NCBI GenBank assembly: GCA_903642225.1 | Contig: CAHJWI010000012.1 | Coordinates: 1-64,000 of the forward strand | Source: Acidobacteriaceae bacterium | GTDB taxonomy: Bacteria > Acidobacteriota > Terriglobia > Terriglobales > Acidobacteriaceae | Length of the DNA: 64,000 bases | Direction of reading: 5' to 3' | Part shown: positions 1-64,000 of the stretch, in pieces | Layout of the letters: each line of letters opens with the position of its first letter | Position numbering within the stretch: the first letter of the stretch is position 1 | Position numbers and translations under genes: made by a program | The notes under the pieces: generated by a model | The model's database searches: none | The model's input: only the letters and a program-made list of their open reading frames with translations | What the model was told of the DNA's origin: nothing

Positions 1-229
1 AGGGTGGGTGGGGGCACAGACATATCGTAGAGCAGGGTGGAGCGGGTCGAGCTTAGCTTGCCGGAGCGTTTTGCATGTTGAACCCACCCTGTCGCGCGCG
101 GAAGGTGTTGCGGAGCCGATGCGGTCTTGGGCGCGACAGAATGAAGCGCCCCAGCACCGGGCTGCTGAGGTGTTGGAGCGGCGGCGGGGGAGGGAATCTG
201 CTAGGCTACGTGTGAAGAATTGGTGAGGT

Positions 230-736
230 GTGGTGATGGCCAAGGGTGTGAACAAGGTGATGTTGCTAGGCAATGTGGGCAAGGATCCGGAGATGAAGGC
301 GACGCAGGGTGGCATGGTCATCGCATCTCTGACGCTGGCCACTGCAGACCGGCAAAAGGACCAGACCGGCAATTGGGTCGATAAGACGGAGTGGCATAAC
401 CTAGTGGCATTTGGTCGAACAGCCGAGATCGTGCGCGACTACGTCAAGAAGGGGACGCAGCTCTTTATCGAGGGCAAAATCCAGACGCGGTCATGGGACG
501 ACAAGGAAAGCGGACAGAAGAAGTATCGGACAGAGATCTTGGTAAATGATTTGTCGCTGCTGGGCAGCAAGGGCGACCGTGAGGGTGGAGGCCAGAGTTA
601 TGGTCAGAGTTCCGGCAGCCAAGGTGGGTATGGGCAGCGGAGCGGCAACAGTACGGCCAGCTTCGATCAGCGGTCGTCGAGTTCCATGCCGGAGTATGCC
701 AACGAGGGGATTACGGACGATGACATTCCGTTCTAG
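230..736 (+). CDS. ssb: Single-stranded DNA-binding protein
   Basis: Binds single-stranded DNA in replication, recombination and repair. The first ~105 residues form the OB fold, with the family text NKVMLLGNVGKDPEM and later TEWHNLVAFGRTAE. A Gly/Ser/Gln-rich linker (~115-150) leads to the acidic tip DDDIPF, the docking tail for SSB partner proteins. At 168 aa the length is normal. The first in-frame start is GTG at 230; ATG at 236 would remove only two residues and is equally possible. A strong hairpin terminator follows, so the gene is probably monocistronic. The family call is secure; the start is less so. Confidence 0.97.
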   Translation: MVMAKGVNKVMLLGNVGKDPEMKATQGGMVIASLTLATADRQKDQTGNWVDKTEWHNLVAFGRTAEIVRDYVKKGTQLFIEGKIQTRSWDDKESGQKKYRTEILVNDLSLLGSKGDREGGGQSYGQSSGSQGGYGQRSGNSTASFDQRSSSSMPEYANEGITDDDIPF

Positions 737-754
737 TCTGTTTCCTGTTGATCG

Positions 755-784
755 AAGGCCTCCCACCGGGTGGGAGGCCTTTTG
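755..784 (+). terminator. Rho-independent terminator after ssb
   Basis: A 12-bp perfect stem (AAGGCCTCCCAC / GTGGGAGGCCTT) with a 3-nt loop is followed by a short T run. It lies 18 nt after the ssb stop and just before the 3' end of the oppositely oriented GT25 gene. It may therefore serve both strands, because the stem starts with AA and would give a U run on the minus transcript too. Confidence 0.85.
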
Positions 785-788
785 TGTT

Positions 789-1532
789 TCAGGAGCGAAG
801 CTTGTTGCGCAGACTACGGAGTGCGCCGACTGCGGGACGGATGAGTGGGAGGTCCAGGTCGAACCAGCGGGTGCCAGCGATGTCTGAGCGGGAGAAGCGC
901 TGGCCGACGAGGGAGGTGGGGGGACGGAGGCGGATTGCGTCGGGGTGCTCGAGGAAGAAGTGGTACATGGCGCCGTCGTGATGCTGGGGGCCGCCACGGG
1001 GGTGGCCGGGTTGTCGGGTGAGGATGGCTTCGAAATAGGCGATCATGAGCGGGATCGCGGCCCCCTGCATGCTGTAGCAATGGGAAAGGCCGATGGGCGC
1101 GGTGGTTCGATAGAGCGGTGTATCTGTCGGGGCGGCAGGTGAGGGTGGGTCGGGCTCACTGAAGCCCAGCGAAAGCATGTCCCAGGGTTGGGACTGCATG
1201 CTGTGTGCGACGGCAGGCCATTGCGCGTGCAAATCGTGGGTGAGGCGAAGGTCGTCTTCAAGAATCAGGACGGTTTTGTAGCCTCGGCTGAGGGCGAGGC
1301 GAAGAGCGGCGAGGTGCGCCTGGAAGCAGCCGAAGGCCCCGATGGAGGGGAAGCTGCCGGCGGCGGTGGCGCGGACGCCGGGAACGACTTCGACGAAGCG
1401 GCGGGCGTTCGGGTCAAGCTGCTCGAGGGAGCTGAGGCTTTCCTGAAGGCGGTCTTTGCGGTCAGGCAAGTTCAGGAGCAGGACTGCGTCAAAGGCCTGG
1501 AGGAGATTCGGTGTTGCTTGAGCTTTAGTCAT
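789..1532 (-). CDS. Glycosyltransferase family 25 (LPS/glycan biosynthesis type)
   Basis: 247 aa, cytoplasmic, no membrane segment. It matches the GT25 pattern: an N-terminal strand with VLLLNLPDRKDRL (the 'I-N-L-x-x-R-x-x-R' opening), then GAFGCFQAHLAALRLAL and the catalytic-type acidic motif VLILEDDLRL. GT25 enzymes transfer sugars to lipo-oligosaccharide or other envelope glycans; the sugar donor cannot be read from the sequence. The start ATG overlaps the stop of the upstream GT2 gene by 4 nt (ATGA type), indicating translational coupling. It is the last gene of the leftward glycan operon. Confidence 0.85.
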   Translation of the reverse strand: MTKAQATPNLLQAFDAVLLLNLPDRKDRLQESLSSLEQLDPNARRFVEVVPGVRATAAGSFPSIGAFGCFQAHLAALRLALSRGYKTVLILEDDLRLTHDLHAQWPAVAHSMQSQPWDMLSLGFSEPDPPSPAAPTDTPLYRTTAPIGLSHCYSMQGAAIPLMIAYFEAILTRQPGHPRGGPQHHDGAMYHFFLEHPDAIRLRPPTSLVGQRFSRSDIAGTRWFDLDLPLIRPAVGALRSLRNKLRS

Positions 1533-2740
1533 AGAGGCTGTTCAGGGTTGGGTGCCGGCGTTTGAGTGGCGGCGGGATTGCGTGCTGTACGAACCCAGGC
1601 AGCCTGACCGAGAGAGGCGCGGTGCTTGGCGCGAACAAGCCTGACTTTGAAGAGGAGATAGCTGGGCACGGAAAGCAGCGCTCTGCCGGCCGCGGCTGGG
1701 CTCGGGGAGAGGATGATGGAGGCGGAGACGTATAGAGCGAGGGTGAGTAGGCCGGCGGCAGCATACATGCGCGACCAGGCCAGGGGAATGAAGACCATCG
1801 CGATCAGGATGGGGACGACATTGGCAAGAGGAATGCTGAGGAGGTCAAGGAGGGGTTCCAGAAGGCGGAGGTTACCGCGGAGGACTGAGACGAAAAGCCG
1901 GGGGACGAATCTACGGCGAATGTGGGCGCGACCACCCTCCCAGCGGGCGCGCTGGGTGCCTGCGGCTTTGTCGTTCTCTGGCAATTCGCCGAGAACGGTG
2001 GCCTGGTCCAAGAAGCGAACAGTGCGGCCGGAAGATACGAGGGCAAGGTGGTACTCGAGATCTTCAACGACGGAGTGGGCGGTGTATGGGACGGCATGAA
2101 GTGTAGCGGCGGAGAGGGCGAAGCCATTGCCGAAGATGCCAGGTGATAGCCCGAGGTGGCTGCGGCCGCGGGGGCGGACGAAGTTCATGCCGGTGAGGGA
2201 GAGTGCCATGATGGCGGTGCGGGCGTTGCTGTTGCTGTTTGAGGCGACATAGCGGGCCTGGACGACGGCTGCGCCAGCTATAAAGGCTGCGGCGACGCGA
2301 GAGGTGAACGCGGGATCGACTACTGAGTCTGCGTCGATGACGAGGACGGCCGTGTTGTTTTGGGCGAGTGCGTGGGTGAAGCCGTAGTGGAGGGCTGCAC
2401 CTTTGCCGTGAAGGCCGTCGTCGTTGAGGACTAGCACCTCGGCTCCGGCGGTGTGTGCTCGGGTGGCAGTCAAATCGGTGCAGTTGTGGGCAATGACATA
2501 GATAGCGTCGGGCGGGCGGCGGGAAGCGTTGAGGCTGGTGACGCACGCGGCGACGAGTTGCTCTTCATTGTGTGCGGGAATGATCGCGGCGAGGCGGACA
2601 GGCAGGTCTGTGCCGTGTGCTTTGTGCCGCGGTTCAGGTAGCAGGAGAGCGGCGAGAGAGAGCAGACACAGTTCCGCGAGGAGCGGCAGGGAAGCGAGCA
2701 GCAGGGCGACTGCGACGGCGGTGAGAAGGAGATGGATCAT
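1529..2740 (-). CDS. Membrane-anchored processive-type glycosyltransferase family 2
   Basis: 403 aa from the ATG at 2740; the frame is open further upstream but that part is Pro/Ser-rich junk overlapping the preceding gene. An N-terminal membrane helix (MIHLLLTAVAVALLLASL) precedes a GT2 domain with AIIPAHNEE, VLVIDADSVVDP (metal-binding DxD) and the QxxRW signature as QRARWEGG. Two or more C-terminal hydrophobic segments follow (VVPILIAMVFIPL, GLLTLALYVSASIIL). DxD plus QxxRW plus membrane helices is the layout of inner-membrane polysaccharide synthases of the BcsA/NdvB/HasA kind. Its product is unknown. It sits in the leftward operon between the glycoside hydrolase and the GT25 gene. Confidence 0.88.
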   Translation of the reverse strand: MIHLLLTAVAVALLLASLPLLAELCLLSLAALLLPEPRHKAHGTDLPVRLAAIIPAHNEEQLVAACVTSLNASRRPPDAIYVIAHNCTDLTATRAHTAGAEVLVLNDDGLHGKGAALHYGFTHALAQNNTAVLVIDADSVVDPAFTSRVAAAFIAGAAVVQARYVASNSNSNARTAIMALSLTGMNFVRPRGRSHLGLSPGIFGNGFALSAATLHAVPYTAHSVVEDLEYHLALVSSGRTVRFLDQATVLGELPENDKAAGTQRARWEGGRAHIRRRFVPRLFVSVLRGNLRLLEPLLDLLSIPLANVVPILIAMVFIPLAWSRMYAAAGLLTLALYVSASIILSPSPAAAGRALLSVPSYLLFKVRLVRAKHRASLGQAAWVRTARNPAATQTPAPNPEQPL

Positions 2741-2765
2741 GCGGGAGTCGAGACTGGCGGGAGAG

Positions 2766-5165
2766 TCATGGAGCCTTCCAGGTGTATGTGGTGATGGAGA
2801 ACGGCGGCAGCAGGTGCTGGTCGGCGGGGTGGAAGCTGGAGACTGATGTGGTAATTGGGGCAACGCGGACTTCGTTTTCGTTGCTGTCGTCGATGGAGGC
2901 GGAGGTGAGAATGGTCTGCTGCACGGCGCCTTGCGGGGCGTTGACGCCGGCAAACGTGACGGGGAGCGATGCCGTGCGGCTGAGATTCAGGACGATGAGG
3001 GAGCGCCGGCCAGGTTCGCCGAAGGCAAAGCTCTGGAGCAGGTGAGCCTCCGGGACTTTGACGTTGTCGTTGGAGCTTGTGGACTGGTTCCAGGTGGGGT
3101 CGGCGGCGGTGGTCGTAGTCTCGATGAGGTTGGCGAGGATGGTCTGATTGAGCAGGCGGAGGGCGTAGAAGGAGGGGCGGCGGCGGTCGGTTGCTCCGCC
3201 CATGTCAACGACCGCACCAAAGAGGGGTGTGGTGCGAGCGGGTCCTGAGCCATTGGGTGAAGTAAAGCCGTTGCGGAATTCGGTGAGTGCAAAGAAGCAC
3301 TGTTCGGTGATGCCGACGTCGCGGAGAGCCAAAAGCATAAGGTCCGCGACGTCGAGGGCTGCGCCCATGGAGGGGACGGTACGGTCGATGTCGGACTGTG
3401 TGACGACGGGTGAGCCGGTGAAGGTGCCGAGGTTGACCTCATAAAGACTGATATGCGTGGTAGGGTTTGCGGCATGGACGGCGTCGGCCTGCTGGCGAAG
3501 GAGGCCGCCGAGGGTGGTCCACTGCTCGGGTTGAGCGAGCATGGGACCAAAGACATTCTCAGTGTTGATTGTGTTGTTGAAGTGGGTAAAGAGGTAGGGT
3601 GCGACGGCGAGGGTGTCCGCGGCACCGTGCAGGGCGGCGGTTTGGGTGGCGGTGTGCGCGGGAACCTCGAAAAACGAGCCGGCAACGAGATCAAAGCGGG
3701 CGGAATTGAAGCTGGTGGCCAAGCGCATGGCGCGGAAGACGGTGGACGCGCGCTCTGCGTATGCGGCGGGGTCGTCAATGGTGGCTCCGGCAAAGGAACC
3801 ACGGTTCCACTGCTCATTGCCGAGCTCAAGGTGAATGCGAGGGAAAGCCTGTGTCCAGGGTTGGGGGTGGCCGAGTTTCGCGCGAAGACCACCGTAAGGA
3901 GTCGAGGTTGGGCCGGCGAGGAAGTCGATGAGGTGTCGGGCTTCGTCCGAGGTGAAGGCGGCGGGGAGGGAGAGCCACGGCTCTGTGGGTGCCTGCTCAG
4001 AGCTGACGGCCTGGGCAAGGGTAAGAAATTCCTGAAGGCCGAGACTGATGTCCTGTTGCCGAGTGGACCAGAGGGAGTAGCCGGTTCGGGGACGGCCGGC
4101 GGGTGGGGTGAGCCAGTCATCGAGCGTACTGCCAAAGTCGGTGCCGCTGTCCATGTAGCGGAGGATGCCGGGATGAAGGTCGCGGAGGGTGTCGACAATC
4201 TCATCACGAAATGCGGTCGAGTTGTGATGAGAGGGGATTGGGTCGGCGGTGAGTGAAACGTCGGCGAGCAGAAGCGATGTGGCTGCGGTGGAGAAGGAGA
4301 GGCCGGCGGTGGTCATACTGCCGGGTTGAGTCGTCAGTGTCTCCCCTGCGTGGAAGGCGAGCGTGTAAGTGCGCCAGCCGGGGTCGAGGGTGAGGGGCTT
4401 GTCAAGAAAGACCTGGCCGTTTTCGCGGCCGAGCCTGACGTGAAGGGAAGCCTTTGCTGTGAGGGGTTTGGCCTTGAAACGAAGAGTGTAGGCGCCATTC
4501 AGCCGGACGAACGAGTGGCCCGGGGTGGAGTCGAAGTAACTGTTGATGGCGGCGCGCTGGCAGGCTTTGGGTGCGTCAATGCGAAGAACCTGGTGGGCTG
4601 GAGAATTGGGAGAGAGGTCGTGCAATTCGGCACTCGTTGTGGCTCCGCAATCGAGCGTGCTCCACCAGCCTGCGGTCGGGTCGCCAGGTTGTTGCACGCG
4701 GACGATAAGGTAATCGCCATTAGCTGGGGCAGCGGTCAGTGTGGACGCGAACTGGATCGTGTAGGCATCGTTGGTCACCGTGGATCTGCGGACGGTGCCG
4801 CGGACGCCAGCTGCGGATCCTGTGGCAACTTCGAAGTTAGCGGTTGTAAGGAAGGTAGAAGGCCAGGCAGTGTGGTCGGCAGTGCACGTGGTGCGGGTGA
4901 AGGAGGTGCAGCGCAGAATACTTTGCCAGGTTTGACCCTGGAAGCCTGGGTTGCGAGCAATGAGGTTGCGGAGAATCTGGCCGGAGTCGTAGAAGTTTTG
5001 ACCGCCGAGGTTGATGCCGAAGCGCTTGACGTTGCGGTGGAGGACGCGGGTACCGATGGTGATGCGACTAGGCATCGGAGTTTGTGCGTGCAGCGGCGCT
5101 GGTGTGTGTAGAAGTGAGAGCGTGGCGAGGACGGCGCACATGCCCTTCCGCTTAGGTGAGTGCAT
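2766..5165 (-). CDS. Secreted clan GH-A-like glycoside hydrolase of the polysaccharide locus
   Basis: 799 aa from the ATG at 5165, chosen because it opens a signal peptide with a basic start (HSPKRKG) and a hydrophobic core ending in APLHA-QTP. An alternative ATG lies at 5141. After a novel N-terminal part comes a carbohydrate-binding-like beta region (~200-330), then a TIM-barrel-like part with HLELGNEQW (acid/base Glu after Asn, as in clan GH-A) and, ~140 residues later, ISLYEVNLG as possible nucleophile Glu, then a C-terminal beta domain. This resembles GH39/GH51-type retaining enzymes, but I cannot name the family. The start overlaps the ligase-like gene by 14 nt. A role in trimming or releasing the polymer is inference from context. 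Confidence 0.65.
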   Translation of the reverse strand: MHSPKRKGMCAVLATLSLLHTPAPLHAQTPMPSRITIGTRVLHRNVKRFGINLGGQNFYDSGQILRNLIARNPGFQGQTWQSILRCTSFTRTTCTADHTAWPSTFLTTANFEVATGSAAGVRGTVRRSTVTNDAYTIQFASTLTAAPANGDYLIVRVQQPGDPTAGWWSTLDCGATTSAELHDLSPNSPAHQVLRIDAPKACQRAAINSYFDSTPGHSFVRLNGAYTLRFKAKPLTAKASLHVRLGRENGQVFLDKPLTLDPGWRTYTLAFHAGETLTTQPGSMTTAGLSFSTAATSLLLADVSLTADPIPSHHNSTAFRDEIVDTLRDLHPGILRYMDSGTDFGSTLDDWLTPPAGRPRTGYSLWSTRQQDISLGLQEFLTLAQAVSSEQAPTEPWLSLPAAFTSDEARHLIDFLAGPTSTPYGGLRAKLGHPQPWTQAFPRIHLELGNEQWNRGSFAGATIDDPAAYAERASTVFRAMRLATSFNSARFDLVAGSFFEVPAHTATQTAALHGAADTLAVAPYLFTHFNNTINTENVFGPMLAQPEQWTTLGGLLRQQADAVHAANPTTHISLYEVNLGTFTGSPVVTQSDIDRTVPSMGAALDVADLMLLALRDVGITEQCFFALTEFRNGFTSPNGSGPARTTPLFGAVVDMGGATDRRRPSFYALRLLNQTILANLIETTTTAADPTWNQSTSSNDNVKVPEAHLLQSFAFGEPGRRSLIVLNLSRTASLPVTFAGVNAPQGAVQQTILTSASIDDSNENEVRVAPITTSVSSFHPADQHLLPPFSITTYTWKAP

Positions 5166-6582
5166 GGGCGAACGCGAACTGGCGTTGTTGCTGGTGGAGG
5201 CGTGTGGTTTTGACGGATTGCGCCCAGCCGGCAAGCAGGAAGAAGAGTTGAAAGGGCTGTCCGAAGAGGAAGACTGTACCGACAGTTAGCAGGATGCCCA
5301 GAAAACAGCCAAGCAATGTCAGGGCGAAAAAGCGGTCGCGCCTACCGGTGCTGCGAAGGATGGCAAGGACGAGCCGGTACACGGCGTCACCAGCGATGAC
5401 GATAAAGCTGACCATGCCAACCCAACCCTGAACAAGCCATAGAAAAAGGTACTCATTGTCCACAGAGGTGGAAGTATGGACGACGGGAAAAGCCTCACCC
5501 CAACCCCAGGCACCTCCCTGTTGTGCGATGGGGACATAGAAGTCGATAAGATCGGCGCGGTACTGTGCGGTTTGCTGCTCGCCGGACGACGGGTTAGTGC
5601 TGGTGTACGCCTTGCCTTTGACGTATAGCGCAAGGCCGGCGACAAGGCAGATCGCAACAAGAATGGAGGCATTGCGCAGCAGATTGCGTGTGCGGCCGAG
5701 GAGGGCAATGGGAAGCGCGAGGATGCAACCGAGCCACGGGCCGCGGGCCTGGGTGCTGAGGAGGGTGACGGCGAGGATGCCGAGAAGCAAGGTACGAACT
5801 TTCACGAGGTTGCCGAGCGTTTCTTTCCAGGGATGGGCAAGGCTGACCCAGACGGTAAGGATGATGCCGGTGAGAAGCATGATGCCGGCGAGTTCCGACT
5901 GGCCATATGGGCCGGCAACGCGACCGAAGCCCCAACGGAACTGCGTTTCCCAAATAAGCTTCTGGCCTGGAAAGAAGGGCTGGAAGAGAGTGGCGAACGG
6001 ATTGACGCCGATGAAGTATTCAAGGACTGAAACGAAGCAGCCGGCGGCGATGAGGACGACGATGCGGCGCACTGTCTGAACGCGTATGTCGAAGTGTTCG
6101 ATGAGGAGCTTGCCGATGAGGTAGGGAACGAGCGCCTCAAAGACGCGGTAGAACATGTTGAAGATGCCGTGGCTGATGTCATGGCCGAGAAGATGAACGG
6201 CACCGGCAGATGCAATGAAGAGGGCGATAGCGAAGTCGGATAGGGAGAGCTTAAAGGTGGGCCACAGGCGATAGATCATGGCACAGCCGAGTGGAATGGC
6301 GACAGCCTCGCTGAAGTCGATGGGCGGCAGCCCGCGGAGCTTGATGTGAAAGTAAAGGGGCAGGAGCAGGAATACGGGCAGATAGATGTTGAAGAAGATC
6401 TTCGTGAGGGAAGTTCGGAAGAGCGCAAGAACGGTGACGAGGGCGGGTACGAGGATGATGAAGTTGGACAGGAAGACGGGTTCAGTGGATACGAAGGGCT
6501 CAGCCGCAACCGGGTGTGCCGGACCCGCAATCCACAGGACTGCAGCCAGCGATTGAATGCACGCGAGGCCGGGGACAGGCAT
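5152..6582 (-). CDS. O-antigen ligase/polymerase-like membrane protein
   Basis: About 476 aa from the ATG at 6582; the open frame extends to 6918 but the extra N-terminus has no membrane character and would cross the divergent gene. No clear ribosome site supports a single start. There are around ten hydrophobic helices (FIILVPALVTVLALF, IYLPVFLLLPLYFHI, LLGILAVTLLS and others) and a large periplasmic loop after the STQARGPWLGCILALPIALLG segment, the Wzy/WaaL (Wzy_C, O-antigen ligase) arrangement with conserved Arg-Gly. Such proteins polymerise or ligate lipid-linked glycans at the periplasmic face. First gene of the leftward operon; expressed divergently from wecG-STAS. Confidence 0.75.
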   Translation of the reverse strand: MPVPGLACIQSLAAVLWIAGPAHPVAAEPFVSTEPVFLSNFIILVPALVTVLALFRTSLTKIFFNIYLPVFLLLPLYFHIKLRGLPPIDFSEAVAIPLGCAMIYRLWPTFKLSLSDFAIALFIASAGAVHLLGHDISHGIFNMFYRVFEALVPYLIGKLLIEHFDIRVQTVRRIVVLIAAGCFVSVLEYFIGVNPFATLFQPFFPGQKLIWETQFRWGFGRVAGPYGQSELAGIMLLTGIILTVWVSLAHPWKETLGNLVKVRTLLLGILAVTLLSTQARGPWLGCILALPIALLGRTRNLLRNASILVAICLVAGLALYVKGKAYTSTNPSSGEQQTAQYRADLIDFYVPIAQQGGAWGWGEAFPVVHTSTSVDNEYLFLWLVQGWVGMVSFIVIAGDAVYRLVLAILRSTGRRDRFFALTLLGCFLGILLTVGTVFLFGQPFQLFFLLAGWAQSVKTTRLHQQQRQFAFAHALT

Positions 6583-6835
6583 GCCATCACGGTACAACGG
6601 ATTGCAGGCTGTGGGGAGTACCACTTCTGTTCGGCCTAGGCGTACTGGGGAGGTACGAAGGTACCGAGACGTAAGTTCGATTGCGAGCTTCTGCGGCTTG
6701 CCCAACTGACTCAGACGGAAACTGGTGCTACACGGAAGTGGTATGTCGCAGATTGATTGAACCGGGAATACTGAGTCTCGCCGGACTCTGACGGCATGTT
6801 GCACTGCTGTTTTCTCCCGAAAGGCTGCGTGCCGT
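6583..6835. promoter_or_regulatory. Divergent intergenic region of the polysaccharide locus
   Basis: The 253 bases between the two oppositely directed glycan operons must hold both promoters. The segment is less GC-rich than the flanks. I see short AT-rich patches (around 6750-6770) but no convincing -35/-10 pair and no long inverted repeat, so no promoter is placed. Confidence 0.45.
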
Positions 6836-7984
6836 ATGGTTCGAAAAAACTCACGGGTTGTAGCGATGCTAGGCCTGCCTATTTGTAACGTCTCGATGCA
6901 GCAGGCAATCGCCAGCATTGATGGTCGAATCCAATCGGGTTGCTGCTACCAGATTGCGACGGCTAATCTGGATTTTGTGCGAAATGCGCGTAAGGATCCA
7001 GAGTTGCACAAGGTGATCTGCGATTGCGCCATGGTTCTTCCTGACGGGTACCCGTTGGTGCTGGTTTCGAAGCTTTTAGGTCGGCCACTGAAGGGGCGTT
7101 TGACCGGTGCTGATTTGACACCGGAATTAGCCAAGTTGTCGGCAGCGAAGGGCTACAGGATTTTCCTGCTCGGGTCGAGCGATGAGAATGCGTTAAAAGC
7201 GATTGAGATTTTGCAGGAGCAATACCCGGGCGCTCAGTTCGTCGGCCACTATTCGCCCGCGGCTGCGCCGCTGGACAAAATGGACAATGAGGAGATCGTT
7301 CGGCGCGTGCATGTAGCGCGGCCGGACATCTTGCTCGTGGCGTTCGGCAATCCAAAGCAGGAGTTGTGGATTCATCGCAACCGCGAACGGCTGAAGGTTC
7401 CGGTCTCGATTGGCATCGGCGGCACACTGGATATGATTGCCGGTACCACGCGACGTGCGCCGATCTTTATGCAGCAGCTGGGGATGGAGTGGATGTGGCG
7501 GATGCTGCAGGAGCCCAAGCGGCTGGCGCCGCGTTACTTTCATGACATGGTGGCGCTGGCGCGATATTTGCCGGTTGAAATGTTGGCGTCTTGGGCGCAG
7601 AGCCGGCGACAGAGTAGCGGTTCCCTGCGGATCGATCAACGCGACGGTCATTGCGTGATTGCAGTGCACAATGCGCTGACTGGCGAGCTGTGCGGGCGTT
7701 TACGTGACCTGGTGAGCGATGCCATCGCAGCAAACCAGGATGTGACCATCGACCTTTTTGGTGCGACCCGGATTGGAGCGGACGGCGTTGGAACGCTGCT
7801 GGACGTACGCCGCAGCCTAATGTCGCATGACTTGAAGCTGTACTTGCTGGGAGGCAACGAAGCAATTCAGCGACTGCTCAACGCCGGCTCACTCGGGTTC
7901 ATATTTCCAAATGAGACGATTGTTGCTCGTACGCGTTTGAGGATTCCTTTACTGGCCGCCAGCCTGCGTTCTACGCGGGTTTAG
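6836..7984 (+). CDS. WecG/TagA/CpsF glycosyltransferase fused to a STAS domain
   Basis: 382 aa. Residues ~10-235 are a GT26 (WecG/TagA/CpsF) domain: LGLPICNV, ATANLDFVRNA, MVLPDGYPLVL, LLGSSDENA, FGNPKQELWI and the end signature GIGGTLDMIAG-RAP-QLGMEWMWRM-EPKR. These enzymes add a sugar (for example ManNAcA or ManNAc) to a polyprenyl-linked acceptor at the inner membrane. Residues ~265-370 resemble an anti-sigma-antagonist STAS domain (VTIDLFGATRIGADGVGTLL, then LKLYLLGG). The usual phospho-acceptor DSSG reads GADG, so Ser phosphorylation looks impossible at that site. First gene of the rightward operon. The fusion suggests recruitment or control of glycan initiation by a partner, which is inference. 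Confidence 0.88.
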   Translation: MVRKNSRVVAMLGLPICNVSMQQAIASIDGRIQSGCCYQIATANLDFVRNARKDPELHKVICDCAMVLPDGYPLVLVSKLLGRPLKGRLTGADLTPELAKLSAAKGYRIFLLGSSDENALKAIEILQEQYPGAQFVGHYSPAAAPLDKMDNEEIVRRVHVARPDILLVAFGNPKQELWIHRNRERLKVPVSIGIGGTLDMIAGTTRRAPIFMQQLGMEWMWRMLQEPKRLAPRYFHDMVALARYLPVEMLASWAQSRRQSSGSLRIDQRDGHCVIAVHNALTGELCGRLRDLVSDAIAANQDVTIDLFGATRIGADGVGTLLDVRRSLMSHDLKLYLLGGNEAIQRLLNAGSLGFIFPNETIVARTRLRIPLLAASLRSTRV

Positions 7985-8058
7985 GTGAGAGTGCGAACGC
8001 TAACAGGTGTCCGGACGAATATGGTACGGTGCACGGAGTTTAAGGTAGAGTGAGAATC

Positions 8059-9141
8059 ATGTCAGGCCGAAACACGAGTAAGTCGGCATGGCGCGCGGCG
8101 CGGCAGGCGTTTCGCTGGTGCCTGTTTGCTGCGTGCTTCAGCCTTCGATTCGGCCCTGGCGCGTGCGCCGCACAGGCGGTGGCCAGTCCGGTTGCAGAGT
8201 CAGCGGGCGGTGTTCTGGCTGAAGCGTTGACGCCTGAGCAACGCAGCATGCTCTTGGATCCGGCTCCGGGCGGCGACGCTTACCGGCTGGGTCGCGGTGA
8301 CCTGCTGACCATTACGGTCTCCGGGCGGCCGGAGCTGACGGGCAAGCAGCCTGTGGGCCCGGACGGGGCGGTCACGCTGCCGCTTATTGGTTCGGTAGAG
8401 GTTGTGGACAGAACTCGGGAGCAGGCAGCCGGGCTTCTGCGAGAAAAGTTGTTGCAGTACTACACGGACCCCGCTGTGACGGTGACGGTGGACACGTATA
8501 CCTCAAATCGGGTGCTGCTGCTGGGAGCTGTGGAGCGGCCCGGACCGTATGTGTTCGAGCGTCAGCCGACGTTGTTGGACTTGCTTGCGCGCGGTGGATC
8601 GATCAGCCGTGTACAGACCGGTAGTACGCCAAACTTCACCGGGGTCACCGGGCAAGGTATCCGGGCACTGCCGGAACGCGCTGTGATTTATCGCGGTGCG
8701 GACACAGCCATTACGATCGATGTTGGCGCGATGGCTAAGCAGGGGAGCCTGCTCGCGAATATCCGTTTGCAGCGGGATGATGTCGTGTATGTGACGTCGC
8801 CGGAGGACAGATTCATTTCTATCCTGGGGCAGGTGCAACGGCCGGGGGCGCAACCGTTGGAGCACGAGACGACGCTGGCTCGGCTTTTGTCCAACGCTGG
8901 TGGATTGACGAAGGAAGCAGGGACGAATCCGATGCTCCGTATTGTGGAGCCGAGTACGGGCAAGACTCGTTTAGTGGCGTTCAAGGATGTGCTGAATCCG
9001 GCTTCAACTGAGATTCCGCTTCGTTCGGGTGACATTCTTTTTGTGCCGCAGAGCAGATTTAACAGTGCCGCTTATGTGTTGGACCGGCTTTCGCCCGTGT
9101 TCAATCTATTTACGACGGCGGCGTTTATTACACAACGGTAG
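8059..9141 (+). CDS. Wza-like polysaccharide export protein with SLBB domains
   Basis: About 360 aa. ATG at 8059 was chosen over GTG at 8050; TAAGG and GAG lie upstream. A signal-like N-terminus (FRWCLFAACFSLRFGPGACA, with a possible lipobox Cys) precedes the poly_export domain (DAYRLGRGDLLTITVSGRPEL ... PDGAVTLPLIGSV). Two SLBB repeats follow, recognisable as LLGAVERPGPYVFERQ and ILGQVQRPGAQPLEHE with their LLARGGSIS and LLSNAGGLT partners. Proteins of this family form the outer-membrane channel of Wzx/Wzy or ABC capsule/EPS systems. It lies 75 nt after wecG-STAS and just ahead of the Wzz/Wzc-like gene, its expected inner-membrane partner. Confidence 0.92.
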   Translation: MSGRNTSKSAWRAARQAFRWCLFAACFSLRFGPGACAAQAVASPVAESAGGVLAEALTPEQRSMLLDPAPGGDAYRLGRGDLLTITVSGRPELTGKQPVGPDGAVTLPLIGSVEVVDRTREQAAGLLREKLLQYYTDPAVTVTVDTYTSNRVLLLGAVERPGPYVFERQPTLLDLLARGGSISRVQTGSTPNFTGVTGQGIRALPERAVIYRGADTAITIDVGAMAKQGSLLANIRLQRDDVVYVTSPEDRFISILGQVQRPGAQPLEHETTLARLLSNAGGLTKEAGTNPMLRIVEPSTGKTRLVAFKDVLNPASTEIPLRSGDILFVPQSRFNSAAYVLDRLSPVFNLFTTAAFITQR

Positions 9142-9194
9142 CGCAAGCTTGACCTACGCCGAATTATCCAGGGCGGGGTTGAATTGTATGCAGG

Positions 9195-11504
9195 ATGGCA
9201 GGCCGGGATGAGACTCCGCGGCGGAAACAGGACTGGATGAGCGAGTTGACCAAATCGAGGGAGCCTGAGTTCCTGGCTGTGGATGCCATCACTGCGCGCG
9301 CGCATTCTAGTGGGGCACCCGTATTTCGATTAAATTGGAAGCGTGCCTTGCAGATGCATCCGGGAGTTGCGGGCGTTGCGGCGGCGCTGGTCTTTGCTGC
9401 GGTGTTCGGGTTTGGCCTGGTGACCCCGACGCAGTACCAAGCGAAGGCGTTGTTCTCTGTATCTCCGGTGGTCACGACGCTTGTTCCGCAGGGAGGCATA
9501 CCGGGGACTGTGGATGTGTCACAGTTTGACAGCAGCATGCAGCAGGACGTGGAGACGCTGCAGCGCGAGGACACGGTAGAAGCTGCAGTAAAGACGTTGC
9601 CGACGGGGGCGTGGAGGAAGCCCAAGGAGTCAGTCGCTGCTTCGACATTGCGCATGGAGCATGCGCTGGGTGTATCGAGGGTTGGAACAAGTCTGCAGAT
9701 TGCTGCCACGCTGAGTGGACCCACGCCGAAGGATGCGGCGCAGGGTTTAGCAGCAATCTCCGCGCAGTTCCTAAAGACCGTGCACCGCGAAGAAGACGGT
9801 CGAGCGACGGAACGCGTTCAGCTGCTGAAGGAGGAGGCTGGCCGGCTGGATAGCAATTTACAACAGGACCGGGATGCCGCGGCTGCACTCGCTGGAGAGC
9901 TGGGCGTGTCGCGGTTGAGAGAGAATGAGCGCACACCCGCGGACATGAGCGCGGATCAGCTTCGATCGCAGCTTGCGGAGTTGCAGCGAGCGCGTGCGTT
10001 TGCGCAGGCTGGCATCAGCACCTCGCAGGCAGGCGGTATCGACGATGCTAGCAACAACGCGTCATCCGTTGCAGGTTTGGTTTCGACGCTGAATATTCGG
10101 AAGGCATCTCTCCAGAGTCAGATGGCAGGGATGACAGTCAGGAATCCGATTTATCAGCAGAACGCGGCTGAGTTGAAGGCGATCGATGGCGAACTAGCTT
10201 CTGCGCTGAGTCGGAGCGATGCTGAGCAGTTGCGCCGGCAACGGGAGTTGCGCAGCCGGAACGTGAGTGGGGTGTCACACGAAGAGCAGAGACTGCAACA
10301 CCAGCTTGTGCAGGACACAAGCGGGATGACCGGCGTTGCTGCAAAGCTGGAGCACTACTCTGAGCTCTCCCACGAGATTGATCGTTTGCAGACTCGGTCG
10401 GGTTTGGTGCGGGACGCGATCAGCAGCACCTTGCTGCAGAGTAATGCGCCGAGCGGGGTGAATCTGGTGGTGTCACCCACGGATGCGGAGTTGCAGGCCG
10501 GAGGTAAGGGCCGGCTGGCGATGCTGGCAGCGTTGCCCTTGGCGTCACTTGCGGGTCTTGTGGCTGCGATCTTTGCGTACCGTCGGGATGGGCGAGTGTT
10601 TTTAGCGGTGGACCTGGAGGCGGTACTCGGAATCCGGCCGATGGCTGTGCTGCCTGCTGCGTCTGAGGTGTCAGACGCCATTGCGGAGCAGGGAATGCTG
10701 CGGATGGCAGGGAGCATCGAGAGCGCATTCCTCAAGAACCGCTCAAAGACCTTTGTGTTTACCGCAACGAGCGTAGACAGCGATGTGGAGGAGCTTGTGT
10801 TCCGGGTACAGGGTAAGCTGCGCGACTTGGGGTACTCCGCTCTATGGGTGGGAGCAGAGACACTGCTTCGCGCCGAGAAAGACTTCGAGCAAATCTATGG
10901 GAGGGGGCCGAACAGCACTAGTGGTTTACGTTTTTCTGATGCGCCGGAAGCCGATGGTTCGGTACCCGAGGGAATTGCCATTCAGCGGCTTAATTGGCTG
11001 AAACGAGATTACGACATGGTGCTGATCGACGCGCCGCCGCTGCTCCAATCCGCGTTGGCCGAATATGCTGTGCGGCGAACGGACGCGACCATTCTGGTAT
11101 CTGAGAGTGGAGTAACAACGCGTGAGGACTTGGTGCAGGCTTCTGGCTTGCTGGAGCAGCTTGGAACGCAGGGTATTGGTGCTGTTCTTCAAGAATTGCG
11201 TATGCGCTATGCGGCACCGGGATACAAAAATGCTTTAGCAAAAGCCGAGGAGCGGGCTGCGCGACAGGTAAACCGTAAGCCAATAGACAACGCAGGTGAG
11301 TGGCAGGTCTTGAACGTCGGGACTATGGACGAATTGCGCGTACCGGGCGATCCGATGGCGCGCAGCATATCACGGGTTCGTCCGGCGCGTGCGCGTTCGG
11401 CTGTTGGTGGGCCGCGAGTGGTAGGCACCTCAAAAGAGGAGATTTGGGACGAGGATTCCGCACGTCTGGTGGACGAAGCAGCCTATTCCTTTCGCGAGGA
11501 GTAA
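9195..11504 (+). CDS. Wzz/Wzc-like polysaccharide co-polymerase with degenerate BY-kinase domain
   Basis: 769 aa; an in-frame ATG at 9237 with AGGA upstream is an alternative start. A first membrane helix (~60-78, GVAAALVFAAVFGFGLV), a long periplasmic coiled-coil stretch (GNVR-like, ~170-420) and a second helix (~445-463, LASLAGLVAAIFAYRR) give the Wzz fold. The cytoplasmic tail aligns with a Wzc/BY tyrosine kinase, but where the Walker A P-loop should be it reads FTATSVDSDVEELVF, with no GKS/T. The A' Asp motif is missing too. Only Walker B-like YDMVLIDAPPLL is kept, and there is no C-terminal tyrosine cluster. Probably controls chain length without kinase activity. Confidence 0.88.
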   Translation: MAGRDETPRRKQDWMSELTKSREPEFLAVDAITARAHSSGAPVFRLNWKRALQMHPGVAGVAAALVFAAVFGFGLVTPTQYQAKALFSVSPVVTTLVPQGGIPGTVDVSQFDSSMQQDVETLQREDTVEAAVKTLPTGAWRKPKESVAASTLRMEHALGVSRVGTSLQIAATLSGPTPKDAAQGLAAISAQFLKTVHREEDGRATERVQLLKEEAGRLDSNLQQDRDAAAALAGELGVSRLRENERTPADMSADQLRSQLAELQRARAFAQAGISTSQAGGIDDASNNASSVAGLVSTLNIRKASLQSQMAGMTVRNPIYQQNAAELKAIDGELASALSRSDAEQLRRQRELRSRNVSGVSHEEQRLQHQLVQDTSGMTGVAAKLEHYSELSHEIDRLQTRSGLVRDAISSTLLQSNAPSGVNLVVSPTDAELQAGGKGRLAMLAALPLASLAGLVAAIFAYRRDGRVFLAVDLEAVLGIRPMAVLPAASEVSDAIAEQGMLRMAGSIESAFLKNRSKTFVFTATSVDSDVEELVFRVQGKLRDLGYSALWVGAETLLRAEKDFEQIYGRGPNSTSGLRFSDAPEADGSVPEGIAIQRLNWLKRDYDMVLIDAPPLLQSALAEYAVRRTDATILVSESGVTTREDLVQASGLLEQLGTQGIGAVLQELRMRYAAPGYKNALAKAEERAARQVNRKPIDNAGEWQVLNVGTMDELRVPGDPMARSISRVRPARARSAVGGPRVVGTSKEEIWDEDSARLVDEAAYSFREE

Positions 11505-11556
11505 TAGTGTCGGTTTATGCGGCGTCGAACATCGGAGTGCGGCGGGATGGGAACTC

Positions 11557-12657
11557 ATGTCGACGCCGTGGTTGAGTGTTGTTGTGATCGGGCGTAATGA
11601 GGGGGAGCGCCTTGCACGTTGCCTGGATTCGGTGCGAGCGATGCGAGCCGCCGGAGACACGTGTCCTATACCAGAAGGGACAGCCGAGACAGCCGGAAAT
11701 GCCGTGGTGGCCATGGAGGCCGAGGCTGGGAACTATCCACAAAGTGACGTATCCGAGCGATGCGTTGAATTGATCTACGTCGACTCTGGTTCCACCGACG
11801 GCAGTGTGGCACTGGCTATGGGTAGAGGTGCACGGGTACTTGCATTGCATGTGGAACAGCCCACTGCAGCGCGTGGGCGCAATGCTGGATGGCGTGTCGC
11901 CTCGGCTGAGACAGTGCTGTTTCTGGATGGCGACACGGTGTTGCACCCCAACTTTGTCGCGGAAGCGATGTCTGCCTTTGAAGAGGTGGACACGGCTGTG
12001 GTCTGGGGACACCGGAGGGAGCTGTTTCCGCACCACTCGGTCTACAACCGGGTGATGGATCTGGATTGGGTGTATGCGCCGGGGTACACAGCGTTTTGCG
12101 GTGGGGATGCGTTATTCCGGCGGCAAGCGTTGGAGGCGGTGGACGGTTTTGATGAAACTCTGATCGCCGGGGAGGAGCCCGAACTTTGCCGACGACTGTT
12201 GTCTGCGGGATATCGTGTTCTGCACTTGGACCTGGCGATGACGGGGCATGATCTGGCGGTGGCGCGATTTAGCCAGTACTGGCGTCGCGCTACGCGAGCC
12301 GGGCACGCCTACGCAGAGGTGGCTGAGCGATTTCGGGGAACACGCGACCCTTTCTGGAGTGGTGAGGTCGACCGGAATCGGCGAAGGGCACTGGTACTAG
12401 TTGGTTTGGTGCTGGCTGGCTCACTGCTGAGCGTTGTTATAGGTAGGGTTCTACCAGTGCTGATAGTTTCCGGACTGCTGGTCGCACTGGCTGTGCGAAC
12501 GGCCTGGAAGTCGCGGTGGAAGGGCGGGAATGCCGTAACGCTGCTGCTCTACGGTGTTCATTCCCATTTGCAACAGATCCCGATTTACGGAGGCCAGCTT
12601 CAGTTTAGGCGGAACAAGCGAGCCGGACGAGCCAGTGGGTTGGTGGAATACAAATGA
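11557..12657 (+). CDS. Glycosyltransferase family 2 with C-terminal membrane segments
   Basis: 366 aa. The GT2 A-fold is visible from residue ~5: LSVVVIGRNEGERLARCLDS, then LIYVDSGSTDGSV, a nucleotide-binding RGRNAGW and the DxD in VLFLDGDTVLHP; CGGDALFRRQALEAVDGFDE is the acceptor-side motif. Compared with common GT2 proteins there is an insert of ~35 residues between the first two motifs. Two hydrophobic helices near the C-terminus (ALVLVGLVLAGSLLSVVIG, VLPVLIVSGLLVALAV) anchor it to the inner membrane. It starts 52 nt after the co-polymerase gene and is the last clear gene of the rightward operon. The sugar donor is unknown. Confidence 0.87.
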   Translation: MSTPWLSVVVIGRNEGERLARCLDSVRAMRAAGDTCPIPEGTAETAGNAVVAMEAEAGNYPQSDVSERCVELIYVDSGSTDGSVALAMGRGARVLALHVEQPTAARGRNAGWRVASAETVLFLDGDTVLHPNFVAEAMSAFEEVDTAVVWGHRRELFPHHSVYNRVMDLDWVYAPGYTAFCGGDALFRRQALEAVDGFDETLIAGEEPELCRRLLSAGYRVLHLDLAMTGHDLAVARFSQYWRRATRAGHAYAEVAERFRGTRDPFWSGEVDRNRRRALVLVGLVLAGSLLSVVIGRVLPVLIVSGLLVALAVRTAWKSRWKGGNAVTLLLYGVHSHLQQIPIYGGQLQFRRNKRAGRASGLVEYK

Positions 12658-13578
12658 CGTCATCAGAGCGGCGTTATGCAGGCGTCGCTGGTTTGCAGCA
12701 GTGCTGCTGGCTGCGTAATGGTGTGAGAGCAGGTGTGAAGGGGGAGCTGAGTATCACGCTGCAGTTGACGCGTACGCGCTGATTGTATTTTGCGGTTCGT
12801 TCATTGGATCAGCCGGCCGCTCTGCGGAATGTTGTACGAGAACAGGTCTATTTGTAGGCAGGCACGAATGTTGACGTTCTGGGTGGTCTCTCTACAACCA
12901 GAGTGGCCCGGGCTTAGGTACACCTCTGCAGCCATAAAGGGTGCCATCTGAAATAGATGTGGGCATTCGTTTTTTGAAGCCGTCCTTTCGAAGATGCGGC
13001 ACATTTCCGTTTTAGTTCTGGCAGGCATGAAGCTCTGACAGGATTTAGAGGTAATTGCGGGAGACGAGACGAACTGACAGCTGGCCAAGCTGATTGGTTG
13101 TCGGGACAGCGGTGTCAAAGGCATAGCTGTGAAAGGTAAAAGGCATAGCTGTGAAAGGTATAGGAACTGAACAGTGACGGTCGGCAATGTCCCGCCAGTG
13201 CAGGATCGTTTCTTCTTAAGAATTGCCAAGGGCACCAGGTTTCTTTGTGCGCCGATGACAGCCGGCGGGTATCAGCCGTACTGCCGCGAGTCTGGCGCTT
13301 GATAGGCGGGGCCACGTGATGCGGGTACGACATGTCCCGCGGTGCCGGTTAAGACGGTTGCAAGATGATGCGCGGTGAACTTTAGCAGGGCGCGCACCTG
13401 AGAGCGGACTACAGGCGTATAGGCGCGGTAGAAGAGAGCGCTCTCAAAGGCTAAGTAGTACGGCGCTTCTAAGTGGGAGCGGGCGGTGTTGAAACGCGTT
13501 AGCGAGTGCGGGAAATGACGACTTGTGAGTTTGGGGTGCGGGTCACCATCAGGAATCGACCCGAATGTAGGGAGCTGA
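12658..13578. other. About 0.9 kb without a convincing gene
   Basis: Possible contents are weak. A 42-codon ORF (12654-12782, +) starts on an ATG overlapping the GT2 stop, with no known relatives that I recognise. A palindromic CAGCAGTGCTGCTG lies at about 12696. The 22-bp tandem repeat lies at 13117. A minus-strand reading frame (13272-13560) has coding-like codon use and protein-like text such as YYLAFESALFYRAYTPVVR, but no start of its own. I read the stretch as decayed coding DNA. Confidence 0.5.
13117..13160. repeat. Perfect 22-bp tandem duplication
   Basis: The unit AAAGGCATAGCTGTGAAAGG plus TA occurs twice head to tail with no mismatch (13117-13138 and 13139-13160). Within the unit AAAGG itself recurs. 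Only two copies are present, so this looks like a recent slippage event in non-coding DNA, not a functional array. Confidence 0.9.
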
Positions 13579-14359
13579 ATTAGTCTTCCAGAATGGCTGG
13601 CGGGCGGGTATGTGGTCGACGTGGAGAGTGGGGAAGAGATGTGGGTTGCTCTGCACATTGCTGCATGCCCGGGCTCTTCCTACACTTCGTGGCCGAGCAG
13701 GATGAGGGCCTTGGAGGGGCCTTGAGCGATAGCGTCACGGACGTACTTGACAATCTCCCACTCGCTAGCCTCGCTTGCGATACGTACCTGACCGCCGGGC
13801 AAGTTGAGGGCCAGCACCTGTTCCGTAAGGCCGGCGGAGCCTGGGGCGATCCCGACAGAGCTAATCGGCAGTGCGGGGTCGCCTTCTACATGCAGAAGTT
13901 CGGTCGCGAGACGAGCCTGCATGAAGCGGACGAGATCCCCAAGGGTGGATGGAGAAGCCGAGCATGATGCCGTTGCTTGCGGCGTCTTCGTCAGTTTGGT
14001 CGTGGAGGCGATTACCACCAGATAGTTTTTCTGGATGTATGCGAGCTTCTGCTCTAGACGGGATCGTTCGCGAATTGAGCGACGCCGTTGCGATGATTGT
14101 AGAAGGGTGGCTCGTGCGTGATGGCGAGATCGACGCCGGCGGATTTCTTCGCGGAGAACGTCCTCGTCGCAACGAAGGTGGTAGCAATGCTGGTGATGGG
14201 TGTACTTGAATTGGCGGCTCTGAGTGTGTTGGCTGGTGGGGTGACTGCGCAACGGTGTTGAATCTGGAGCCAGGAGTCGGTGGCAGTCAGTTCTGTGCTG
14301 GGGGGCTTGAGGAGGCGGCTGCGCAGAAGTGTGACGATGGATGTAAAGTTCTGGGTCAT
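13579..14359 (-). pseudogene. Degraded Nif3-like (DUF34/GTP cyclohydrolase I type 2-like) gene
   Basis: Family text appears in order but in different frames. It opens with a start ATG at 14359 behind a good GGAGG site, then SIATTFVATRTF and LAITHEPPFYNH (metal-binding His/Glu region) and FANDPV followed by TAG. The next piece is KLAYIQKN one frame over, then RLHDQTDEDAASNGIM in a third frame (family normally RFHDHWH-x-x-PDGI). STLGDLVRFMQARL, SSVGIAPGSAG and ALILLGHEV then end in a premature TAG, after which EEPG and IPARQPFW still mark the old C-terminus. There are several frameshifts and an apparent internal deletion (~25 codons), so no active protein is expected. Confidence 0.85.
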
Positions 14360-14473
14360 TTTGGACCTCCACATCAGAGGATCTAAGACGCAGCACGCCA
14401 GATAGCCAGATGGAGAGGGGAGTGTGCGGGCAAGCGGACTTCATGCCCGCGCGCCTGCACGTCCTGGCACAAG

Positions 14474-15550
14474 TCAGCCTGTGGGTGATGTAACTTCATT
14501 GACCACTTGTTCGTCGACGCTGCGTCCACTGCTGAGACGGCGCCATAAGATACGGAGGATGGCAACCACTGGCACAGAAATCAGAGCTCCCACGACGCCA
14601 GCGATCTCTCCGCCGGCGAGCACCGCGAAGATCTGAATGATGGGTGAGATTTCGAGAGACTTCCCCATAATTCGCGGGCTGTTGACGTAGTCCTGAACCA
14701 ACCGCCAGATGCCGAGAAAGAGGACGAGCCAGACAAGATGGCTGTAACCTGTAAGACCGGCGACACCGAAGACAAGCACGGCAGCCACGGCTGGGCCGAC
14801 TACCGGGACGAACTCAAAAATGCCGGCGAGCGGGCCGAGAATAAATGCATAGGGTACGCCCATAAGGCTGAGTACCACGGTGTAAACAACCATGGTCAGC
14901 GCTGCAAGAATGAGTTGTGCGCGGATGTAACTGCCTAGCATGATGTTAACGTCTTCGACGACGCCAAGCAGTGTGGAGCGTTGCTTCGCATCGTTTCCGA
15001 GTTGCACAAACTCGTCGGCCATCTCACTGCCGTCCTTAAGGAAGAAGAGGCTCAGGATAGGTATGAGGATGAGCCACCAGATATGCTGAATGGGATTGGC
15101 GAGTTTGGCGGCAAGTGCCTTGACGTAGGAGAGTAGATCGTCGCGGTGGCTGGTAAAGAAGCTGTGAATCTGAGCGGTTCGATCCTCACCCCAGCCGTGC
15201 TTCTGGCTGAGTTGTTTGAGGTACTCGCCGGATGTAAAGCTATCGACCATGCCGGGCAGGCTGGCAGTGAGTTCGCGGCTTTCCTGTGCGATACGGGGTC
15301 CAATCAGGAAGCCGAGTGCGACGAGCACGCCGATCATGAGGACATACACCGCGGCGATTGCTTTGACGCGTCCACGCAGGGGTTTTTGCAGACGCCCGAC
15401 GAGAGGAGCGACGAAATATGCAAACAGAATAGAGAATAGGAAGAGCGTAAGAGTTTCACGGGCACCGTGCAGGAAGCCGAGAACCACCGCGAAGATGAGG
15501 ATTGTACTCAGGACACGAGCAGTCCTTGAATCCCAAAAAGTAGAAAGCAT
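14474..15550 (-). CDS. AI-2E family transporter (PerM/YhhQ-like permease)
   Basis: 358 aa inner-membrane protein. About eight hydrophobic segments are seen: two near the start (VLSTILIFAVVLGFL, LFLFSILFAYFVAPLVG), one at ~65-85, then a soluble helical stretch with ASLPGMVDSF, and a compact C-terminal group (WWLILIPILSLFFLKDG, VYTVVLSLMGVPYAFILGPLAGIFEFVPVVGP, VVGALISVPVVAILRILW). The GxxFEFVPVVGP motif and the PRIMGKSLEISPI text are typical of the family. Despite the name, members export varied solutes and the substrate here is unknown. The neighbouring Nif3 remnant is on the same strand downstream. Confidence 0.92.
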   Translation of the reverse strand: MLSTFWDSRTARVLSTILIFAVVLGFLHGARETLTLFLFSILFAYFVAPLVGRLQKPLRGRVKAIAAVYVLMIGVLVALGFLIGPRIAQESRELTASLPGMVDSFTSGEYLKQLSQKHGWGEDRTAQIHSFFTSHRDDLLSYVKALAAKLANPIQHIWWLILIPILSLFFLKDGSEMADEFVQLGNDAKQRSTLLGVVEDVNIMLGSYIRAQLILAALTMVVYTVVLSLMGVPYAFILGPLAGIFEFVPVVGPAVAAVLVFGVAGLTGYSHLVWLVLFLGIWRLVQDYVNSPRIMGKSLEISPIIQIFAVLAGGEIAGVVGALISVPVVAILRILWRRLSSGRSVDEQVVNEVTSPTG

Positions 15551-15788
15551 CGATCACCTGTAGAGAGTGTGATGCGTTCGGGGTGCCATGGCTTGCCTGG
15601 GTCACTGGCTTTCTGCGGTTTGTCTTGGGCGGAAGAATGCAAGTGTACCTGGCTGCGCGGCTGTACTGGTTGTCACCACGCAGACCACCAGCACCCCGTG
15701 CACGCACCGGGGGCGGTCGAAGAAGCCCCATGTTGGATGGAGTGCATCTGACTGCGATGTGAGTGACCATCGGAGCAGCAAGCACCAC

Positions 15789-17600
15789 ATGCTTTTCGGC
15801 GCAGAGGTTCAGGCGACCGGAAGCGTTCGTTTTCGTCTTTTTGCGCCTGCAGCGAATGCGGTTCGCCTGGCCTTGGAGGAAGGCGAGACCTTGCAGATGG
15901 AGCAGCTTGACGGCGGCTGGTATGAGGTCGTGACGACGCAGGCGCATGCAGGTTCGCTGTACAAGTTTGTCTTACCGGATGGGACAGAGGTGCCGGACCC
16001 GGTAAGCCGGTATCAACCGCAGGATGTGGATGGCCCGAGCGAGGTTATCGATCCGGCGGCGTACGCGTGGACGGATACGGCGTGGCAGGGCAGGCCTTGG
16101 TCGGAGTGCGTTTTATACGAGATGCACGTGGGCACGTTTACGCCGGACGGTACATTTGCAGCGGCGGCAACACGGCTGGACCACCTGGCGGGTGTGGGTA
16201 TTACGGCGGTCGAGTTGATGTGTATCGCTGATTTTCCGGGATTGCGTAACTGGGGCTACGACTCTGTGCTGCTGTATGCGCCGGATAGCAGCTACGGCAG
16301 GCCGGAGGATTTAAAAGCATTTGTGGATGCGGCGCATGCGCGTGGCATCCAGGTGATTCTGGATGTGGTCTACAACCACTTTGGGCCTGAGGGGAATTAC
16401 CTGCCGCGGTACTTTCCGCAGTTGCTTACCAAGGAGCACTGCACGCCGTGGGGTGATGCACTGAACTTTGAGGAGACAAGTGATGACAGCAATGAATGCA
16501 GCAAGCAGGTAAGGGAGCTGATCATCCAGAATGCGCTGTACTGGGCGGAGGAGTTCCACATCGACGGGCTGCGGCTGGATGCGTCGCACGCGATTCTGGA
16601 TAATAGCCCGCTGCACGTGCTGGACGAGATGGCGATACGGGTGCGGGAGTTTGCGGCGGCGTGTGAGCCGAGGCGGCGAGTGCATTTGATTCGGGAGGAT
16701 GAGCACAACATCTCGACGGAGTTGTTACGGAGCCGTCGCGGCAAGGCGAAGCACTATACGGCGCAGTGGAACCACGATATGAGCCACCTGCTGGGTGCCG
16801 GAATCCGCTCGAACTTCGATGGCGATGGTAAAGATGACGAGACGCGGCGAACTTCGCACGCGATTGCCGAAGGTTACGTGCTGGCGGAGGAGGACAAGCA
16901 GAGCCGCGGCGAGCCGGTAGAGGAGCACCTGTGCGATGTGCCGCCGACGGCGTTCATCAGTTTTGTACAGACGCACGACCTGATCGGAAACAGGATCGCA
17001 GGGGAGCGTATTCATGCGCTGCTTCCGCCGAGGAATGTGCGCGCGGTGATGTCGGTGTTGCTGCTGGTGCCGCAGACGCCGATGATCTTTATGGGCGATG
17101 AGTTTGGGGCGACGTCACCGTTTCCGTACTTCTGCGACTTTCACGGGCAACTTGGCCGGGACGTAAGCAAGGGTCGGCGCGAGTTTCTGCAGGAGCTGCA
17201 TCATGCGAGCGACGAAGAGCTCGCCATTGCACCGGATCCCCAGGCAGAGACCACGTTTGAGAGTGCGAAGCTGAACTGGGAGGAGCTCCAGGAGCCTGCA
17301 CATGCGGAGTGGTTGCCATGGTACGCGAAGATTTTGCGGGTGCGATTGGAGCAAATTTCTCCGCTGATCAGCGAACTGGGTGGTCGATGTGGCGAGCCGA
17401 GGGTGCTCGGACCCAATGCCTTTGAGGTGAACTGGACGCTGAAGGACAATCGGGTGCTGCGGCTGGATGCGAACCTGCGACCGTTCTCGTGGAACGGCTT
17501 TACAGTGCTGGCAGGGGGCGCGGAGACGATCTGGGTGGAAGGCGAGGTTTGCAGCGCGACGGAGCTTGGGCCACACAGCGTGAGGTGGATGCTGAGCTGA
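15789..17600 (+). CDS. treZ: Malto-oligosyltrehalose trehalohydrolase
   Basis: 603 aa from ATG 15789 (GGAG 12 nt upstream); GTG 15759 is an alternative, and the open frame further upstream has no family match. GH13 enzyme that cuts trehalose from maltooligosyl-trehalose, normally made by TreY. Layout: N-terminal CBM48-like domain (~1-100), then barrel motifs DVVYNHFGPEGNYL, FHIDGLRLDASHAI (nucleophile Asp), LIREDEHN (acid/base Glu region), AQWNHDMSH, FVQTHDLIGNR and PMIFMGDEFGA-SPFPYFCDF. All catalytic positions look intact. No treY or treX is nearby. The gene converges with the next one with only 2 nt between stop codons, and glycogen phosphorylase is close, which fits glycogen/trehalose metabolism. 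Confidence 0.93.
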   Translation: MLFGAEVQATGSVRFRLFAPAANAVRLALEEGETLQMEQLDGGWYEVVTTQAHAGSLYKFVLPDGTEVPDPVSRYQPQDVDGPSEVIDPAAYAWTDTAWQGRPWSECVLYEMHVGTFTPDGTFAAAATRLDHLAGVGITAVELMCIADFPGLRNWGYDSVLLYAPDSSYGRPEDLKAFVDAAHARGIQVILDVVYNHFGPEGNYLPRYFPQLLTKEHCTPWGDALNFEETSDDSNECSKQVRELIIQNALYWAEEFHIDGLRLDASHAILDNSPLHVLDEMAIRVREFAAACEPRRRVHLIREDEHNISTELLRSRRGKAKHYTAQWNHDMSHLLGAGIRSNFDGDGKDDETRRTSHAIAEGYVLAEEDKQSRGEPVEEHLCDVPPTAFISFVQTHDLIGNRIAGERIHALLPPRNVRAVMSVLLLVPQTPMIFMGDEFGATSPFPYFCDFHGQLGRDVSKGRREFLQELHHASDEELAIAPDPQAETTFESAKLNWEELQEPAHAEWLPWYAKILRVRLEQISPLISELGGRCGEPRVLGPNAFEVNWTLKDNRVLRLDANLRPFSWNGFTVLAGGAETIWVEGEVCSATELGPHSVRWMLS

Positions 17601-17602
17601 CG

Positions 17603-18373
17603 TCACGGGTGGTGGGCAGCAGACTCGTTGCAGGCTGGGAATGCTGCTTTCTCGAGTGGTTTGCCAAGCAGGTCCGGGCCGACGGATGTACTAAACGGTT
17701 GCAGGCATAACGCAAAGTTATGGCCGAAGCCGTACACGCCCACTTCTGCAGCGACGAACGCACTTCTGACGCAGCCATATTGGCTTGGCTCCGCTGGAAG
17801 GATCCCCATGGTTGCATCCCGCGCTTCAGCGGTGCGTGCTAACACGTTTTCAAGTGTGGCATCGGCGATGTGAATGGGAACCAAACCAATCTCGCCGGGT
17901 GGTCCAGCCCACCCAAAACCGCCTGGCTTGCATCCGGTTGCCAGAGCCAAGCGGTATTCGAGGTATGGATACAGGGACGATATGGACGTGCCGGTGGTGT
18001 CAAAGGTTGCTAGTCGCAGGTCGAGCAGGCGGTTACGTGCACCCTGGACCGGCTCCACAATGAACAGCGCGTCTTTCTGCCGCCAGGTATAGCTATCGCC
18101 AAGAATCTTGCGTGCGACCTCACCTACGGTGCTTCTGAACACCGTTATAGTGACGGGGCTTTGCAGGTAGGGCAGAGCTGCCGCTTCAACAAGGATGGTT
18201 GTGCCGATGAGCGAACCCAGCTTCGCCAGCGCCGTGAGCCGCGACGCACCTTTGACTTGGATACGGTCTACGGGGCGCAGACTAGGGCACGGCCGCTGGG
18301 CAGCTACAGGCAGGCAGAGTGCAGTGACTAACATATAAGGGGCGAAGTGCACCTTGTGCTTTAACTTACACAA
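17603..18373 (-). CDS. Exported protein with STN-like (secretin/TonB short N-terminal) domain
   Basis: 256 aa, or ~243 if translation starts at the internal Met. The N-terminus (MLVTALCLPVAAQ) looks like a signal peptide. Residues ~45-110 have STN character: LTALAKLGSLIGTTILVEAAAL, PVTITVFRSTVGEVARKILG and YTWRQKDALFIVEP, the pattern found before secretin and TonB-receptor domains. The remaining ~140 residues carry no domain I know and have five scattered Cys. There is no barrel or secretin core, so it is a stand-alone STN-like periplasmic protein, a type I associate with acidobacteria. Function unknown. It converges with treZ and follows glgP on the same strand by 40 nt, so it may be co-transcribed with it. 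Confidence 0.7.
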   Translation of the reverse strand: MCKLKHKVHFAPYMLVTALCLPVAAQRPCPSLRPVDRIQVKGASRLTALAKLGSLIGTTILVEAAALPYLQSPVTITVFRSTVGEVARKILGDSYTWRQKDALFIVEPVQGARNRLLDLRLATFDTTGTSISSLYPYLEYRLALATGCKPGGFGWAGPPGEIGLVPIHIADATLENVLARTAEARDATMGILPAEPSQYGCVRSAFVAAEVGVYGFGHNFALCLQPFSTSVGPDLLGKPLEKAAFPACNESAAHHP

Positions 18374-18413
18374 TCGTCTTGGGTGACCGCAGGCTGATTC
18401 TTTCTAGTGAGTG

Positions 18414-20933
18414 TTAACGACGGACGGGCACCTTCCAGATATCGGCGCAGTACTCGCGGATGGCGCGGTCTGAGCTGAACTTGCCGGAGCGGGCGGTGTT
18501 GAGGAGTGAGGTCTTGCTCCATTGGTGGGCGTCTGCGAAGGCTGCGCCGGCTTCACCCTGAACCTTCACGTAGTCGTCGAAGTCGGCCATGACGAAGAAG
18601 CGGTCTACCTGGAGCAGGTCGCGGACGATCGGGGCAAAGGTATCGCGATCGCCGTTTGTAAAGCGGCCGCTGGTGAGGCCGTCTATGACCTCTTTGAGCA
18701 AGGGGCTTTTTTCGTAGTAGGTGCGGGGGCGGTAGCCGTGGGCCTGCTCGTCGGCGATCTGTTGTGCGGTGAGGCCGAAGAGGAAGAAGTTTTCTGGGCC
18801 GGCTTCGTCCCGGATTTCAATGTTGGCACCATCGAGGGTGCCAATTGACACGGCACCGTTCATCATGAACTTCATGCAGCCAGTGCCCGAAGCTTCTTTG
18901 CCAGCGGTGGAGATTTGTTCGTGCAGATCGGCGGCAGGGTAGATGCGCTGGCCAAGCGAGACGGAGTAGTCGGGAACGAAGACGACCTGCAGGAGATCCT
19001 TGGTATCGGCGTCCTTACCGACGAGTTCACCAACGGCGCAAACCAGCTTGATCATGAGCTTGGCATAGGTGTAGCTGGGGGCTGCCTTGCCGCCGAAAAG
19101 GAAGGTTCGCGGCGGGATGTTCTTGAGCTCGCCACTCTTGATGCGGCAGTACATGCTGAGGATGTGGAGCGCGTTCATGTGCTGGCGCTTGTACTCATGG
19201 ATGCGCTTGACCTGGACGTCGAACATGCTGGCTGGGTTGAGCGTAAGTCCCATGGTGCGGTTGATGAAGTCGCTGAGGCGGCCTTTCGAGGCTTCCTGGC
19301 GCTTTCGCCATTTCTCAAGGAAGCCATGATCGTCAACGAACTTTTCGAGGCCTTTGAGCTCGGTAAGATCGGTGTGCCAACCGCGGCCGATCGACTCGTC
19401 TATAAGAGACGTGAGCGGCGGGTCTGCAAGCATCATCCAGCGACGGGGAGTGACGCCGTTGGTTTTGTTGCTGAAGCGCTCGGGAAAGGCTTCGAAAAAA
19501 TCGCGGAGGGTATCTTCCTTCAGTAACTGGGTATGCAGCGCGGCTACACCGTTAACCGCCTTGGAGCCGACGACAGCGAGGTTGGCCATGCGTACCTGTT
19601 TCTCCCCGCCCTCGCCGATAAGGCTCATGCGCTCGAGCTTTGCAGGGTCATTGGGAAACTTACCAGCCATCTCTTTAAGGAAACGGCGGTTGATTTCATA
19701 AATGATCTCGATATGGCGTGGGAGCAGGGAGGCGAAGATGGGCAGGGGCCATTTTTCCAGCGCTTCCGGCAACAGTGTGTGGTTCGTGTAGCCAAAGGTT
19801 CCCTGGGTGATCTTCCAGGCTTCTTCCCACTCCAGATCTTCCTCGTCGGTGAGGATGCGCATAAGCTCGGGGATGCCGATAGAGGGGTGAGTGTCGTTGA
19901 GCTGGACAGTCCATTTTTCGTGGAACTCGTTGATGGGTTTGCCCTGCAGTTTTTGCAGGCGCACCATGTCTTTAAGCGAGCAGGAGGTGAAGAAATACTG
20001 CTGCATCAGACGAAGGCGCTTGCCCTGCTCGGTCTCGTCTGGTGGGTAAAGAACCTTCGAGATAGTCTCGGATTCCATCTTCTGGCGGACGGCACCCATG
20101 TAGTCGCCGCGGTTGAAGATTTCCAGGTCGAAGCTGTCCTCCGCTTCGGCTTTCCATAGCCGCAACCGATTGACCTGCTTGTCTCGGAAGCCGGGGATGG
20201 GTGTGTCGTAGGCGATGCCTTTGACCTGAAAATCAGGGATCCATTTCCAATGAAAGGTGCCGTCTTCGGCGGTCTGCGTTTCAGTGTGTCCGCCGAAGGA
20301 GACATTCTGGCTGGCGTCGGACGCCGGGATCTCCCACGGATTGCCGTACTGGAGCCACTTGTCGGAGTGCTCGATCTGCCAGCCGTCCTTGATCTCTTGC
20401 CGGAAGATACCGAATTCGTAGCGCAGGCCGTAGCCGATGGCGGGGACTTCAAGCGTGGACATGGAGTCCATGTAGCAGGCGGCAAGACGGCCAAGGCCGC
20501 CGTTGCCGAGCCCGGGTTCCGGTTCCGCATCAGCCATGGCGGTAAGGTCCAGGCCCATGCCGCTGGTGGCAACGCCTGCGGAGTTGGTGATACCCAGGTT
20601 GAGCATGCCATTCATCAAGTGTGGGCCGAGCAGGAACTCTGCGCTGAGATAAGCCACGACACGGATGTCTTGCTGCTTGTAATGCTCCACGGTCTCGATC
20701 CAGTCGTCCATGATGCGGTCGCGGACAACGTGGGCCATGGCGCGGTAGCGGTCGAGCTCGCTTGCAAACTCGATGGGTTTGCCGAGAGTGCGGCGCATGT
20801 GACGCAGAAACGCGGAACGGACACCTTCTGCCGAACGGTTGTCCTGAATGCCTGAGGCGCTGTTTGCCTCTTCAACCGTCGTGTCGCCTGCTCGCTCAGC
20901 CAAACCAGCCCCCCAAAAACCTTCCGCAACCAT
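18414..20933 (-). CDS. glgP: Glycogen/starch/alpha-glucan phosphorylase
   Basis: About 839 aa, normal GT35 length. It releases glucose-1-phosphate from glycogen using PLP. Visible family text: YLSAEFLLGPHLMNGMLNLG, PEPGLGNGGLGRLAACYMDS, GYGLRYEFGIFRQ, QLNDTHPSIGIPELMRIL, TNGVTPRRW and the PLP-lysine site EASGTGCMKFMMNGAVSIGT (Lys in MKF; family usually NMKF, here CMKF), then LDGANIEI. ATG 20933 is preceded by GGGAGG but with no spacer; a TTG at 20957 in the same frame is the alternative. It is divergent from the CysJ-like gene with ~110 nt between, and close to treZ. Confidence 0.95.
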   Translation of the reverse strand: MVAEGFWGAGLAERAGDTTVEEANSASGIQDNRSAEGVRSAFLRHMRRTLGKPIEFASELDRYRAMAHVVRDRIMDDWIETVEHYKQQDIRVVAYLSAEFLLGPHLMNGMLNLGITNSAGVATSGMGLDLTAMADAEPEPGLGNGGLGRLAACYMDSMSTLEVPAIGYGLRYEFGIFRQEIKDGWQIEHSDKWLQYGNPWEIPASDASQNVSFGGHTETQTAEDGTFHWKWIPDFQVKGIAYDTPIPGFRDKQVNRLRLWKAEAEDSFDLEIFNRGDYMGAVRQKMESETISKVLYPPDETEQGKRLRLMQQYFFTSCSLKDMVRLQKLQGKPINEFHEKWTVQLNDTHPSIGIPELMRILTDEEDLEWEEAWKITQGTFGYTNHTLLPEALEKWPLPIFASLLPRHIEIIYEINRRFLKEMAGKFPNDPAKLERMSLIGEGGEKQVRMANLAVVGSKAVNGVAALHTQLLKEDTLRDFFEAFPERFSNKTNGVTPRRWMMLADPPLTSLIDESIGRGWHTDLTELKGLEKFVDDHGFLEKWRKRQEASKGRLSDFINRTMGLTLNPASMFDVQVKRIHEYKRQHMNALHILSMYCRIKSGELKNIPPRTFLFGGKAAPSYTYAKLMIKLVCAVGELVGKDADTKDLLQVVFVPDYSVSLGQRIYPAADLHEQISTAGKEASGTGCMKFMMNGAVSIGTLDGANIEIRDEAGPENFFLFGLTAQQIADEQAHGYRPRTYYEKSPLLKEVIDGLTSGRFTNGDRDTFAPIVRDLLQVDRFFVMADFDDYVKVQGEAGAAFADAHQWSKTSLLNTARSGKFSSDRAIREYCADIWKVPVRR

Positions 20934-21042
20934 CCTCCCATGAAAGGCACTGTTCAAACCGGAATGTCAGGACAGCTTTTGTGACATTTGCAAGTATTTC
21001 TGAGCATGTTAGCCTTAAAAGTCGAGTAAAAGAGAGATTGCC

Positions 21043-22197
21043 ATGAGCACAGAGACGCAGACTTACAGCCGCAATAATCCCTTCGTGAGCACCATGCTGG
21101 TGAATTACGTGATGACGGACAAAGACTCGGAAAAGGAGACGCGTCACATTGAGCTGGCGCTCGAGCCTTCAATGCATTACACGCCGGGTGATGCTGTGGG
21201 AATTTTGCCAACGAACCGTGACGGCGAAGTGGAGAGCGTGCTGCAGGCGCTCGGCTACACGGGGACGGAGCAGGTGCTGGACTTCTTTAAGAAGCCGACC
21301 GATCTGCGGGATGCGCTGACGACCAAGCTGCACATTGGCAAGCTGACGCGGGGATCGGTGAATGCGTATGCGAAGGTGGCGCCGGAGTCGACGCCGGGGC
21401 TGGATTTTCTGAAAAGTCTAGCGGGTCAGGATAACAAGTCAAAGGCTGAGGAATACGTCTACGGCCGTGAATTCATAGACCTGGCCATGGAACACCCTGG
21501 CGGCATCACAGATCCGCAGCAGTTGTTTACAGTTTTGGGCCGATTGACGCCGCGCATGTACAGCATTGCGAGCGCTCAAGCAAAGAACCCGGGCACCGTG
21601 CATACAACGGTGCGCGTCGTGCGCTATCACTCTCATAGTCGCGACCGGCAGGGCCTTTGCAGCGGCCATCTTGGTGAGCGTGCGGACGAGGGTGTCACGA
21701 TGCCTATCTTTCTGCATGCCAACAATAACTTTCGGCTGCCTCAAGATCCTGCAACGCCTGTCATTATGGTTGGTCCCGGTACCGGAATTGCACCGTTCCG
21801 CGCGTTCCTTCAGCAGCGGCAGGCCAATGGAGATCGCGGGAAGAACTGGTTGTTCTTTGGCGAGCAGCGGCGTGCGTCAGACTTTTTGTACCAGAAGGAG
21901 TGGGACGGCATGCTTGCGGATGGCACACTGACGAAGCTGGATACGGCGTTTTCGCGTGACCAGCAGAAGAAGATCTATGTGCAGGATCGCATGAAGGAGA
22001 ACTCCGCGGAGTTGTTCGCCTGGCTGGAGAGTGGTGCCTACTTTTACGTGTGCGGCGACGCGAGCCGGATGGCCAAGGACGTAGAACAGACGCTGCTGGA
22101 CGGCATCGCGAATGGGAAGGCTTGCTCGCCGGATGCGGCGCAGGAGTACCTGAACACGATGAAAAAGGAAAAGCGCTACCAGCTGGACGTTTACTAG
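21043..22197 (+). CDS. CysJ-like FAD/NADP(H) reductase without flavodoxin domain (sulfite reductase alpha-type)
   Basis: 384 aa, soluble, cytoplasmic. It covers the cytochrome-P450-reductase-type half of sulfite reductase flavoprotein: an FAD/connecting domain with LEPSMHYTPGDAVGILPTNR and PRMYSIAS (RxYS, FAD-binding), CSGHL, then NADP-binding GPGTGIAPFRAFLQQR, WLFFGEQRRASDFLY, YVQDRM and YVCGDASRMAKDVEQTL, ending with the aromatic C-terminal Tyr typical of the family (LDVY). The ~150-residue flavodoxin/FMN domain of E. coli CysJ is missing, so electrons must leave FAD to another partner. No sulfite reductase beta gene is in the window. AGAGAG lies ~6 nt before the ATG. Confidence 0.88.
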   Translation: MSTETQTYSRNNPFVSTMLVNYVMTDKDSEKETRHIELALEPSMHYTPGDAVGILPTNRDGEVESVLQALGYTGTEQVLDFFKKPTDLRDALTTKLHIGKLTRGSVNAYAKVAPESTPGLDFLKSLAGQDNKSKAEEYVYGREFIDLAMEHPGGITDPQQLFTVLGRLTPRMYSIASAQAKNPGTVHTTVRVVRYHSHSRDRQGLCSGHLGERADEGVTMPIFLHANNNFRLPQDPATPVIMVGPGTGIAPFRAFLQQRQANGDRGKNWLFFGEQRRASDFLYQKEWDGMLADGTLTKLDTAFSRDQQKKIYVQDRMKENSAELFAWLESGAYFYVCGDASRMAKDVEQTLLDGIANGKACSPDAAQEYLNTMKKEKRYQLDVY

Positions 22198-22215
22198 GCT
22201 TACTCAGGTGAGCCT
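22196..22215 (+). terminator. Possible hairpin after the CysJ-like gene
   Basis: AGGCTTAC pairs with GTGAGCCT (one G-U) around a TCAG loop, starting at the stop codon. There is no T run after it, so termination is uncertain. Confidence 0.35.
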
Positions 22216-22503
22216 TAGAGCCAAGAGGCCGCATTCCCGAGTTTAAACGCCAAAGCTCTGATCAGTCCGCGTAGTCTGTGCATCGTTCTATCCAAGAGAC
22301 GCGCGGACGATCCACCAAAGTAGCACTGTGATCAACGCTACTGCGCCTACGAGCAGGTTGCGAAGCGCCAGATTATGTCTCAATGCACACTCCAGTAGAA
22401 GGTCGCCAAACGTTCTTGCGCCGCACTGACCGTCCTGAAAAGCACTACTCCGTGCGGTATCTGTTGTTTGACGAAGTCGCTTGTCTTCGGCGAGGCCGGC
22501 CTA
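22216..22503. other. Gap with one possible tiny membrane-peptide frame
   Basis: No standard gene. On the minus strand a TTG-initiated frame at 22383-22288 (31 aa) encodes one hydrophobic helix, NLLVGAVALITVLLWWIVR, and directly follows the DUF6526 gene on that strand. There is no clear ribosome site and the frame is open further upstream without ATG or GTG, so it could be a real small protein or a gene remnant. Confidence 0.3.
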
Positions 22504-22920
22504 TCAGACGCGTTCGAGGTCGGGTCGCCATACAGTGATGGACTCTTTAATCTGTTTGGGTAAGAGACTCTCGGCGGCGGCGCGGCGGGCGAGGGCAACG
22601 ACTTCTGCATCGCCGGCGAAGCGGAGGGCGACCATTTGCTGGATGGTGAGGCCGGCACCATCTGCGCCCATCCAATGCAGGCGGACGTTTTCTTCAAGGC
22701 GAATGATACGGTTCTGGTTGACGATGGCGTAGTGGCGGAGCGCCATGGTTGCGCTGAGGGCGGCGATTGCAAGGCCAACGATGACCAGGTGACCGAGATC
22801 GAAGCGGCGATGCATCCACCAGATGGCGGCGATGAGATCCGTGAGGTTGAGTACCTGCAGGGCCAGGTAGGCGCGGTCTACGCGCACATGATTTTTATAG
22901 GTCTGCTGTACAGCGGCCAT
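22504..22920 (-). CDS. DUF6526 family protein
   Basis: 138 aa. Family text: QTYKNHVRVDRAYLAL near the start, two hydrophobic stretches (~20-36 and ~45-62, GHLVIVGLAIAALSATMALR), then QNRIIRLEENVRLH, LTIQQMVALRFAGDAEVVALARRA and KQIKESITVWRPDLERV at the end. This is a conserved unknown of acidobacteria and Bacteroidetes, probably a two-helix inner-membrane protein with a cytoplasmic tail. Function is not known. It is transcribed away from the endonuclease IV gene, and its start is 51 nt from it. Confidence 0.85.
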   Translation of the reverse strand: MAAVQQTYKNHVRVDRAYLALQVLNLTDLIAAIWWMHRRFDLGHLVIVGLAIAALSATMALRHYAIVNQNRIIRLEENVRLHWMGADGAGLTIQQMVALRFAGDAEVVALARRAAAESLLPKQIKESITVWRPDLERV

Positions 22921-22971
22921 CGATCGCTCCTTGATGCAAACAGGTCAAGTCTAACCCGGTACTCTAACGTG

Positions 22972-23835
22972 ATGTCTGACACGAAACGCATAGGCATTCA
23001 TCTGTCAACAAGCGGAGGCACGTGGACTGCTGTGCAGCGAGCCGTGGAGTGCGGTGCCAACTGCTTTCAAATCTTTTCGTCGTCTCCGCGGACGTGGCAG
23101 GCCGCGCCGGTGAAGCCGGAAGATGCGGAGAAGATGCGCAGGCTGCGGGCGGAACATGGGATTACTCCGCTCACGGTGCATGCGTCCTACCTGATCAACC
23201 TGTGTTCACAGACGGAGAGCGTGCGGGAGAACTCGACGAGGGCGTTCAGGGGTGAGGTGGAGCGTGCGCTGGCGGCGGACTACCTGGTGCTGCATCCGGG
23301 ATCGTGGAAGGGCATTACGCGGAGTGAGGCGCTGAGGTATGCGGCAGAGAATGTTGAGCGCGCTACGGATGGGCTGGATTGCCATGCCTCGCCGTTGCGG
23401 ATCCTGATTGAGAACTCAGCGGGGTCGGAGTTCAGTATGGGTGCAACATTTGAGCAGATTGGCGACCTGCTGCATCTGCTGGACAAGTGCGCGCCGGTGG
23501 ATGCGTGCCTGGACACTTGCCACACGCATGTGGCGGGGTACGACCTGGTGACGGCTGAAGGCTACGAGGAAACGCTGCAGCGGATCGAACAGACGATGGG
23601 GCTGAGGCGTGTACGGGTTTGGCATTGCAATGATGCCAAGGCGGCAATGGGCAGCAGGCTGGATCGGCATCAGCATATCGGGGAGGGCACGTTGGGTGCA
23701 GCTGCTTTCCGGCGGCTGCTGCAGGACGGGCGGTTTGCGCATGCGGCGTTCATTGCGGAGACGCCGGTCGACAATCCCAGTGACATACAACGGAACGTGA
23801 GCGCACTGCTTGCGCTGGCGGCTTTGAACGCTTGA
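22972..23835 (+). CDS. nfo: Deoxyribonuclease IV (AP endonuclease, Nfo type)
   Basis: 287 aa, standard length. Zinc-dependent TIM-barrel enzyme that cuts DNA 5' to abasic sites in base-excision repair. ATG 22972 gives the family start KRIGIHLSTSGG; the frame is open further upstream but overlaps the divergent DUF6526 gene and has no match. Metal ligands and signatures are intact: QIFSSSPRTW, LTVHASYLINL, LVLHPGSWKG, ILIENSAG, VDACLDTCHTHVAGYD, VWHCNDAK, RHQHIGEGTLG and FIAETP. Several usual residues are altered in the first signature (for example ILIENSAG instead of LLLENTAGQG). No strong ribosome site is visible. Confidence 0.95.
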   Translation: MSDTKRIGIHLSTSGGTWTAVQRAVECGANCFQIFSSSPRTWQAAPVKPEDAEKMRRLRAEHGITPLTVHASYLINLCSQTESVRENSTRAFRGEVERALAADYLVLHPGSWKGITRSEALRYAAENVERATDGLDCHASPLRILIENSAGSEFSMGATFEQIGDLLHLLDKCAPVDACLDTCHTHVAGYDLVTAEGYEETLQRIEQTMGLRRVRVWHCNDAKAAMGSRLDRHQHIGEGTLGAAAFRRLLQDGRFAHAAFIAETPVDNPSDIQRNVSALLALAALNA

Positions 23836-23939
23836 GCCCTGGCTGGGCGCGAGGGCGAGCAATCGTGCGTCCGGTAAAGAAGTTTCGCTTACGTGTCGCG
23901 TCTACTTCAACACATGTCGTACGGAGAGGTGTGTTTGCT

Positions 23940-24917
23940 ATGAAGCTCGCGTCAATCGCTGTACTGTCCGTTGCTCTCCTCGCCGTCCCGGCTTTTGCGC
24001 AAACCGGCGACGTTCCGCCACCACCACCATCAGGCACACAGGATCATGGCGGTCCTGGCATGCACCGTGGCGGTTCGGGCATGGGTCACCACATGCCGAT
24101 GACGACCCGTGTTGTGCCGATCACGAATGCCCCATTCTCGGCGAAATACACTCTGGAATCGGTGTACACTGCGCCGGGGCCGGATAGCCTTGTGCAGAAG
24201 TTCACCACGACGCACGGCGTGTACCGCGATTCGCTGGGTCGCACACGTGAGGACCTGACCATGCCGACGCCCCCGCAACGGCGTTCGCAGCAGAGTACGG
24301 ACGAGGCCCCGGCTGCACCAAAGCCACCGGCCACACCGAGGTTGGTGACGATCATCGCGGACCCGGTGGCGAATACGATCACACGGCTAATGGCTGACAA
24401 AAAGACCGCGGTTGTGGAGACCGTTCCGGCCGACTTCTTCAAGCACGCTGTGGCGAGGGAAGCGAGCGAAAGCGTGAACGGCCCGGTGCGGCATGACGCA
24501 GGCCCGGCTTCAACGGATCTGGGGTCAAAGACGTTTGCAGGTGTTGTAGCGAGTGGCAAGCGCACCACCTTCACCGTGCATGTGCGCGGAGGCGACAAGG
24601 CCTCCTCAGCCGCTCCGGAAAGCGCGTCGGCGGCGGCTCCAGCGGCCCGCGCGATGACGCATGAGATGTGGTTCTCGCCAGACCTGAAGCTGGAGGTGAG
24701 CAGTACGGAGACGAGTGGCCGGGGAACGCGATCGGATGTGCTGACGTCACTGACAAAGGGTGAGCCAGACGCCGCGTTGTTCAAGGTTCCGGAGGGCTAC
24801 ACCGTGAAGAATGCGCCGCCGCACATGCCGGGTGGGATGCACCGCGGAGGACACGGTCCGGGTGGGCCGGGTAATCCTGGCGGACCGGATGCACCGCCTC
24901 CACCGCCGGCGATGTAG
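23940..24917 (+). CDS. Exported His/Gly/Pro-rich protein of acidobacterial type
   Basis: 325 aa. A classical signal peptide (MKLASIAVLSVALLAVPAFA-Q) precedes a low-complexity stretch rich in Pro, His, Met and Gly (~22-52), a core with NAPFSAKYTLESVYTAPG and GVYRDSLGRTREDLT, text I associate with secreted proteins common in acidobacteria, and a second low-complexity tail (PGGMHRGGHGPGGPG ... APPPPPAM). The Met/His-rich ends could bind metals such as copper or nickel, which is inference. No enzymatic motif is seen. The gene ends 1 nt before a 42-nt hairpin terminator, so its transcript stops there. Confidence 0.75.
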   Translation: MKLASIAVLSVALLAVPAFAQTGDVPPPPPSGTQDHGGPGMHRGGSGMGHHMPMTTRVVPITNAPFSAKYTLESVYTAPGPDSLVQKFTTTHGVYRDSLGRTREDLTMPTPPQRRSQQSTDEAPAAPKPPATPRLVTIIADPVANTITRLMADKKTAVVETVPADFFKHAVAREASESVNGPVRHDAGPASTDLGSKTFAGVVASGKRTTFTVHVRGGDKASSAAPESASAAAPAARAMTHEMWFSPDLKLEVSSTETSGRGTRSDVLTSLTKGEPDAALFKVPEGYTVKNAPPHMPGGMHRGGHGPGGPGNPGGPDAPPPPPAM

Positions 24918-24918
24918 A

Positions 24919-24960
24919 GCCGAGAAAAGCGAGGAGCTTAAGCTCCTCGCTTCTCTCGGC
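24919..24960. terminator. Large 42-nt hairpin terminator
   Basis: Arms of about 19 bases (GCCGAGA-AAGCGAGGAGC on the left) pair around TTAA, with one bulged base. It begins immediately after the stop codon at 24917. The T-run is weak, so it may act as a Rho-independent terminator or an mRNA 3'-end stabiliser. It also lies downstream of the minus-strand DinB remnant. Confidence 0.75.
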
Positions 24961-24972
24961 GTGGCCATGACG

Positions 24973-25142
24973 CTACTTGATGCCGGGTGGTACCACGCCG
25001 TTCATGCGAAGGTATTCGACGATCTGAACGTAGTGGTTGCAACCGTGGGTGACGGCGTGTGTGTCTGTGGTTCTTACGGCTCCAATGTACGTGCTAAGAA
25101 GCAAGTGATGGGCTTCCTCGGTGCCCTCGTACAATAGAGAAG
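24973..25142 (-). pseudogene. 5'-truncated DinB-family remnant
   Basis: The minus strand reads ~55 codons ending THGCNHYVQIVEYLRMNG then VVPPGIK and a stop. This is the C-terminal signature of DinB/YfiT-type metal-dependent hydrolase-fold proteins (H-x-x-x-HYGQ-x-x-x-YLR-x-NG-x-x-PP), including the last metal-ligand His. The N-terminal ~110 residues are missing because the leuS start codon follows at 25143. Above the match, the frame continues across leuS with no family similarity. It is a fragment, probably left by a deletion or rearrangement joining leuS to this site. Confidence 0.75.
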
Positions 25143-27653
25143 ATGCCTGAGCAGACTGAAATTCGTTACAACCCCGCAGAGATTGAACCGCGACAGCAGG
25201 CTGGCTGGGACGCCAATCCGGCCTTGTACGCCGCCGAGCCGCATACCAGCGACAAGCCAAAGTACTACCTGGTGGAGATGCTGCCGTATCCGAGCGGCGT
25301 GCTGCACATGGGCCACATGCGGCTGTATGCCATCGGAGACGCATTGGCCCGGCACGGGTGGATGACGGGGAAGAACGTGCTGCACCCGATGGGATGGGAC
25401 GCGTTCGGTTTGCCTGCGGAGAATGCCGCGATCAAGAACAACAGCGCTCCGCGCGAGTGGACGCTGAGCAACATTGCGAAGATGCGTGTGCAGATGCGGC
25501 GCATTGGACTGAGCTACGAGTGGGACCGTGAGGTGACGACGTGCCTGCCGGACTACTACCGATGGAATCAGTGGTTTTTCCTCGAAATGTTGAAGCGCGA
25601 CCTTGCCTACCGTAAAAAGAGCAAGGTGAACTGGTGTCCCGTGTGTGGCACGGTGCTGGCCAACGAGCAGGTGGTCAACGGCTACTGCTGGCGGCATGAG
25701 GACACCCTGGTCGAGTTGCGCGACCTTACGCAGTGGTTCTTCCGCATCACGACGTACGCGGACGAGCTGATGGACGGTTTGGACGCGATGCCGGGCTGGC
25801 CGGAGAAGGTGCGCACGATGCAGCGCAACTGGATCGGCCGGAGCGAGGGCGCGGAGGTGACGTTTGCCGTGGACGGCTGCACCGATGCGATGACCGTGAC
25901 GGTTTTCACGACGCGGATCGATACGATCTTTGGCGCGACGAGTTTGCAGCTTGCGCCGGACCACCCGCTAATTGCGCACTGGTGCGGGTTCGATGGGGCC
26001 TTGAAGCTGCAGGTGGACGCGATGCTGGCCGAGCAGAAGACAGCGCGCGACACCGATACTCTGGGCGAACTACCGAAAAAGGGGTTTGCGACCGGGCGGT
26101 ATGCGGTGAACCCGTTCACCAGTGAGAAGATACCCATCTGGGTGGCGAACTACGTGCTGGCTGGCTATGGCACGGGCGCAATTATGAGCGTGCCGGCACA
26201 TGACGAGCGGGACTTTGAATTCGCGACGAAGTACGGGCTGCCGATCGTGCGGGTGGTTGCGCCGAATTTAGATACCGGCGAGCTCCAACTGCCATTTATT
26301 GGCAAGGCAGAGGCGGTGCTTATCGACAGCGGTCAGTGGAGCGGCGAGCCGGTGCTGGAGGCGCAGGAGGAAATGGCGAAGTTCGCCGAAGCCGGTGAAT
26401 TTGGCAAACGGACGACGACCTACCGGTTGAAGGACTGGGGTGTGAGCCGGCAACGATACTGGGGGACGCCGATTCCGATTGTGTATTGCGAGCAGTGCGG
26501 GATGCAGCCAGTGCCGGAGTCACAGTTGCCAGTGTTGCTGCCGGACAGTATCGACGTGGCGAACACGACAGGATCGCCGTTGGCCAATGTGCCGAGCTTC
26601 GTGGACACGACGTGTCCTGCGTGCGACGGGGCTGCAAAGCGCGAGACGGACACGATGGATACGTTCGTGGATTCGTCGTGGTACTTCTACCGCTACACGG
26701 ATCCAAAGAACGATACGGTTCCGTTCAGCACTGATGCGGCAAACTATTGGTTCGAGATCGACCAGTACATTGGTGGGGTGGAGCACGCGATTCTGCACCT
26801 GATCTATTCACGGTTCTGGACGAAGGTGATGCGCGACATCGGCCTGATTGCGAACAGCGAGCCGGCGGAGCGGTTGTTTACACAGGGCATGGTCATTAAG
26901 AACGGCGCCAAGATGTCGAAGTCGAAAGGCAACGTGGTGTCGCCCGATGAGATGATCGCGCGCTACGGTGCAGATGCGACACGCATGTATGCGTTATTTG
27001 CGGCACCGCCGGACCGGGACCTGGAGTGGCAGGAAGATGGTGTGGCTGGGGTGTCGCGGTTTCTTGCGCGGTTCTATCGCATAGTGATGACGTATGCGCC
27101 ATTGCTGCTTGCCAGTGAGGGCTCGACGACACAGGAAGCGATGGGCACCGCGGGTGCGAAGCTGACGCGCACGCTGCACCAGACGATTGGAAAGATCACG
27201 CTGGACTTTGCGGGGCGGTGGCACTTCAACACCTGCATCGCAAGCATCATGATCCTGGTGAACGAGATGCTGACCGTTGAATCGCAGATGGCTTCCGGCG
27301 AGATTGCGCCGGCGACGCTGCGCGAACTGTTTCGCACGACGGTGTTGTTGCTGGCACCGTTCGCGCCGTACTTGGCGCAGGAGCTTTGGTCCGAGCTGGG
27401 GCATGACGGGATTGTGTTTCGGCAGGCGTGGCCGATGGCGGATGTCGAGCTTGCAAAGGAACACGAGATGGAAGTTCCGGTGCAGGTAAACGGCAAGCTG
27501 GTGGTGATCGTACGCGTGGCTGCGGACGCGGACATGGAAGCGCTGAAGGCTGCAGCGCATGCGGACGAGAAGGTCACCGCACGGCTGGATGGCAAGACGG
27601 TGGTGAAGGTGGTTGTAGTGCCGGCGAAGCTTGTGAATTTCGTGGTCCGCTAG
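25143..27653 (+). CDS. leuS: Leucyl-tRNA synthetase
   Basis: 836 aa class Ia synthetase charging tRNA-Leu. The HIGH motif is PYPSGVLHMGHMRLY and the KMSKS motif KMSKSKGN. The CP1 editing domain is present (TTRIDTIFGATSLQLAP for the T-rich editing site, GYGTGAIMSVPAHDERDFEFA with the conserved Asp). A zinc-type Cys pair is seen in NWCPVCGTVLANEQV, and a second one in CEQCG/TTCPAC. The WYFYRY and WF-EIDQYIGGVEHAILHLIYSRFW blocks are intact. Start ATG 25143 gives the usual short N-terminus before NPAEIEP. The next gene begins on the base after its stop, suggesting coupling. Confidence 0.98.
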   Translation: MPEQTEIRYNPAEIEPRQQAGWDANPALYAAEPHTSDKPKYYLVEMLPYPSGVLHMGHMRLYAIGDALARHGWMTGKNVLHPMGWDAFGLPAENAAIKNNSAPREWTLSNIAKMRVQMRRIGLSYEWDREVTTCLPDYYRWNQWFFLEMLKRDLAYRKKSKVNWCPVCGTVLANEQVVNGYCWRHEDTLVELRDLTQWFFRITTYADELMDGLDAMPGWPEKVRTMQRNWIGRSEGAEVTFAVDGCTDAMTVTVFTTRIDTIFGATSLQLAPDHPLIAHWCGFDGALKLQVDAMLAEQKTARDTDTLGELPKKGFATGRYAVNPFTSEKIPIWVANYVLAGYGTGAIMSVPAHDERDFEFATKYGLPIVRVVAPNLDTGELQLPFIGKAEAVLIDSGQWSGEPVLEAQEEMAKFAEAGEFGKRTTTYRLKDWGVSRQRYWGTPIPIVYCEQCGMQPVPESQLPVLLPDSIDVANTTGSPLANVPSFVDTTCPACDGAAKRETDTMDTFVDSSWYFYRYTDPKNDTVPFSTDAANYWFEIDQYIGGVEHAILHLIYSRFWTKVMRDIGLIANSEPAERLFTQGMVIKNGAKMSKSKGNVVSPDEMIARYGADATRMYALFAAPPDRDLEWQEDGVAGVSRFLARFYRIVMTYAPLLLASEGSTTQEAMGTAGAKLTRTLHQTIGKITLDFAGRWHFNTCIASIMILVNEMLTVESQMASGEIAPATLRELFRTTVLLLAPFAPYLAQELWSELGHDGIVFRQAWPMADVELAKEHEMEVPVQVNGKLVVIVRVAADADMEALKAAAHADEKVTARLDGKTVVKVVVVPAKLVNFVVR

Positions 27654-28595
27654 GTGCGCACGGAGCGGCAGCCACAGCGGGCGACGCAGGGTTTCGTGTC
27701 GGTACTGACGTATGTGTGGAGCCATCCTTCGCTGACTGCGATTGAAATTGCGTGGCGATGGGCATTCGGGATTCCGGCGATCCACCTGCTGGTGCGTACC
27801 GGCAGCAGCGTACTGGACGCGGTGCCATGGACGACGACGGGTATCGGGAGCATATCCGCGAACCAGTTGCTGACGGACCCGATGCAGTCGGCCACGGCCA
27901 TGGTGGCGTTTGCCGCGATGGTGGGGCCGGGTGTATGGCGAGCGATGCAGTGGCTGGGGCCGTTGCTTCTGGTGTGGTGGATTGTGCTGTCGACCGTTGG
28001 TCGGACATTCTTACTACGGCGGCTGGATACGCGGCTGCACCCACGGCCGGGAACGCTGCTGCTGTTGCAGGTGCTGCGGCTGGTACCGATCCTTGCCCTG
28101 GGTGCGGCCTGGTGGTTTGGGCTGCAGGGATTGGCAACGTTTGCTATTGTGAACCCGATATTGCAGGGCGGGGAACCGCAGATGATGGTGTACGTCGCGG
28201 GTGTGATTGTGCTATCGCTGGGCCTGTTTGTGGCTGCAGCGGGTGTGGGTTGGGTATTTACGGCGGCTCCAGTGCTGGCGATGCGAGACGGCCAGCGGCC
28301 ATGGCAAGCACTGGTGGCAACGGCGCGGCTGCGGCACTTGCGCGGCAGCCTGTTCGAAATCAACATGGTTCTGGCCGTGGTAAAGATCATGCTGCTCGTG
28401 CTGGCACTGGCGTTTTCCGCATTTCCATTGCCGTTCGCGAACGTAATGACGGAAGGGTACATCCTGTTCTGGTCGGCGCTGATCACGGTGTGGTACTTCG
28501 CTGCCTCGGACATGTTCCATGTGGCGCGCCTGCGCGCATACTGTACGTTGCTCGATGACCGGGAGCCCGGGACCGCTCAGGAGCAGCGACTGTAA
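27654..28595 (+). CDS. Conserved multi-pass membrane protein coupled to leuS
   Basis: 313 aa, start GTG directly abutting the leuS TAG, which implies translational coupling. About six hydrophobic helices: near 25-45, 75-90, 98-118 (WLGPLLLVWWIVLSTVG), 135-165, 180-205 (VYVAGVIVLSLGLFVAAAGVGW) and a C-terminal pair (VVKIMLLVLALAFSAFPLPF, LFWSALITVWYFAASD). A cytoplasmic loop contains DGQRPWQALVATARLRHLRG. I recognise no catalytic motif or named family. The order is consistent with an integral inner-membrane protein of unknown role that shares a transcript with leuS. Confidence 0.75.
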   Translation: MRTERQPQRATQGFVSVLTYVWSHPSLTAIEIAWRWAFGIPAIHLLVRTGSSVLDAVPWTTTGIGSISANQLLTDPMQSATAMVAFAAMVGPGVWRAMQWLGPLLLVWWIVLSTVGRTFLLRRLDTRLHPRPGTLLLLQVLRLVPILALGAAWWFGLQGLATFAIVNPILQGGEPQMMVYVAGVIVLSLGLFVAAAGVGWVFTAAPVLAMRDGQRPWQALVATARLRHLRGSLFEINMVLAVVKIMLLVLALAFSAFPLPFANVMTEGYILFWSALITVWYFAASDMFHVARLRAYCTLLDDREPGTAQEQRL

Positions 28596-28667
28596 GTCGC
28601 GAAGTGACGCTACGGCCTAAGCGTGCATCCGAGGAAACGTACAAAGAATCCTGCATCGGAGCAGTCC

Positions 28668-28838
28668 ATGAACTTTGGCATTTACCTCGTTGGTTACCTC
28701 ATCCTCATCGGTGGCATAATTTACGCTTGCAATCTTGCGCATGTGCCGCAGCATTGGATTATTGCTATTGCGCTCATTCTGTTAGGGGCTGGTGTGTTCA
28801 CGGGTGTGCAGCGAACTCGGACGAAGGACCCCTCCTAG
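28668..28838 (+). CDS. Small two-helix membrane protein
   Basis: 56 aa from ATG 28668 with GGAG 9 nt upstream, which favours this start over an upstream in-frame one at 28623. Two hydrophobic helices (FGIYLVGYLILIGGIIYAC and WIIAIALILLGAGVFTGV) are separated by HVPQH, with a basic tail TRTKDPS. It looks like the short conserved membrane proteins often found in acidobacteria; no function known. It lies between the leuS-coupled gene and guaA on the same strand. Confidence 0.7.
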   Translation: MNFGIYLVGYLILIGGIIYACNLAHVPQHWIIAIALILLGAGVFTGVQRTRTKDPS

Positions 28839-28906
28839 GCGATCTGGCGCGCGCAGCAACGTAGTCGAAGCGCTTGTCGATCAGCCACCTCGCTTACACT
28901 GAGGAT

Positions 28907-30490
28907 GTGAGCAGTTCTACGATCGTGATCCTTGACTTTGGTGCGCAGTACACACAATTGATTGCGCGCCGCATCCGTGAGTTCAACGTGTTTTCGGTTG
29001 TTTTGCCCTGCACGGCGCCGCTGGAGCAAGTGCGTGCTTCATCACCGGCCGGGATCATCTTGTCCGGTGGCCCGAGTTCGGTGTACGACCAAGACGCACC
29101 GAAGGCGGACCCAATGCTGTTACAGCTTGGCCTGCCGACGCTCGGCATTTGCTACGGCATGCAATGGATGGCACACCGCCTGGGCGGGCGGGTGGAACCG
29201 GCGGACAAGCGCGAATATGGCGATGCCGAAGTTACGGTGGAGCAGCAGAACAGACTCTTTGCCGGCTTGCCTGCGACGCTGCAGGTGTGGATGAGCCACG
29301 GCGACAGCGTGATCGAACCGCCAGCCGGGTTTTCTGTTGCGGCAAGTTCGCACAACGCGCTGTCGAGCATAGCGGATGAGAGCCGCGGCATGTACGCGGT
29401 GCAGTGGCATCCCGAGGTGGCGCACAGCAAGCAGGGGACGGCGCTGCTGAAGAACTTTGTGCTGGGCGTGTGCGGGGCGAAGGCGGACTGGACGCCTGAA
29501 TCGTTTACTCAGTCGACGGTTGAGACTATACGTGCACAGGTCGGTGATGGCCATGCAATCTGCGGGTTGAGCGGCGGCGTGGATAGCGCAGTTGCGGCTG
29601 TGCTGGTATCGAAGGCGATTGGCGACCGGCTGACGTGCATTTTTGTAGACAACGGCGTGCTACGCAAGGGCGAGTTTGCGCAGGTGCAAAAGAATATGCG
29701 CGAGAAGCTGCACCTGAACGTGGTTGCGGTGGATGCGTCTAATCGGTTCCTGTCGCAGCTGGGTGGCATTACCGACCCGGAGATGAAGCGCAAGATCATC
29801 GGGCGCGAGTTCATCACGGTGTTCGACGACGAGGCCGCAAAGATTCTGCGAGCGCAGGACGCTTCGGGTGACGTGGCCCACGATGACACGGGTGCGGAGG
29901 TGGCGTGGCTGGTGCAGGGAACGCTCTATCCCGATGTGATCGAGTCCTCAAGCGTGAATGGACCGTCGCATACCATCAAGAGTCATCACAACGTGGGCGG
30001 CCTGCCGGAGAACATGAAGCTGAAGCTGATTGAACCGCTGCGGGACCTGTTCAAGGACGAGGTGCGGCGTGTGGGCGCTGACCTGGGCATGCCTCAGGAG
30101 GTGCTGGAACGGCAGCCGTTTCCTGGGCCGGGGCTGGCCGTGCGCATCGTCGGCGAGGTGACTCCGGAACGTGTGGCTATTCTGCAGAACGCAGATGAAA
30201 TCGTTGGGGCGGAGATCAAGAAAGCCGGGTTGTACCGGAGCATCTGGCAGAGCTTTGCGGTACTGCTGCCGGTAAAAAGTGTGGGCGTAATGGGAGACCA
30301 ACGGACGTATGCGTATACGTGCGCCATTCGAGCCGTGCACAGCGACGACGGCATGACTGCAGACTGGGCGCCGCTGCCTTATGAGGTGCTGCGGACGATG
30401 AGCAGCCGCATTGTGAACGAGGTGCGCGGAATCAATCGAGTGGTCTACGACATTACGTCGAAGCCGCCGGGAACAATTGAATGGGAGTAG
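28907..30490 (+). CDS. guaA: GMP synthase (glutamine-hydrolysing)
   Basis: 527 aa. Converts XMP to GMP with glutamine and ATP. Class I amidotransferase half: [42 protein letters not shown] (nucleophile Cys), [10 protein letters not shown] (catalytic His-x-Glu). ATP-pyrophosphatase half: [16 protein letters not shown] (P-loop), [15 protein letters not shown] and the C-terminal dimerisation domain with [11 protein letters not shown] and [17 protein letters not shown] 28907 with GAGG upstream gives the usual short N-terminus; a TTG at 28874 in frame would add 11 residues. All active-site residues look intact. Confidence 0.97.
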
Positions 30491-30531
30491 GCTCGCTTAA
30501 CGCTTAAGTACGACGGACGAGTCCAGGAGGC

Positions 30532-31089
30532 ATGGGCAGATTGAAAGGCAAAGTTGCTGCTCGGTTGCTGTGCATGCAGGTGTTCTGCTTTTCTCTTGCT
30601 TCCGGGGACGCATGCGGGGCATGCGGCGAACAGGAGCCCAAGCGTAACGGCACCGGCACAGACGCTGTCTACGGTGGCGTCTCAGGCTGAGAAGGGAACC
30701 TGGACGACTGCGGTGAGCGGCCTTGCCACTGGGGAGATGACGATGGCGTTGCAGAGGCTGTTTCCACTGCCGCAATCGGACCTGAGCACGATTGCGCTTG
30801 GCCACCATGGAAGGTGGTCCTGAATGCAGCGACCGACGAGCAGGCACAATAACAAAGTTGACGCTGACGGGGGATTACGCCGGTGATCAACGAAATGGTA
30901 AATCGCGACGGTGCAGAACCGGACCTACAAGCCTGCAGCGCGAAATGGGCACCGTTACCAAGTCAGCAGGAGCTGCACTTCTACTACATGCGCTTGCAGG
31001 TTTGATGCATGGAGGACGCGCATGCGGGGTAGTGTATCGCAAGAAAGTGACCGCCTACAGCGGCGGCCCTTTCCGAGGTTCAGTTGCGA
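30532..31089 (+). pseudogene. Decayed coding region of unknown family
   Basis: About 560 nt between guaA and the aldolase have coding-like text that moves between frames. Pieces are MGRLKGKVAARLLC (signal-like, ATG 30532), STVASQAEKGTWTTAVSGLA and MALQRLFPLPQSDLSTIALG (second frame), PPWKVVLNAATDEQAQ then TAA (third frame), then ITKLTLTGDYAGDQRNG. Read together this resembles one exported protein broken by several frameshifts. I do not recognise the family. Alternatively it is non-coding DNA with chance similarity to protein text. Confidence 0.4.
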
Positions 31090-32106
31090 TCAGCTAAGTT
31101 CGTCCATGCTGTTTACGCCGATCTTGAGGTACCAGGGGGAGGCAGCTTCAAGGGCCTTGTTGACGTTCTGGATGTTATCGACACCTGCTGATTCCATCCA
31201 TTTAAGGAACGCATCGTTGCCGTCCTTGGCATAAATCTTGACGGCATCGGACCAGGTGGCGCGGCCGCAGAGGACACCGTTGAACTTGGTTCCGCTTTCG
31301 CCGGCCAGGGCCAGGGTCTCGATGAAGATCGTGTTGGTAACCCCAGCGGAAAGATAGATGAAAGGCTTGTCGGTGGCGGCCTCGGCGTCGCGAAAGAGCT
31401 GCAGGGCTTCTTCGCGGGTGTAAGCGGCTTCGCCCTTGAAGGCACGGGTGCCGGAGACGAAGGTCATCTCTACCGGGACCTCAACCTTGAGCACGTCCAC
31501 AGAGTACTTGTCCTTGCTGAATTCAAGCATAGAGCCGGAGACGACCTTGGGCTTAAGTTTGGCGTAGGCGAGTGACTTCTCTCCGTTCCCGGCAACGTCG
31601 TAGCCGACGGTCTCCAGGAAAAATGGTATGTCGTGGAAGTTACATTCGTCGCCGATGCGTTCGATGAAGGCGTGTTTCTGATCGTTAACGGTGTCGGTCT
31701 CAAACGGCGTGTAGTACAGCAGGATCTTGATGCAATCGGCACCAGCGTCTTTGAGGCGACGGACGCTCCAGTGTGTGAGCAGGTCAGGCAGGCGGCCGGG
31801 GGTGTTTGCATCGTAGCCTGTCTTCTCATAAGCGAGCAGCAGGCCAGCCTTATTGCGTTCCTTACTGGCAGGTAGGCCAAACTCGGGGTCGAGCAGGATG
31901 GCTGAAGCGTAACGCGTGAGAACGCTGGTAACGCCGGATTTGAAGACCTCGAGATCATGCTCGGTGGCGTCTGTACCGCGTGCAGCGCCGATGGACTTCT
32001 GCAGGGAGCCGCGTTGATCCATGGCGGCGGCAGCAATGACGCCGCGGGCATCCGATACAGCTTTCAGTCCGGCCAATTTTCCAGGTGAGGGCTTCTTTAG
32101 CGACAT
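31090..32106 (-). CDS. Tagatose 1,6-diphosphate aldolase-like (LacD family)
   Basis: 338 aa class I aldolase. The start ATG 32106 has an excellent AAGGAG site 5-6 nt away, so the longer upstream frame is not used. Family blocks: GVIAAAAMDQRGSLQKSI, SAILLDPEFGLPAS, CIKILLYYTPFETD (Schiff-base Lys), FFLETVGYDVAGN, VLKVEVPVEMTFV and FIYLSAGVTNTIFIETLALA. LacD cleaves tagatose-1,6-bisphosphate (and fructose-1,6-bisphosphate). No other lac/tag sugar genes are nearby, so its physiological role may be as a general sugar-bisphosphate aldolase. It follows rph on the same strand 71 nt downstream. Confidence 0.88.
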   Translation of the reverse strand: MSLKKPSPGKLAGLKAVSDARGVIAAAAMDQRGSLQKSIGAARGTDATEHDLEVFKSGVTSVLTRYASAILLDPEFGLPASKERNKAGLLLAYEKTGYDANTPGRLPDLLTHWSVRRLKDAGADCIKILLYYTPFETDTVNDQKHAFIERIGDECNFHDIPFFLETVGYDVAGNGEKSLAYAKLKPKVVSGSMLEFSKDKYSVDVLKVEVPVEMTFVSGTRAFKGEAAYTREEALQLFRDAEAATDKPFIYLSAGVTNTIFIETLALAGESGTKFNGVLCGRATWSDAVKIYAKDGNDAFLKWMESAGVDNIQNVNKALEAASPWYLKIGVNSMDELS

Positions 32107-32177
32107 GCGAACTCCTTCGGCTTGGTTCAGCCATGGTACCGCTATAAGTTTCGATGACAAACAGGGGTGACTAGTTA

Positions 32178-32906
32178 CTACAGCAGCTTGCGTTGCTCCG
32201 CGATTAATTCTGTGATGCCGAGTTCCGCGTAGTCGAGCATTGTGGCGAGTTGGACGCGGGTGTATGGCTGCTTCTCTGCCGTAGCCTGCGTTTCAACTAG
32301 GCCGCCGCTAGCCGTGATCACGATGTTGCTGTCGACCTCGGCCTGGGAGTCTTCGCTGTAATCCAGGTCGAGCAGAACCTGGCCGCCGACAATACCGACG
32401 CTGACGGCGGCAAGGAGTTCGCGCATGGGTGATTGTGGGAGAGTGCCTGCAGCCACGAGTTTGCCGAGCGCTAGATCGAGTGCAGCGGCGGCACCGGTGA
32501 TGGCGGCAGTGCGCGTGCCGCCGTCGGCCTGTAGCACATCGCAGTCCAGAATGATGGAGCGTTCACCGAGGGCTTTCAGGTCCATGACACTGCGCAGGGA
32601 ACGACCGATGAGGCGCTGGATCTCATGAGTGCGGCCGCCGATCTTGCCGCGTTCGCTTTCGCGTGGTGTGCGGGTGAGAGTGGCGCGGGGTAGCATGCTG
32701 TACTCGGCGGTGACCCACCCTTTGCCACTACCGCGCAACCAGCCGGGCACGGTTTGCTCTACAGTTGCGTTGCAGAGCACGCGCGTGTTGCCGAATTCGA
32801 CCAGGATGGAGCCCTCAGCTGTAGCGACAAAGTCGGCCGTGAGGCGAATGGGACGCAGGGAGTTGGGGGCGCGGCCGCCGCTGCGAAAAACGGGATCGTT
32901 GGGCAC
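32178..32906 (-). CDS. rph: Ribonuclease PH
   Basis: 242 aa from GTG 32906; earlier codons have no family match. A phosphorolytic 3'-5' exoribonuclease that matures tRNA 3' ends. Conserved blocks: [79 protein letters not shown] (substrate/phosphate-binding Arg and QRLIGR), [20 protein letters not shown] and [20 protein letters not shown]. All catalytic residues look present. No ribosome site is evident before GTG. It is convergent with nothing and lies next to the divergent sigma-54-activator-like gene. Confidence 0.95.
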
Positions 32907-33191
32907 ACTAACGAGTATATGGATGAGGCACGCGTGCCCCGTCCGTGGCATTCGCCGTGCGACCAAAAATGTGCAAAGATCGAAATCACATGGTGCATGC
33001 CCGGTGCCGGTTGGCGAAGGCCTGGCGCATGTTCATGGCGCTTCACGCGTTCAGCAGCGACTGATATCTCGTATGGTCGCCAGGCGTGTCGTGACATTGT
33101 TGTTTGTTGTCCTGTCTTCAGGTCTCCAGATGTTCGTGGTCCCGGACGCTTGCGTCTGCGCGGACGTAGTTGCACGCGGGAGAGCTTGGTC

Positions 33192-34838
33192 ATGGGAAGC
33201 AACACAGTGTCACAAAATCGCAATCCGATGCCTGGGATGGGGCTGGGCGGTACCAGCCGGTTGGCATTCCGTCCGCACATGGTGCCGGCTGGAGTAGAGT
33301 CGCGCGCGCCCGAGATAGAGGCTGCGAAGGTCCCTCCTGGTGCACCGGGGGTTTTGCTGCGGTCGACATTGGAAGAGCACGGGGGCGCACAACGGTCGGT
33401 GTCAGGACCGGACCCGCTGCACCTGCTCGTTATCGACGAAGATGACAATGTTCGGCGCGCGATTTGCGAGGCTGCCTCCGTGATGGGATTCGTTCCGCAT
33501 TCCGCGCGGAACGAAGGGGATGCGGAAGACATGCTGAAGCGTCGCAGCGTAGACGTCGTTCTGATGGATCTTCGTCCGCAAGACCAGGGATTCACCTACC
33601 TGCAGCAACTGCGGCAGAGACTGCCGCGTGTACCCGTTGTTGTGATGACGGCGTTTGCAACCGTAACGTCGGTGGTAGATGCTATGCGCATTGGCGCGAG
33701 CGATTGTTTGACCAAGCCGTTTGCGTTGGATGAACTTACAGGCACGTTGGAGGTGGCGGCACAGCGTCGCCAGTTTGACGTGGAAAGCCGGAGGCTGCAG
33801 GAGAGCATCGTGCGCGATGCCGGACAGCGGGGTGTGATCGGCTCGTCTGCGGCAATGGAGAAATTGTTGCGCATGGTTGCCAAGGTTGCAGCTGCGACGC
33901 ACCCTGTTTTGATCGTGGGTGAGAGCGGCAGCGGCAAGGAGGCGATTGCTCGCCTTATCCATAGCAGCTCTTGTATGGCAACCGTCCAAATGCGGTCCGT
34001 GGACTGCTCTGCGCTTGCGCCAGCGTTGCTGGAGACGGAGCTGTTTGGCTATGTGCGACATGAGGGTACCGCGCTGCGCGAGGAGCGCCATGGACTGCTG
34101 ACCCAGACCGAAGGGACTACCCTGTTTGTGCGCGAGATCGGAGACATGTCGCTGGAGTTGCAGGCAAAGCTTTTGCGTGCGCTGCAGGAACGTCGCCTGC
34201 GACCGGCGGGCGGTGCGATGTCTCTGCCCGTGACGGCAAGGTTGTTAGCTTCAAGCAGCCGCGACCTGCCGCAGCTGGTGGAGTCTGGCCAGTTTCGCCG
34301 GGATTTGTACTTCCGATTAAACGTAGTGCATCTGCGGGTACCACCGCTCAGGGAGCGGCGTGAAGATATACCGCTGCTGGCGTCATACTTTCTGCAAATG
34401 CAGGCAAATGCACGGCATACAGAGTACGTGCTGGACATAGAAGTACTGGGTGTTCTAGATGGTTACGATTGGCCCGGCAACGTGCGTGAACTTGAAGGTA
34501 GCGTCGAGAGGGCTTGCTCCTTCTCAAGCGGGCCGCAGATTTTTCTAAAAGATTTCCCTTCGCAGCTCATGGGTTACAAGCAGCAGCTATTTGTTGAAAC
34601 GTTGCGTGTGGATGCGAGAGTCGACCCGGAGGAAAGCAGGGTGAACACAAGGGCGTTGCCGACGATTCCGGGCGCTGGTGTGACGGGGATCGTATCGATT
34701 GCCGAGTTGGAGAAGCAGGCCATTCTGACAGCCATCCGCTCGCTGAACGGAGACAAGTTGATGGCTGCAAAGCTGCTTGGCATTGGAAAGACGACGCTGT
34801 ACCGGAAGCTGAAAGAGTACGGACTCGAAGACGAATAA
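33192..34838 (+). CDS. NtrC-like response regulator with degenerate sigma-54 AAA+ domain
   Basis: 548 aa from ATG 33192 (GGGAG ~9 nt upstream). After a 75-residue low-complexity extension comes a receiver domain (LLVIDEDDNVRRAI, phospho-Asp in VVLMDLRP, switch Thr MTAFA and KPF), then an AAA+ central domain (~220-450) with intact Walker A GESGSGKEA, and a Fis-type HTH (NGDKLMAAKLLGIGKTTLYRKL). The sigma-54-contact loop GAFTGA is replaced by HEGTALRE. Walker B reads TTLFVREIGDM where LDEIGEM is normal, so the catalytic Asp is Arg. Arginine-finger text DLYFRLNV is kept. It should bind DNA but probably cannot open sigma-54 complexes. The next gene encodes another signalling remnant. Confidence 0.88.
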   Translation: MGSNTVSQNRNPMPGMGLGGTSRLAFRPHMVPAGVESRAPEIEAAKVPPGAPGVLLRSTLEEHGGAQRSVSGPDPLHLLVIDEDDNVRRAICEAASVMGFVPHSARNEGDAEDMLKRRSVDVVLMDLRPQDQGFTYLQQLRQRLPRVPVVVMTAFATVTSVVDAMRIGASDCLTKPFALDELTGTLEVAAQRRQFDVESRRLQESIVRDAGQRGVIGSSAAMEKLLRMVAKVAAATHPVLIVGESGSGKEAIARLIHSSSCMATVQMRSVDCSALAPALLETELFGYVRHEGTALREERHGLLTQTEGTTLFVREIGDMSLELQAKLLRALQERRLRPAGGAMSLPVTARLLASSSRDLPQLVESGQFRRDLYFRLNVVHLRVPPLRERREDIPLLASYFLQMQANARHTEYVLDIEVLGVLDGYDWPGNVRELEGSVERACSFSSGPQIFLKDFPSQLMGYKQQLFVETLRVDARVDPEESRVNTRALPTIPGAGVTGIVSIAELEKQAILTAIRSLNGDKLMAAKLLGIGKTTLYRKLKEYGLEDE

Positions 34839-34975
34839 CGGTACGGATTGCGCCATTGCGGCATTCCAAGTAGCATCACGCCTTACTGGATCAGGAACGC
34901 GCTGACGTTCCGATCAGATCTTGTTCCTGGTTTGACTGTTTTCTTCTTCTGCAAGGTCTCACAAAGGGTGCGGCT

Positions 34976-35488
34976 ATGGCTGAACAAGTGTACGAGGGAC
35001 GTGCGGTGTTGCTGGTAACAGCTATGCTCGGCGCGGAGAATCTCGCGAAGTCTTTGAGCGAAGGTGCCGGCGTGGTGCTGGAAGTGGCGCGGAGCCGTCG
35101 TGCAGCGTTGGCGAGCCTGCGGAGACAGATGTATGTTGCCGTGATCGTGGATACCGAGTTGCCGGCAATTGAAGTGACCTCTACAGAGATGCTGTGGCAG
35201 AACGGCGGTGTTGCCGTGCCGCTGGAAGTCGATCTGCGTGCACTCGGCGCGGCGGCGTTAACGCGGCTTCTGCGAAGCATGCTTGAGCGTCGCAATGAGA
35301 TGGAGACGATCGTGCGTGAAGAGGTGACTCGCTCCATGGCCGAAGAGCTGCGGTCCACGGTGACAGGGATGTTGCTGCAAAGCGATTTGGCTCTGCGCGA
35401 TAAAAACCTTTCGCCGGTGCTGGAACGACGTGTTCGTGAGCTGCGCGCGATGGCGGACGACCTGAGGCTACGGTTGCGCGCTGCCTAG
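34976..35488 (+). CDS. Receiver/DHp-like signalling protein without phospho-histidine
   Basis: 170 aa with AAAGGG ~8 nt before the ATG. The N-terminal ~85 residues show receiver-like alternation (AVLLVTAMLGAE, YVAVIVDTELP with an Asp at the expected position). The C-terminal part is a helical hairpin: MAEELRSTVTGMLLQSDLAL, then VLERRVRELRAMADDLRLRL. This resembles a HisKA/DHp dimerisation helix, where H-E-L-R is usual; here it is E-E-L-R, so no phosphotransfer His. No ATPase domain follows. It sits 137 nt after the NtrC-like gene, on the same strand, as its likely partner. Function is inferred, not known. Confidence 0.6.
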   Translation: MAEQVYEGRAVLLVTAMLGAENLAKSLSEGAGVVLEVARSRRAALASLRRQMYVAVIVDTELPAIEVTSTEMLWQNGGVAVPLEVDLRALGAAALTRLLRSMLERRNEMETIVREEVTRSMAEELRSTVTGMLLQSDLALRDKNLSPVLERRVRELRAMADDLRLRLRAA

Positions 35489-35586
35489 TCAGACGGCGGC
35501 AGTCTGGTATGCTGCCGCTAGTTCCCCTACCGGCCGCAGGAGTACGTGCGGGTGTCACGTGGTAGCGGGCAGCAAGGGAGTATCGC

Positions 35587-35871
35587 TTGGGTGATCCGGT
35601 AACAATTACGGTTCGGCGGAATGGTCCGCTGCGCATTGAGGGTGGCATTCGTCTGATCGACGCAGATGGTGCCGAGTGGGATCTTACAGGGAAACCGGCG
35701 GTATCACTGTGCCGTTGTGGTGTGAGCGAGAAGCGGCCATTCTGCGATGGGTCACATAACAAGATTGGATGGCAATGCAACGCTTCTGCGGGCAACCTGA
35801 CTGGTGGCGAGAGCGCAGCGACCAACCTTATGGCTCCAGTTTCCGGCAACCTGACGGGCAACGGAAAGTAA
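35587..35871 (+). CDS. CDGSH iron-sulfur domain protein
   Basis: 94 aa. TTG start with a strong AAGGGAG site 6 nt away, the only sensible start. The 2Fe-2S signature CxCx(2)(S/T)x(3)PxCDGSH is exact as CRCGVSEKRPFCDGSH, with three Cys and one His as cluster ligands. The N-terminal strand block VTITVRRNGPLRIEGGIRLIDADG is a typical lead-in for bacterial CDGSH proteins. The tail holds GNLTGGES and SGNLTGNG, a short repeat that adds nothing to the cluster. Likely an electron-transfer or redox-sensing protein in the cytoplasm. Confidence 0.92.
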   Translation: MGDPVTITVRRNGPLRIEGGIRLIDADGAEWDLTGKPAVSLCRCGVSEKRPFCDGSHNKIGWQCNASAGNLTGGESAATNLMAPVSGNLTGNGK

Positions 35872-35922
35872 ACCCTTGAGCGAGTGCAACGTAACGTGCG
35901 CAAGTGCGCACTTCCAATTGGG

Positions 35923-38169
35923 ATGGACATGAAGATCTGCATCTGTTCACTCGCGGTTGCTGCTGCGTTTGCTTTCAATGTTCCAGAACTGATCTGCCAA
36001 CAGGCTATGTCCAGCACGACATCAGCAGCTGTAGCCGACTCCACGGCAGAGCTGAGCATGTATGTGGGCCGCTACCAGCGCGAGGGGAATCCCGATGAAG
36101 TGCAGGCCGTGTACGTGCGTGCAGGCGCGCTGACCCTGGACGACGAGCGGCTCTATCCGGAGGTATGGAAGGCTGAATCGCCGGATCACTTCGTGTTGCA
36201 CTCGGAAGAGGGCGAAGCGCAGCACCTCGTTTTCCATCGGAGCCTGGCTGGGCCGGTGACAGGCTACAGCCTTGCTGTTGCGAAGTCGCCGGAGGTGAAC
36301 TACATCCGCCTCTCACGAGATGGAGTGCCGATGAACCACGGCCAGCTCTACGTGAGATCAGAAGTGATGGTGCCGGCGCGAGACGGGGTCAAGCTGCATG
36401 TGGTCTTGCTGCGTCCGCAGGGTAGTGAGGCGGATGGCCCGCCCTTGCCGATACTGCTGGACCGCACTCCGTATGGAGCCGGCGGCACGAACGGTTCAGT
36501 CAACTACGCGAAGCCGGAGTTGGCGGCAAGCGGATATATCTTTGTGTACGCCGATATTCGCGGCCGGTATGGCTCGCAGGGCCAGTTCGTCATGAATCGT
36601 CCTGTGGTGCACGCCATGGGTGATCACAGCGACCCAAAGCTGGTGGATGAGAGCAGCGATACGTACGACACGGTGGCTTGGCTGGTCAAAAATCTGCCGA
36701 ACAACAATGGCCGGGTGGGTGTGCTTGGCATATCGTATCCGGGTTTTCTGGCGATGATGGCGGGTGTGGACCATCATCCTGCAGTCAAGGCGATCAGCCC
36801 GCAGGCACCAATGACGGATGTGTGGATGGGTGACGACTTCTTCCATAACGGTGCGATGCGCCAGACCTACGTGTTCGATTATGCGATTGGCTTGGAGAGT
36901 GGGAAGACCACGACGTTTCCTGAGGCGTCAGGCGACAACTACGATTATTTCTTGACCCACGTGAACTTTGCCGGTGCTGCAGATGCGGCGAAGATCGATC
37001 TCCTTCCAACGATCAGGCACGTGATAGATGAGCCGAGCTACACGCAGAGCTGGCAGGCAATGGCTGTGCAACGGCATTTGGGCAAGCCGGAGGTTCCGAC
37101 GTTGGAGACGGGCGGCTTCTTTGACCAAGAAGACATGTGGGGCACGCAGGCAGAGTATGCGGCGCTGAGCGCACATGAGGATCGCAGCGATTTCGGCCAC
37201 AAGGCATATTTGGCGCTGGGTCCCTGGAACCATGGTGGCTGGTATGGTGCGGGACGCACATTGGGCTCGCTCGATTTTGGCGAACCTACGGGGAGCGAGT
37301 ATCGGAAGAGGATCGAGGCCCCGTTCTTCGAGCGCTACCTGAAGGACAAGTCAGGTTTCAATGAGATGGCTGACGCAACGGCCTTTCGCACAGGTGTAAA
37401 CCAGTGGCAGACGTATGAGGCGTGGCCGCCCGTGAAAGGCTTTACGTCGGCGAAGCTGTACCTAGCTGCCGGGGGAACGCTGGGCTTTGCACCGCAGGCG
37501 GGCGGTGCTGGTGCGGTCACGTATGTGAGCGACCCGGCAAACCCGATTCCGTACCGGGAGCGGCCGATCCAGCCGACGTACGGCAAGGGATCGAAGTGGC
37601 GCACGTGGCTCGCTGAAGATCAGCAGTTCCTGAAAGATCGCAAGGACATGGCGCGTTTCAGGTCACTCGCTTTGGCTGACGATACGACCGTGACCGGGGA
37701 TGTGATTGCGGACGTTTTTGCGTCGACGACCGGGACCGATGGTGACTTCGTGGTGAAGCTGATCGATGAGTATCCGACGGATGCTGCGAACGGGATGGGT
37801 GGGTTCCAGAGCATGGTTGTGGAGGAAATCTTCCGTGGCCGGTACCGGAAGAGCTTCGAGCACCCAGAGGCAATCACCGCCGGCAAGGTGGAAGAGTACA
37901 GGTGGAGTCTGCATGCTGCGGATCACACTTTCCTGAAGGGGCACCGGATGCTGGTGACGGTTCAGTCAACATGGTTTCCGCTGTATGATCGCAATCCGCA
38001 GACATTTGTGGAACGGATTCCGGTGGCACCGGCGGAGGCGTACAAGCCTGCGACCATTTCGATTATGACGTCGGAGAAGTATCCGTCTCACCTGGAGGTG
38101 CTGCGACCGACGACGGAGTTGCACCCTGATTTGCGGGTCGCAAGCGAGCCACTGGCTCTGACCAAGTGA
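35923..38169 (+). CDS. CocE/NonD family alpha/beta hydrolase (X-Pro dipeptidyl-peptidase S15-like)
   Basis: About 748 aa, secreted: the Met at 35923 or 35929 opens a signal peptide (ICICSLAVAAAFAFNVPELICQQA). Residues ~20-130 form an N-terminal extension. The hydrolase core has VPARDGVKLHVVLLRP, ILLDRTPYGAGG, GYIFVYADIRGRYGSQGQF and the nucleophile elbow VGVLGISYPGFLAMM. Other typical blocks are SPQAPMTDVW and LGPWNHGGW with the catalytic His. A C-terminal jelly-roll (~520-750) completes the S15/CocE fold. The family hydrolyses esters or amides such as acyl-amino esters or X-Pro peptides. The next Nudix gene overlaps its stop by 1 nt (TGATG), so they are probably coupled. Confidence 0.9.
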   Translation: MDMKICICSLAVAAAFAFNVPELICQQAMSSTTSAAVADSTAELSMYVGRYQREGNPDEVQAVYVRAGALTLDDERLYPEVWKAESPDHFVLHSEEGEAQHLVFHRSLAGPVTGYSLAVAKSPEVNYIRLSRDGVPMNHGQLYVRSEVMVPARDGVKLHVVLLRPQGSEADGPPLPILLDRTPYGAGGTNGSVNYAKPELAASGYIFVYADIRGRYGSQGQFVMNRPVVHAMGDHSDPKLVDESSDTYDTVAWLVKNLPNNNGRVGVLGISYPGFLAMMAGVDHHPAVKAISPQAPMTDVWMGDDFFHNGAMRQTYVFDYAIGLESGKTTTFPEASGDNYDYFLTHVNFAGAADAAKIDLLPTIRHVIDEPSYTQSWQAMAVQRHLGKPEVPTLETGGFFDQEDMWGTQAEYAALSAHEDRSDFGHKAYLALGPWNHGGWYGAGRTLGSLDFGEPTGSEYRKRIEAPFFERYLKDKSGFNEMADATAFRTGVNQWQTYEAWPPVKGFTSAKLYLAAGGTLGFAPQAGGAGAVTYVSDPANPIPYRERPIQPTYGKGSKWRTWLAEDQQFLKDRKDMARFRSLALADDTTVTGDVIADVFASTTGTDGDFVVKLIDEYPTDAANGMGGFQSMVVEEIFRGRYRKSFEHPEAITAGKVEEYRWSLHAADHTFLKGHRMLVTVQSTWFPLYDRNPQTFVERIPVAPAEAYKPATISIMTSEKYPSHLEVLRPTTELHPDLRVASEPLALTK

Positions 38170-38780
38170 TGAACGACGAGCCCGACTACAGGACGATGCA
38201 CACCGGGCCGGTTGCGCATGCAGATGTGCCTGTGAAGACATTGTCAAGCCGCGAGGTGTACCGCAACAGGTGGACCCGTTTGCGTGAGGATGCGATCGTG
38301 CATGTGGACGGGACGCCTGGAATCTATGGAGTGGTAGACAAGGATCCTGCGTGCATCGTGATTCCTCTGGAGCGGACAGCTGAGGGGGACTTCATCACGC
38401 TGGTGCACCAGTTTCGGTACACGGTGCAGGGCAGCTACTTTGAGCTGCCGCAGGGTGGCTGGGAGATGGGTGACGTCGACTTGGAACAGCTGGCGCGCGG
38501 TGAACTGCGAGAGGAGACCGGGTTGCGTGCGAGACGCATGACACAGCTGGGTACCAACTGGATTGCGTACGGGGCGATGCGGCAGAAGCATGCCGTGTGG
38601 CTGGCTGAAGAGCTGACGCAGGGCGCGAGCGAGCTTGAGGTGGAGGAAACCGGGCTGACGGTGCATCGCGTTGCGGTGGCGGAGTTTGAGCGGATGATGC
38701 TGGATGGGCGGGTGATGGACAACTGCACGATGGCTGCGTGGGCGATGTACCTGGTGTGGAGTCGCTACAGGGCAGCATAG
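38169..38780 (+). CDS. Nudix hydrolase (ADP-ribose pyrophosphatase-like)
   Basis: 203 aa. The start ATG shares one base with the preceding stop. It hydrolyses a nucleoside-diphosphate-linked compound; the ligand cannot be read here. A beta-rich N-terminus (LSSREVYRNRWTRLREDAIVH) resembles ADP-ribose pyrophosphatases. The Nudix box is FELPQGGWEMGDVDLEQLAR followed by GELREETGL. The usual Arg before E-L-x-E-E is Gly and the first acidic position is shifted by one, a variant seen in this subfamily. GQ and YGAMRQKHAVWLAEEL follow. It is the last gene of the CocE pair and ends near a GGGAGGG hairpin. Confidence 0.88.
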   Translation: MNDEPDYRTMHTGPVAHADVPVKTLSSREVYRNRWTRLREDAIVHVDGTPGIYGVVDKDPACIVIPLERTAEGDFITLVHQFRYTVQGSYFELPQGGWEMGDVDLEQLARGELREETGLRARRMTQLGTNWIAYGAMRQKHAVWLAEELTQGASELEVEETGLTVHRVAVAEFERMMLDGRVMDNCTMAAWAMYLVWSRYRAA

Positions 38781-38792
38781 CAGGCCGGTTAC

Positions 38793-38809
38793 GGGAGGGT
38801 ACCCCTCCC
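38793..38809 (+). terminator. Short hairpin after the Nudix gene
   Basis: GGGAGGG pairs with CCCTCCC over a 3-nt TAC loop, 13 nt after the stop. There is no T run on the plus strand, so it is at best a weak terminator. Confidence 0.45.
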
Positions 38810-38953
38810 ATTGGCGTCTAAGTTCCTGAATTCAATGGATCGGGGATGGAAGATCGGATGGTTGGTGGTCGGAGCGACCCAAGTTCTCTCGATAGAGGCG
38901 TTTGAGCGACCTTGCACCGATCTCGCGGCAGCCACTTTGTGTTGACTGGTGGA

Positions 38954-40219
38954 TTACTGGACGGTTTTCATGCGGCGGTTCATGAAGTCCTGCAGGACGT
39001 AGCTGCCGAGGCGCTCGGGGCTGGTGAAATAGGCCTTTCCTCGGCACATGGCGCTGACTTTCTGAACGAATTGCATAAGGGCGAAGTCCTGCGCGAGCAT
39101 AAAGGTGTTGATGACAATGCCGGCGCGCTTGCAGCGATTCACTTCTTCCAGAGTTTCGGCGATGACGAGGGGGTCGAGGCCGAAGGCGTTTTTGTAAATG
39201 CGGCCGTCGGGCATGGTGAGGGCGCTGGGCTTGCCGTCGGTGATCATGACAATCTGCTTCATGTCCTTGTTCGAGCGGCGCAGGATGCGCTGTGCGACGC
39301 GGAGGCCCTCGCGGGTATTGGTGTACCAGGGGCCTACCTTGACGCGGGCGACCTGCTGGACGGGCATTTCTTCGGCGGAGTCGTGGAAGAGGACGAGGTG
39401 GAGGGTGTCGCCGGGAAACTGGGTTTTGATGAGGTGGGCGAGCGCCATGGCGACGCGCTTGGCCGGGGTGAAGCGGTCTTCGCCGTACAGGATCATGCTG
39501 TGCGAGCAGTCGAGCATGACGACGGTGGCGCAGCTGCTTTGATACTCGGACTGGCGGATGACGAGGTCTTCGTAGTCGACGTTGAGAGGGAGCGTGAGGC
39601 CCTCGCGGGACATGGCGTTGGAGAGGGTGGCGTTGACGTCGAGGTTCATCACGTCGCCGAACTCGTAGGCCTTGCTGGAACCGGAGCTCTCGACGCCGCT
39701 AGCCTCGAAGCGGGTGTCGTGGCGTCCTGAGACGGCACGGCCCATGCCACCGAGAAGGTCGCGGAGGGTTTTATAACCGAGGAAGTCCATGCTCTTGTCG
39801 GTGACCTGGAAGCGTGCATCGCCCTGGGGTGGGGCGGGCTGGTCGATTTGGCCCTGGCCGTTGGCGTGATCGACTTTGCCGTCGTCGAACTTGCCGGGCT
39901 GTTGCTGCTGGCCCTGGATGAAATTCTCGTTTTCCATCCGCTGCATGAGGTCGCTGAGCATCTGCTCGCGACCTTCGTCGGACATGTCTTCGTATTTCTG
40001 CTGGTCGGCTTCGTTGAGGAAGTCGCCGGATTCCATGAGCTGTCGCAGGGCTTCGCGCAGGTTTTCCATGGTGTGCTCGCCGTTGAGTTCCTGGAACTGG
40101 CTGAAGGGATCCTGAAAGCCGGAGTCGAGCAGGAAGTCGGAGAGCGCCTGCATGACATCGTCGAGCGCGAGTTCGCTGGCGAGGTCGCCGGTGTATTTGG
40201 TGTAGCGGGTGCGTTTCAT
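38954..40219 (-). CDS. VWA-domain protein paired with a MoxR-type ATPase
   Basis: 421 aa from ATG 40219, the Met that starts [26 protein letters not shown] lies upstream. The N-terminal third is helical and Gln/Met-rich ([19 protein letters not shown]). Residues ~220-400 form a von Willebrand A domain: MIDAS DCSHSM (DxSxS), conserved Thr in TFVHD-like text ([11 protein letters not shown]) and [12 protein letters not shown]. This layout matches the ChlD/CoxE-like partners of MoxR AAA+ proteins, which work together in metal insertion or protein maturation. The ATPase gene lies directly upstream on the same strand, separated by a 98-nt spacer holding a hairpin. The client protein is unknown. Confidence 0.88.
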
Positions 40220-40265
40220 GCAGGAGCCTCTTGAGCGATCGGTTGAAGTATTGGCTCTTGAGAAA

Positions 40266-40291
40266 CCCATGTCTCAGAAGCGAGACATGGG
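40266..40291. repeat. Perfect 10-bp-stem palindrome between the AAA and VWA genes
   Basis: CCCATGTCTC pairs with GAGACATGGG around AGAAGC. It resembles short palindromic (REP-like) elements that I associate with acidobacterial intergenic DNA, but a genome search is required to show repetition. On the minus strand it lies between the ATPase stop and the VWA start, so it could also be an attenuating or stabilising stem within the operon. Confidence 0.6.
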
Positions 40292-40317
40292 GCATCCACA
40301 GTGTGCGAGAGTTCGCG

Positions 40318-41883
40318 TTAGTTGAAGCCGCGCTTGGTGCGGTTGCGTTGGTAGTCCTGCTGTTCGCGTTCCTTGTCGCGCACCTCTTCGGCGAAGTTAG
40401 CGGCACGGTCTTTGCGGGTGTTGCGCTCTGCGGCGGTAAAGTTGCGCTCTTCGTTGCGGGTGAGGCGCTTGTGGGCGGTCATGCCTTCAAGGAGGAACTC
40501 TGCGGCAGAGACCAGCGCTTCGTTGCTTGCGCGCTTTTCCAGGCCGAGTGGCTTGAGCTTGTCGAAGAGGCCCTGGATCTGCTGAAGTTCTTTGAGGGAG
40601 TCTTCCGCCGCGCTGGCGTCAGAGAGCTGGACGCTGCCGCCGAGGTTGAACCACTGCTCGATTTGCTGGGTGTTGGTGTCGGCGAAATAGCCGTCGAAGG
40701 TGCGTGCGACGGCGGTGCGGATGATCTCGCGCACGACGGTGTCGGCGCCGCGCATCTCGCCTTCGTATTCAAGTTCAATTTTGCCGGTAATGCCTGGCAG
40801 CGCGGTGTAGATGTCGCCGATGCGCGGGACGGCGACGGTCTCGTCGTGAGTAAGGGCGCGACGCTCTGCGTTGGAGAGGACGAGCTCCATGGTGGAGATG
40901 GGCAACCGTTGTGAAACGCCGCTGCGCTTGTCGACGCGCTTGTCTTCGCGGGCGACGAAGGCGATCTGCTCGACGGCTTCGCGGATGTACTTGGGGATGT
41001 GGATGTCGATCTGAGGACGTGTGACCCAGGCCTCCTGCTGTGTAACGGAGATGGCCTGCTCGAGGGAGTCAAGGTAGTGCGTGCGGATTTCGGAGCCGAT
41101 GCGGTCCTTCAGCGGCGTGACAATCTTACCGCGGGCTGTGTAGTCCTCTGGGTTGGCGGAGAAGGTGATGGCGACATCGAGCTGGAGGCGGACGGGGTAG
41201 CCCTTAATCTGCACGTCGCCTTCCTGCATGATGTTGAAGAGAGCAACCTGGATTTTGCCTGCGAGGTCGGGCACCTCGTTGACGGCGAAGATGCCGCGAT
41301 TGGCGCGGGGCAAGAGGCCGTAGTGCATGGTGAGTTCACTGCTGAGCTGCTCGCCGGAGCGGGCGGCCTTGATTGGGTCAACGTCGCCGATGAGGTCGGC
41401 TACGGTCACGTCGGGTGTGGCGAGTTTTTCGACAAAGCGGTCGTCCGGTGTGAGCCAGGCGATGGGGGTGTCGTCACCCTTTTCGGCGATCAGATTCTTG
41501 GAGGTCTGCGAGAGCGGCTTGTACGGGTTATCGCGGATTTCTGAGCCGGCGATGTAGGGTACAAGCGGATCGAGCAGGGTGGTGAGGCCGCGCAGGATGC
41601 GGCTTTTGGCCTGGCCGCGCAGGCCGAGGAGGATGAAGTTCTGGCGCGAGAGGACGGCGTTGACGATCTGGGGGACGACAGTGTCTTCGTAGCCGACGAT
41701 GCCGGGGAAGATGGGTGCCTTTGCGCGAATCTTCGTGATGAGGTTGTCGCGGAGCTCGTCCTTGACGGAACGGGAAACGCGCTCCGCGTGCCACTCGCTG
41801 CTGCGGAGTTGACCTAGGGTTGTTGGCAGATTTCGCGACTCGCTTGAGGAAGCGGGCTGCAGGGTGGTCTGTGTGGTTGCCAT
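40318..41883 (-). CDS. MoxR/ChlI-type AAA+ ATPase
   Basis: 521 aa. AAA+ region ~45-330: FPGIVGYEDTVVPQIVNAVL, Walker A LGLRGQAKSRILRGL (GxxGxxKS), long insert with LIGDVDPIKA, and Walker B RGIFAVNEVPDL. The Walker B Asp before Glu is Asn (NE instead of DE); sensor text is VAITFSANPEDYT and VKDRIGSEIRTHY. The remaining ~190 residues are mostly helical and charged (LTRNEERNFTAAERNTRKDR). Bacterial relatives are annotated as magnesium chelatase ChlI subunits or MoxR proteins and act with a VWA partner. That partner is the next gene on the same strand. Not obviously part of chlorophyll metabolism, since no other such genes are near. Confidence 0.85.
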   Translation of the reverse strand: MATTQTTLQPASSSESRNLPTTLGQLRSSEWHAERVSRSVKDELRDNLITKIRAKAPIFPGIVGYEDTVVPQIVNAVLSRQNFILLGLRGQAKSRILRGLTTLLDPLVPYIAGSEIRDNPYKPLSQTSKNLIAEKGDDTPIAWLTPDDRFVEKLATPDVTVADLIGDVDPIKAARSGEQLSSELTMHYGLLPRANRGIFAVNEVPDLAGKIQVALFNIMQEGDVQIKGYPVRLQLDVAITFSANPEDYTARGKIVTPLKDRIGSEIRTHYLDSLEQAISVTQQEAWVTRPQIDIHIPKYIREAVEQIAFVAREDKRVDKRSGVSQRLPISTMELVLSNAERRALTHDETVAVPRIGDIYTALPGITGKIELEYEGEMRGADTVVREIIRTAVARTFDGYFADTNTQQIEQWFNLGGSVQLSDASAAEDSLKELQQIQGLFDKLKPLGLEKRASNEALVSAAEFLLEGMTAHKRLTRNEERNFTAAERNTRKDRAANFAEEVRDKEREQQDYQRNRTKRGFN

Positions 41884-42043
41884 CTATTGCAAGTATACGA
41901 GCGGCGGCAGGCATGGTGCGCGAACCGGCAGCGTGGTGCGGTGGGATGAGGGTGCCGTATGTTGACAGGCTGAATGATGACCGGAGAGTACAAAGCTGCA
42001 GCGGTATAGAAGGGTCGCCATACCGCTGCGCTTGCGATGAGGG

Positions 42044-43120
42044 TTAGCGGAAGGAAGCGGCTAGCTGGCTGGAAGCAAAGTCCTCCGCCGCTTTCGCCTG
42101 TTGGACCACGGCACCCATGCCGAAGAATTCGTGCGTGGTGCCGGGGTAGACGCGGTAGGTGACGGTGTTGCCCTCTTTTTTAAGTTTTGCGGCGTAGGCG
42201 ACGCCATCACTTTGAAGCGGATCGAGTTCGGCCGCGATGATGGTGGTTGGTGGCAGGTTGCTAAGACCTGCATTGATGGGGGCGACCTGTGGGCTGTTTG
42301 TCTCGGAGGGATCGATGTAGAACGAGGAGAAGTACTTGAGCTCAGGTGTGTAGAGGGGTAGTGCGGAATTGGTGTAGAGGATGTCGGAGGTCTGTTTGAG
42401 ATTGCTGCTGGTGATGGGATAAATGAGCAGCTGATGGGTGGGTGCCTGGAGCCCCTTGATGCGGGCCGCAATGGCCACCTCTGTGGCGAGGTTGCCGCCG
42501 GCACTTTCACCGGCGACGGCGACCTTGGTGGAAATGCCGTTGTACACGCCGATGTTGTTGAGGATCCACTCGTAGGAGGCGATGGCGTCGCGGAGAGCAG
42601 CGGGGAATGGTGCCTCGGGTGCTTTGCGGTATTCCACAGAAACGACGATGCTGTTGCTCCCTACCGCAAGGGCACGCGCGCTGGCGTCGTACGTGTCGAT
42701 TGTTGCAATGACGAAACCGCCACCGTGAAAATAGAGTGTCACCGGGAAGGGGCCGGTACCGGCGGGAGTGTAGATGCGGATGGGGATCTGATTGGCATCG
42801 GGACCCGGGATGGTTACCCCATCTGTAATTTTGCCGACCGGTTGGGGCGCGGGTTGCACGTTGGCGCCGCGCGCGATGATTTTCGCTGCGTCCTGGGCTG
42901 AGAACTGCTGCCGTGCGTCCTGCGGAGTGAGCTGAAGGAGGGGTGTGCCCTTGATGAGGTCGTACAAGCCGATGACCTCGGCCATCTGCGGGTCGAGCTT
43001 TTGGAGAATTTGCGCGCTGGTAAGGGGCTGAGTGGTGGCGGCGACCTGCGCGGAAAGAGGCGCGATGGACAGGAGGGCGGCGATACCCGCTTTGATGAGT
43101 TGCTGGGGAGAGGTCGGCAT
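42044..43120 (-). CDS. Secreted alpha/beta hydrolase, hormone-sensitive lipase (HSL) type
   Basis: 358 aa from ATG 43120, the start of a signal peptide (PQQLIKAGIAALLSIAPLSA-QVA). Fold-3/HSL signatures: oxyanion hole HGGG in LYFHGGGFVIATID, YRKAPEAPFPAALRDA, nucleophile Ser in VAVAGESAGGNLATEVA, catalytic Asp in AAELDPLQSDG and His in PGTTHEFFGMG. This set is complete, so an active carboxylesterase or lipase acting in the periplasm or outside is expected. The substrate is not predictable. It lies between the MoxR-type gene and an acyltransferase, both on the minus strand, with gaps that suggest separate transcripts. Confidence 0.92.
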   Translation of the reverse strand: MPTSPQQLIKAGIAALLSIAPLSAQVAATTQPLTSAQILQKLDPQMAEVIGLYDLIKGTPLLQLTPQDARQQFSAQDAAKIIARGANVQPAPQPVGKITDGVTIPGPDANQIPIRIYTPAGTGPFPVTLYFHGGGFVIATIDTYDASARALAVGSNSIVVSVEYRKAPEAPFPAALRDAIASYEWILNNIGVYNGISTKVAVAGESAGGNLATEVAIAARIKGLQAPTHQLLIYPITSSNLKQTSDILYTNSALPLYTPELKYFSSFYIDPSETNSPQVAPINAGLSNLPPTTIIAAELDPLQSDGVAYAAKLKKEGNTVTYRVYPGTTHEFFGMGAVVQQAKAAEDFASSQLAASFR

Positions 43121-43318
43121 GGATGGCGCTCGTTTGTGGGATGGCCGGGTAACCCGGTTAGGGCGTGAGATGCACGCTGTGAAGGCCGGCCAACGCCAAC
43201 AACCCACGCCAGCCGCCGCCATGTTAATTGGGCAAACAGGTTCTTGATTGAATCCAAAAGTGTCGCCTGCCGGCAGCAAGTGTCACAGGGAGTTGACTTC
43301 GCCGAATGTGCTGCCCTT

Positions 43319-44494
43319 CTAAAACTGGGAGTCTGGCGTGTCGCGGGTGGATAGGAGGGCGGGGAAGCGGTCCGGGGCAGCGCGTTGGTGTTCCAGCTTC
43401 TGGATAACGGAGCGGCCGAGGCGTATGCCGGGCTTTTCGATCCACTGCCATGCGGCGAGTGCGAGCGGAAGTGTAAGAAGCAGCGTGAGTAGGTACTCTG
43501 CGCAGAACTGGAATTTAGCTGAACCTGCCCACGTGTGGCGTGCGGCTTCAACCAGGAGAAAACGCTCGACATAGCGGGCCACGTAGAAGTGCAGAAGGTA
43601 GAGGCTGAACGACACCTTGCCCAGCAGCACGGTGACCGGGTTTACCAGCAGCCGCCACGGATATGCGACCAGCGCCAGGACCAGCAGCAGAAGAATCAGG
43701 CTTTCTGAGGTGAGCTTGTTAATGGAAAAGGGGAGGGCGTAGATATAGAGAACACCAAAGGCAGCGAGCAGGCAGGCTGAGATGGAGCGGCGGTCTTCCG
43801 CGTCAAGGCGATCGCTGGGTGCAAGCCACTTTCGCCAGACGAAGAACCCACACGCGCCGAGCAAAAACGTGGGGTAGTTTGCCGGCAATGACTGATACAG
43901 CCAGAAGCCTTCCGCGCCGGCATGGTTCGCGATTCTGGGTGCGATGAAGTACGCGAACGCGGTGCAGAGGCAGAGCGGGGCTAAGGCCTGTATCGGCGTG
44001 CGGACCCATCGGAAGAGCAGGGGCAGTGTCATGTAGAACGCCGCTTCTGTGGCAACGGACCAGGCACCGGCTGCACCGCTGGTGATAGTGGATGGCGAGA
44101 AGTCAGACAGGTAGACCATGCTGAGTAGAGCGTGAGGCATGGTACCCATTGCCTGCGGCCACAGCCAGTATGTGAGAGCCACGGAGACGTACAGCATGGG
44201 CGTGATGCGAAAAAATCGGCGCAGGATGAAGATGAGCGTGGGACGCGCCTCATGCCGGCGGTTGCTGTGGCTCATGTAGAGGGTAAAGGCGCTGACAAGG
44301 AAGAAGAGTTGCACGCCGCGTTGGCCTGCGAACGCGACCATAAGCAGAAGCGCCGGGCGCAACGGCAGGATGTGGTCCGGCCCCCAGTACACTGCGTGTA
44401 CCAGCATCACGTTCAGAATGGCAATGCCGCGCAGCGCATCCAGTTGGCCGAGGTGCCATTTGATGGTCTGCTGCGCTGGGGGGTGGTCGTTCAT
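43319..44494 (-). CDS. Acyltransferase 3 family membrane protein (OafA/YrhL-like)
   Basis: 391 aa with about ten membrane helices. The start is LDALRGIAILNVMLVHAVYWG, with the His-containing 'R-G-I-A-x-x-x-V-x-x-x-H' motif, followed by AGQRGVQLFFLVSAFTLYMS, RFFRITPMLYVSV, GAWSVATEAAFYMTLPLLF (the W-S-x-x-x-E motif), and LLGKVSFSLYLLHFYVARYVERFL near the C-terminus. These enzymes O-acylate sugars such as LPS or exopolysaccharide across the inner membrane. A link with the window's polysaccharide locus is possible but it lies 30 kb away and is not in the same operon. Confidence 0.93.
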   Translation of the reverse strand: MNDHPPAQQTIKWHLGQLDALRGIAILNVMLVHAVYWGPDHILPLRPALLLMVAFAGQRGVQLFFLVSAFTLYMSHSNRRHEARPTLIFILRRFFRITPMLYVSVALTYWLWPQAMGTMPHALLSMVYLSDFSPSTITSGAAGAWSVATEAAFYMTLPLLFRWVRTPIQALAPLCLCTAFAYFIAPRIANHAGAEGFWLYQSLPANYPTFLLGACGFFVWRKWLAPSDRLDAEDRRSISACLLAAFGVLYIYALPFSINKLTSESLILLLLVLALVAYPWRLLVNPVTVLLGKVSFSLYLLHFYVARYVERFLLVEAARHTWAGSAKFQFCAEYLLTLLLTLPLALAAWQWIEKPGIRLGRSVIQKLEHQRAAPDRFPALLSTRDTPDSQF

Positions 44495-44534
44495 GGGCTG
44501 AGTATAGCCACGCGCCTCTAAGCGCTGCCCAAGC

Positions 44535-44846
44535 TTAGTTGTCGAGTTCGTCCAGGAGGCCCTGCATCTCTGAAGCGGCGTGGGTGTTGGCGGTGCGTTG
44601 CGCGGCTGCGAGGCCTGCGTGTAGGCGGGCGATGGCTTCGTCGTTCCGGTTCGCTTTGGCTAGGGTTTGGGCAGACATCTGGTAGGCGGGGACGTAGTCC
44701 GGATTGAGTTCAGTGGTGGTGTTGAACTCGGCGAGGGCCGCGTCGGTGTTGCCGCTGGAGAGGTGCGCCATGGCAAGGCCGTAGCGTGCGAAGCTGTCGG
44801 ATGGGTTTTGCTGCAGGATGTCGGAGAGCATGGCGATCTTGTCCAT
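44535..44846 (-). CDS. Small tetratricopeptide (TPR) protein
   Basis: 103 aa from ATG 44846. Two to three TPR-like helix pairs are seen: DSFARYGLAMAHLSSGNTDA then ALAEFNTTTELNPDY, and PAYQMSAQTLAKANRNDEAI. These mediate protein-protein contacts; the partner is unknown. The frame is open far upstream but that segment only mirrors the divergent thioesterase gene. Start sites face each other with 76 nt between, so both genes share a promoter region. Confidence 0.75.
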   Translation of the reverse strand: MDKIAMLSDILQQNPSDSFARYGLAMAHLSSGNTDAALAEFNTTTELNPDYVPAYQMSAQTLAKANRNDEAIARLHAGLAAAQRTANTHAASEMQGLLDELDN

Positions 44847-44922
44847 GGGTGTATTGTTCGCGGATGTGAGGCGGGGTGCAAGCTGAGCGCGGGACGTAGC
44901 GCGGGACGTAGACTGAACAGGT

Positions 44923-45441
44923 ATGGAACAACAGCTCAGGACGGTGCGGGAATCGCAGGCGGAGCGCAGCGAGATCATCTTTCCGGGTGATACGAACTCG
45001 TTGGGCAATCTGTTTGGCGGAAAGCTGATGCAGTTCATCGACCTGGTTGGGGCGGTGGCGGCGTATCGGCATGCGCGGGCGATCCTGGTGGTGACGGCAT
45101 CGATGGATGGCCTGGATTTTGTGGCACCGGTACATGTGGGGGATCTGCTGATCCTGAAAGCGAGCGTGAACCGGGCGTTCCGCACGAGCATGGAAGTTGG
45201 CGTGAAGGCGATGGTCGAGGACCCGAAAACGCGCGCTTTGCGGCATGTATCCACGGCGTATGTGACCTATGTGGCTGTGGACGGGACGGGAACGCCGGTG
45301 CCGGTGGACGCGATTGTGCCGGAGACGGAGCACGAGGAGCGCCGGTATGCGGATGCGCTGCGCAGGCGGGAAAGCCGGTCCGGTGAAGTAAAGCGGAAGC
45401 GGGAAATGCGGAAGCAATTAGCGGAAGACTGGCATGTGTAA
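44923..45441 (+). CDS. Acyl-CoA thioesterase (YciA/hotdog family)
   Basis: 172 aa, cytoplasmic. The hotdog signature is TNSLGNLFGGKLMQFIDLVG, in which Asn and the helix Asp sit at the catalytic positions, followed by AAYRHARAILVVTASMDGLDFVAPVHVGD and NRAFRTSMEVGVKAMVED. It hydrolyses acyl-CoA esters. The C-terminal ~35 residues are charged (RRYADALRRRESRSGEVKRK), longer than the usual YciA. Its ATG follows the divergent TPR gene; a clear ribosome site is not obvious (GAACAGGT upstream). Confidence 0.9.
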   Translation: MEQQLRTVRESQAERSEIIFPGDTNSLGNLFGGKLMQFIDLVGAVAAYRHARAILVVTASMDGLDFVAPVHVGDLLILKASVNRAFRTSMEVGVKAMVEDPKTRALRHVSTAYVTYVAVDGTGTPVPVDAIVPETEHEERRYADALRRRESRSGEVKRKREMRKQLAEDWHV

Positions 45442-45496
45442 GGCCAGCTTAAGAGTAAGTAGGAAGTGAGCAAGTCGTAAGTTTGAAGGGTTGATC

Positions 45497-46342
45497 ATGG
45501 GACATGTGGGGCAGGGAAATCCAGCACAGGCGCAGGCGGGACCGAAGCCGCTGCCGGGTATTGCAAACGTGATTGCGGTGGGCAGTGGCAAGGGCGGCGT
45601 AGGCAAGACGACGCTGGCGGTGAACCTGAGTGTGGCGCTGGCGACGATGGGGCATCGGGTGGGGCTGATCGACGCGGACATCTATGGGCCGAACGTGCCC
45701 ACCATGATGGGGCATACGCGGCAGCCTTCAGTGAATGAGCAGAACATGATTCAGCCGCTGGAGAGCTTTGGGGTGAAGTTCATCTCAGTGGGCCTGATCT
45801 CGCCGGGGGACAAGCCGCTGGTGATGCGCGGGCCGATGCTGCACCAGATCATTCGGCAATTTTTGCAGCAGGTGACGTGGGGCGAACTGGACTATCTGAT
45901 CATCGATCTGCCGCCGGGGACGGGCGATGTGGTGATAAGCCTGGTGCAGACAGTGCCGCTTACCGGGGCGGTTGTCGTTTCGACGGGCAGTGAAGTTGCG
46001 CTGCAGGATGCACGGAAGGCGCTCGAGATGTTTCACCAGGTGAACGTGGAGGTGCTGGGGATGGTCGAGAACATGTCACAGATGCGCCTGCCAACCGGGG
46101 AGATGCTGGACGTGTTTGGTGCGGGTGGAACGGCGGCGACGGCGCGGCAGTACAACCTGGAGTTTCTAGGGTCCGTGGAGCTGGATCCGGCGATCCGCGA
46201 GGGTGGCGACCGGGGTAAGCCGGTGGCGCTGGCTGGGGCAGAGGATGCGCGGGGTGGGGGATATTTCAGGATTGCGGCGGCGGTGATGGAGCGTGCTGCC
46301 GAAGTCACGGCGGCCACGAAGGACGTGTTCGAAATTTTGTAG
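45497..46342 (+). CDS. Mrp/NBP35-family P-loop ATPase (iron-sulfur carrier type) without cysteines
   Basis: 281 aa from ATG 45497, with GAAGGG 7-8 nt upstream; a TTG two codons earlier is also in frame. Deviant Walker A VGSGKGGVGKTTLAVNLSVAL, LIDADIYGPNVPTMMG, DYLIIDLPPGTGDVVIS and GMVENMSQ are typical of Mrp/ApbC. Family members usually carry a CxxC pair just after ENMS for bridging an Fe-S cluster; here the text is ENMSQMRLPTGEMLDVFG. I find no Cys in the whole protein, so a bound cluster through Cys is not possible. Such Cys-less Mrp proteins exist in other lineages. It is the gene before hrcA. Confidence 0.9.
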   Translation: MGHVGQGNPAQAQAGPKPLPGIANVIAVGSGKGGVGKTTLAVNLSVALATMGHRVGLIDADIYGPNVPTMMGHTRQPSVNEQNMIQPLESFGVKFISVGLISPGDKPLVMRGPMLHQIIRQFLQQVTWGELDYLIIDLPPGTGDVVISLVQTVPLTGAVVVSTGSEVALQDARKALEMFHQVNVEVLGMVENMSQMRLPTGEMLDVFGAGGTAATARQYNLEFLGSVELDPAIREGGDRGKPVALAGAEDARGGGYFRIAAAVMERAAEVTAATKDVFEIL

Positions 46343-46373
46343 GCTGGAAAGGGGCTGTAGTTCGGCTTTGTAG

Positions 46374-46396
46374 ATGTGAGTGGTGGGGACTCACAT
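46374..46396. promoter_or_regulatory. Inverted repeat ahead of hrcA
   Basis: ATGTGAGT and ACTCACAT form a perfect 8-bp inverted repeat with 7 nt between, located 31-54 nt before the hrcA start. It is not a CIRCE element (which is GCACTC ... GAGTGC and inverted the other way), but a related GCGAGT ... ACTCAC occurs before grpE, making it a candidate heat-shock operator. Confidence 0.45.
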
Positions 46397-46427
46397 GCTG
46401 TTCCGGTTCGAGTTATCCTATACAGGT

Positions 46428-47531
46428 ATGCGAATTACCTTGCAGAACAGCTCCGTGCCAGCGCTGACGCCGCGGCAGCGTGCGACGCTGACGGCGATTG
46501 TGGAGCAGTACGTCGCAACGGGCGAGCCGGTGGCGTCGCAGGGCATTGCTGCTTTGGGTGGTGTGAGCTCTGCAACGGTGCGGAACACCATGGCGGAGCT
46601 GGTAGAGCTGGGCTTGCTGGAGCAGCCGCACACGTCAGCCGGGCGTGTGCCGACGGCAAAGGCGTTTCGTCTGCATGTGGAGCAACTGCAAGGGGGCGAC
46701 CGGATTGCGAGCGCCATGCTGCCGGCGCAGGCGCGATCGCACATTGATTCGACCTTGCAGGGAGTGAGTGGGGCTGATGCTTTTCTGGAGCGGACATCGC
46801 AGGTGTTGGCTGTGCTAAGCAATGGCGTAGGCGTGGCGATGGCGATGAACCGCGAGGGCGATGTGCTGGAGCATGTGCATTTTCAGCGGCTGGCGCAAAA
46901 GCGAGTGCTGGCCGTGATGGTGAGCCGTGGCGGCGTGGTTCGTGATCGCGTGCTGCTGGTAGAGGACGATGTTTCCGGCGACGAGCTTGACGCGGCGTCA
47001 CGGTATTTGAATGAGCAGTTTCGCGGATGGACGATCAGTGGCGTGCGTGCCGAAATCGTGCGGCGCACAGAGACGGAACGCAGCGAGTACCAACGCATGA
47101 GGCAGGCTGCGGAGGAGTTGTGGACGGCGGCGACTGCGGGCGGAGTGACGCGCGAGCCGGCAGTGTTTGTGGATGGTGTGAGCAACCTGATCGACAACAG
47201 CTACGATCGCCCAAGGTTGCGGGAGATGCTGGCTGCGCTGGAGACGAAGGAGCGCGTGATCGCTCTGCTGCATGCGTACATGGGAACGGAGGCGCTATTG
47301 CGGACGGCGCTGAGTTCGGCGATGGCTGGACGGGTGCGCGTGGTGTTCAACATGGAGGTGCACACGCCGGAGATGCAGGGTTTGGTGCTGGTGGCGGCGC
47401 CGGTGATCAGCGATGGAGCGCAGCACGGGACAGTTGGTGTGATTGGAACGCAGCGCATGCACTACGAGAACACCATAAACACTGTGCAATACGTGGCACA
47501 GTTGTTTGCGGAGTCGCAGGCGGCCGGGTGA
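46428..47531 (+). CDS. hrcA: Heat-inducible transcription repressor HrcA
   Basis: 367 aa from ATG 46428. The N-terminal winged-helix region is LTPRQRATLTAIVEQYVATG and EPVASQGIAALGGVSSATVR then NTMAELVELGLLEQPHTSAG-RVPT, characteristic of HrcA. The long GAF-like middle has LVEDDVSGDELDAASRYLNE, and the C-terminus contains GTVGVIGTQRMHYENTINTV with the family's 'GP-x-R-M-x-Y' motif altered to GTQRMHY. HrcA represses groE/dnaK genes by binding CIRCE. Its order hrcA-grpE-dnaJ with dnaK missing is unusual; dnaK must be elsewhere in the genome. Confidence 0.95.
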   Translation: MRITLQNSSVPALTPRQRATLTAIVEQYVATGEPVASQGIAALGGVSSATVRNTMAELVELGLLEQPHTSAGRVPTAKAFRLHVEQLQGGDRIASAMLPAQARSHIDSTLQGVSGADAFLERTSQVLAVLSNGVGVAMAMNREGDVLEHVHFQRLAQKRVLAVMVSRGGVVRDRVLLVEDDVSGDELDAASRYLNEQFRGWTISGVRAEIVRRTETERSEYQRMRQAAEELWTAATAGGVTREPAVFVDGVSNLIDNSYDRPRLREMLAALETKERVIALLHAYMGTEALLRTALSSAMAGRVRVVFNMEVHTPEMQGLVLVAAPVISDGAQHGTVGVIGTQRMHYENTINTVQYVAQLFAESQAAG

Positions 47532-47541
47532 CACCAAGTGC

Positions 47542-47559
47542 GCGAGTGGGATGACTCAC
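47542..47559. promoter_or_regulatory. Second inverted-repeat element, before grpE
   Basis: GCGAGT and ACTCAC flank six bases in the hrcA-grpE gap, matching the hrcA-upstream element in arms (GTGAGT / ACTCAC) except for one base and one base of spacing. Two similar copies at two stress genes suggest shared control. Confidence 0.4.
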
Positions 47560-47614
47560 AACGGACAGCAAGGTGAGTGACGCAGTGAACTTGAATGATC
47601 GATACAGGAGATGG

Positions 47615-48205
47615 ATGGGCGTGAACGAGATGGCCACGAACGAGATGGATGGGACCGCAGAGATGCCGATGACGGACGAGGAATTGCCGGGTGCGGTTGC
47701 AGGGGAAGAGCAGGCTGCTGGGACTGCTGTTGCGACGGTGTCGCGGGCGGAGTTTGAGCAGGTGAAGCGTGAGCGCGACCAGGTACTGGACCGCATTGCA
47801 CGGCTGCAGGCGGAGTTCGACAACGCGCGGAAGCGTGAGGCGAAGGAGCGACTGGAGCTTCGGGACTTTGCCGTGGGCCAGGCTGCGGAAGGCCTATTGC
47901 CGGTGCTGGACAACTTTCAGCTTGCGATGAAGGCGAATGGAACGCCGGAGCAGTTCAAGAGCGGCGTGGATCTAATTGCGAAGCAATTGGATGACGCTGT
48001 ACGCGGCCTGGGGCTGATAGTGGTTCCCACGGTGGGTCAGCAGTTCGATCCTCGCGTGCATGAGGCGCTTGGCAAGACGGAGACGCTGGAACACCCCGAT
48101 GAGAGTGTTATCGCGGAGATTCGGCGTGGGTACAAGATCAAGGATCGGCTGTTGCGGCCGGCGCTGGTCCAGGTTGCGCACAATCCGTCTCAGCACGAGG
48201 CATAA
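47615..48205 (+). CDS. grpE: GrpE nucleotide-exchange factor
   Basis: 196 aa from ATG 47615, which has AGGAG at 5-nt spacing; a GTG start at 47573 would add 14 residues. GrpE drives ADP release from DnaK. A Glu/Ala-rich N-terminus precedes the coiled-coil (VKRERDQVLDRIARLQAEFD, NARKREAKERLELRDFA) and the beta-wing domain: LLPVLDNFQLAMKA, GVDLIAKQLDDAVRGLGL, FDPRVHEALGKTE and the end GYKIKDRLLRPALVQVA. All family motifs are present. It follows hrcA by 83 nt and precedes dnaJ. Confidence 0.97.
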   Translation: MGVNEMATNEMDGTAEMPMTDEELPGAVAGEEQAAGTAVATVSRAEFEQVKRERDQVLDRIARLQAEFDNARKREAKERLELRDFAVGQAAEGLLPVLDNFQLAMKANGTPEQFKSGVDLIAKQLDDAVRGLGLIVVPTVGQQFDPRVHEALGKTETLEHPDESVIAEIRRGYKIKDRLLRPALVQVAHNPSQHEA

Positions 48206-48234
48206 GTTAAACAGGTTGGGTCAGGAGAAATGCT

Positions 48235-49380
48235 TTGGCCGCTACGGTGAAGTTGGATTATTACGAAGTGCTGTCGGTGACGAAGACTGCGACCGACAGT
48301 GAGCTCAAGACGGCGTATCGCAAGCTCGCGATGCAGTACCATCCGGACCGGAATCCGGGTGATCACGCGGCAGAGAACAAATTCAAGGAATGCTCGGAAG
48401 CATATGGGGTGCTGAGCGATCCGCAAAAGCGCGCGGCGTATGACCGTTTCGGCCATGCGGGTGTGGGTGGAGCGAGCGGCGGCGGGTCAGGATTCCCGGG
48501 CGGCTTTGGTGGCGACCCGCAAGACCTTGGAGATATCTTCGGCGACATTTTCGGCGAGATGTTCAACATGGGCGGCCAGGGCGGCGGGCGCAAGCAGACG
48601 CGGCAGCAACGTGGGCGCGACTTGCGGTATGACATGTCGCTTGAATTTGAGGAGTCGATCTTCGGCAAGGAGCAGGAGATCAAGATCAAGCGCATGGAAA
48701 CATGCACGGACTGCAGCGGTGTGGGAACGGCGAACGGCAAGCAGCCGCAGACGTGTCCGCAGTGCAAGGGCGCAGGGCAGGTGCGGTTTCAGCAGGGATT
48801 CTTCAGCGTGGCGCGAGCGTGTCCGCGATGCGAGGGGACTGGAGTGCAGATTACAGACCCGTGCCCGACATGCCGCGGCGAGAGTCGCGTGACGCGGGAG
48901 CACTCGCTGCACGTGAAGGTGCCGGCGGGCGTTGAAGATGGGACACGCATTCGGTATCAGGGTGAGGGCGAAGCCGGCAAGTATGCCGGGCCGGCGGGTG
49001 ATTTGTATGTCATGTTGAGCGTGAAGGCACACAAGGTATTTACGCGTGAGGGTGACGACCTGCACTGCGTGGTGCCAGTGTCGTACCCACAGGCCGCACT
49101 TGGCGACGAGTTGGAGATTGCCACGCTGGACGGACCTGCGGTGCTGAAGGTGCCGGATGGTACGCAGAGTGGAAAGACGTTCAAGCTGAAGAGCAAGGGC
49201 GTGCCGCACCTGAATGCGAGCGGCAAAGGCGACCTGATTGTGGAGATCCGGGTGCAGACGCCAACGAAGCTGAGCAAACAGCAGAGGGATTTACTCAAGC
49301 AGCTTGGCGAGACGATGGAGAAGGAGAATGCACCGCATTCACATGGGTTGATGGATCGAGTGAAGGAGATCTTCAGCTAA
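48235..49380 (+). CDS. dnaJ: Chaperone DnaJ
   Basis: 381 aa. TTG start with AGGAG 7 nt upstream. The J domain (~8-72) has the HPD motif in MQYHPDRNPGD. A Gly/Phe-rich stretch (GGGSGFPGGFGGDPQD) leads to a cysteine-rich zinc region with four CxxCxGxG-like repeats: CTDCSGVG, CPQCKGAG, CPRCEGTG and CPTCRGES; the fourth lacks the final Gly-x-Gly. The C-terminal substrate-binding domain carries LHVKVPAGVEDGTRIR and the rest is normal. A type I DnaJ working with DnaK and GrpE; dnaK is not in this window. Confidence 0.97.
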   Translation: MAATVKLDYYEVLSVTKTATDSELKTAYRKLAMQYHPDRNPGDHAAENKFKECSEAYGVLSDPQKRAAYDRFGHAGVGGASGGGSGFPGGFGGDPQDLGDIFGDIFGEMFNMGGQGGGRKQTRQQRGRDLRYDMSLEFEESIFGKEQEIKIKRMETCTDCSGVGTANGKQPQTCPQCKGAGQVRFQQGFFSVARACPRCEGTGVQITDPCPTCRGESRVTREHSLHVKVPAGVEDGTRIRYQGEGEAGKYAGPAGDLYVMLSVKAHKVFTREGDDLHCVVPVSYPQAALGDELEIATLDGPAVLKVPDGTQSGKTFKLKSKGVPHLNASGKGDLIVEIRVQTPTKLSKQQRDLLKQLGETMEKENAPHSHGLMDRVKEIFS

Positions 49381-49403
49381 GGTTTGAGCCCTTATGACCT
49401 CTG

Positions 49404-49435
49404 CGCCCGTGGCTTCGGCTGCGGGCGTTTTTATT
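49404..49435 (+). terminator. Rho-independent terminator after dnaJ
   Basis: CGCCCG and CGGGCG form a stem with an internal loop holding a TTCG-like centre, followed by TTTTTATT. It lies just after dnaJ and overlaps the last bases of the oppositely oriented rsmE frame. Confidence 0.8.
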
Positions 49436-50171
49436 GCAGCAGGGCGGCCGTGATACCGATGGCGGCGATCGCTGCGGTTTCTGCGCGGAGGATGCGTGGG
49501 CCGAGGGTGACGTGCTGCCACGTGGCATCGGTGAAGCGCTGCAGCTCGTCTGGTGCCCAGCCACCTTCTGGACCGATGGCGAGTGCAATGGATGCGTTAT
49601 TCAATGTTTCGTCGGCTGCTGTGGTTTCGAGTGCGGCGCGCAGGGTGTGCTGCTGTTCCACTTCGGCGAGCAGAAGGCGCGTGGGCGTGTCTGCCGTTGC
49701 GGTGAGAGCGGCTGCGAGTGGAAGTGGGTCAGCGATGAGGGGCACATCGGTGCGGCGTGATTGCTGGGCTGCTTCGTGCGCGATGCGTCGCCAGCGTTCG
49801 ACACGCTTTGCAGCGGCTTGGGACAGGTGTTTTTCTGTGCGGCGTGCGAGCACTGGAGTGATGTGCGCAACGCCTAGTTCTGTCGCTTTTTCCACTGCCC
49901 ATTCGAAGTGATCGAACTTGAAGATGGCGAGCAGCAGGTGAAGGGGAAGCGCCGTCTCGGACTGGCGCTCTTCATGCAGCGTGAAGGTGACCTCGTTGTC
50001 GTGCACGGACGAGACTTCGGCGCGATGGAGAAAGCCATTGGCCACAACGTCAAAGACCTGGCCGGGTTGGGCGCGGAGCACGCGTGCGAGGTGAGCCGCT
50101 TGCGCGCCGGTAAGTGCGGCTGTTGTGCGTTGGTCGTTCCAAGTGTCGGCAATCCAGCGGCGTCGCGTCAT
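49431..50171 (-). CDS. rsmE: 16S rRNA (uracil-1498-N3)-methyltransferase
   Basis: 246 aa from ATG 50171 (MTRRRWIADTWND, the usual start). SPOUT-fold enzyme methylating U1498 of 16S rRNA with S-adenosylmethionine. N-terminal PUA-like part (HLARVLRAQPGQVFDVVANG), then LLLAIFKFDHFEWAVEKATELGV (family K-x-x-x-x-E-x-x-x-x-K-x-x-E-L-G, partially altered), IGPEGGWAPDELQRF (SAM-binding knot) and LGPRILRAETAAIAAI. The conserved ILRAETA is intact. It converges with dnaJ; their 3' ends share the terminator. Confidence 0.93.
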   Translation of the reverse strand: MTRRRWIADTWNDQRTTAALTGAQAAHLARVLRAQPGQVFDVVANGFLHRAEVSSVHDNEVTFTLHEERQSETALPLHLLLAIFKFDHFEWAVEKATELGVAHITPVLARRTEKHLSQAAAKRVERWRRIAHEAAQQSRRTDVPLIADPLPLAAALTATADTPTRLLLAEVEQQHTLRAALETTAADETLNNASIALAIGPEGGWAPDELQRFTDATWQHVTLGPRILRAETAAIAAIGITAALLQ

Positions 50172-50292
50172 CGGACTTGAGTGTACTGGCGAGCGCGGTG
50201 CAATTGAAGTCCACTCAGGCTTTGCACGAGGAGAGCCGCTGGGTTTAGAGCGACTGTGTGAAGGAATGCACTTGGCGCGTGAGCAATGCACG

Positions 50293-50319
50293 AAGGGGAA
50301 GCGCTTAGCGCTTCCCCTT
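50293..50319. terminator. Perfect palindromic hairpin in a 360-nt gap
   Basis: AAGGGGAAGCGCT pairs with AGCGCTTCCCCTT over a single base, in the gap between sdaA and rsmE, both minus-strand. It may terminate sdaA, although there is no T run on either side. I see no gene in the rest of the 50172-50531 gap. Confidence 0.55.
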
Positions 50320-50531
50320 GAGTGGACTTGCTTGCCTTGCGTTGCGGCCTTTGCCACCGCTTCGCTGTGTGCCGTCTACTCTCCCTGAGCGAGACTGCGT
50401 TGCTGCTGTGGAAGCAGCTATCGAATGTATAGAAGTGTGCGGCGGGAGTGTCAACAAAAAAGTGTGTGCCATGCGCTATGTGTGTTTCGAATTGTGTAAG
50501 GCGCAGTGCGTACCGTGCACAAGCGTGGTGC

Positions 50532-51968
50532 TCAGCACTCGATAATGTTGAGTGCGAGGCCGGCGAGTGAAGTTTCCTTGTAGCGCGACTGCATGTCGAG
50601 GCCGGTGAGATACATGGTGCGGATGACCTGATCGAGCGAGACTTTGTGATCGTCGCTCTCGTTCATAGCCATGCGCGATGCATTGACGGCTTTGACCGCG
50701 CCCATGGCATTGCGCTCGATGCATGGTATCTGCACGAGGCCGCCGATGGGGTCGCAGGTCATGCCGAGGTTGTGTTCCATGGCGATCTCTGCTGCATGCT
50801 CTACCTGAGCATTGGTCCCATGCAAAGCGGCAACGAGACCACCGGCGGCCATGCTGCATGCGACACCGACCTCGCCCTGACAGCCCACTTCGGCACCGCT
50901 GATACTGGCGTTTTCTTTGTAGAGAATGCCGACGGCCGCGGCGGTAAGGAAGTAACGCAGCAGGCCTTCGCTGTTGGCGCCCTTGATGAAGTCGAGATAG
51001 TAGCGTGCGATTGCCGGGATCACTCCAGCGGCGCCATTGGTGGGTGCCGTCACGACGCGGCCGCCTGCTGCGTTTTCCTCGTTGACGGCCATGGCAAAGA
51101 CGGTGACCCAATCAAGTGGTGCGAGTGGATCGGTGCTGCCGTTTCGCTGCAGGCGCGCGCTTAGTCGTGCCGCGCGGCGGCGAACGCTGAGTCCGCCGGG
51201 AAGAATGCCGTCCGTGGCGATGCCTCGGTCGATGCAATCCAGCATGACCTGCGCAAGCGCAAGGATGCCATCTCGGACTTCGGCTTCCGGTGTCTCCGCT
51301 GCATGCGCGCGCGGGGGATGTGGAATGCTGGCATCATCACGCATAGCCAGTTCGTTGAAGAAGACAAGTTGCGCGATGGTGAGTTCGTGCTGTGACGCGA
51401 GGGCCAGGAGCTGGGCTGCACTGCGGAACGGATAAGGCACTTGACGCGAGGTTGTCGGTGTGCCGTTTTCAGCTTTGGAGAAGTGCTCGGCGGTGACGAT
51501 GAAACCGCCTCCTATGGAGTAGAAGACCTCTGTCGCCAATACGCCGCCTGCGTCGTCGAATGCTGTGAAGCGCATACCGTTGGGGTGGGTAGGCGGTGCT
51601 GCCGGGTCGGGGTACATTGTGTCGCGGTGCAGACGGAGGTCAAGCATGCGATGGAAGGCGATAGGGTGCATTGCTGCAAGCAGCAGTGTCGATTGCTCAG
51701 CAGCTGCGAGTGCGGCTTGCTGCTGGTCTGAGGAGATGGTGTCTGGCGCAAAGCCTGCAAGGCCAAAGAGGATGGCATTGTCCGTGCCGTGACCGACGCC
51801 GGTAAGAGCAAGCGAACCGTAGAGGTCCACCTGAACACGATGTGCGCTTTGCAGGACATCTGCGCGTTGAAGTCCGGCAGTAAACGAGAGTGCTGCACGC
51901 ATGGGACCGACCGTGTGAGACGACGATGGGCCAACGCCGATTTTGAAGAGCTCGAAAAGGCTTGTCAC
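50532..51968 (-). CDS. sdaA: L-serine ammonia-lyase (iron-sulfur type)
   Basis: 478 aa from GTG 51968, the in-frame start just before [20 protein letters not shown], the invariant opening of this family. It deaminates L-serine to pyruvate using an oxygen-sensitive 4Fe-4S cluster, with single-chain alpha and beta halves as in E. coli SdaA. Cluster-type Cys: [16 protein letters not shown] and [20 protein letters not shown]. Other blocks are [29 protein letters not shown] and [18 protein letters not shown] near the C-terminus. The upstream open frame has no family match. Confidence 0.95.
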
Positions 51969-52157
51969 TGCAGCTGATTGTAGGCGTGGCCAGAGACCTA
52001 TGCACTTCGCATGGTCCCGGTCGGTATGTGTGTTGCGTGCCCAGCCACGCGTGTCGTGTCGATGCCGTGTTGGTTGGTGGGGCCGTGACGGGAGCACAGG
52101 ATAAGAACGGCGACGTGTGCCGCTCGTGCGGGCGATGGTCTACACTGCAACGCAGGC

Positions 52158-53744
52158 ATGCTCTTCAAGGCACTCAGCGCGGCGGTGTACGGCATCGATG
52201 CGCACTTGATCGAAGTGGAGATCGATTTTTCTGGTGCGAAGCTGGAGCGTGCGGAATTCAGCATGGTCGGCCTGCCGGATGCGGCTGTGCGTGAGAGCCG
52301 CGACCGGGTGCGCAGTGCGATCAAGAACTCGGGCTTTGACTTGCCGACGACGCGCATCGTGATCAATCTGGCGCCGGCGGACCTGAAGAAAGAAGGTTCG
52401 GGCTTTGATCTGCCGATTGCCATGGGCATCCTGGGCGCGTATGGCGCGCTGCACAGCAAAGACCTGAGCCACTACCTGATGATTGGCGAACTCGGCCTGG
52501 ATGGTAGCCTGCGCGCTGTTCCGGGTGTTTTGCCGATGGCGGTGCTGGCGCGCGAGAAGGGGATCGCGAACTTTATCGTGCCGGCGGCCAACGCTCGTGA
52601 AGCCGCTGTGGTGGAGGGCGTGAACGTCTTCCCAGTGAAGTCGTTGATTGAAGTACGCGAGCTGCTGAACGCAGAGGCGTTCGGGACGCAGACAGCGCAG
52701 CCACTGCGCATTCCATCGGACGATCTGCTGAAGGGGCTTGAGCACTTTCCGTTGGATTACAAGGACGTGCGTGGGCAGCACACGGCGAAGCGCGCGCTGG
52801 AGGTAGCTGCGGCGGGTGGACACAATATTTTGATGATTGGACCGCCGGGCAGCGGCAAAACGATGCTGGCGAAGCGGCTGCCGTCGATTCTTGCGCCGCT
52901 GCGGTTTGACGAGGCGTTGGAGACGACGAAGATTCACTCCGTTGCGGGTGTGCTGAACGGTGAGGAAGGGCTGGTAAAGCACCGGCCATTTCGATCGCCG
53001 CACCACACCGTAAGCGACGCGGGGCTGATTGGCGGGGGTATGGTGCCGCGGCCAGGTGAGGTGTCGCTGGCGCACAACGGGCTGCTATTCCTGGATGAGG
53101 TGCCGGAGTTTCCGCGCAACGTGCTCGAAGTGTTACGGCAGCCACTGGAAGATGGGACGGTAACGATCTCGCGTGCGGCGATGAGCCTGAGCTTCCCGGC
53201 GCGTTTTATGCTCGCGGCGGCAATGAACCCGTGTCCGTGCGGCTACTTTAACGACAAGCAGCGGGAGTGCATGTGTACGCCGCCGATGATTCAGCGGTAC
53301 GTGTCAAAGGTAAGTGGGCCGCTACTGGACCGGATCGACATACATATCGAAGTGCCGGCAGTACAGTACAAAGAGCTCAGGCAGGGTTCCGCGGCGGAGG
53401 GTTCCGCGGAGATTCGCAGCCGCGTACTGGCCGCGCGGGAGCGGCAGTATGAACGCTTCAGCAAGGCCGATAGTGCCACCGCGCCGGCGAAGCGGCAGAA
53501 GATGATTTATGCGAACGCACAGATGAGTACGCAGCAGATCCGGATGTTTTGCGACCTGGCAACGGATGCGGAGCGACTGCTGGAGCGAGCGATGCAGCAA
53601 CAAGGTTTAAGTGCGCGGGCACACGACCGAATTTTGAAAGTAGCCAGGACGATTGGTGATCTGGAAGGTGCGCAGGACATTGCAGTGAAACACATCGCGG
53701 AGGCGATTCAGTACCGCACACTGGACCGAAGTTACTGGTCATAA
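52158..53744 (+). CDS. comM: YifB/ComM-family Mg chelatase-like AAA+ ATPase
   Basis: 528 aa. ComM-type helicase of natural transformation that extends branch migration during DNA integration. N-terminal ribosomal-S5-like domain ([58 protein letters not shown]); AAA+ with Walker [37 protein letters not shown], Walker [14 protein letters not shown]; then a C-terminal helical part with four Cys [17 protein letters not shown] typical of the family. [21 protein letters not shown] is also typical. All motifs intact. The gene has no close neighbours on its strand. Confidence 0.95.
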
Positions 53745-53884
53745 AGGGATTGGCTACGGATGTTAGGCAAAAAGGTGTTGTGTTTCGAGCAGGACAGGTC
53801 TAAAGTTTCAAAAGAATCGGAAATCCCACGTTCGTCGAGAAGTTCGATGGTCGCTGCGCGGAGATCGAGGCTACCTCGGGGCAT
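53732..53884 (-). CDS. Possible 50-aa protein opposite the comM 3' end
   Basis: ATG 53884 is preceded by a clean AGGAG at 5-nt spacing. The peptide starts [20 protein letters not shown] and continues [11 protein letters not shown] to LYDQ. The last 13 nt overlap comm's end on the other strand. I do not recognise the family; supporting evidence is the ribosome site and the helix-like, charged start. It could also be chance. Confidence 0.35.
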
Positions 53885-54085
53885 TTTTACTCCTAAATGG
53901 TGCTACGCCTCCTCATCGTCAGCTTTCGGCGGGCAATCTTTGGGTCCGCCGGTTCAGAAAGCAATCACCCCATGCAGATGATGCACCCCAGAGGCAGGGA
54001 TCAACATCTGACTGCTTAAAGCAAAGTGTATGTGAAGCGTCCGCACAGGCCAGGGCGTGCAAACAAGACCAAAGGAGTTCAATTT

Positions 54086-54313
54086 ATGCGATCTGATTTG
54101 ATTTTCGGTGCGCTCACGCATGTGACAAACCGCTACCAGCTGTGCCAGTTGGCCAGCAAGGCGACACGCAAGTTGCACAAGCCCAATACCCGTCTGCAGG
54201 ACACCACAAATGAGGTACTTGGCCGTTTCCGTGAGCAGGTTCCCACAACCTTTGAGGTTGGTCCTGAGCCGGAGGAAATTCTCGATAATATCGAAGAGCG
54301 TCGCGCGGCGTAA
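54086..54313 (+). CDS. rpoZ: DNA-directed RNA polymerase omega subunit
   Basis: 75 aa from ATG 54086, which has AAAGGAG 8 nt upstream. Small subunit that helps assemble the RNA polymerase core. It reads MRSDLIFGALTHVTNRYQLC and QLASKATRKLHKPNTRLQDT, text typical of acidobacterial omega proteins, followed by an acidic C-terminus (VGPEPEEILDNIEERRAA). The Rpb6/omega R-x-x-x-A/L-H-x-x-x-NR start is preserved. It lies alone, with a hairpin before the rho leader. Confidence 0.92.
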   Translation: MRSDLIFGALTHVTNRYQLCQLASKATRKLHKPNTRLQDTTNEVLGRFREQVPTTFEVGPEPEEILDNIEERRAA

Positions 54314-54327
54314 CGAAATTTTCACAG

Positions 54328-54365
54328 CAGCTACAGGGCAGGCGGTCCTGTGGCTGTGGTAGTTT
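54328..54365 (+). terminator. Hairpin after rpoZ
   Basis: CAGCTACAGG pairs with CCTGTGGCTG (one mismatch-like G-U) over a 9-nt loop, then TGGTAGTTTCT. It lies 14 nt after the rpoZ stop and should end that transcript. Confidence 0.65.
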
Positions 54366-54397
54366 CTCCGTAACTATTGATCGTTATTTTCGGTACT

Positions 54398-54541
54398 ATG
54401 TTGTTCCGCACCGCTTACCTCCGCAGCACCGGCACTTCTCAAGCAGAATGCTCCTCCGCATTACAGGCGCCCGCAGCACCCTCCGCTCGACCTCCTTCCG
54501 GTAGAACCCTATTCCAAACAATCGAATCGTCGTACAGGTGA
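54398..54541 (+). promoter_or_regulatory. C-rich rho leader with a 47-codon upstream ORF
   Basis: The ~145 nt before rho are unusually C-rich and G-poor for the window, with many CTCC/CCTCC/CCTTCC runs (54443-54505), the kind of single-stranded RNA that Rho loads on. An ATG at 54398 opens a 47-codon frame (MLFRTAYLRSTGTSQAECSS ...) whose stop is 2 nt before the rho ATG. It lacks a good ribosome site. Autoregulation of rho through its leader is known in E. coli; here it is inference. Confidence 0.55.
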
Positions 54542-54543
54542 CA

Positions 54544-55794
54544 ATGACTATTTCTGAACTGAAAGAAAAGAGCATCGCCGAACTGGGCAAGCTCGCGCGC
54601 GGCCTGGATATCCAGGGAACCAGCGCCCTCCGTAAACAGGACCTTATTTTCAAAATTCTGCAGGCGCAGAGTGAAAAAGAGGGCCATATCTTTGCAGAGG
54701 GTGTCCTTGAAATTTTGCCCGACGGCTATGGCTTTTTGCGCTCGCCGGACTACAACTACCTTCCCGGACCGGACGATATTTACGTATCGCCATCGCAGAT
54801 TCGCAAGTTCGATTTGAAGACGGGCGACACCATCAGCGGCAATGTTCGACCACCGCACGAAGGTGAAAAGTACTTCGCACTGGTGAAGATTGAGGCGATC
54901 AATTTCGAGTCTCCGGAAGAAACGCGGAACAAAATCCTTTTTGACAACCTGACGCCGTTGTATGCCGATGAGCGCGTGAAGATGGAGACGGTGCGCGAAA
55001 ACATCAGCGGCCGTGTGATGGACCTGCTGACACCGGTGGGCAAGGGTCAGCGTGGATTGATTGTGGCACCGCCGCGTACCGGCAAAACTGTTCTGCTGCA
55101 GGCAATTGCGAACTCTATAACGGCGAACCATCCTGAGGTTGTGCTGATCGTTCTGCTGATTGACGAGCGGCCGGAAGAAGTAACGGACATGCAGCGCAGC
55201 GTAAAGGGCGAGGTGATTTCGTCGACCTTCGACGAGCCCGCGGCGCGCCACGTGCAAGTGGCTGAAATGGTGATTGAAAAAGCGAAGCGGCTGGTGGAGC
55301 ACAAGCGCGATGTAGTGATCCTGCTGGATTCGATTACGCGATTGGCACGTGCCTACAACACGATCGTTCCACCGAGCGGCAAGGTGCTGAGCGGCGGCGT
55401 GGATTCGAATGCGTTGCAACGCCCGAAGCGATTCTTCGGCGCAGCGCGCAACATTGAAGAGGGTGGATCGCTGACAATTATGGCGACCGCGCTGGTGGAT
55501 ACCGGTTCGCGCATGGACGAGGTGATCTTTGAGGAATTCAAGGGCACTGGCAACATGGAAGTCATTCTTGATCGCAAGCTGGTGGACAAGCGGGTGTTTC
55601 CTGCCATCGACATCCAGCGTAGCGGTACGCGTAAGGAAGAGTTGCTGATTCCGAAGGAAGATTTGCAGCGTACATGGATTCTTCGCAAGGTGCTGAATCC
55701 GCTGTCGCCGACTGAAGCGATGGAGTTGCTGACCGACAAGCTGGGCAAGACGCGAAATAACAGTGAGTTCCTGCACAACATGAGTTCGCTGTAG
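54544..55794 (+). CDS. rho: Transcription termination factor Rho
   Basis: 416 aa, standard core length without long insertions. Hexameric RNA-dependent ATPase helicase ending transcription. N-terminal domain [23 protein letters not shown]-binding CSD with [20 protein letters not shown] and [13 protein letters not shown], then ATPase core: Walker [33 protein letters not shown], Walker [20 protein letters not shown]-loop-like [11 protein letters not shown] and the R-loop region [21 protein letters not shown] 54544 is preceded by AGGTG at 5 nt; the stop of the upstream leader ORF lies 2 nt before it. Confidence 0.98.
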
Positions 55795-55816
55795 GACGTG
55801 CCACAGGAGAGAGAAG

Positions 55817-55852
55817 AGCGGCTTGCCTCACGCGAGCCGCTTTTCTGTTTTG
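55817..55852 (+). terminator. Rho-independent terminator after rho
   Basis: AGCGGCTTGC and GCGAGCCGCT form a 10-bp stem (one G-U) followed by a U-rich tail TTTTCTGTTTTG. It sits 23 nt after the rho stop, before the convergent GGDEF-EAL gene end. Confidence 0.9.
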
Positions 55853-55860
55853 TTGGGTGG

Positions 55861-57570
55861 TCAGGTCATTGCCGGCAAATATGTACCAGAGTTGCCAAGC
55901 ACTACGCCTGTTTCCACTTTGCTTTGCCGCGCACTGGGCAACAGCAGGGCGCGTATTCCCTCTGGCGGCTGGGGCGGCGCCAGCAGGAAGCCTTGAAGTT
56001 CATCGCAATGGAGGCTGCGCAACATGTCCAGTTGTTGCTCGGTTTCAACACCTTCTGCAATGACAGAGAGCTGCAGTGTGTGGGCCATGTCCACGAGCGC
56101 CTGCACGACGGCGACACCATTGTGAGTATCATGAGCGCCTTGCACAAAGCTGCGATCAATCTTGAGGGTGTCTGCGCCCAGATCGCGCAGACGTCCGAAG
56201 GAGGAGTAGCCGGTGCCGAAGTCGTCGATGGAAATGCGAACGCCAAGGCGGCGAAGGCAGTCAAGATGCAGTTTGACCGAGTCGAAGTCCTGCGCCAGAG
56301 AGCTCTCCGTCAATTCTAGTTCCAGGCACTCCGGCGGCAAGCCAGTCTCCACAAGTGTTCGCTTGACGGTGGAAACAAAGTCGCCTCGCGATACCTGCAG
56401 GACGCAGATGTTGACGGCGATGCGGCGTAGCGAGCTACCCAGAGTGAGCCAGGCTTTCATCTGTTCGCAGGCGCGGCGTAACACCCATTTGGAAAGAGGA
56501 ATGATCAGACCTGTGGCTTCAGCGACAGGGATGAACTCTGCGGGAGAGATGCTTCCTTCCTCTTCGTTGTGCCAGCGGCTGAGTGCCTCGGCCGCAACGA
56601 TTTTGCCGTCAATGGAATAGATCGGCTGATAGTCGATATGCAAACCATCGCAATGCAGGGCGTATTGCAGCTTTTCAGCAAGCATCCGGCTTCTGGTTTC
56701 TGCCGGGTTTTCATTGTGTTCCGCATAGCGGAAGGCGTTGCGGCCGGTTCGTTTGACGCTGTACATGGCACGTTCTGCGGCCGCCAGCAGGGCTCCACCG
56801 TCTTCGGCATCGGCGGGAAACCTGGCGATGCCGATGCTGACGCCGGTTGTGAAATCACGGTGGTTCAGCTGCAATGGGCGGGAGACACAACGAACGATGC
56901 ATTCGGCGAGCGCATCGATTTCTGGGCGGCGGACAGTGCGGTGCATCAGGACGACGAACTTGTCGCCGCCGAAACGGCTGAAGTGATCCGTCGGCGCAAG
57001 ACAACCGCTGATGCGGCGAACGATTTCCTGCAGAAGCTCGTCGCCGGCGTGATAGCCGAGCAGCGTATTGGCAAAGCGCAGGCCGTCCAGGTCCATGTAA
57101 AAGCAGGTGATCGAGGCATTGTGGGTGTGCGCCCGCCCTAGCACTTCGGTGAGTTGGATTCGCATGTTGGCACGGTTGGGCAGGCCGGTAAGCTCGTCAT
57201 GGCGCGCGCAATGCAGCAAGTGCTGACGGTAGAAGCGCTGGCTGCGCATGCGGTACGTCGCCCCTAAGATGGCCAGACAGGTAAGCGGCCCACTGATGAC
57301 GGCCGCTGCCACCAGAAGCAGTTGCGTGCCCTTTTGAGAGACGACGTGATAACGAGCGAGCGAGATCGCAAGAACGATGGCCGCCGCCCATTGTAAGAAG
57401 ACGGACAGAGTTGTTGCACCGTCCACTTCCTGCGCCGTATGAACGAGCTGGCGAAGTTGCATGACACGGTCGCGTGCAAAGAGGTACGCGGTGAGCTGCC
57501 GCAGCCATTCCGCGGGCCGTCGAGGACGTGATTGAAAGGCTTGTAACGCGGATGGGGCAACCGGCTGCAT
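55861..57570 (-). CDS. GGDEF-EAL membrane protein; GGDEF site degenerate (GGDKF), EAL intact
   Basis: 569 aa. Two hydrophobic segments in the N-terminal ~110 residues (LSVFLQWAAAIVLAISL, LLLVAAAVISGPLTCLAILGA) place it in the inner membrane. The GGDEF domain (~125-285) reads HDELTGLPNRANMR and RFGGDKFVVLM, so the catalytic Glu of GGDEF is Lys; diguanylate cyclase activity is unlikely. The EAL domain has all key motifs: AAEALSRWH, VNICVLQV, LELELTESSL, IDDFGTGYSS, DTLKIDRSFV and AEGVETEQQ. It therefore probably degrades c-di-GMP. No sensor domain is seen beyond the membrane part. It converges with rho. Confidence 0.93.
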   Translation of the reverse strand: MQPVAPSALQAFQSRPRRPAEWLRQLTAYLFARDRVMQLRQLVHTAQEVDGATTLSVFLQWAAAIVLAISLARYHVVSQKGTQLLLVAAAVISGPLTCLAILGATYRMRSQRFYRQHLLHCARHDELTGLPNRANMRIQLTEVLGRAHTHNASITCFYMDLDGLRFANTLLGYHAGDELLQEIVRRISGCLAPTDHFSRFGGDKFVVLMHRTVRRPEIDALAECIVRCVSRPLQLNHRDFTTGVSIGIARFPADAEDGGALLAAAERAMYSVKRTGRNAFRYAEHNENPAETRSRMLAEKLQYALHCDGLHIDYQPIYSIDGKIVAAEALSRWHNEEEGSISPAEFIPVAEATGLIIPLSKWVLRRACEQMKAWLTLGSSLRRIAVNICVLQVSRGDFVSTVKRTLVETGLPPECLELELTESSLAQDFDSVKLHLDCLRRLGVRISIDDFGTGYSSFGRLRDLGADTLKIDRSFVQGAHDTHNGVAVVQALVDMAHTLQLSVIAEGVETEQQLDMLRSLHCDELQGFLLAPPQPPEGIRALLLPSARQSKVETGVVLGNSGTYLPAMT

Positions 57571-57769
57571 ACTCCCCGGTTATCGGCGGGTGCCTTTCCC
57601 CCGCTAGGCTCGACAGGCCGCGTGTAGCGTCTTCGGACGTGGATGGGTGCCGCTGCAAAGCGTTTGACGCGCGACAGAGGGTGCGATGCAATGTAGGGGT
57701 GGTTCGTGCGCGTTTTGTCTGCGCCTGAAAGTGTGTCTCCGAATGCTGTCTACGCTTCCCATCTCTGCC

Positions 57770-59581
57770 ATGCCGGCCGCGGTGCCGACAACAAACAAAC
57801 ATCTGATTCGCTGGATTGAAAAGATGGCGGAGCTTACGCAGCCCGATGCCATCCATTGGGTGGACGGATCAGAGCGGGAATACGACCTCTTGTGCCAAAA
57901 GCTGGTGGATGGCGAAACGCTCACCCGGCTGAATGAGCAGACGTGGCCTGGATGTTTTCTTGCGCGGTCTGCACCGAACGACGTCGCTCGTGTGGAGGAC
58001 AGGACGTTCATCTGTTCGTTGTCAAAGGATGCAGCAGGCCCAACGAACAACTGGATGGACCCATTTGCGATGCGAAAAAAGCTGAAGCAGCTGTTTCGCG
58101 GCTGCATGCGTGGACGCACGATGTACGTGCTGCCGTTCAGTATGGGACCTGTCGGCGGGCCCATGTCGCGCATTGGTGTGCAGCTGACGGACTCTGAATA
58201 CGCCGTGGTAAATATGCGCATCATGTGCCGGGTGGGCACGGAGGTGTTGCGCGAGATCGACAAGGGCGAGCAGCGCGTGGTGCCGTGCATGCATAGCGTG
58301 GGTGCGCCTCTGGCGCCGGGCAAACAGGACGTGCCGTGGCCCTGTAACGACGAGAAGTATATTGTGCATTTTCCGGAGACGCGCGAGATCTGGAGCTACG
58401 GCTCGGGTTATGGCGGTAATGCATTGCTGGGCAAGAAATGCTTTGCGCTGCGGATTGCCAGCAATATTGCGCGTGACGAAGGTTGGATGGCGGAGCACAT
58501 GCTGTTGGTGGGTGTGGAAAGCCCGGCGAATGCGCAGGGCATTACCGAGAAGACGTATGTGGCGGCGGCATTTCCTTCGGCCTGTGGCAAGACAAACTTT
58601 GCCATGCTGGTGCCACCGGCAGGGTTTGAGGGTTGGAAGGTTTGGACGGTGGGGGATGACATCGCATGGATCAAGCCGAACGCACAGGGCCAGTTGCGCG
58701 CCATCAATCCGGAGACGGGCTTCTTTGGGGTGGCACCGGGAACCAGTGAGGCGACAAATCCGAATGCCATGGCAACGCTGCGCCGAAACACCATCTTCAC
58801 CAATGTGGCAGAGACACCAGACGGCGGTGTGTGGTGGGAAGGGATGACGGAGTTGCCGCCGGCGGAATGCCTGGATTGGCGTGGACAGCCCTGGACACCC
58901 GCCATGGGCACGAAGGCTGCACACCCGAACGGACGATTCACAGCACCTGCGGCGCAGTGCCCGACGATCGATCCGGAGTGGCAGAATCCTGAGGGCGTGC
59001 CGGTAAGCGCGATCCTTTTCGGTGGCCGGCGTTCCACAACCATTCCGCTGATCTACCAGGCGTTCAACTGGAGCAGCGGCGTGTATGCGGGAGCGACCAT
59101 GGGCAGCGAGACGACCGCAGCCGCAGCGGGTGAGCTGGGCCGTGTGCGTCGCGATCCCATGGCGATGCTGCCGTTCTGTGGCTATCACATGGGTGACTAT
59201 TTTCGGCACTGGATCAAGATGCAGCGCGAACTGGAATGCACGCCGCGGATCTTTCATGTGAACTGGTTTCGCAAAGGCGCCGACGGAATGTTTCTGTGGC
59301 CGGGCTTTCGCGAAAACATGCGCGTGCTTCAGTGGATTGTGGACCGCGTGCGCGGCCGGGCACAAGGACGCGAAACGGCCATTGGCTGGACGCCGTATTA
59401 CGACGACATGCAGTGGGAGGGCATGGAGTTTTCGCCCGAGCAGTTTGCCGAGGTGCAACGGGTGAATTTGGCAGAGTGGCGGCGTGAGGTGATGGGCCAC
59501 GAAGAATTGTTCATCGATCTGCATGATCATTTGCCGCCAGAGATGATTTACGAACGGGAGTTGCTAATCTGCAGGCTTTAG
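57770..59581 (+). CDS. pckG: Phosphoenolpyruvate carboxykinase (GTP)
   Basis: 603 aa from ATG 57770; a Met at 57743 or the farther frame would add 9-28 residues. It converts oxaloacetate to PEP with GTP in gluconeogenesis. Motifs: [20 protein letters not shown]-loop [14 protein letters not shown] (hyperreactive Cys in SACGKT), [44 protein letters not shown] and [21 protein letters not shown]. The metal ligands and Lys/Arg sites look intact. No ribosome site is strong. The 3' end overlaps the oppositely coded Nudix gene by 18 nt. Confidence 0.97.
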
Positions 59582-60019
59582 ATGGCTGGTGATGTGTGGC
59601 AGTAGATCGGCCAGGCCCGCGGGATATACGGTGTCGCTTGTAGAACGCAGGTCAGTGTCCGACCACCAGTGCACGGACTTCATAGCCGTGCGTTCTAGCG
59701 CCGTTCTGCCGATCAGAGTTGGTGTAGTGCCTGTCCAGCGGGCCGCGTAGAACACGTCCTGGTTCTCGACGAGTTCACCTTCGTACTCAAACACGCCGCC
59801 GCCATGGTGAACAGGTCCAATCAGTGCGGGATGGATGCCGAGTTCCTCACGAAGTTCGCGTTGTGCTGCTGCCAGTATTGACTCTCCGGCTTCAACGCCG
59901 CCGCCAGGCGTGGCCCAGAAGTGGAGTGTGCCGTTCGACTGCGGAAACTCGAACCGGATCAGTAAGATCAAGCCCTCTGGATTCAGCAGGAATACTCGGC
60001 CTGCCGTGCGCTGTGTCAC
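59564..60019 (-). CDS. Nudix hydrolase coupled to an Lrp-type regulator
   Basis: 151 aa. GTG start overlaps the lrp stop by 4 nt (GTGA), which implies coupling. Residues 35-60 are a full Nudix box, [20 protein letters not shown] then REELGIHP. Its substrate is not readable. The 3' end overlaps pckG by 18 nt in convergent orientation. Because it is co-translated with an Lrp regulator, its expression may follow that of the divergent cysteine-synthase-like gene's control region. Confidence 0.88.
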
Positions 60020-60639
60020 CGGCGCTGCACCCGCCGTGCCTTGACATCAATCACCGCAGTGTGGGGTGCAATGCGGGCGCTTTGCACGGGGGAGTTGAGC
60101 ACCATGGATGTGTTGGTCGCGACATAGGGCATAAGCGAATCGATGACCGCTTCAAGATGGTTCATGTCGCGGACTGCGACCTGCACGATGAAGCTTTCGT
60201 TGCCGGTAACTCTGTGGCATTCGAGGATCTCAGGGATGTCGCGTGCCACGCGCGCGAAGCTGCCCAAACGGTCACCGGCGACGGTGACTTTGACGAAGGC
60301 TCGGACGTAAAGGCCGAGTGCCGCGGGGTCAATCTCGGCACGGTAGCGCAGGATAACACCCGTTTGTTCAAGGCGATGGATGCGGTCGATGACGGCCGGT
60401 GTTGAAAGGTGGACGCGGCGCGCGAGTTCTGCGAAGCTGATGCGCGCGTTGTCCTGCAGTTCTTCGATTAAGGCAAGGTCGATTTTGTCGAGCTCCTGTC
60501 GTGATTGCAACGGCTGTAGCTTTGCAGAAGGTGCGGTACTGTTTCGCACAGGCTTTTGCGTCGTGGCCCCAGAAGAGCGCGTTGCGGACCGGGCCGATAC
60601 GCCGATCGGAGATGTTTTCGACTTTCGACCGGTTTCCAT
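60016..60639 (-). CDS. Lrp/AsnC family transcriptional regulator
   Basis: 207 aa, longer than the usual ~155 because of a ~48-residue basic, low-complexity N-terminal extension (RKSKTSPIGVSARSATRSSG). The winged HTH is ELDKIDLALIEELQDNARIS then FAELARRVHLSTPAVIDRIH, followed by RLEQTGVILRYRAEIDPAALG. The RAM ligand-binding domain follows: VRAFVKVTV, ECHRVTGNESFIVQVAVRDM, VIDSLMPYVATNTSMVLN. The natural effector is probably an amino acid. It is divergent from the cysteine-synthase-like gene; the 92-nt gap holds CTTAAGT boxes. Confidence 0.92.
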   Translation of the reverse strand: METGRKSKTSPIGVSARSATRSSGATTQKPVRNSTAPSAKLQPLQSRQELDKIDLALIEELQDNARISFAELARRVHLSTPAVIDRIHRLEQTGVILRYRAEIDPAALGLYVRAFVKVTVAGDRLGSFARVARDIPEILECHRVTGNESFIVQVAVRDMNHLEAVIDSLMPYVATNTSMVLNSPVQSARIAPHTAVIDVKARRVQRR

Positions 60640-60659
60640 GAGTGCACCTTGACTTCGAT

Positions 60660-60698
60660 CTTAAGTCAGATCAGGTTTTATAACTTAAGTTGTTAAGT
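60660..60698. promoter_or_regulatory. CTTAAGT boxes between lrp and the cysteine-synthase-like gene
   Basis: CTTAAGT occurs at 60660 and 60684 (24 nt apart), the second inside the perfect palindrome AACTTAAGTT, and TTAAGT again at 60693, around an AT-rich TTTTATAAC. Helically phased AT-rich boxes fit a Lrp-type operator and a divergent promoter. Confidence 0.6.
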
Positions 60699-60731
60699 AC
60701 TACGCATCTTGTAAGCACATAGAGTTGCGAC

Positions 60732-61802
60732 ATGTCGAACGTATCTATCCTTGAGGCCGTACCTTCTTCAGTTCAGAATCGGCTACAAAGCCTGCACGCG
60801 CTGGTGGGGAACACGCCCATGATTGTGGTGGAATACCGCTACCAGGGCCGGACTGGAACTGTGTGCGCGAAGGCGGAGCACCTGAACCTGAGTGGGTCGA
60901 TCAAGGACCGTATGGCGCTGCACATTCTGGAGTGTGCCTATGCGGACGGCTCACTACGGCCGGGTGATTGTATTGTGGAAGCCACCAGCGGCAACACAGG
61001 GATTGCGTTTGCTGCGCTGGGTACTGCCATGGGTCATGCTGTAACGATTTACATGCCGGACTGGATGAGCCGTGAACGACTGGACCTGATCCGCAGCTAT
61101 GGCGCGAAGGTAGTGAGCATCAGCAAGGAACAGGGCGGCTTTTTGGGCAGCATTGAATCGTGCCGCAAGCTGGGCGAGAGTACGCGTGAGGTGTTTTTGC
61201 CGCGGCAATTTGAGAACTGTGCGAATGTGCAAGCGCATGCAACCGGCACCGGACCGGAGCTGATTGCGCAAATGCAGCGGGTGGGCTTACTGCTGGACGC
61301 GTTTGTTGCAGGTGTGGGTACCGGCGGAACGGTGATGGGGGTGGCGCAAGCGCTGCGCGATGCCGGCTTATACGGGAAGGGCAGCAGTGTGCGATGCCAT
61401 CCGGTGGAACCCGCTGAGTCGCCGACGATGACTACCGGTCATCGAGTGGGTACACACCGAATCCAGGGTATTTCAGACGAGTTTATTCCAGAGATTGTGA
61501 AGCTGGAGGAACTGGATGATGTTGTTGCCGTGAACGATGGGGATGCGATTCTGATGGCGCAGAAGCTGGCACATGAGCTTGGGCTGGCAGTGGGCATCTC
61601 CTCTGGCTGCAATTTCCTTGCGGCAGTGAAGGCGGGCTTGCGATGCGCAGAGAGGCCGGTGCTGGGGACGGTCTTCTGCGACGACAACAAAAAGTACCTG
61701 AGCACGGCTTTGCTGCGGGAGGAGCCTGTGCGCGCCGGATATCTCTCGCCGGAGATTGAGCTGCTTGACATGCGAGTGGTACCGCGGTGCGCGTCCAATT
61801 GA
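60732..61802 (+). CDS. Cysteine synthase/cystathionine beta-synthase family PLP enzyme
   Basis: 356 aa; fold-type II PLP enzyme. [10 protein letters not shown] opens the family, [20 protein letters not shown] carries the PLP lysine (SIKDR), [15 protein letters not shown] the substrate-binding loop (SGNTG), and [16 protein letters not shown] the phosphate loop (GTGGT). The C-terminal ~40 residues ([16 protein letters not shown] and later) extend beyond classic CysK. It probably makes cysteine from O-acetylserine or a related beta-replacement product; the exact substrate cannot be fixed. It lies downstream of the Lrp-type operator and is divergent from lrp. Confidence 0.88.
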
Positions 61803-61845
61803 CGTCTGTTTGAGACCATTGGCTGCAAAGGTGCATCGTAAAGGC

Positions 61846-62238
61846 ATGTTTGCTCGTGCGCGAAAGTTGCTAAGCCTGGTGCTTTGCCTGCTGCTTACAG
61901 CGGCGGTGGTCCCGGCTGCCCGGGCATGCAGGTTGGCGGATGCGAGCAATGCGGTGCGGATGTCCACGTGTGACAAGCCCTGCTGTCCCGGAGAGAACGG
62001 GCATGCGCCGGTAAAACGCAACGGCGAGCAAACCGGGGCGTGTGACGTACATTGTTCTGCGCTCACCGTGCCGGTCGTGGAGAGTGCAGTTCCTGTTCGG
62101 CACGGAGCGACCTGTCGGTTAGCGGTCAGCACGCTGCATGACGGGACATATGAGGGTGCGAGCTCGGCAGATGCTGAGCAGGCAATTTTTCTGACACAAC
62201 CGCTAGAACGTTCCGCCTTTTCCCCACTTCGTATCTGA
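61846..62238 (+). CDS. Cys-rich exported protein upstream of multicopper oxidase
   Basis: 130 aa from ATG 61846. A signal peptide (ARKLLSLVLCLLLTAAVVPAARA) precedes a short mature part with eight Cys, in clusters ACRLADASN, TCDKPCCPGENGH, GACDVHCS and TCRL. Cys/His clusters of this type resemble small copper-binding proteins encoded with CopA-like oxidases. The role in copper handling is inferred from the position directly upstream of the multicopper oxidase (~100 nt gap). No family name is assigned. Confidence 0.7.
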   Translation: MFARARKLLSLVLCLLLTAAVVPAARACRLADASNAVRMSTCDKPCCPGENGHAPVKRNGEQTGACDVHCSALTVPVVESAVPVRHGATCRLAVSTLHDGTYEGASSADAEQAIFLTQPLERSAFSPLRI

Positions 62239-62337
62239 TCTGTTTGTTTCCTGATCGGCATGCATGTTTGGGTGCCAGTGCGTTCGCGATTACACGCGAT
62301 CCGGACAACTGCAGTTTTCAAAGAGAGGGGTTGGGCG

Positions 62338-64000
62338 ATGAGCAATCGCAGAAGTTTTTTGCAGCGCGCTTTTGGTATTGGCGCGGGCATGCTTGCGGCA
62401 CCGGCGCTGGCGGAGGCCGGCAGTGCGGTCGGTGCGCCGGTGGGGTCTGGCGGCAGCAATGCTGGGCCGGCGTCAAATAGCGCCGCGCTTGTGAAACAGG
62501 GTGCGCGTGCGGGTGGAGCCGGGCGTCCGCCTGTCGCGGTGGTGACGACAGACGTTGCTGATTTACCGTTCGAGGTGGAAGACGGCTGGAAGGTGTTTCG
62601 GCTGCGCGCCGAGCCGGTGCGCCGAGAGATTGTGCCTGGCAAGATCGTTGATCTGTGGGGATATAACGGTTCTGCCCCGGGACCGACGATTCAAGTGTCT
62701 CAAGGGGACAAGGTGCGGGTGCACTTCACAAATGGGCTACCAGAGCCGACATCGATTCACTGGCACGGGTTTGAGGATCAGATTCGGTACGATGGCATGC
62801 CGAACATCTCGCAGCACGCGGTGCCGCCGGGTGGCAGCTACACGTACGAGTTCGAGATTCACCAAACCGGCACATTCTTCTATCACTCGCACATGGCCAT
62901 GCAGGAGATGGTGGGCATGCTTGGCGGATTCATCATGCACCCACGCGAGGCGCACACGCCGGCGCCGGATCATGACTTCCTGATCCACCTGCAGGAGTAC
63001 GCCGTGCTGCCGAGCAGCACTGTTCCGAACAGCATGAACATGGAATACAACTGGCTGGTGCTGAACGGCAAGAGCGGTCCGGCACCGACGCCGCTGGTAG
63101 TACGGCAGGGCAGCCGGGTACGTATTCGTTTTGTAAATCTGGGCATGGATCACCATCCCATGCATCTGCATGGGCATACGTTCTACATCACCGGAACAGA
63201 GGGTGGGCGCATTCCGGAGACGGCGTGGTGGCCGGGCAATACGGTGCTGGTGGGTGTGGCGCAGGCCCGGGAGATTGAGTTTGTGGCGAACAATCCGGGC
63301 GACTGGATGCTGCACTGTCACCTGCCGCACCACATGATGAACCAGATGAGCAGCAATGTGGGCCGCATGAGCCGATTGGCGGCGAAGAAGGGTATGCCGG
63401 CGGGCGTCGACATGGAGAATGGCATGGGCATGCTGAACGGCACGCCGACGGTGCCGTTGGGTGACGACTACGGCAGTAGCTTGGGCCTTGGGATGGGCGT
63501 TGCGGCGACGTCGGATATGTCGACCACCAATGGCATGCTGACGACGAAAAGCAGCGGTGCCGGCATGGACATGAAGCAGGGCAGCATGGCGGGCGACGGT
63601 GGCATGATGGCGCAGATGATGCAGCAGGGCATGCAGCGGCTGGAGATTGCGCCGGATGCGAATACGGTTCCTAACTATCCGCAGGATGCCTTTATGGAAG
63701 GGCCGATGATGAACATGGATGCAATGGTGGACAAGCCGGAGAACTACGGCCTGCCCGCGGGGTGGAGCGAAAACATGCAAGGCATGATGACCTTTGTGCG
63801 CGTGATGCCATCGGTGCAGTACGACGAGGTGATGCGGCGCGTTGCAGCGGCAAAGGGAACCATGGCCTTGCCAACGACTGCCAACGCCCAATCTCACGCG
63901 GCCGGCGCAGAAGGCGGGGCCAAAAAGGCTTCGTCCAAGCCGCAACACCGTACTCAGCCGGCCAACACGCCGATGAAGATGGACTCTTCCATGAAGATGG
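62338..64000 (+). CDS. Tat-exported multicopper oxidase (CopA-like), truncated by the window end
   Basis: Partial; the frame is open to the last base (~554 residues seen). ATG 62338 with GAGAGGGG ~8 nt upstream. The N-terminus NRRSFLQRAFGIGAGMLAAP is a twin-arginine signal. Cupredoxin copper motifs: SIHWHGF, FYHSHMAMQ, DHHPMHLHGHTF and MLHCHLPHHMMNQM, giving the full T1/T2/T3 His and Cys ligands. Between and after these lie Met-rich runs (NGMGMLNG, GAGMDMKQGSMAGDGGMMAQ), as in copper-resistance oxidases such as CopA/CueO. It probably oxidises Cu(I) in the periplasm. The preceding Cys-rich gene is its likely partner. Confidence 0.93.
   Translation, partial: MSNRRSFLQRAFGIGAGMLAAPALAEAGSAVGAPVGSGGSNAGPASNSAALVKQGARAGGAGRPPVAVVTTDVADLPFEVEDGWKVFRLRAEPVRREIVPGKIVDLWGYNGSAPGPTIQVSQGDKVRVHFTNGLPEPTSIHWHGFEDQIRYDGMPNISQHAVPPGGSYTYEFEIHQTGTFFYHSHMAMQEMVGMLGGFIMHPREAHTPAPDHDFLIHLQEYAVLPSSTVPNSMNMEYNWLVLNGKSGPAPTPLVVRQGSRVRIRFVNLGMDHHPMHLHGHTFYITGTEGGRIPETAWWPGNTVLVGVAQAREIEFVANNPGDWMLHCHLPHHMMNQMSSNVGRMSRLAAKKGMPAGVDMENGMGMLNGTPTVPLGDDYGSSLGLGMGVAATSDMSTTNGMLTTKSSGAGMDMKQGSMAGDGGMMAQMMQQGMQRLEIAPDANTVPNYPQDAFMEGPMMNMDAMVDKPENYGLPAGWSENMQGMMTFVRVMPSVQYDEVMRRVAAAKGTMALPTTANAQSHAAGAEGGAKKASSKPQHRTQPANTPMKMDSSMKM

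Follow-up and report, generated by a model that had tools for sequence, protein, structure and literature searches.

WecG-type glycosyltransferases fused to STAS domains in four bacterial phyla: a possible partner-switch-controlled family without the canonical phospho-site in Acidobacteriota

Genes such as all4160 of Anabaena are reportedly tied to the polysaccharide of the heterocyst envelope, as the title of a 2007 paper by Wang has it. In a review, the product of this gene is described as a glycosyltransferase whose STAS domain is N-terminal (PMC8256260). The sections of a further study that deal with it call it a probable glycosyltransferase, on which synthesis of the heterocyst envelope polysaccharide depends and which is regulated by SigC and SigE (PMC4390870). 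A glycosyltransferase-STAS protein as such is not new, and the remark in the preliminary description of the locus reported here, that no described mechanism was known for such a fusion, needs to be qualified because all4160 is in print (PMC8256260). For the WecG-STAS family, or for a SpoIIE/RsbW cassette beside one of its members, we found no description in the literature searched, most subscription papers lying outside that search. Among STAS proteins linked to polysaccharides, SypA of Vibrio fischeri is a free STAS protein whose S56A variant is active despite the kinase; the phosphorylated Ser56 directly follows an Asp, a position taken from the printed mutagenic primers (PMC10120452). In the passages that describe them, neither SypA nor HmpV is given a known target (PMC10120452, PMC8256260). 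On the enzyme side, the catalytic residues of TagA are Thr37, Asp65 and Arg221, the last of which lies in a C-terminal appendage required for both catalysis and membrane association (PMC6493773).

We analyzed a stretch of 64,000 nucleotides from an Acidobacteriaceae genome assembly, hereafter the window. It carries a gene for a WecG-STAS fusion of 382 amino acids (6836..7984, + strand; ORF listing and Pfam), with exactly the coordinates, length and strand first reported. The WecG/TagA/CpsF (GT26) profile PF03808, Glyco_tran_WecG, matches residues 65-234 (7028..7537, +) with an E-value of 1.8e-58 in Pfam, and TIGR00696, the NCBIfam model of the WecG/TagA/CpsF superfamily, returns 133.3 bits against a cut-off of 69. 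In the alignment to TagA chain 7mpk, Thr37, Asp65 and Arg221 of TagA correspond to T42, D70 and R229 of the window protein, T42 lying just upstream of the Pfam match. D70 and R229 are invariant in the 79-row family alignment, and T42 is present in at least 90% of the rows. Judging from these sequence features, the gene probably encodes an active WecG/TagA-type glycosyltransferase. Its C-terminal appendage (residues 218-253; 7487..7594, +) is predicted by AlphaFold2 to form two helices, 218-225 and 227-253. The second of these runs into the STAS domain, whose first predicted strand starts from residue 263, and in this model the STAS domain would be well placed to influence the appendage.

The C-terminal half matches PF01740 over residues 265-358 (7628..7909, +; E-value 9.7e-9, 35.4 bits versus a cut-off of 22.6 in Pfam), while the anti-sigma-factor antagonist model TIGR00377 scores 25.7 bits in the window protein, below its cut-off of 53.45. 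With the 79 family rows as input, AlphaFold2 returned a model of the window protein with a mean pLDDT of 92.4 and a pTM of 0.90. When this model was searched with Foldseek, TagA/TarA came first (7mpk, 5wb4; E ~1e-17), followed by the anti-sigma-factor antagonists TM1442, SpoIIAA and RsbV (E ~1e-5). Pfam, AlphaFold2 and Foldseek therefore agree with the initial proposal of a C-terminal STAS domain, and the predicted model and its structural matches rule out a different fold. The pTM of 0.90 suggests that enzyme and STAS domain would be held in a fixed relative pose; the model of the Chloroflexus fusion has a pTM of 0.82 and a low-confidence linker.

Where the canonical phospho-site of STAS domains reads D-S-S/T-G, the window protein has the degenerate sequence G314-A315-D316-G317 (7775..7786, +). 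The original reading of GADG at residues 314-317 was correct, and so was the claim that the phospho-acceptor is lost: when GADG is aligned to DSSG, Ala stands at the acceptor position. The further idea of an Asp-mimetic docking domain is ruled out by the same alignment, since the Asp falls one residue further on. At the Asp-Ser site the window thus reads Gly-Ala, and no phosphorylatable Ser or Thr follows an Asp. Because the acceptor position is Ala, the window STAS would mimic the unphosphorylated state. The reference for aligning the acceptor site was the free STAS of a Chloroflexus islandicus locus (L099).

The fusion is the head of a polysaccharide operon, as had been described, and is followed on the same strand by genes for a Wza-like polysaccharide export protein (Poly_export, SLBB in Pfam; 8050..9141, +), a Wzc-like co-polymerase with a degenerate ATPase part, in which profile and pattern searches found no Walker A pattern (9195..11504, +), and a family 2 glycosyltransferase (GT2 in Pfam; 11557..12657, +). 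On the opposite strand near the fusion lie another GT2 gene and one for a divergent protein of the Wzy/O-antigen ligase family (Pfam). The longest ORF of the latter (5152..6918, -) overlaps the start of the fusion gene, and its true start is probably further inside. The initiating phosphosugar transfer precedes the addition of ManNAc by TagA. Calling the step encoded here glycan initiation was loose wording, as TagA adds ManNAc to lipid-linked GlcNAc, which its description presents as the first committed step (PMC6493773).

Over the 48 Acidobacteriota loci, the next gene on the same strand is of the GT2 type or Wzy-like (15 loci each), Wza-like (6 loci), Wzc-like (1 locus), or other or unclustered (11 loci). 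The Wzc-like cluster has 38 members, the window gene at 9195-11504 and its homologs from 37 Acidobacteriota fusion loci. In 37 of the 38, the window included, we found no Walker A pattern ([GAS]x(3,4)GK[ST]) beyond residue 350, in a count that was made without a positive control and that takes in three members too short for the pattern to be visible. The Wzc-like co-polymerase is possibly a pseudo-kinase that shares operons with a phospho-blind STAS. Among the other neighbors, a sigma-54 activator gene lies upstream of the fusion on the opposite strand (L047:5509-6966, -) and belongs to a cluster found in 10 loci, and a NusG-like gene forms a cluster found in 8 loci. In the window, the SpoIIE and RsbW profiles gave no match in the 8 kb downstream and the 6.8 kb upstream of the fusion. 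Partner-switch genes are present elsewhere in the same genome, namely a STAS/HATPase_c_2 pair on contig C21 (55.1-55.9 kb) and a stressosome-like group on contig C8 (20.8-24.3 kb) with two STAS matches, four HATPase_c_2 matches (one below its cut-off) and one SpoIIE match. Counting the fused STAS, PF01740 has four matches in this genome.

A scan of the genome collection matched 253 stretches, with 185 relatives, of which the best 80 were kept. Both domains lie in one frame in 78 of these 80 loci; the remaining two, L065 and L114, were set aside because their C-terminal parts, read by eye, are not STAS. All 79 members of the family alignment (the 78 loci and the window) match both PF03808 and PF01740, with E-values up to 0.01. 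This result confirms that the window gene is a true WecG-STAS fusion, as first described, and rules out an isolated frameshift or assembly error. The verrucomicrobial WecG relative L114:235-2439 (734 aa) ends, as judged by eye, in what resembles a group 1 glycosyltransferase, and in the tree it falls inside the group of fused enzymes.

Members of four phyla carry such fusions: Acidobacteriota, Chloroflexota, Armatimonadota and Verrucomicrobiota. In evenly drawn samples of complete genome sets, matches that extend through the STAS were detected in 6 of 396 Acidobacteriota genomes (the window's genome included) and in 12 of 301 Chloroflexota genomes (the center genome included). Of 288 Verrucomicrobiota and 201 Armatimonadota genomes, 17 and 13, respectively, have a match that reaches at least position 460 of the 488 in the model. 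Further matches in these two phyla stop at about 345-387, where a fusion with a single STAS would be expected to end. Profiles identified the fusion in 18 of 20 Verrucomicrobiota regions and in 16 of 16 Armatimonadota regions examined, some of the latter being loci already in the best-80 scan. Three loci (L078, L081 and L088) were counted as Armatimonadota from the tree and gene order; for other genomes without a name of their own, the phylum is that suggested by the title of the center genome. The contig of another locus, L037, is titled Rhodanobacteraceae and its fusion groups with Acidobacteriota, probably through a binning error.

By profile, each Acidobacteriota fusion has one STAS domain, and two are present in 12 of 12 Chloroflexota, 13 of 18 Verrucomicrobiota and 9 of 16 Armatimonadota regions. 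The spacing between the RY motif of the enzyme and the first STAS has a median of 26 residues in Acidobacteriota (n = 32) versus 36 in Chloroflexota (n = 27). Directly after one Verrucomicrobiota fusion lies a STAS-containing open frame of 417 aa on the opposite strand (L266:10769-12019).

To follow the descent of the fused enzymes, we relied on two trees. In a FastTree tree of 174 rows (96 fused and 78 unfused, near-copies included) the fused label changes 3 times, versus a mean of 57 in shuffles, and in an IQ-TREE tree of 61 rows it changes 4 times. A strict single clade of fused enzymes is rejected (P-value 0.004, AU test in IQ-TREE), with the STAS-less L065, L114 and L217 nesting inside. 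A common origin with a few losses would be the simplest reading, and several gains are also possible, given trees in which L114 is the only unfused row from Verrucomicrobiota or Armatimonadota and in which the fused rows were fetched by similarity to a fused query.

The state of the phospho-acceptor differs among the phyla. After removal of 14 duplicate loci, Asp followed by Ser or Thr is found in the first STAS of all 27 distinct Chloroflexota sequences, of 8 out of 17 from Armatimonadota, of 7 out of 19 from Verrucomicrobiota, and of none of the 48 from Acidobacteriota (47 scan loci, including the one titled Rhodanobacteraceae, plus the window). In the second STAS the same pair is present in 15 of 15 Verrucomicrobiota, 3 of 9 Armatimonadota and 1 of 27 Chloroflexota sequences, the other 26 from Chloroflexota keeping Ser or Thr without the Asp. 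Each recovered tandem of Chloroflexota and Verrucomicrobiota has the canonical site in one STAS, which is the first in Chloroflexota and the second in Verrucomicrobiota (L266-L282 included), and the other copy in these tandem fusions mostly has Ser or Thr without Asp. In Acidobacteriota and Armatimonadota the acceptor residue varies widely. We suppose that the acceptor was lost in Acidobacteriota rather than gained elsewhere, because switch-type STAS domains usually carry Asp-Ser.

In Chloroflexota most fusions lie beside a partner-switch cassette. The locus of Chloroflexus islandicus (L099) encodes, in this order, a Bac_transf phosphosugar transferase, the WecG-STAS-STAS fusion, a nucleotidyltransferase/hexapeptide/Bac_transf protein, a free STAS with its own canonical site, a GAF-SpoIIE protein, an RsbW-type HATPase_c_2 protein, a response regulator, a GT2 and a Wzx-like flippase. 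No sigma factor is found among these nine annotated genes. The fusion and the next ORF overlap by 4 nucleotides, as do the SpoIIE and RsbW genes, which suggests that fusion and cassette form an operon. Of 12 Chloroflexota fusion loci compared as 20-kb regions, 9 have free STAS, SpoIIE and RsbW genes together on the strand of the fusion, no more than about 4.2 kb downstream of it; the three remaining loci, of the Chloroploca type (L192-L194), have none of them. We compared the unfused WecG loci of the same 12 genomes, one from each, and found SpoIIE in 0 of 12 and RsbW with STAS within about 4.5 kb in 6 of 12, so that proximity to RsbW and STAS is not specific to the fusions. Each of these six paralogs (L207, L208, L209, L210, L213 and L215) has a free STAS and one or two RsbW-type genes nearby but no SpoIIE. 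In 20 other Chloroflexota genomes, hand-picked for long enough contigs and not at random, SpoIIE, RsbW and STAS were each found at 0 of 20 unfused WecG loci. Two Chloroflexota genomes contain 37 and 44 HATPase_c_2 matches, numbers that make chance adjacency likelier.

Of the 79 loci in the family alignment, 63 have at least 5.5 kb of sequence downstream. SpoIIE and/or RsbW were found in 12 of these 63, all with Asp-Ser; 6 have Asp-Ser without SpoIIE or RsbW (4 Armatimonadota and 2 Chloroploca), and the 45 without Asp-Ser have neither gene. When four loci with a match and less than 5.5 kb downstream are added, 16 of 67 loci have SpoIIE and/or RsbW, again all with Asp-Ser. Every SpoIIE- or RsbW-bearing locus in the 79-locus comparison belongs to Chloroflexota, and the association of Asp-Ser with the cassette amounts in essence to a single difference between phyla and should not be taken as 63 independent observations. 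Among the 18 Verrucomicrobiota fusions, several of them in regions cut by contig ends, SpoIIE and a free STAS lie nearby in 3 and RsbW in none. Their placement differs: on the strand of the fusion but upstream of it in L268, both on the opposite strand in L270, and with SpoIIE on the opposite strand in L279. No SpoIIE or RsbW match was found in the 16 Armatimonadota regions, several of which are short, despite Asp-Ser in 8 of 17 first STAS domains; both profiles were built from cassette members and may miss divergent homologs elsewhere.

These data suggest a model in which, most likely, the family originated when a glycosyltransferase was put under direct partner-switch control. In Chloroflexota, an RsbW-type kinase would bind the fused STAS and phosphorylate its Asp-Ser site, a SpoIIE-type phosphatase would reverse the phosphorylation, and the small free STAS protein would compete for the kinase. 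Sugar transfer would then be gated through the appendage, by kinase binding or by the phosphate itself. The fusion of the window's lineage has only one STAS and no acceptor, and profiles detect no kinase or phosphatase beside the gene. Its STAS is probably fixed and phospho-blind, resembles the unphosphorylated state, and would hold the appendage or dock the enzyme to other components of the Wzx/Wzy-type machinery. By analogy with SypA S56A as it is described (PMC10120452), the window enzyme may be permanently enabled or permanently docked. Of the earlier proposals, a constitutive docking domain is thus the likeliest reading for the window, and the suggested tie to partner switching holds for the Chloroflexota relatives, where Asp-Ser is kept and mostly lies beside SpoIIE and RsbW, and not for the window itself. 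As a whole, the explanation of a partner-switch-controlled glycosyltransferase family that is phospho-blind in the window's lineage has, in our judgment, an even chance of being right. It draws on sequence, gene neighbors and predicted structure, from which we infer the contact between kinase and STAS, the direction of control, the effect on catalysis and the docking partner. The more specific proposal, that the fused tandem STAS places a WecG-type glycosyltransferase under the direct control of RsbW and SpoIIE, as a post-translational on/off switch of surface-polysaccharide synthesis, and that one lineage became hard-wired by loss of the acceptor, is put forward tentatively, at somewhat less than even.

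The same observations can be interpreted differently. The fused STAS may never have been a phospho-switch and may instead be a structural or oligomerization module that stabilizes the appendage or gathers polysaccharide enzymes, with the Chloroflexota cassette acting elsewhere, for example on its own free STAS. The cassette does contain a free STAS with a canonical site, the predicted pose of the fused STAS is rigid, its acceptor residue is widely variable in Acidobacteriota and Armatimonadota, and neither SpoIIE nor RsbW was found beside the fusions of the window or of these two phyla. A purely structural role, however, has no need of the canonical Asp-Ser that is retained in all 27 first STAS domains of Chloroflexota and all 15 second STAS domains of Verrucomicrobiota, which makes this interpretation rather doubtful.

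Information may also flow in the opposite direction, with the fused STAS as the sensor side that titrates an anti-sigma factor or an RsbW-type kinase and passes information on polysaccharide synthesis to transcription. Even without its acceptor, a STAS could bind a kinase permanently, and the STAS/HATPase_c_2 pair on C21 and the stressosome-like group on C8 would be at hand in the window's genome. We nevertheless consider this improbable, given that there is no sigma factor among the nine annotated genes of the Chloroflexus locus and that no RsbW-type gene was found near the fusion in the window or in the other Acidobacteriota loci. That the STAS of the window's lineage is a functionless relic would fit the absence of Asp-Ser from 48 of 48 Acidobacteriota sequences and the faster evolution of the STAS, compared to the enzyme domain, in most of the listed pairs. 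However, dN/dS of the STAS argues against a relic: it usually exceeds the value for the enzyme domain but lies between 0.03 and 0.41 in all 37 listed Acidobacteriota pairs, out of 40, for which it is defined. The argument holds within the limits of pairs that overlap, do not involve the window and in many cases have a saturated dS (> 1). In addition, the fold is predicted with high confidence and the Pfam STAS model matches every one of the 79 rows of the alignment, so that a relic is very improbable indeed.

If partner-switch control of the fused enzyme is real, it would be a partner switch with an enzyme as output instead of a sigma factor. By the same reasoning, SypA and other free STAS regulators might be expected to act on a glycosyltransferase, and a family with the STAS inside a glycosyltransferase names a candidate class of targets for polysaccharide-linked STAS proteins. 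Moreover, the naturally switchable form of Chloroflexota and the locked, acceptor-less form would allow post-translational control of polysaccharide synthesis to be tested directly.

Compared with the described systems, the fusions share the STAS fold with SpoIIAA/SpoIIAB/SpoIIE and RsbV/RsbW, and SpoIIE and HATPase_c_2 genes adjoin most Chloroflexota fusions. They differ from the SpoIIAA and RsbV switches in that the canonical output of these is a sigma factor, of which there is none in the Chloroflexus locus, and in that the acceptor is absent from the window. HmpU/V/W of Nostoc punctiforme is likewise a partner switch, linked to motility and polysaccharide, but HmpV is described as a STAS-only protein in the relevant passage of the review (PMC8256260). 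In the SypA/SypE system, as far as its description extends, SypA is a free STAS with an unknown target, whereas here STAS and enzyme form one chain (PMC10120452). The protein all4160, which we compared by description only, resembles the window protein in joining a glycosyltransferase and a STAS and in its polysaccharide role (PMC8256260, PMC4390870); its STAS, however, is described as N-terminal, and the review's passage on it mentions no kinase/phosphatase cassette (PMC8256260). TagA of Thermoanaerobacter italicus (7mpk, 5wb4) has, according to the parts of its description used here, the same fold, catalytic Thr and Asp, appendage Arg and C-terminal appendage (PMC6493773). The TagA chain stops after this appendage, whereas the window protein continues into the STAS domain.
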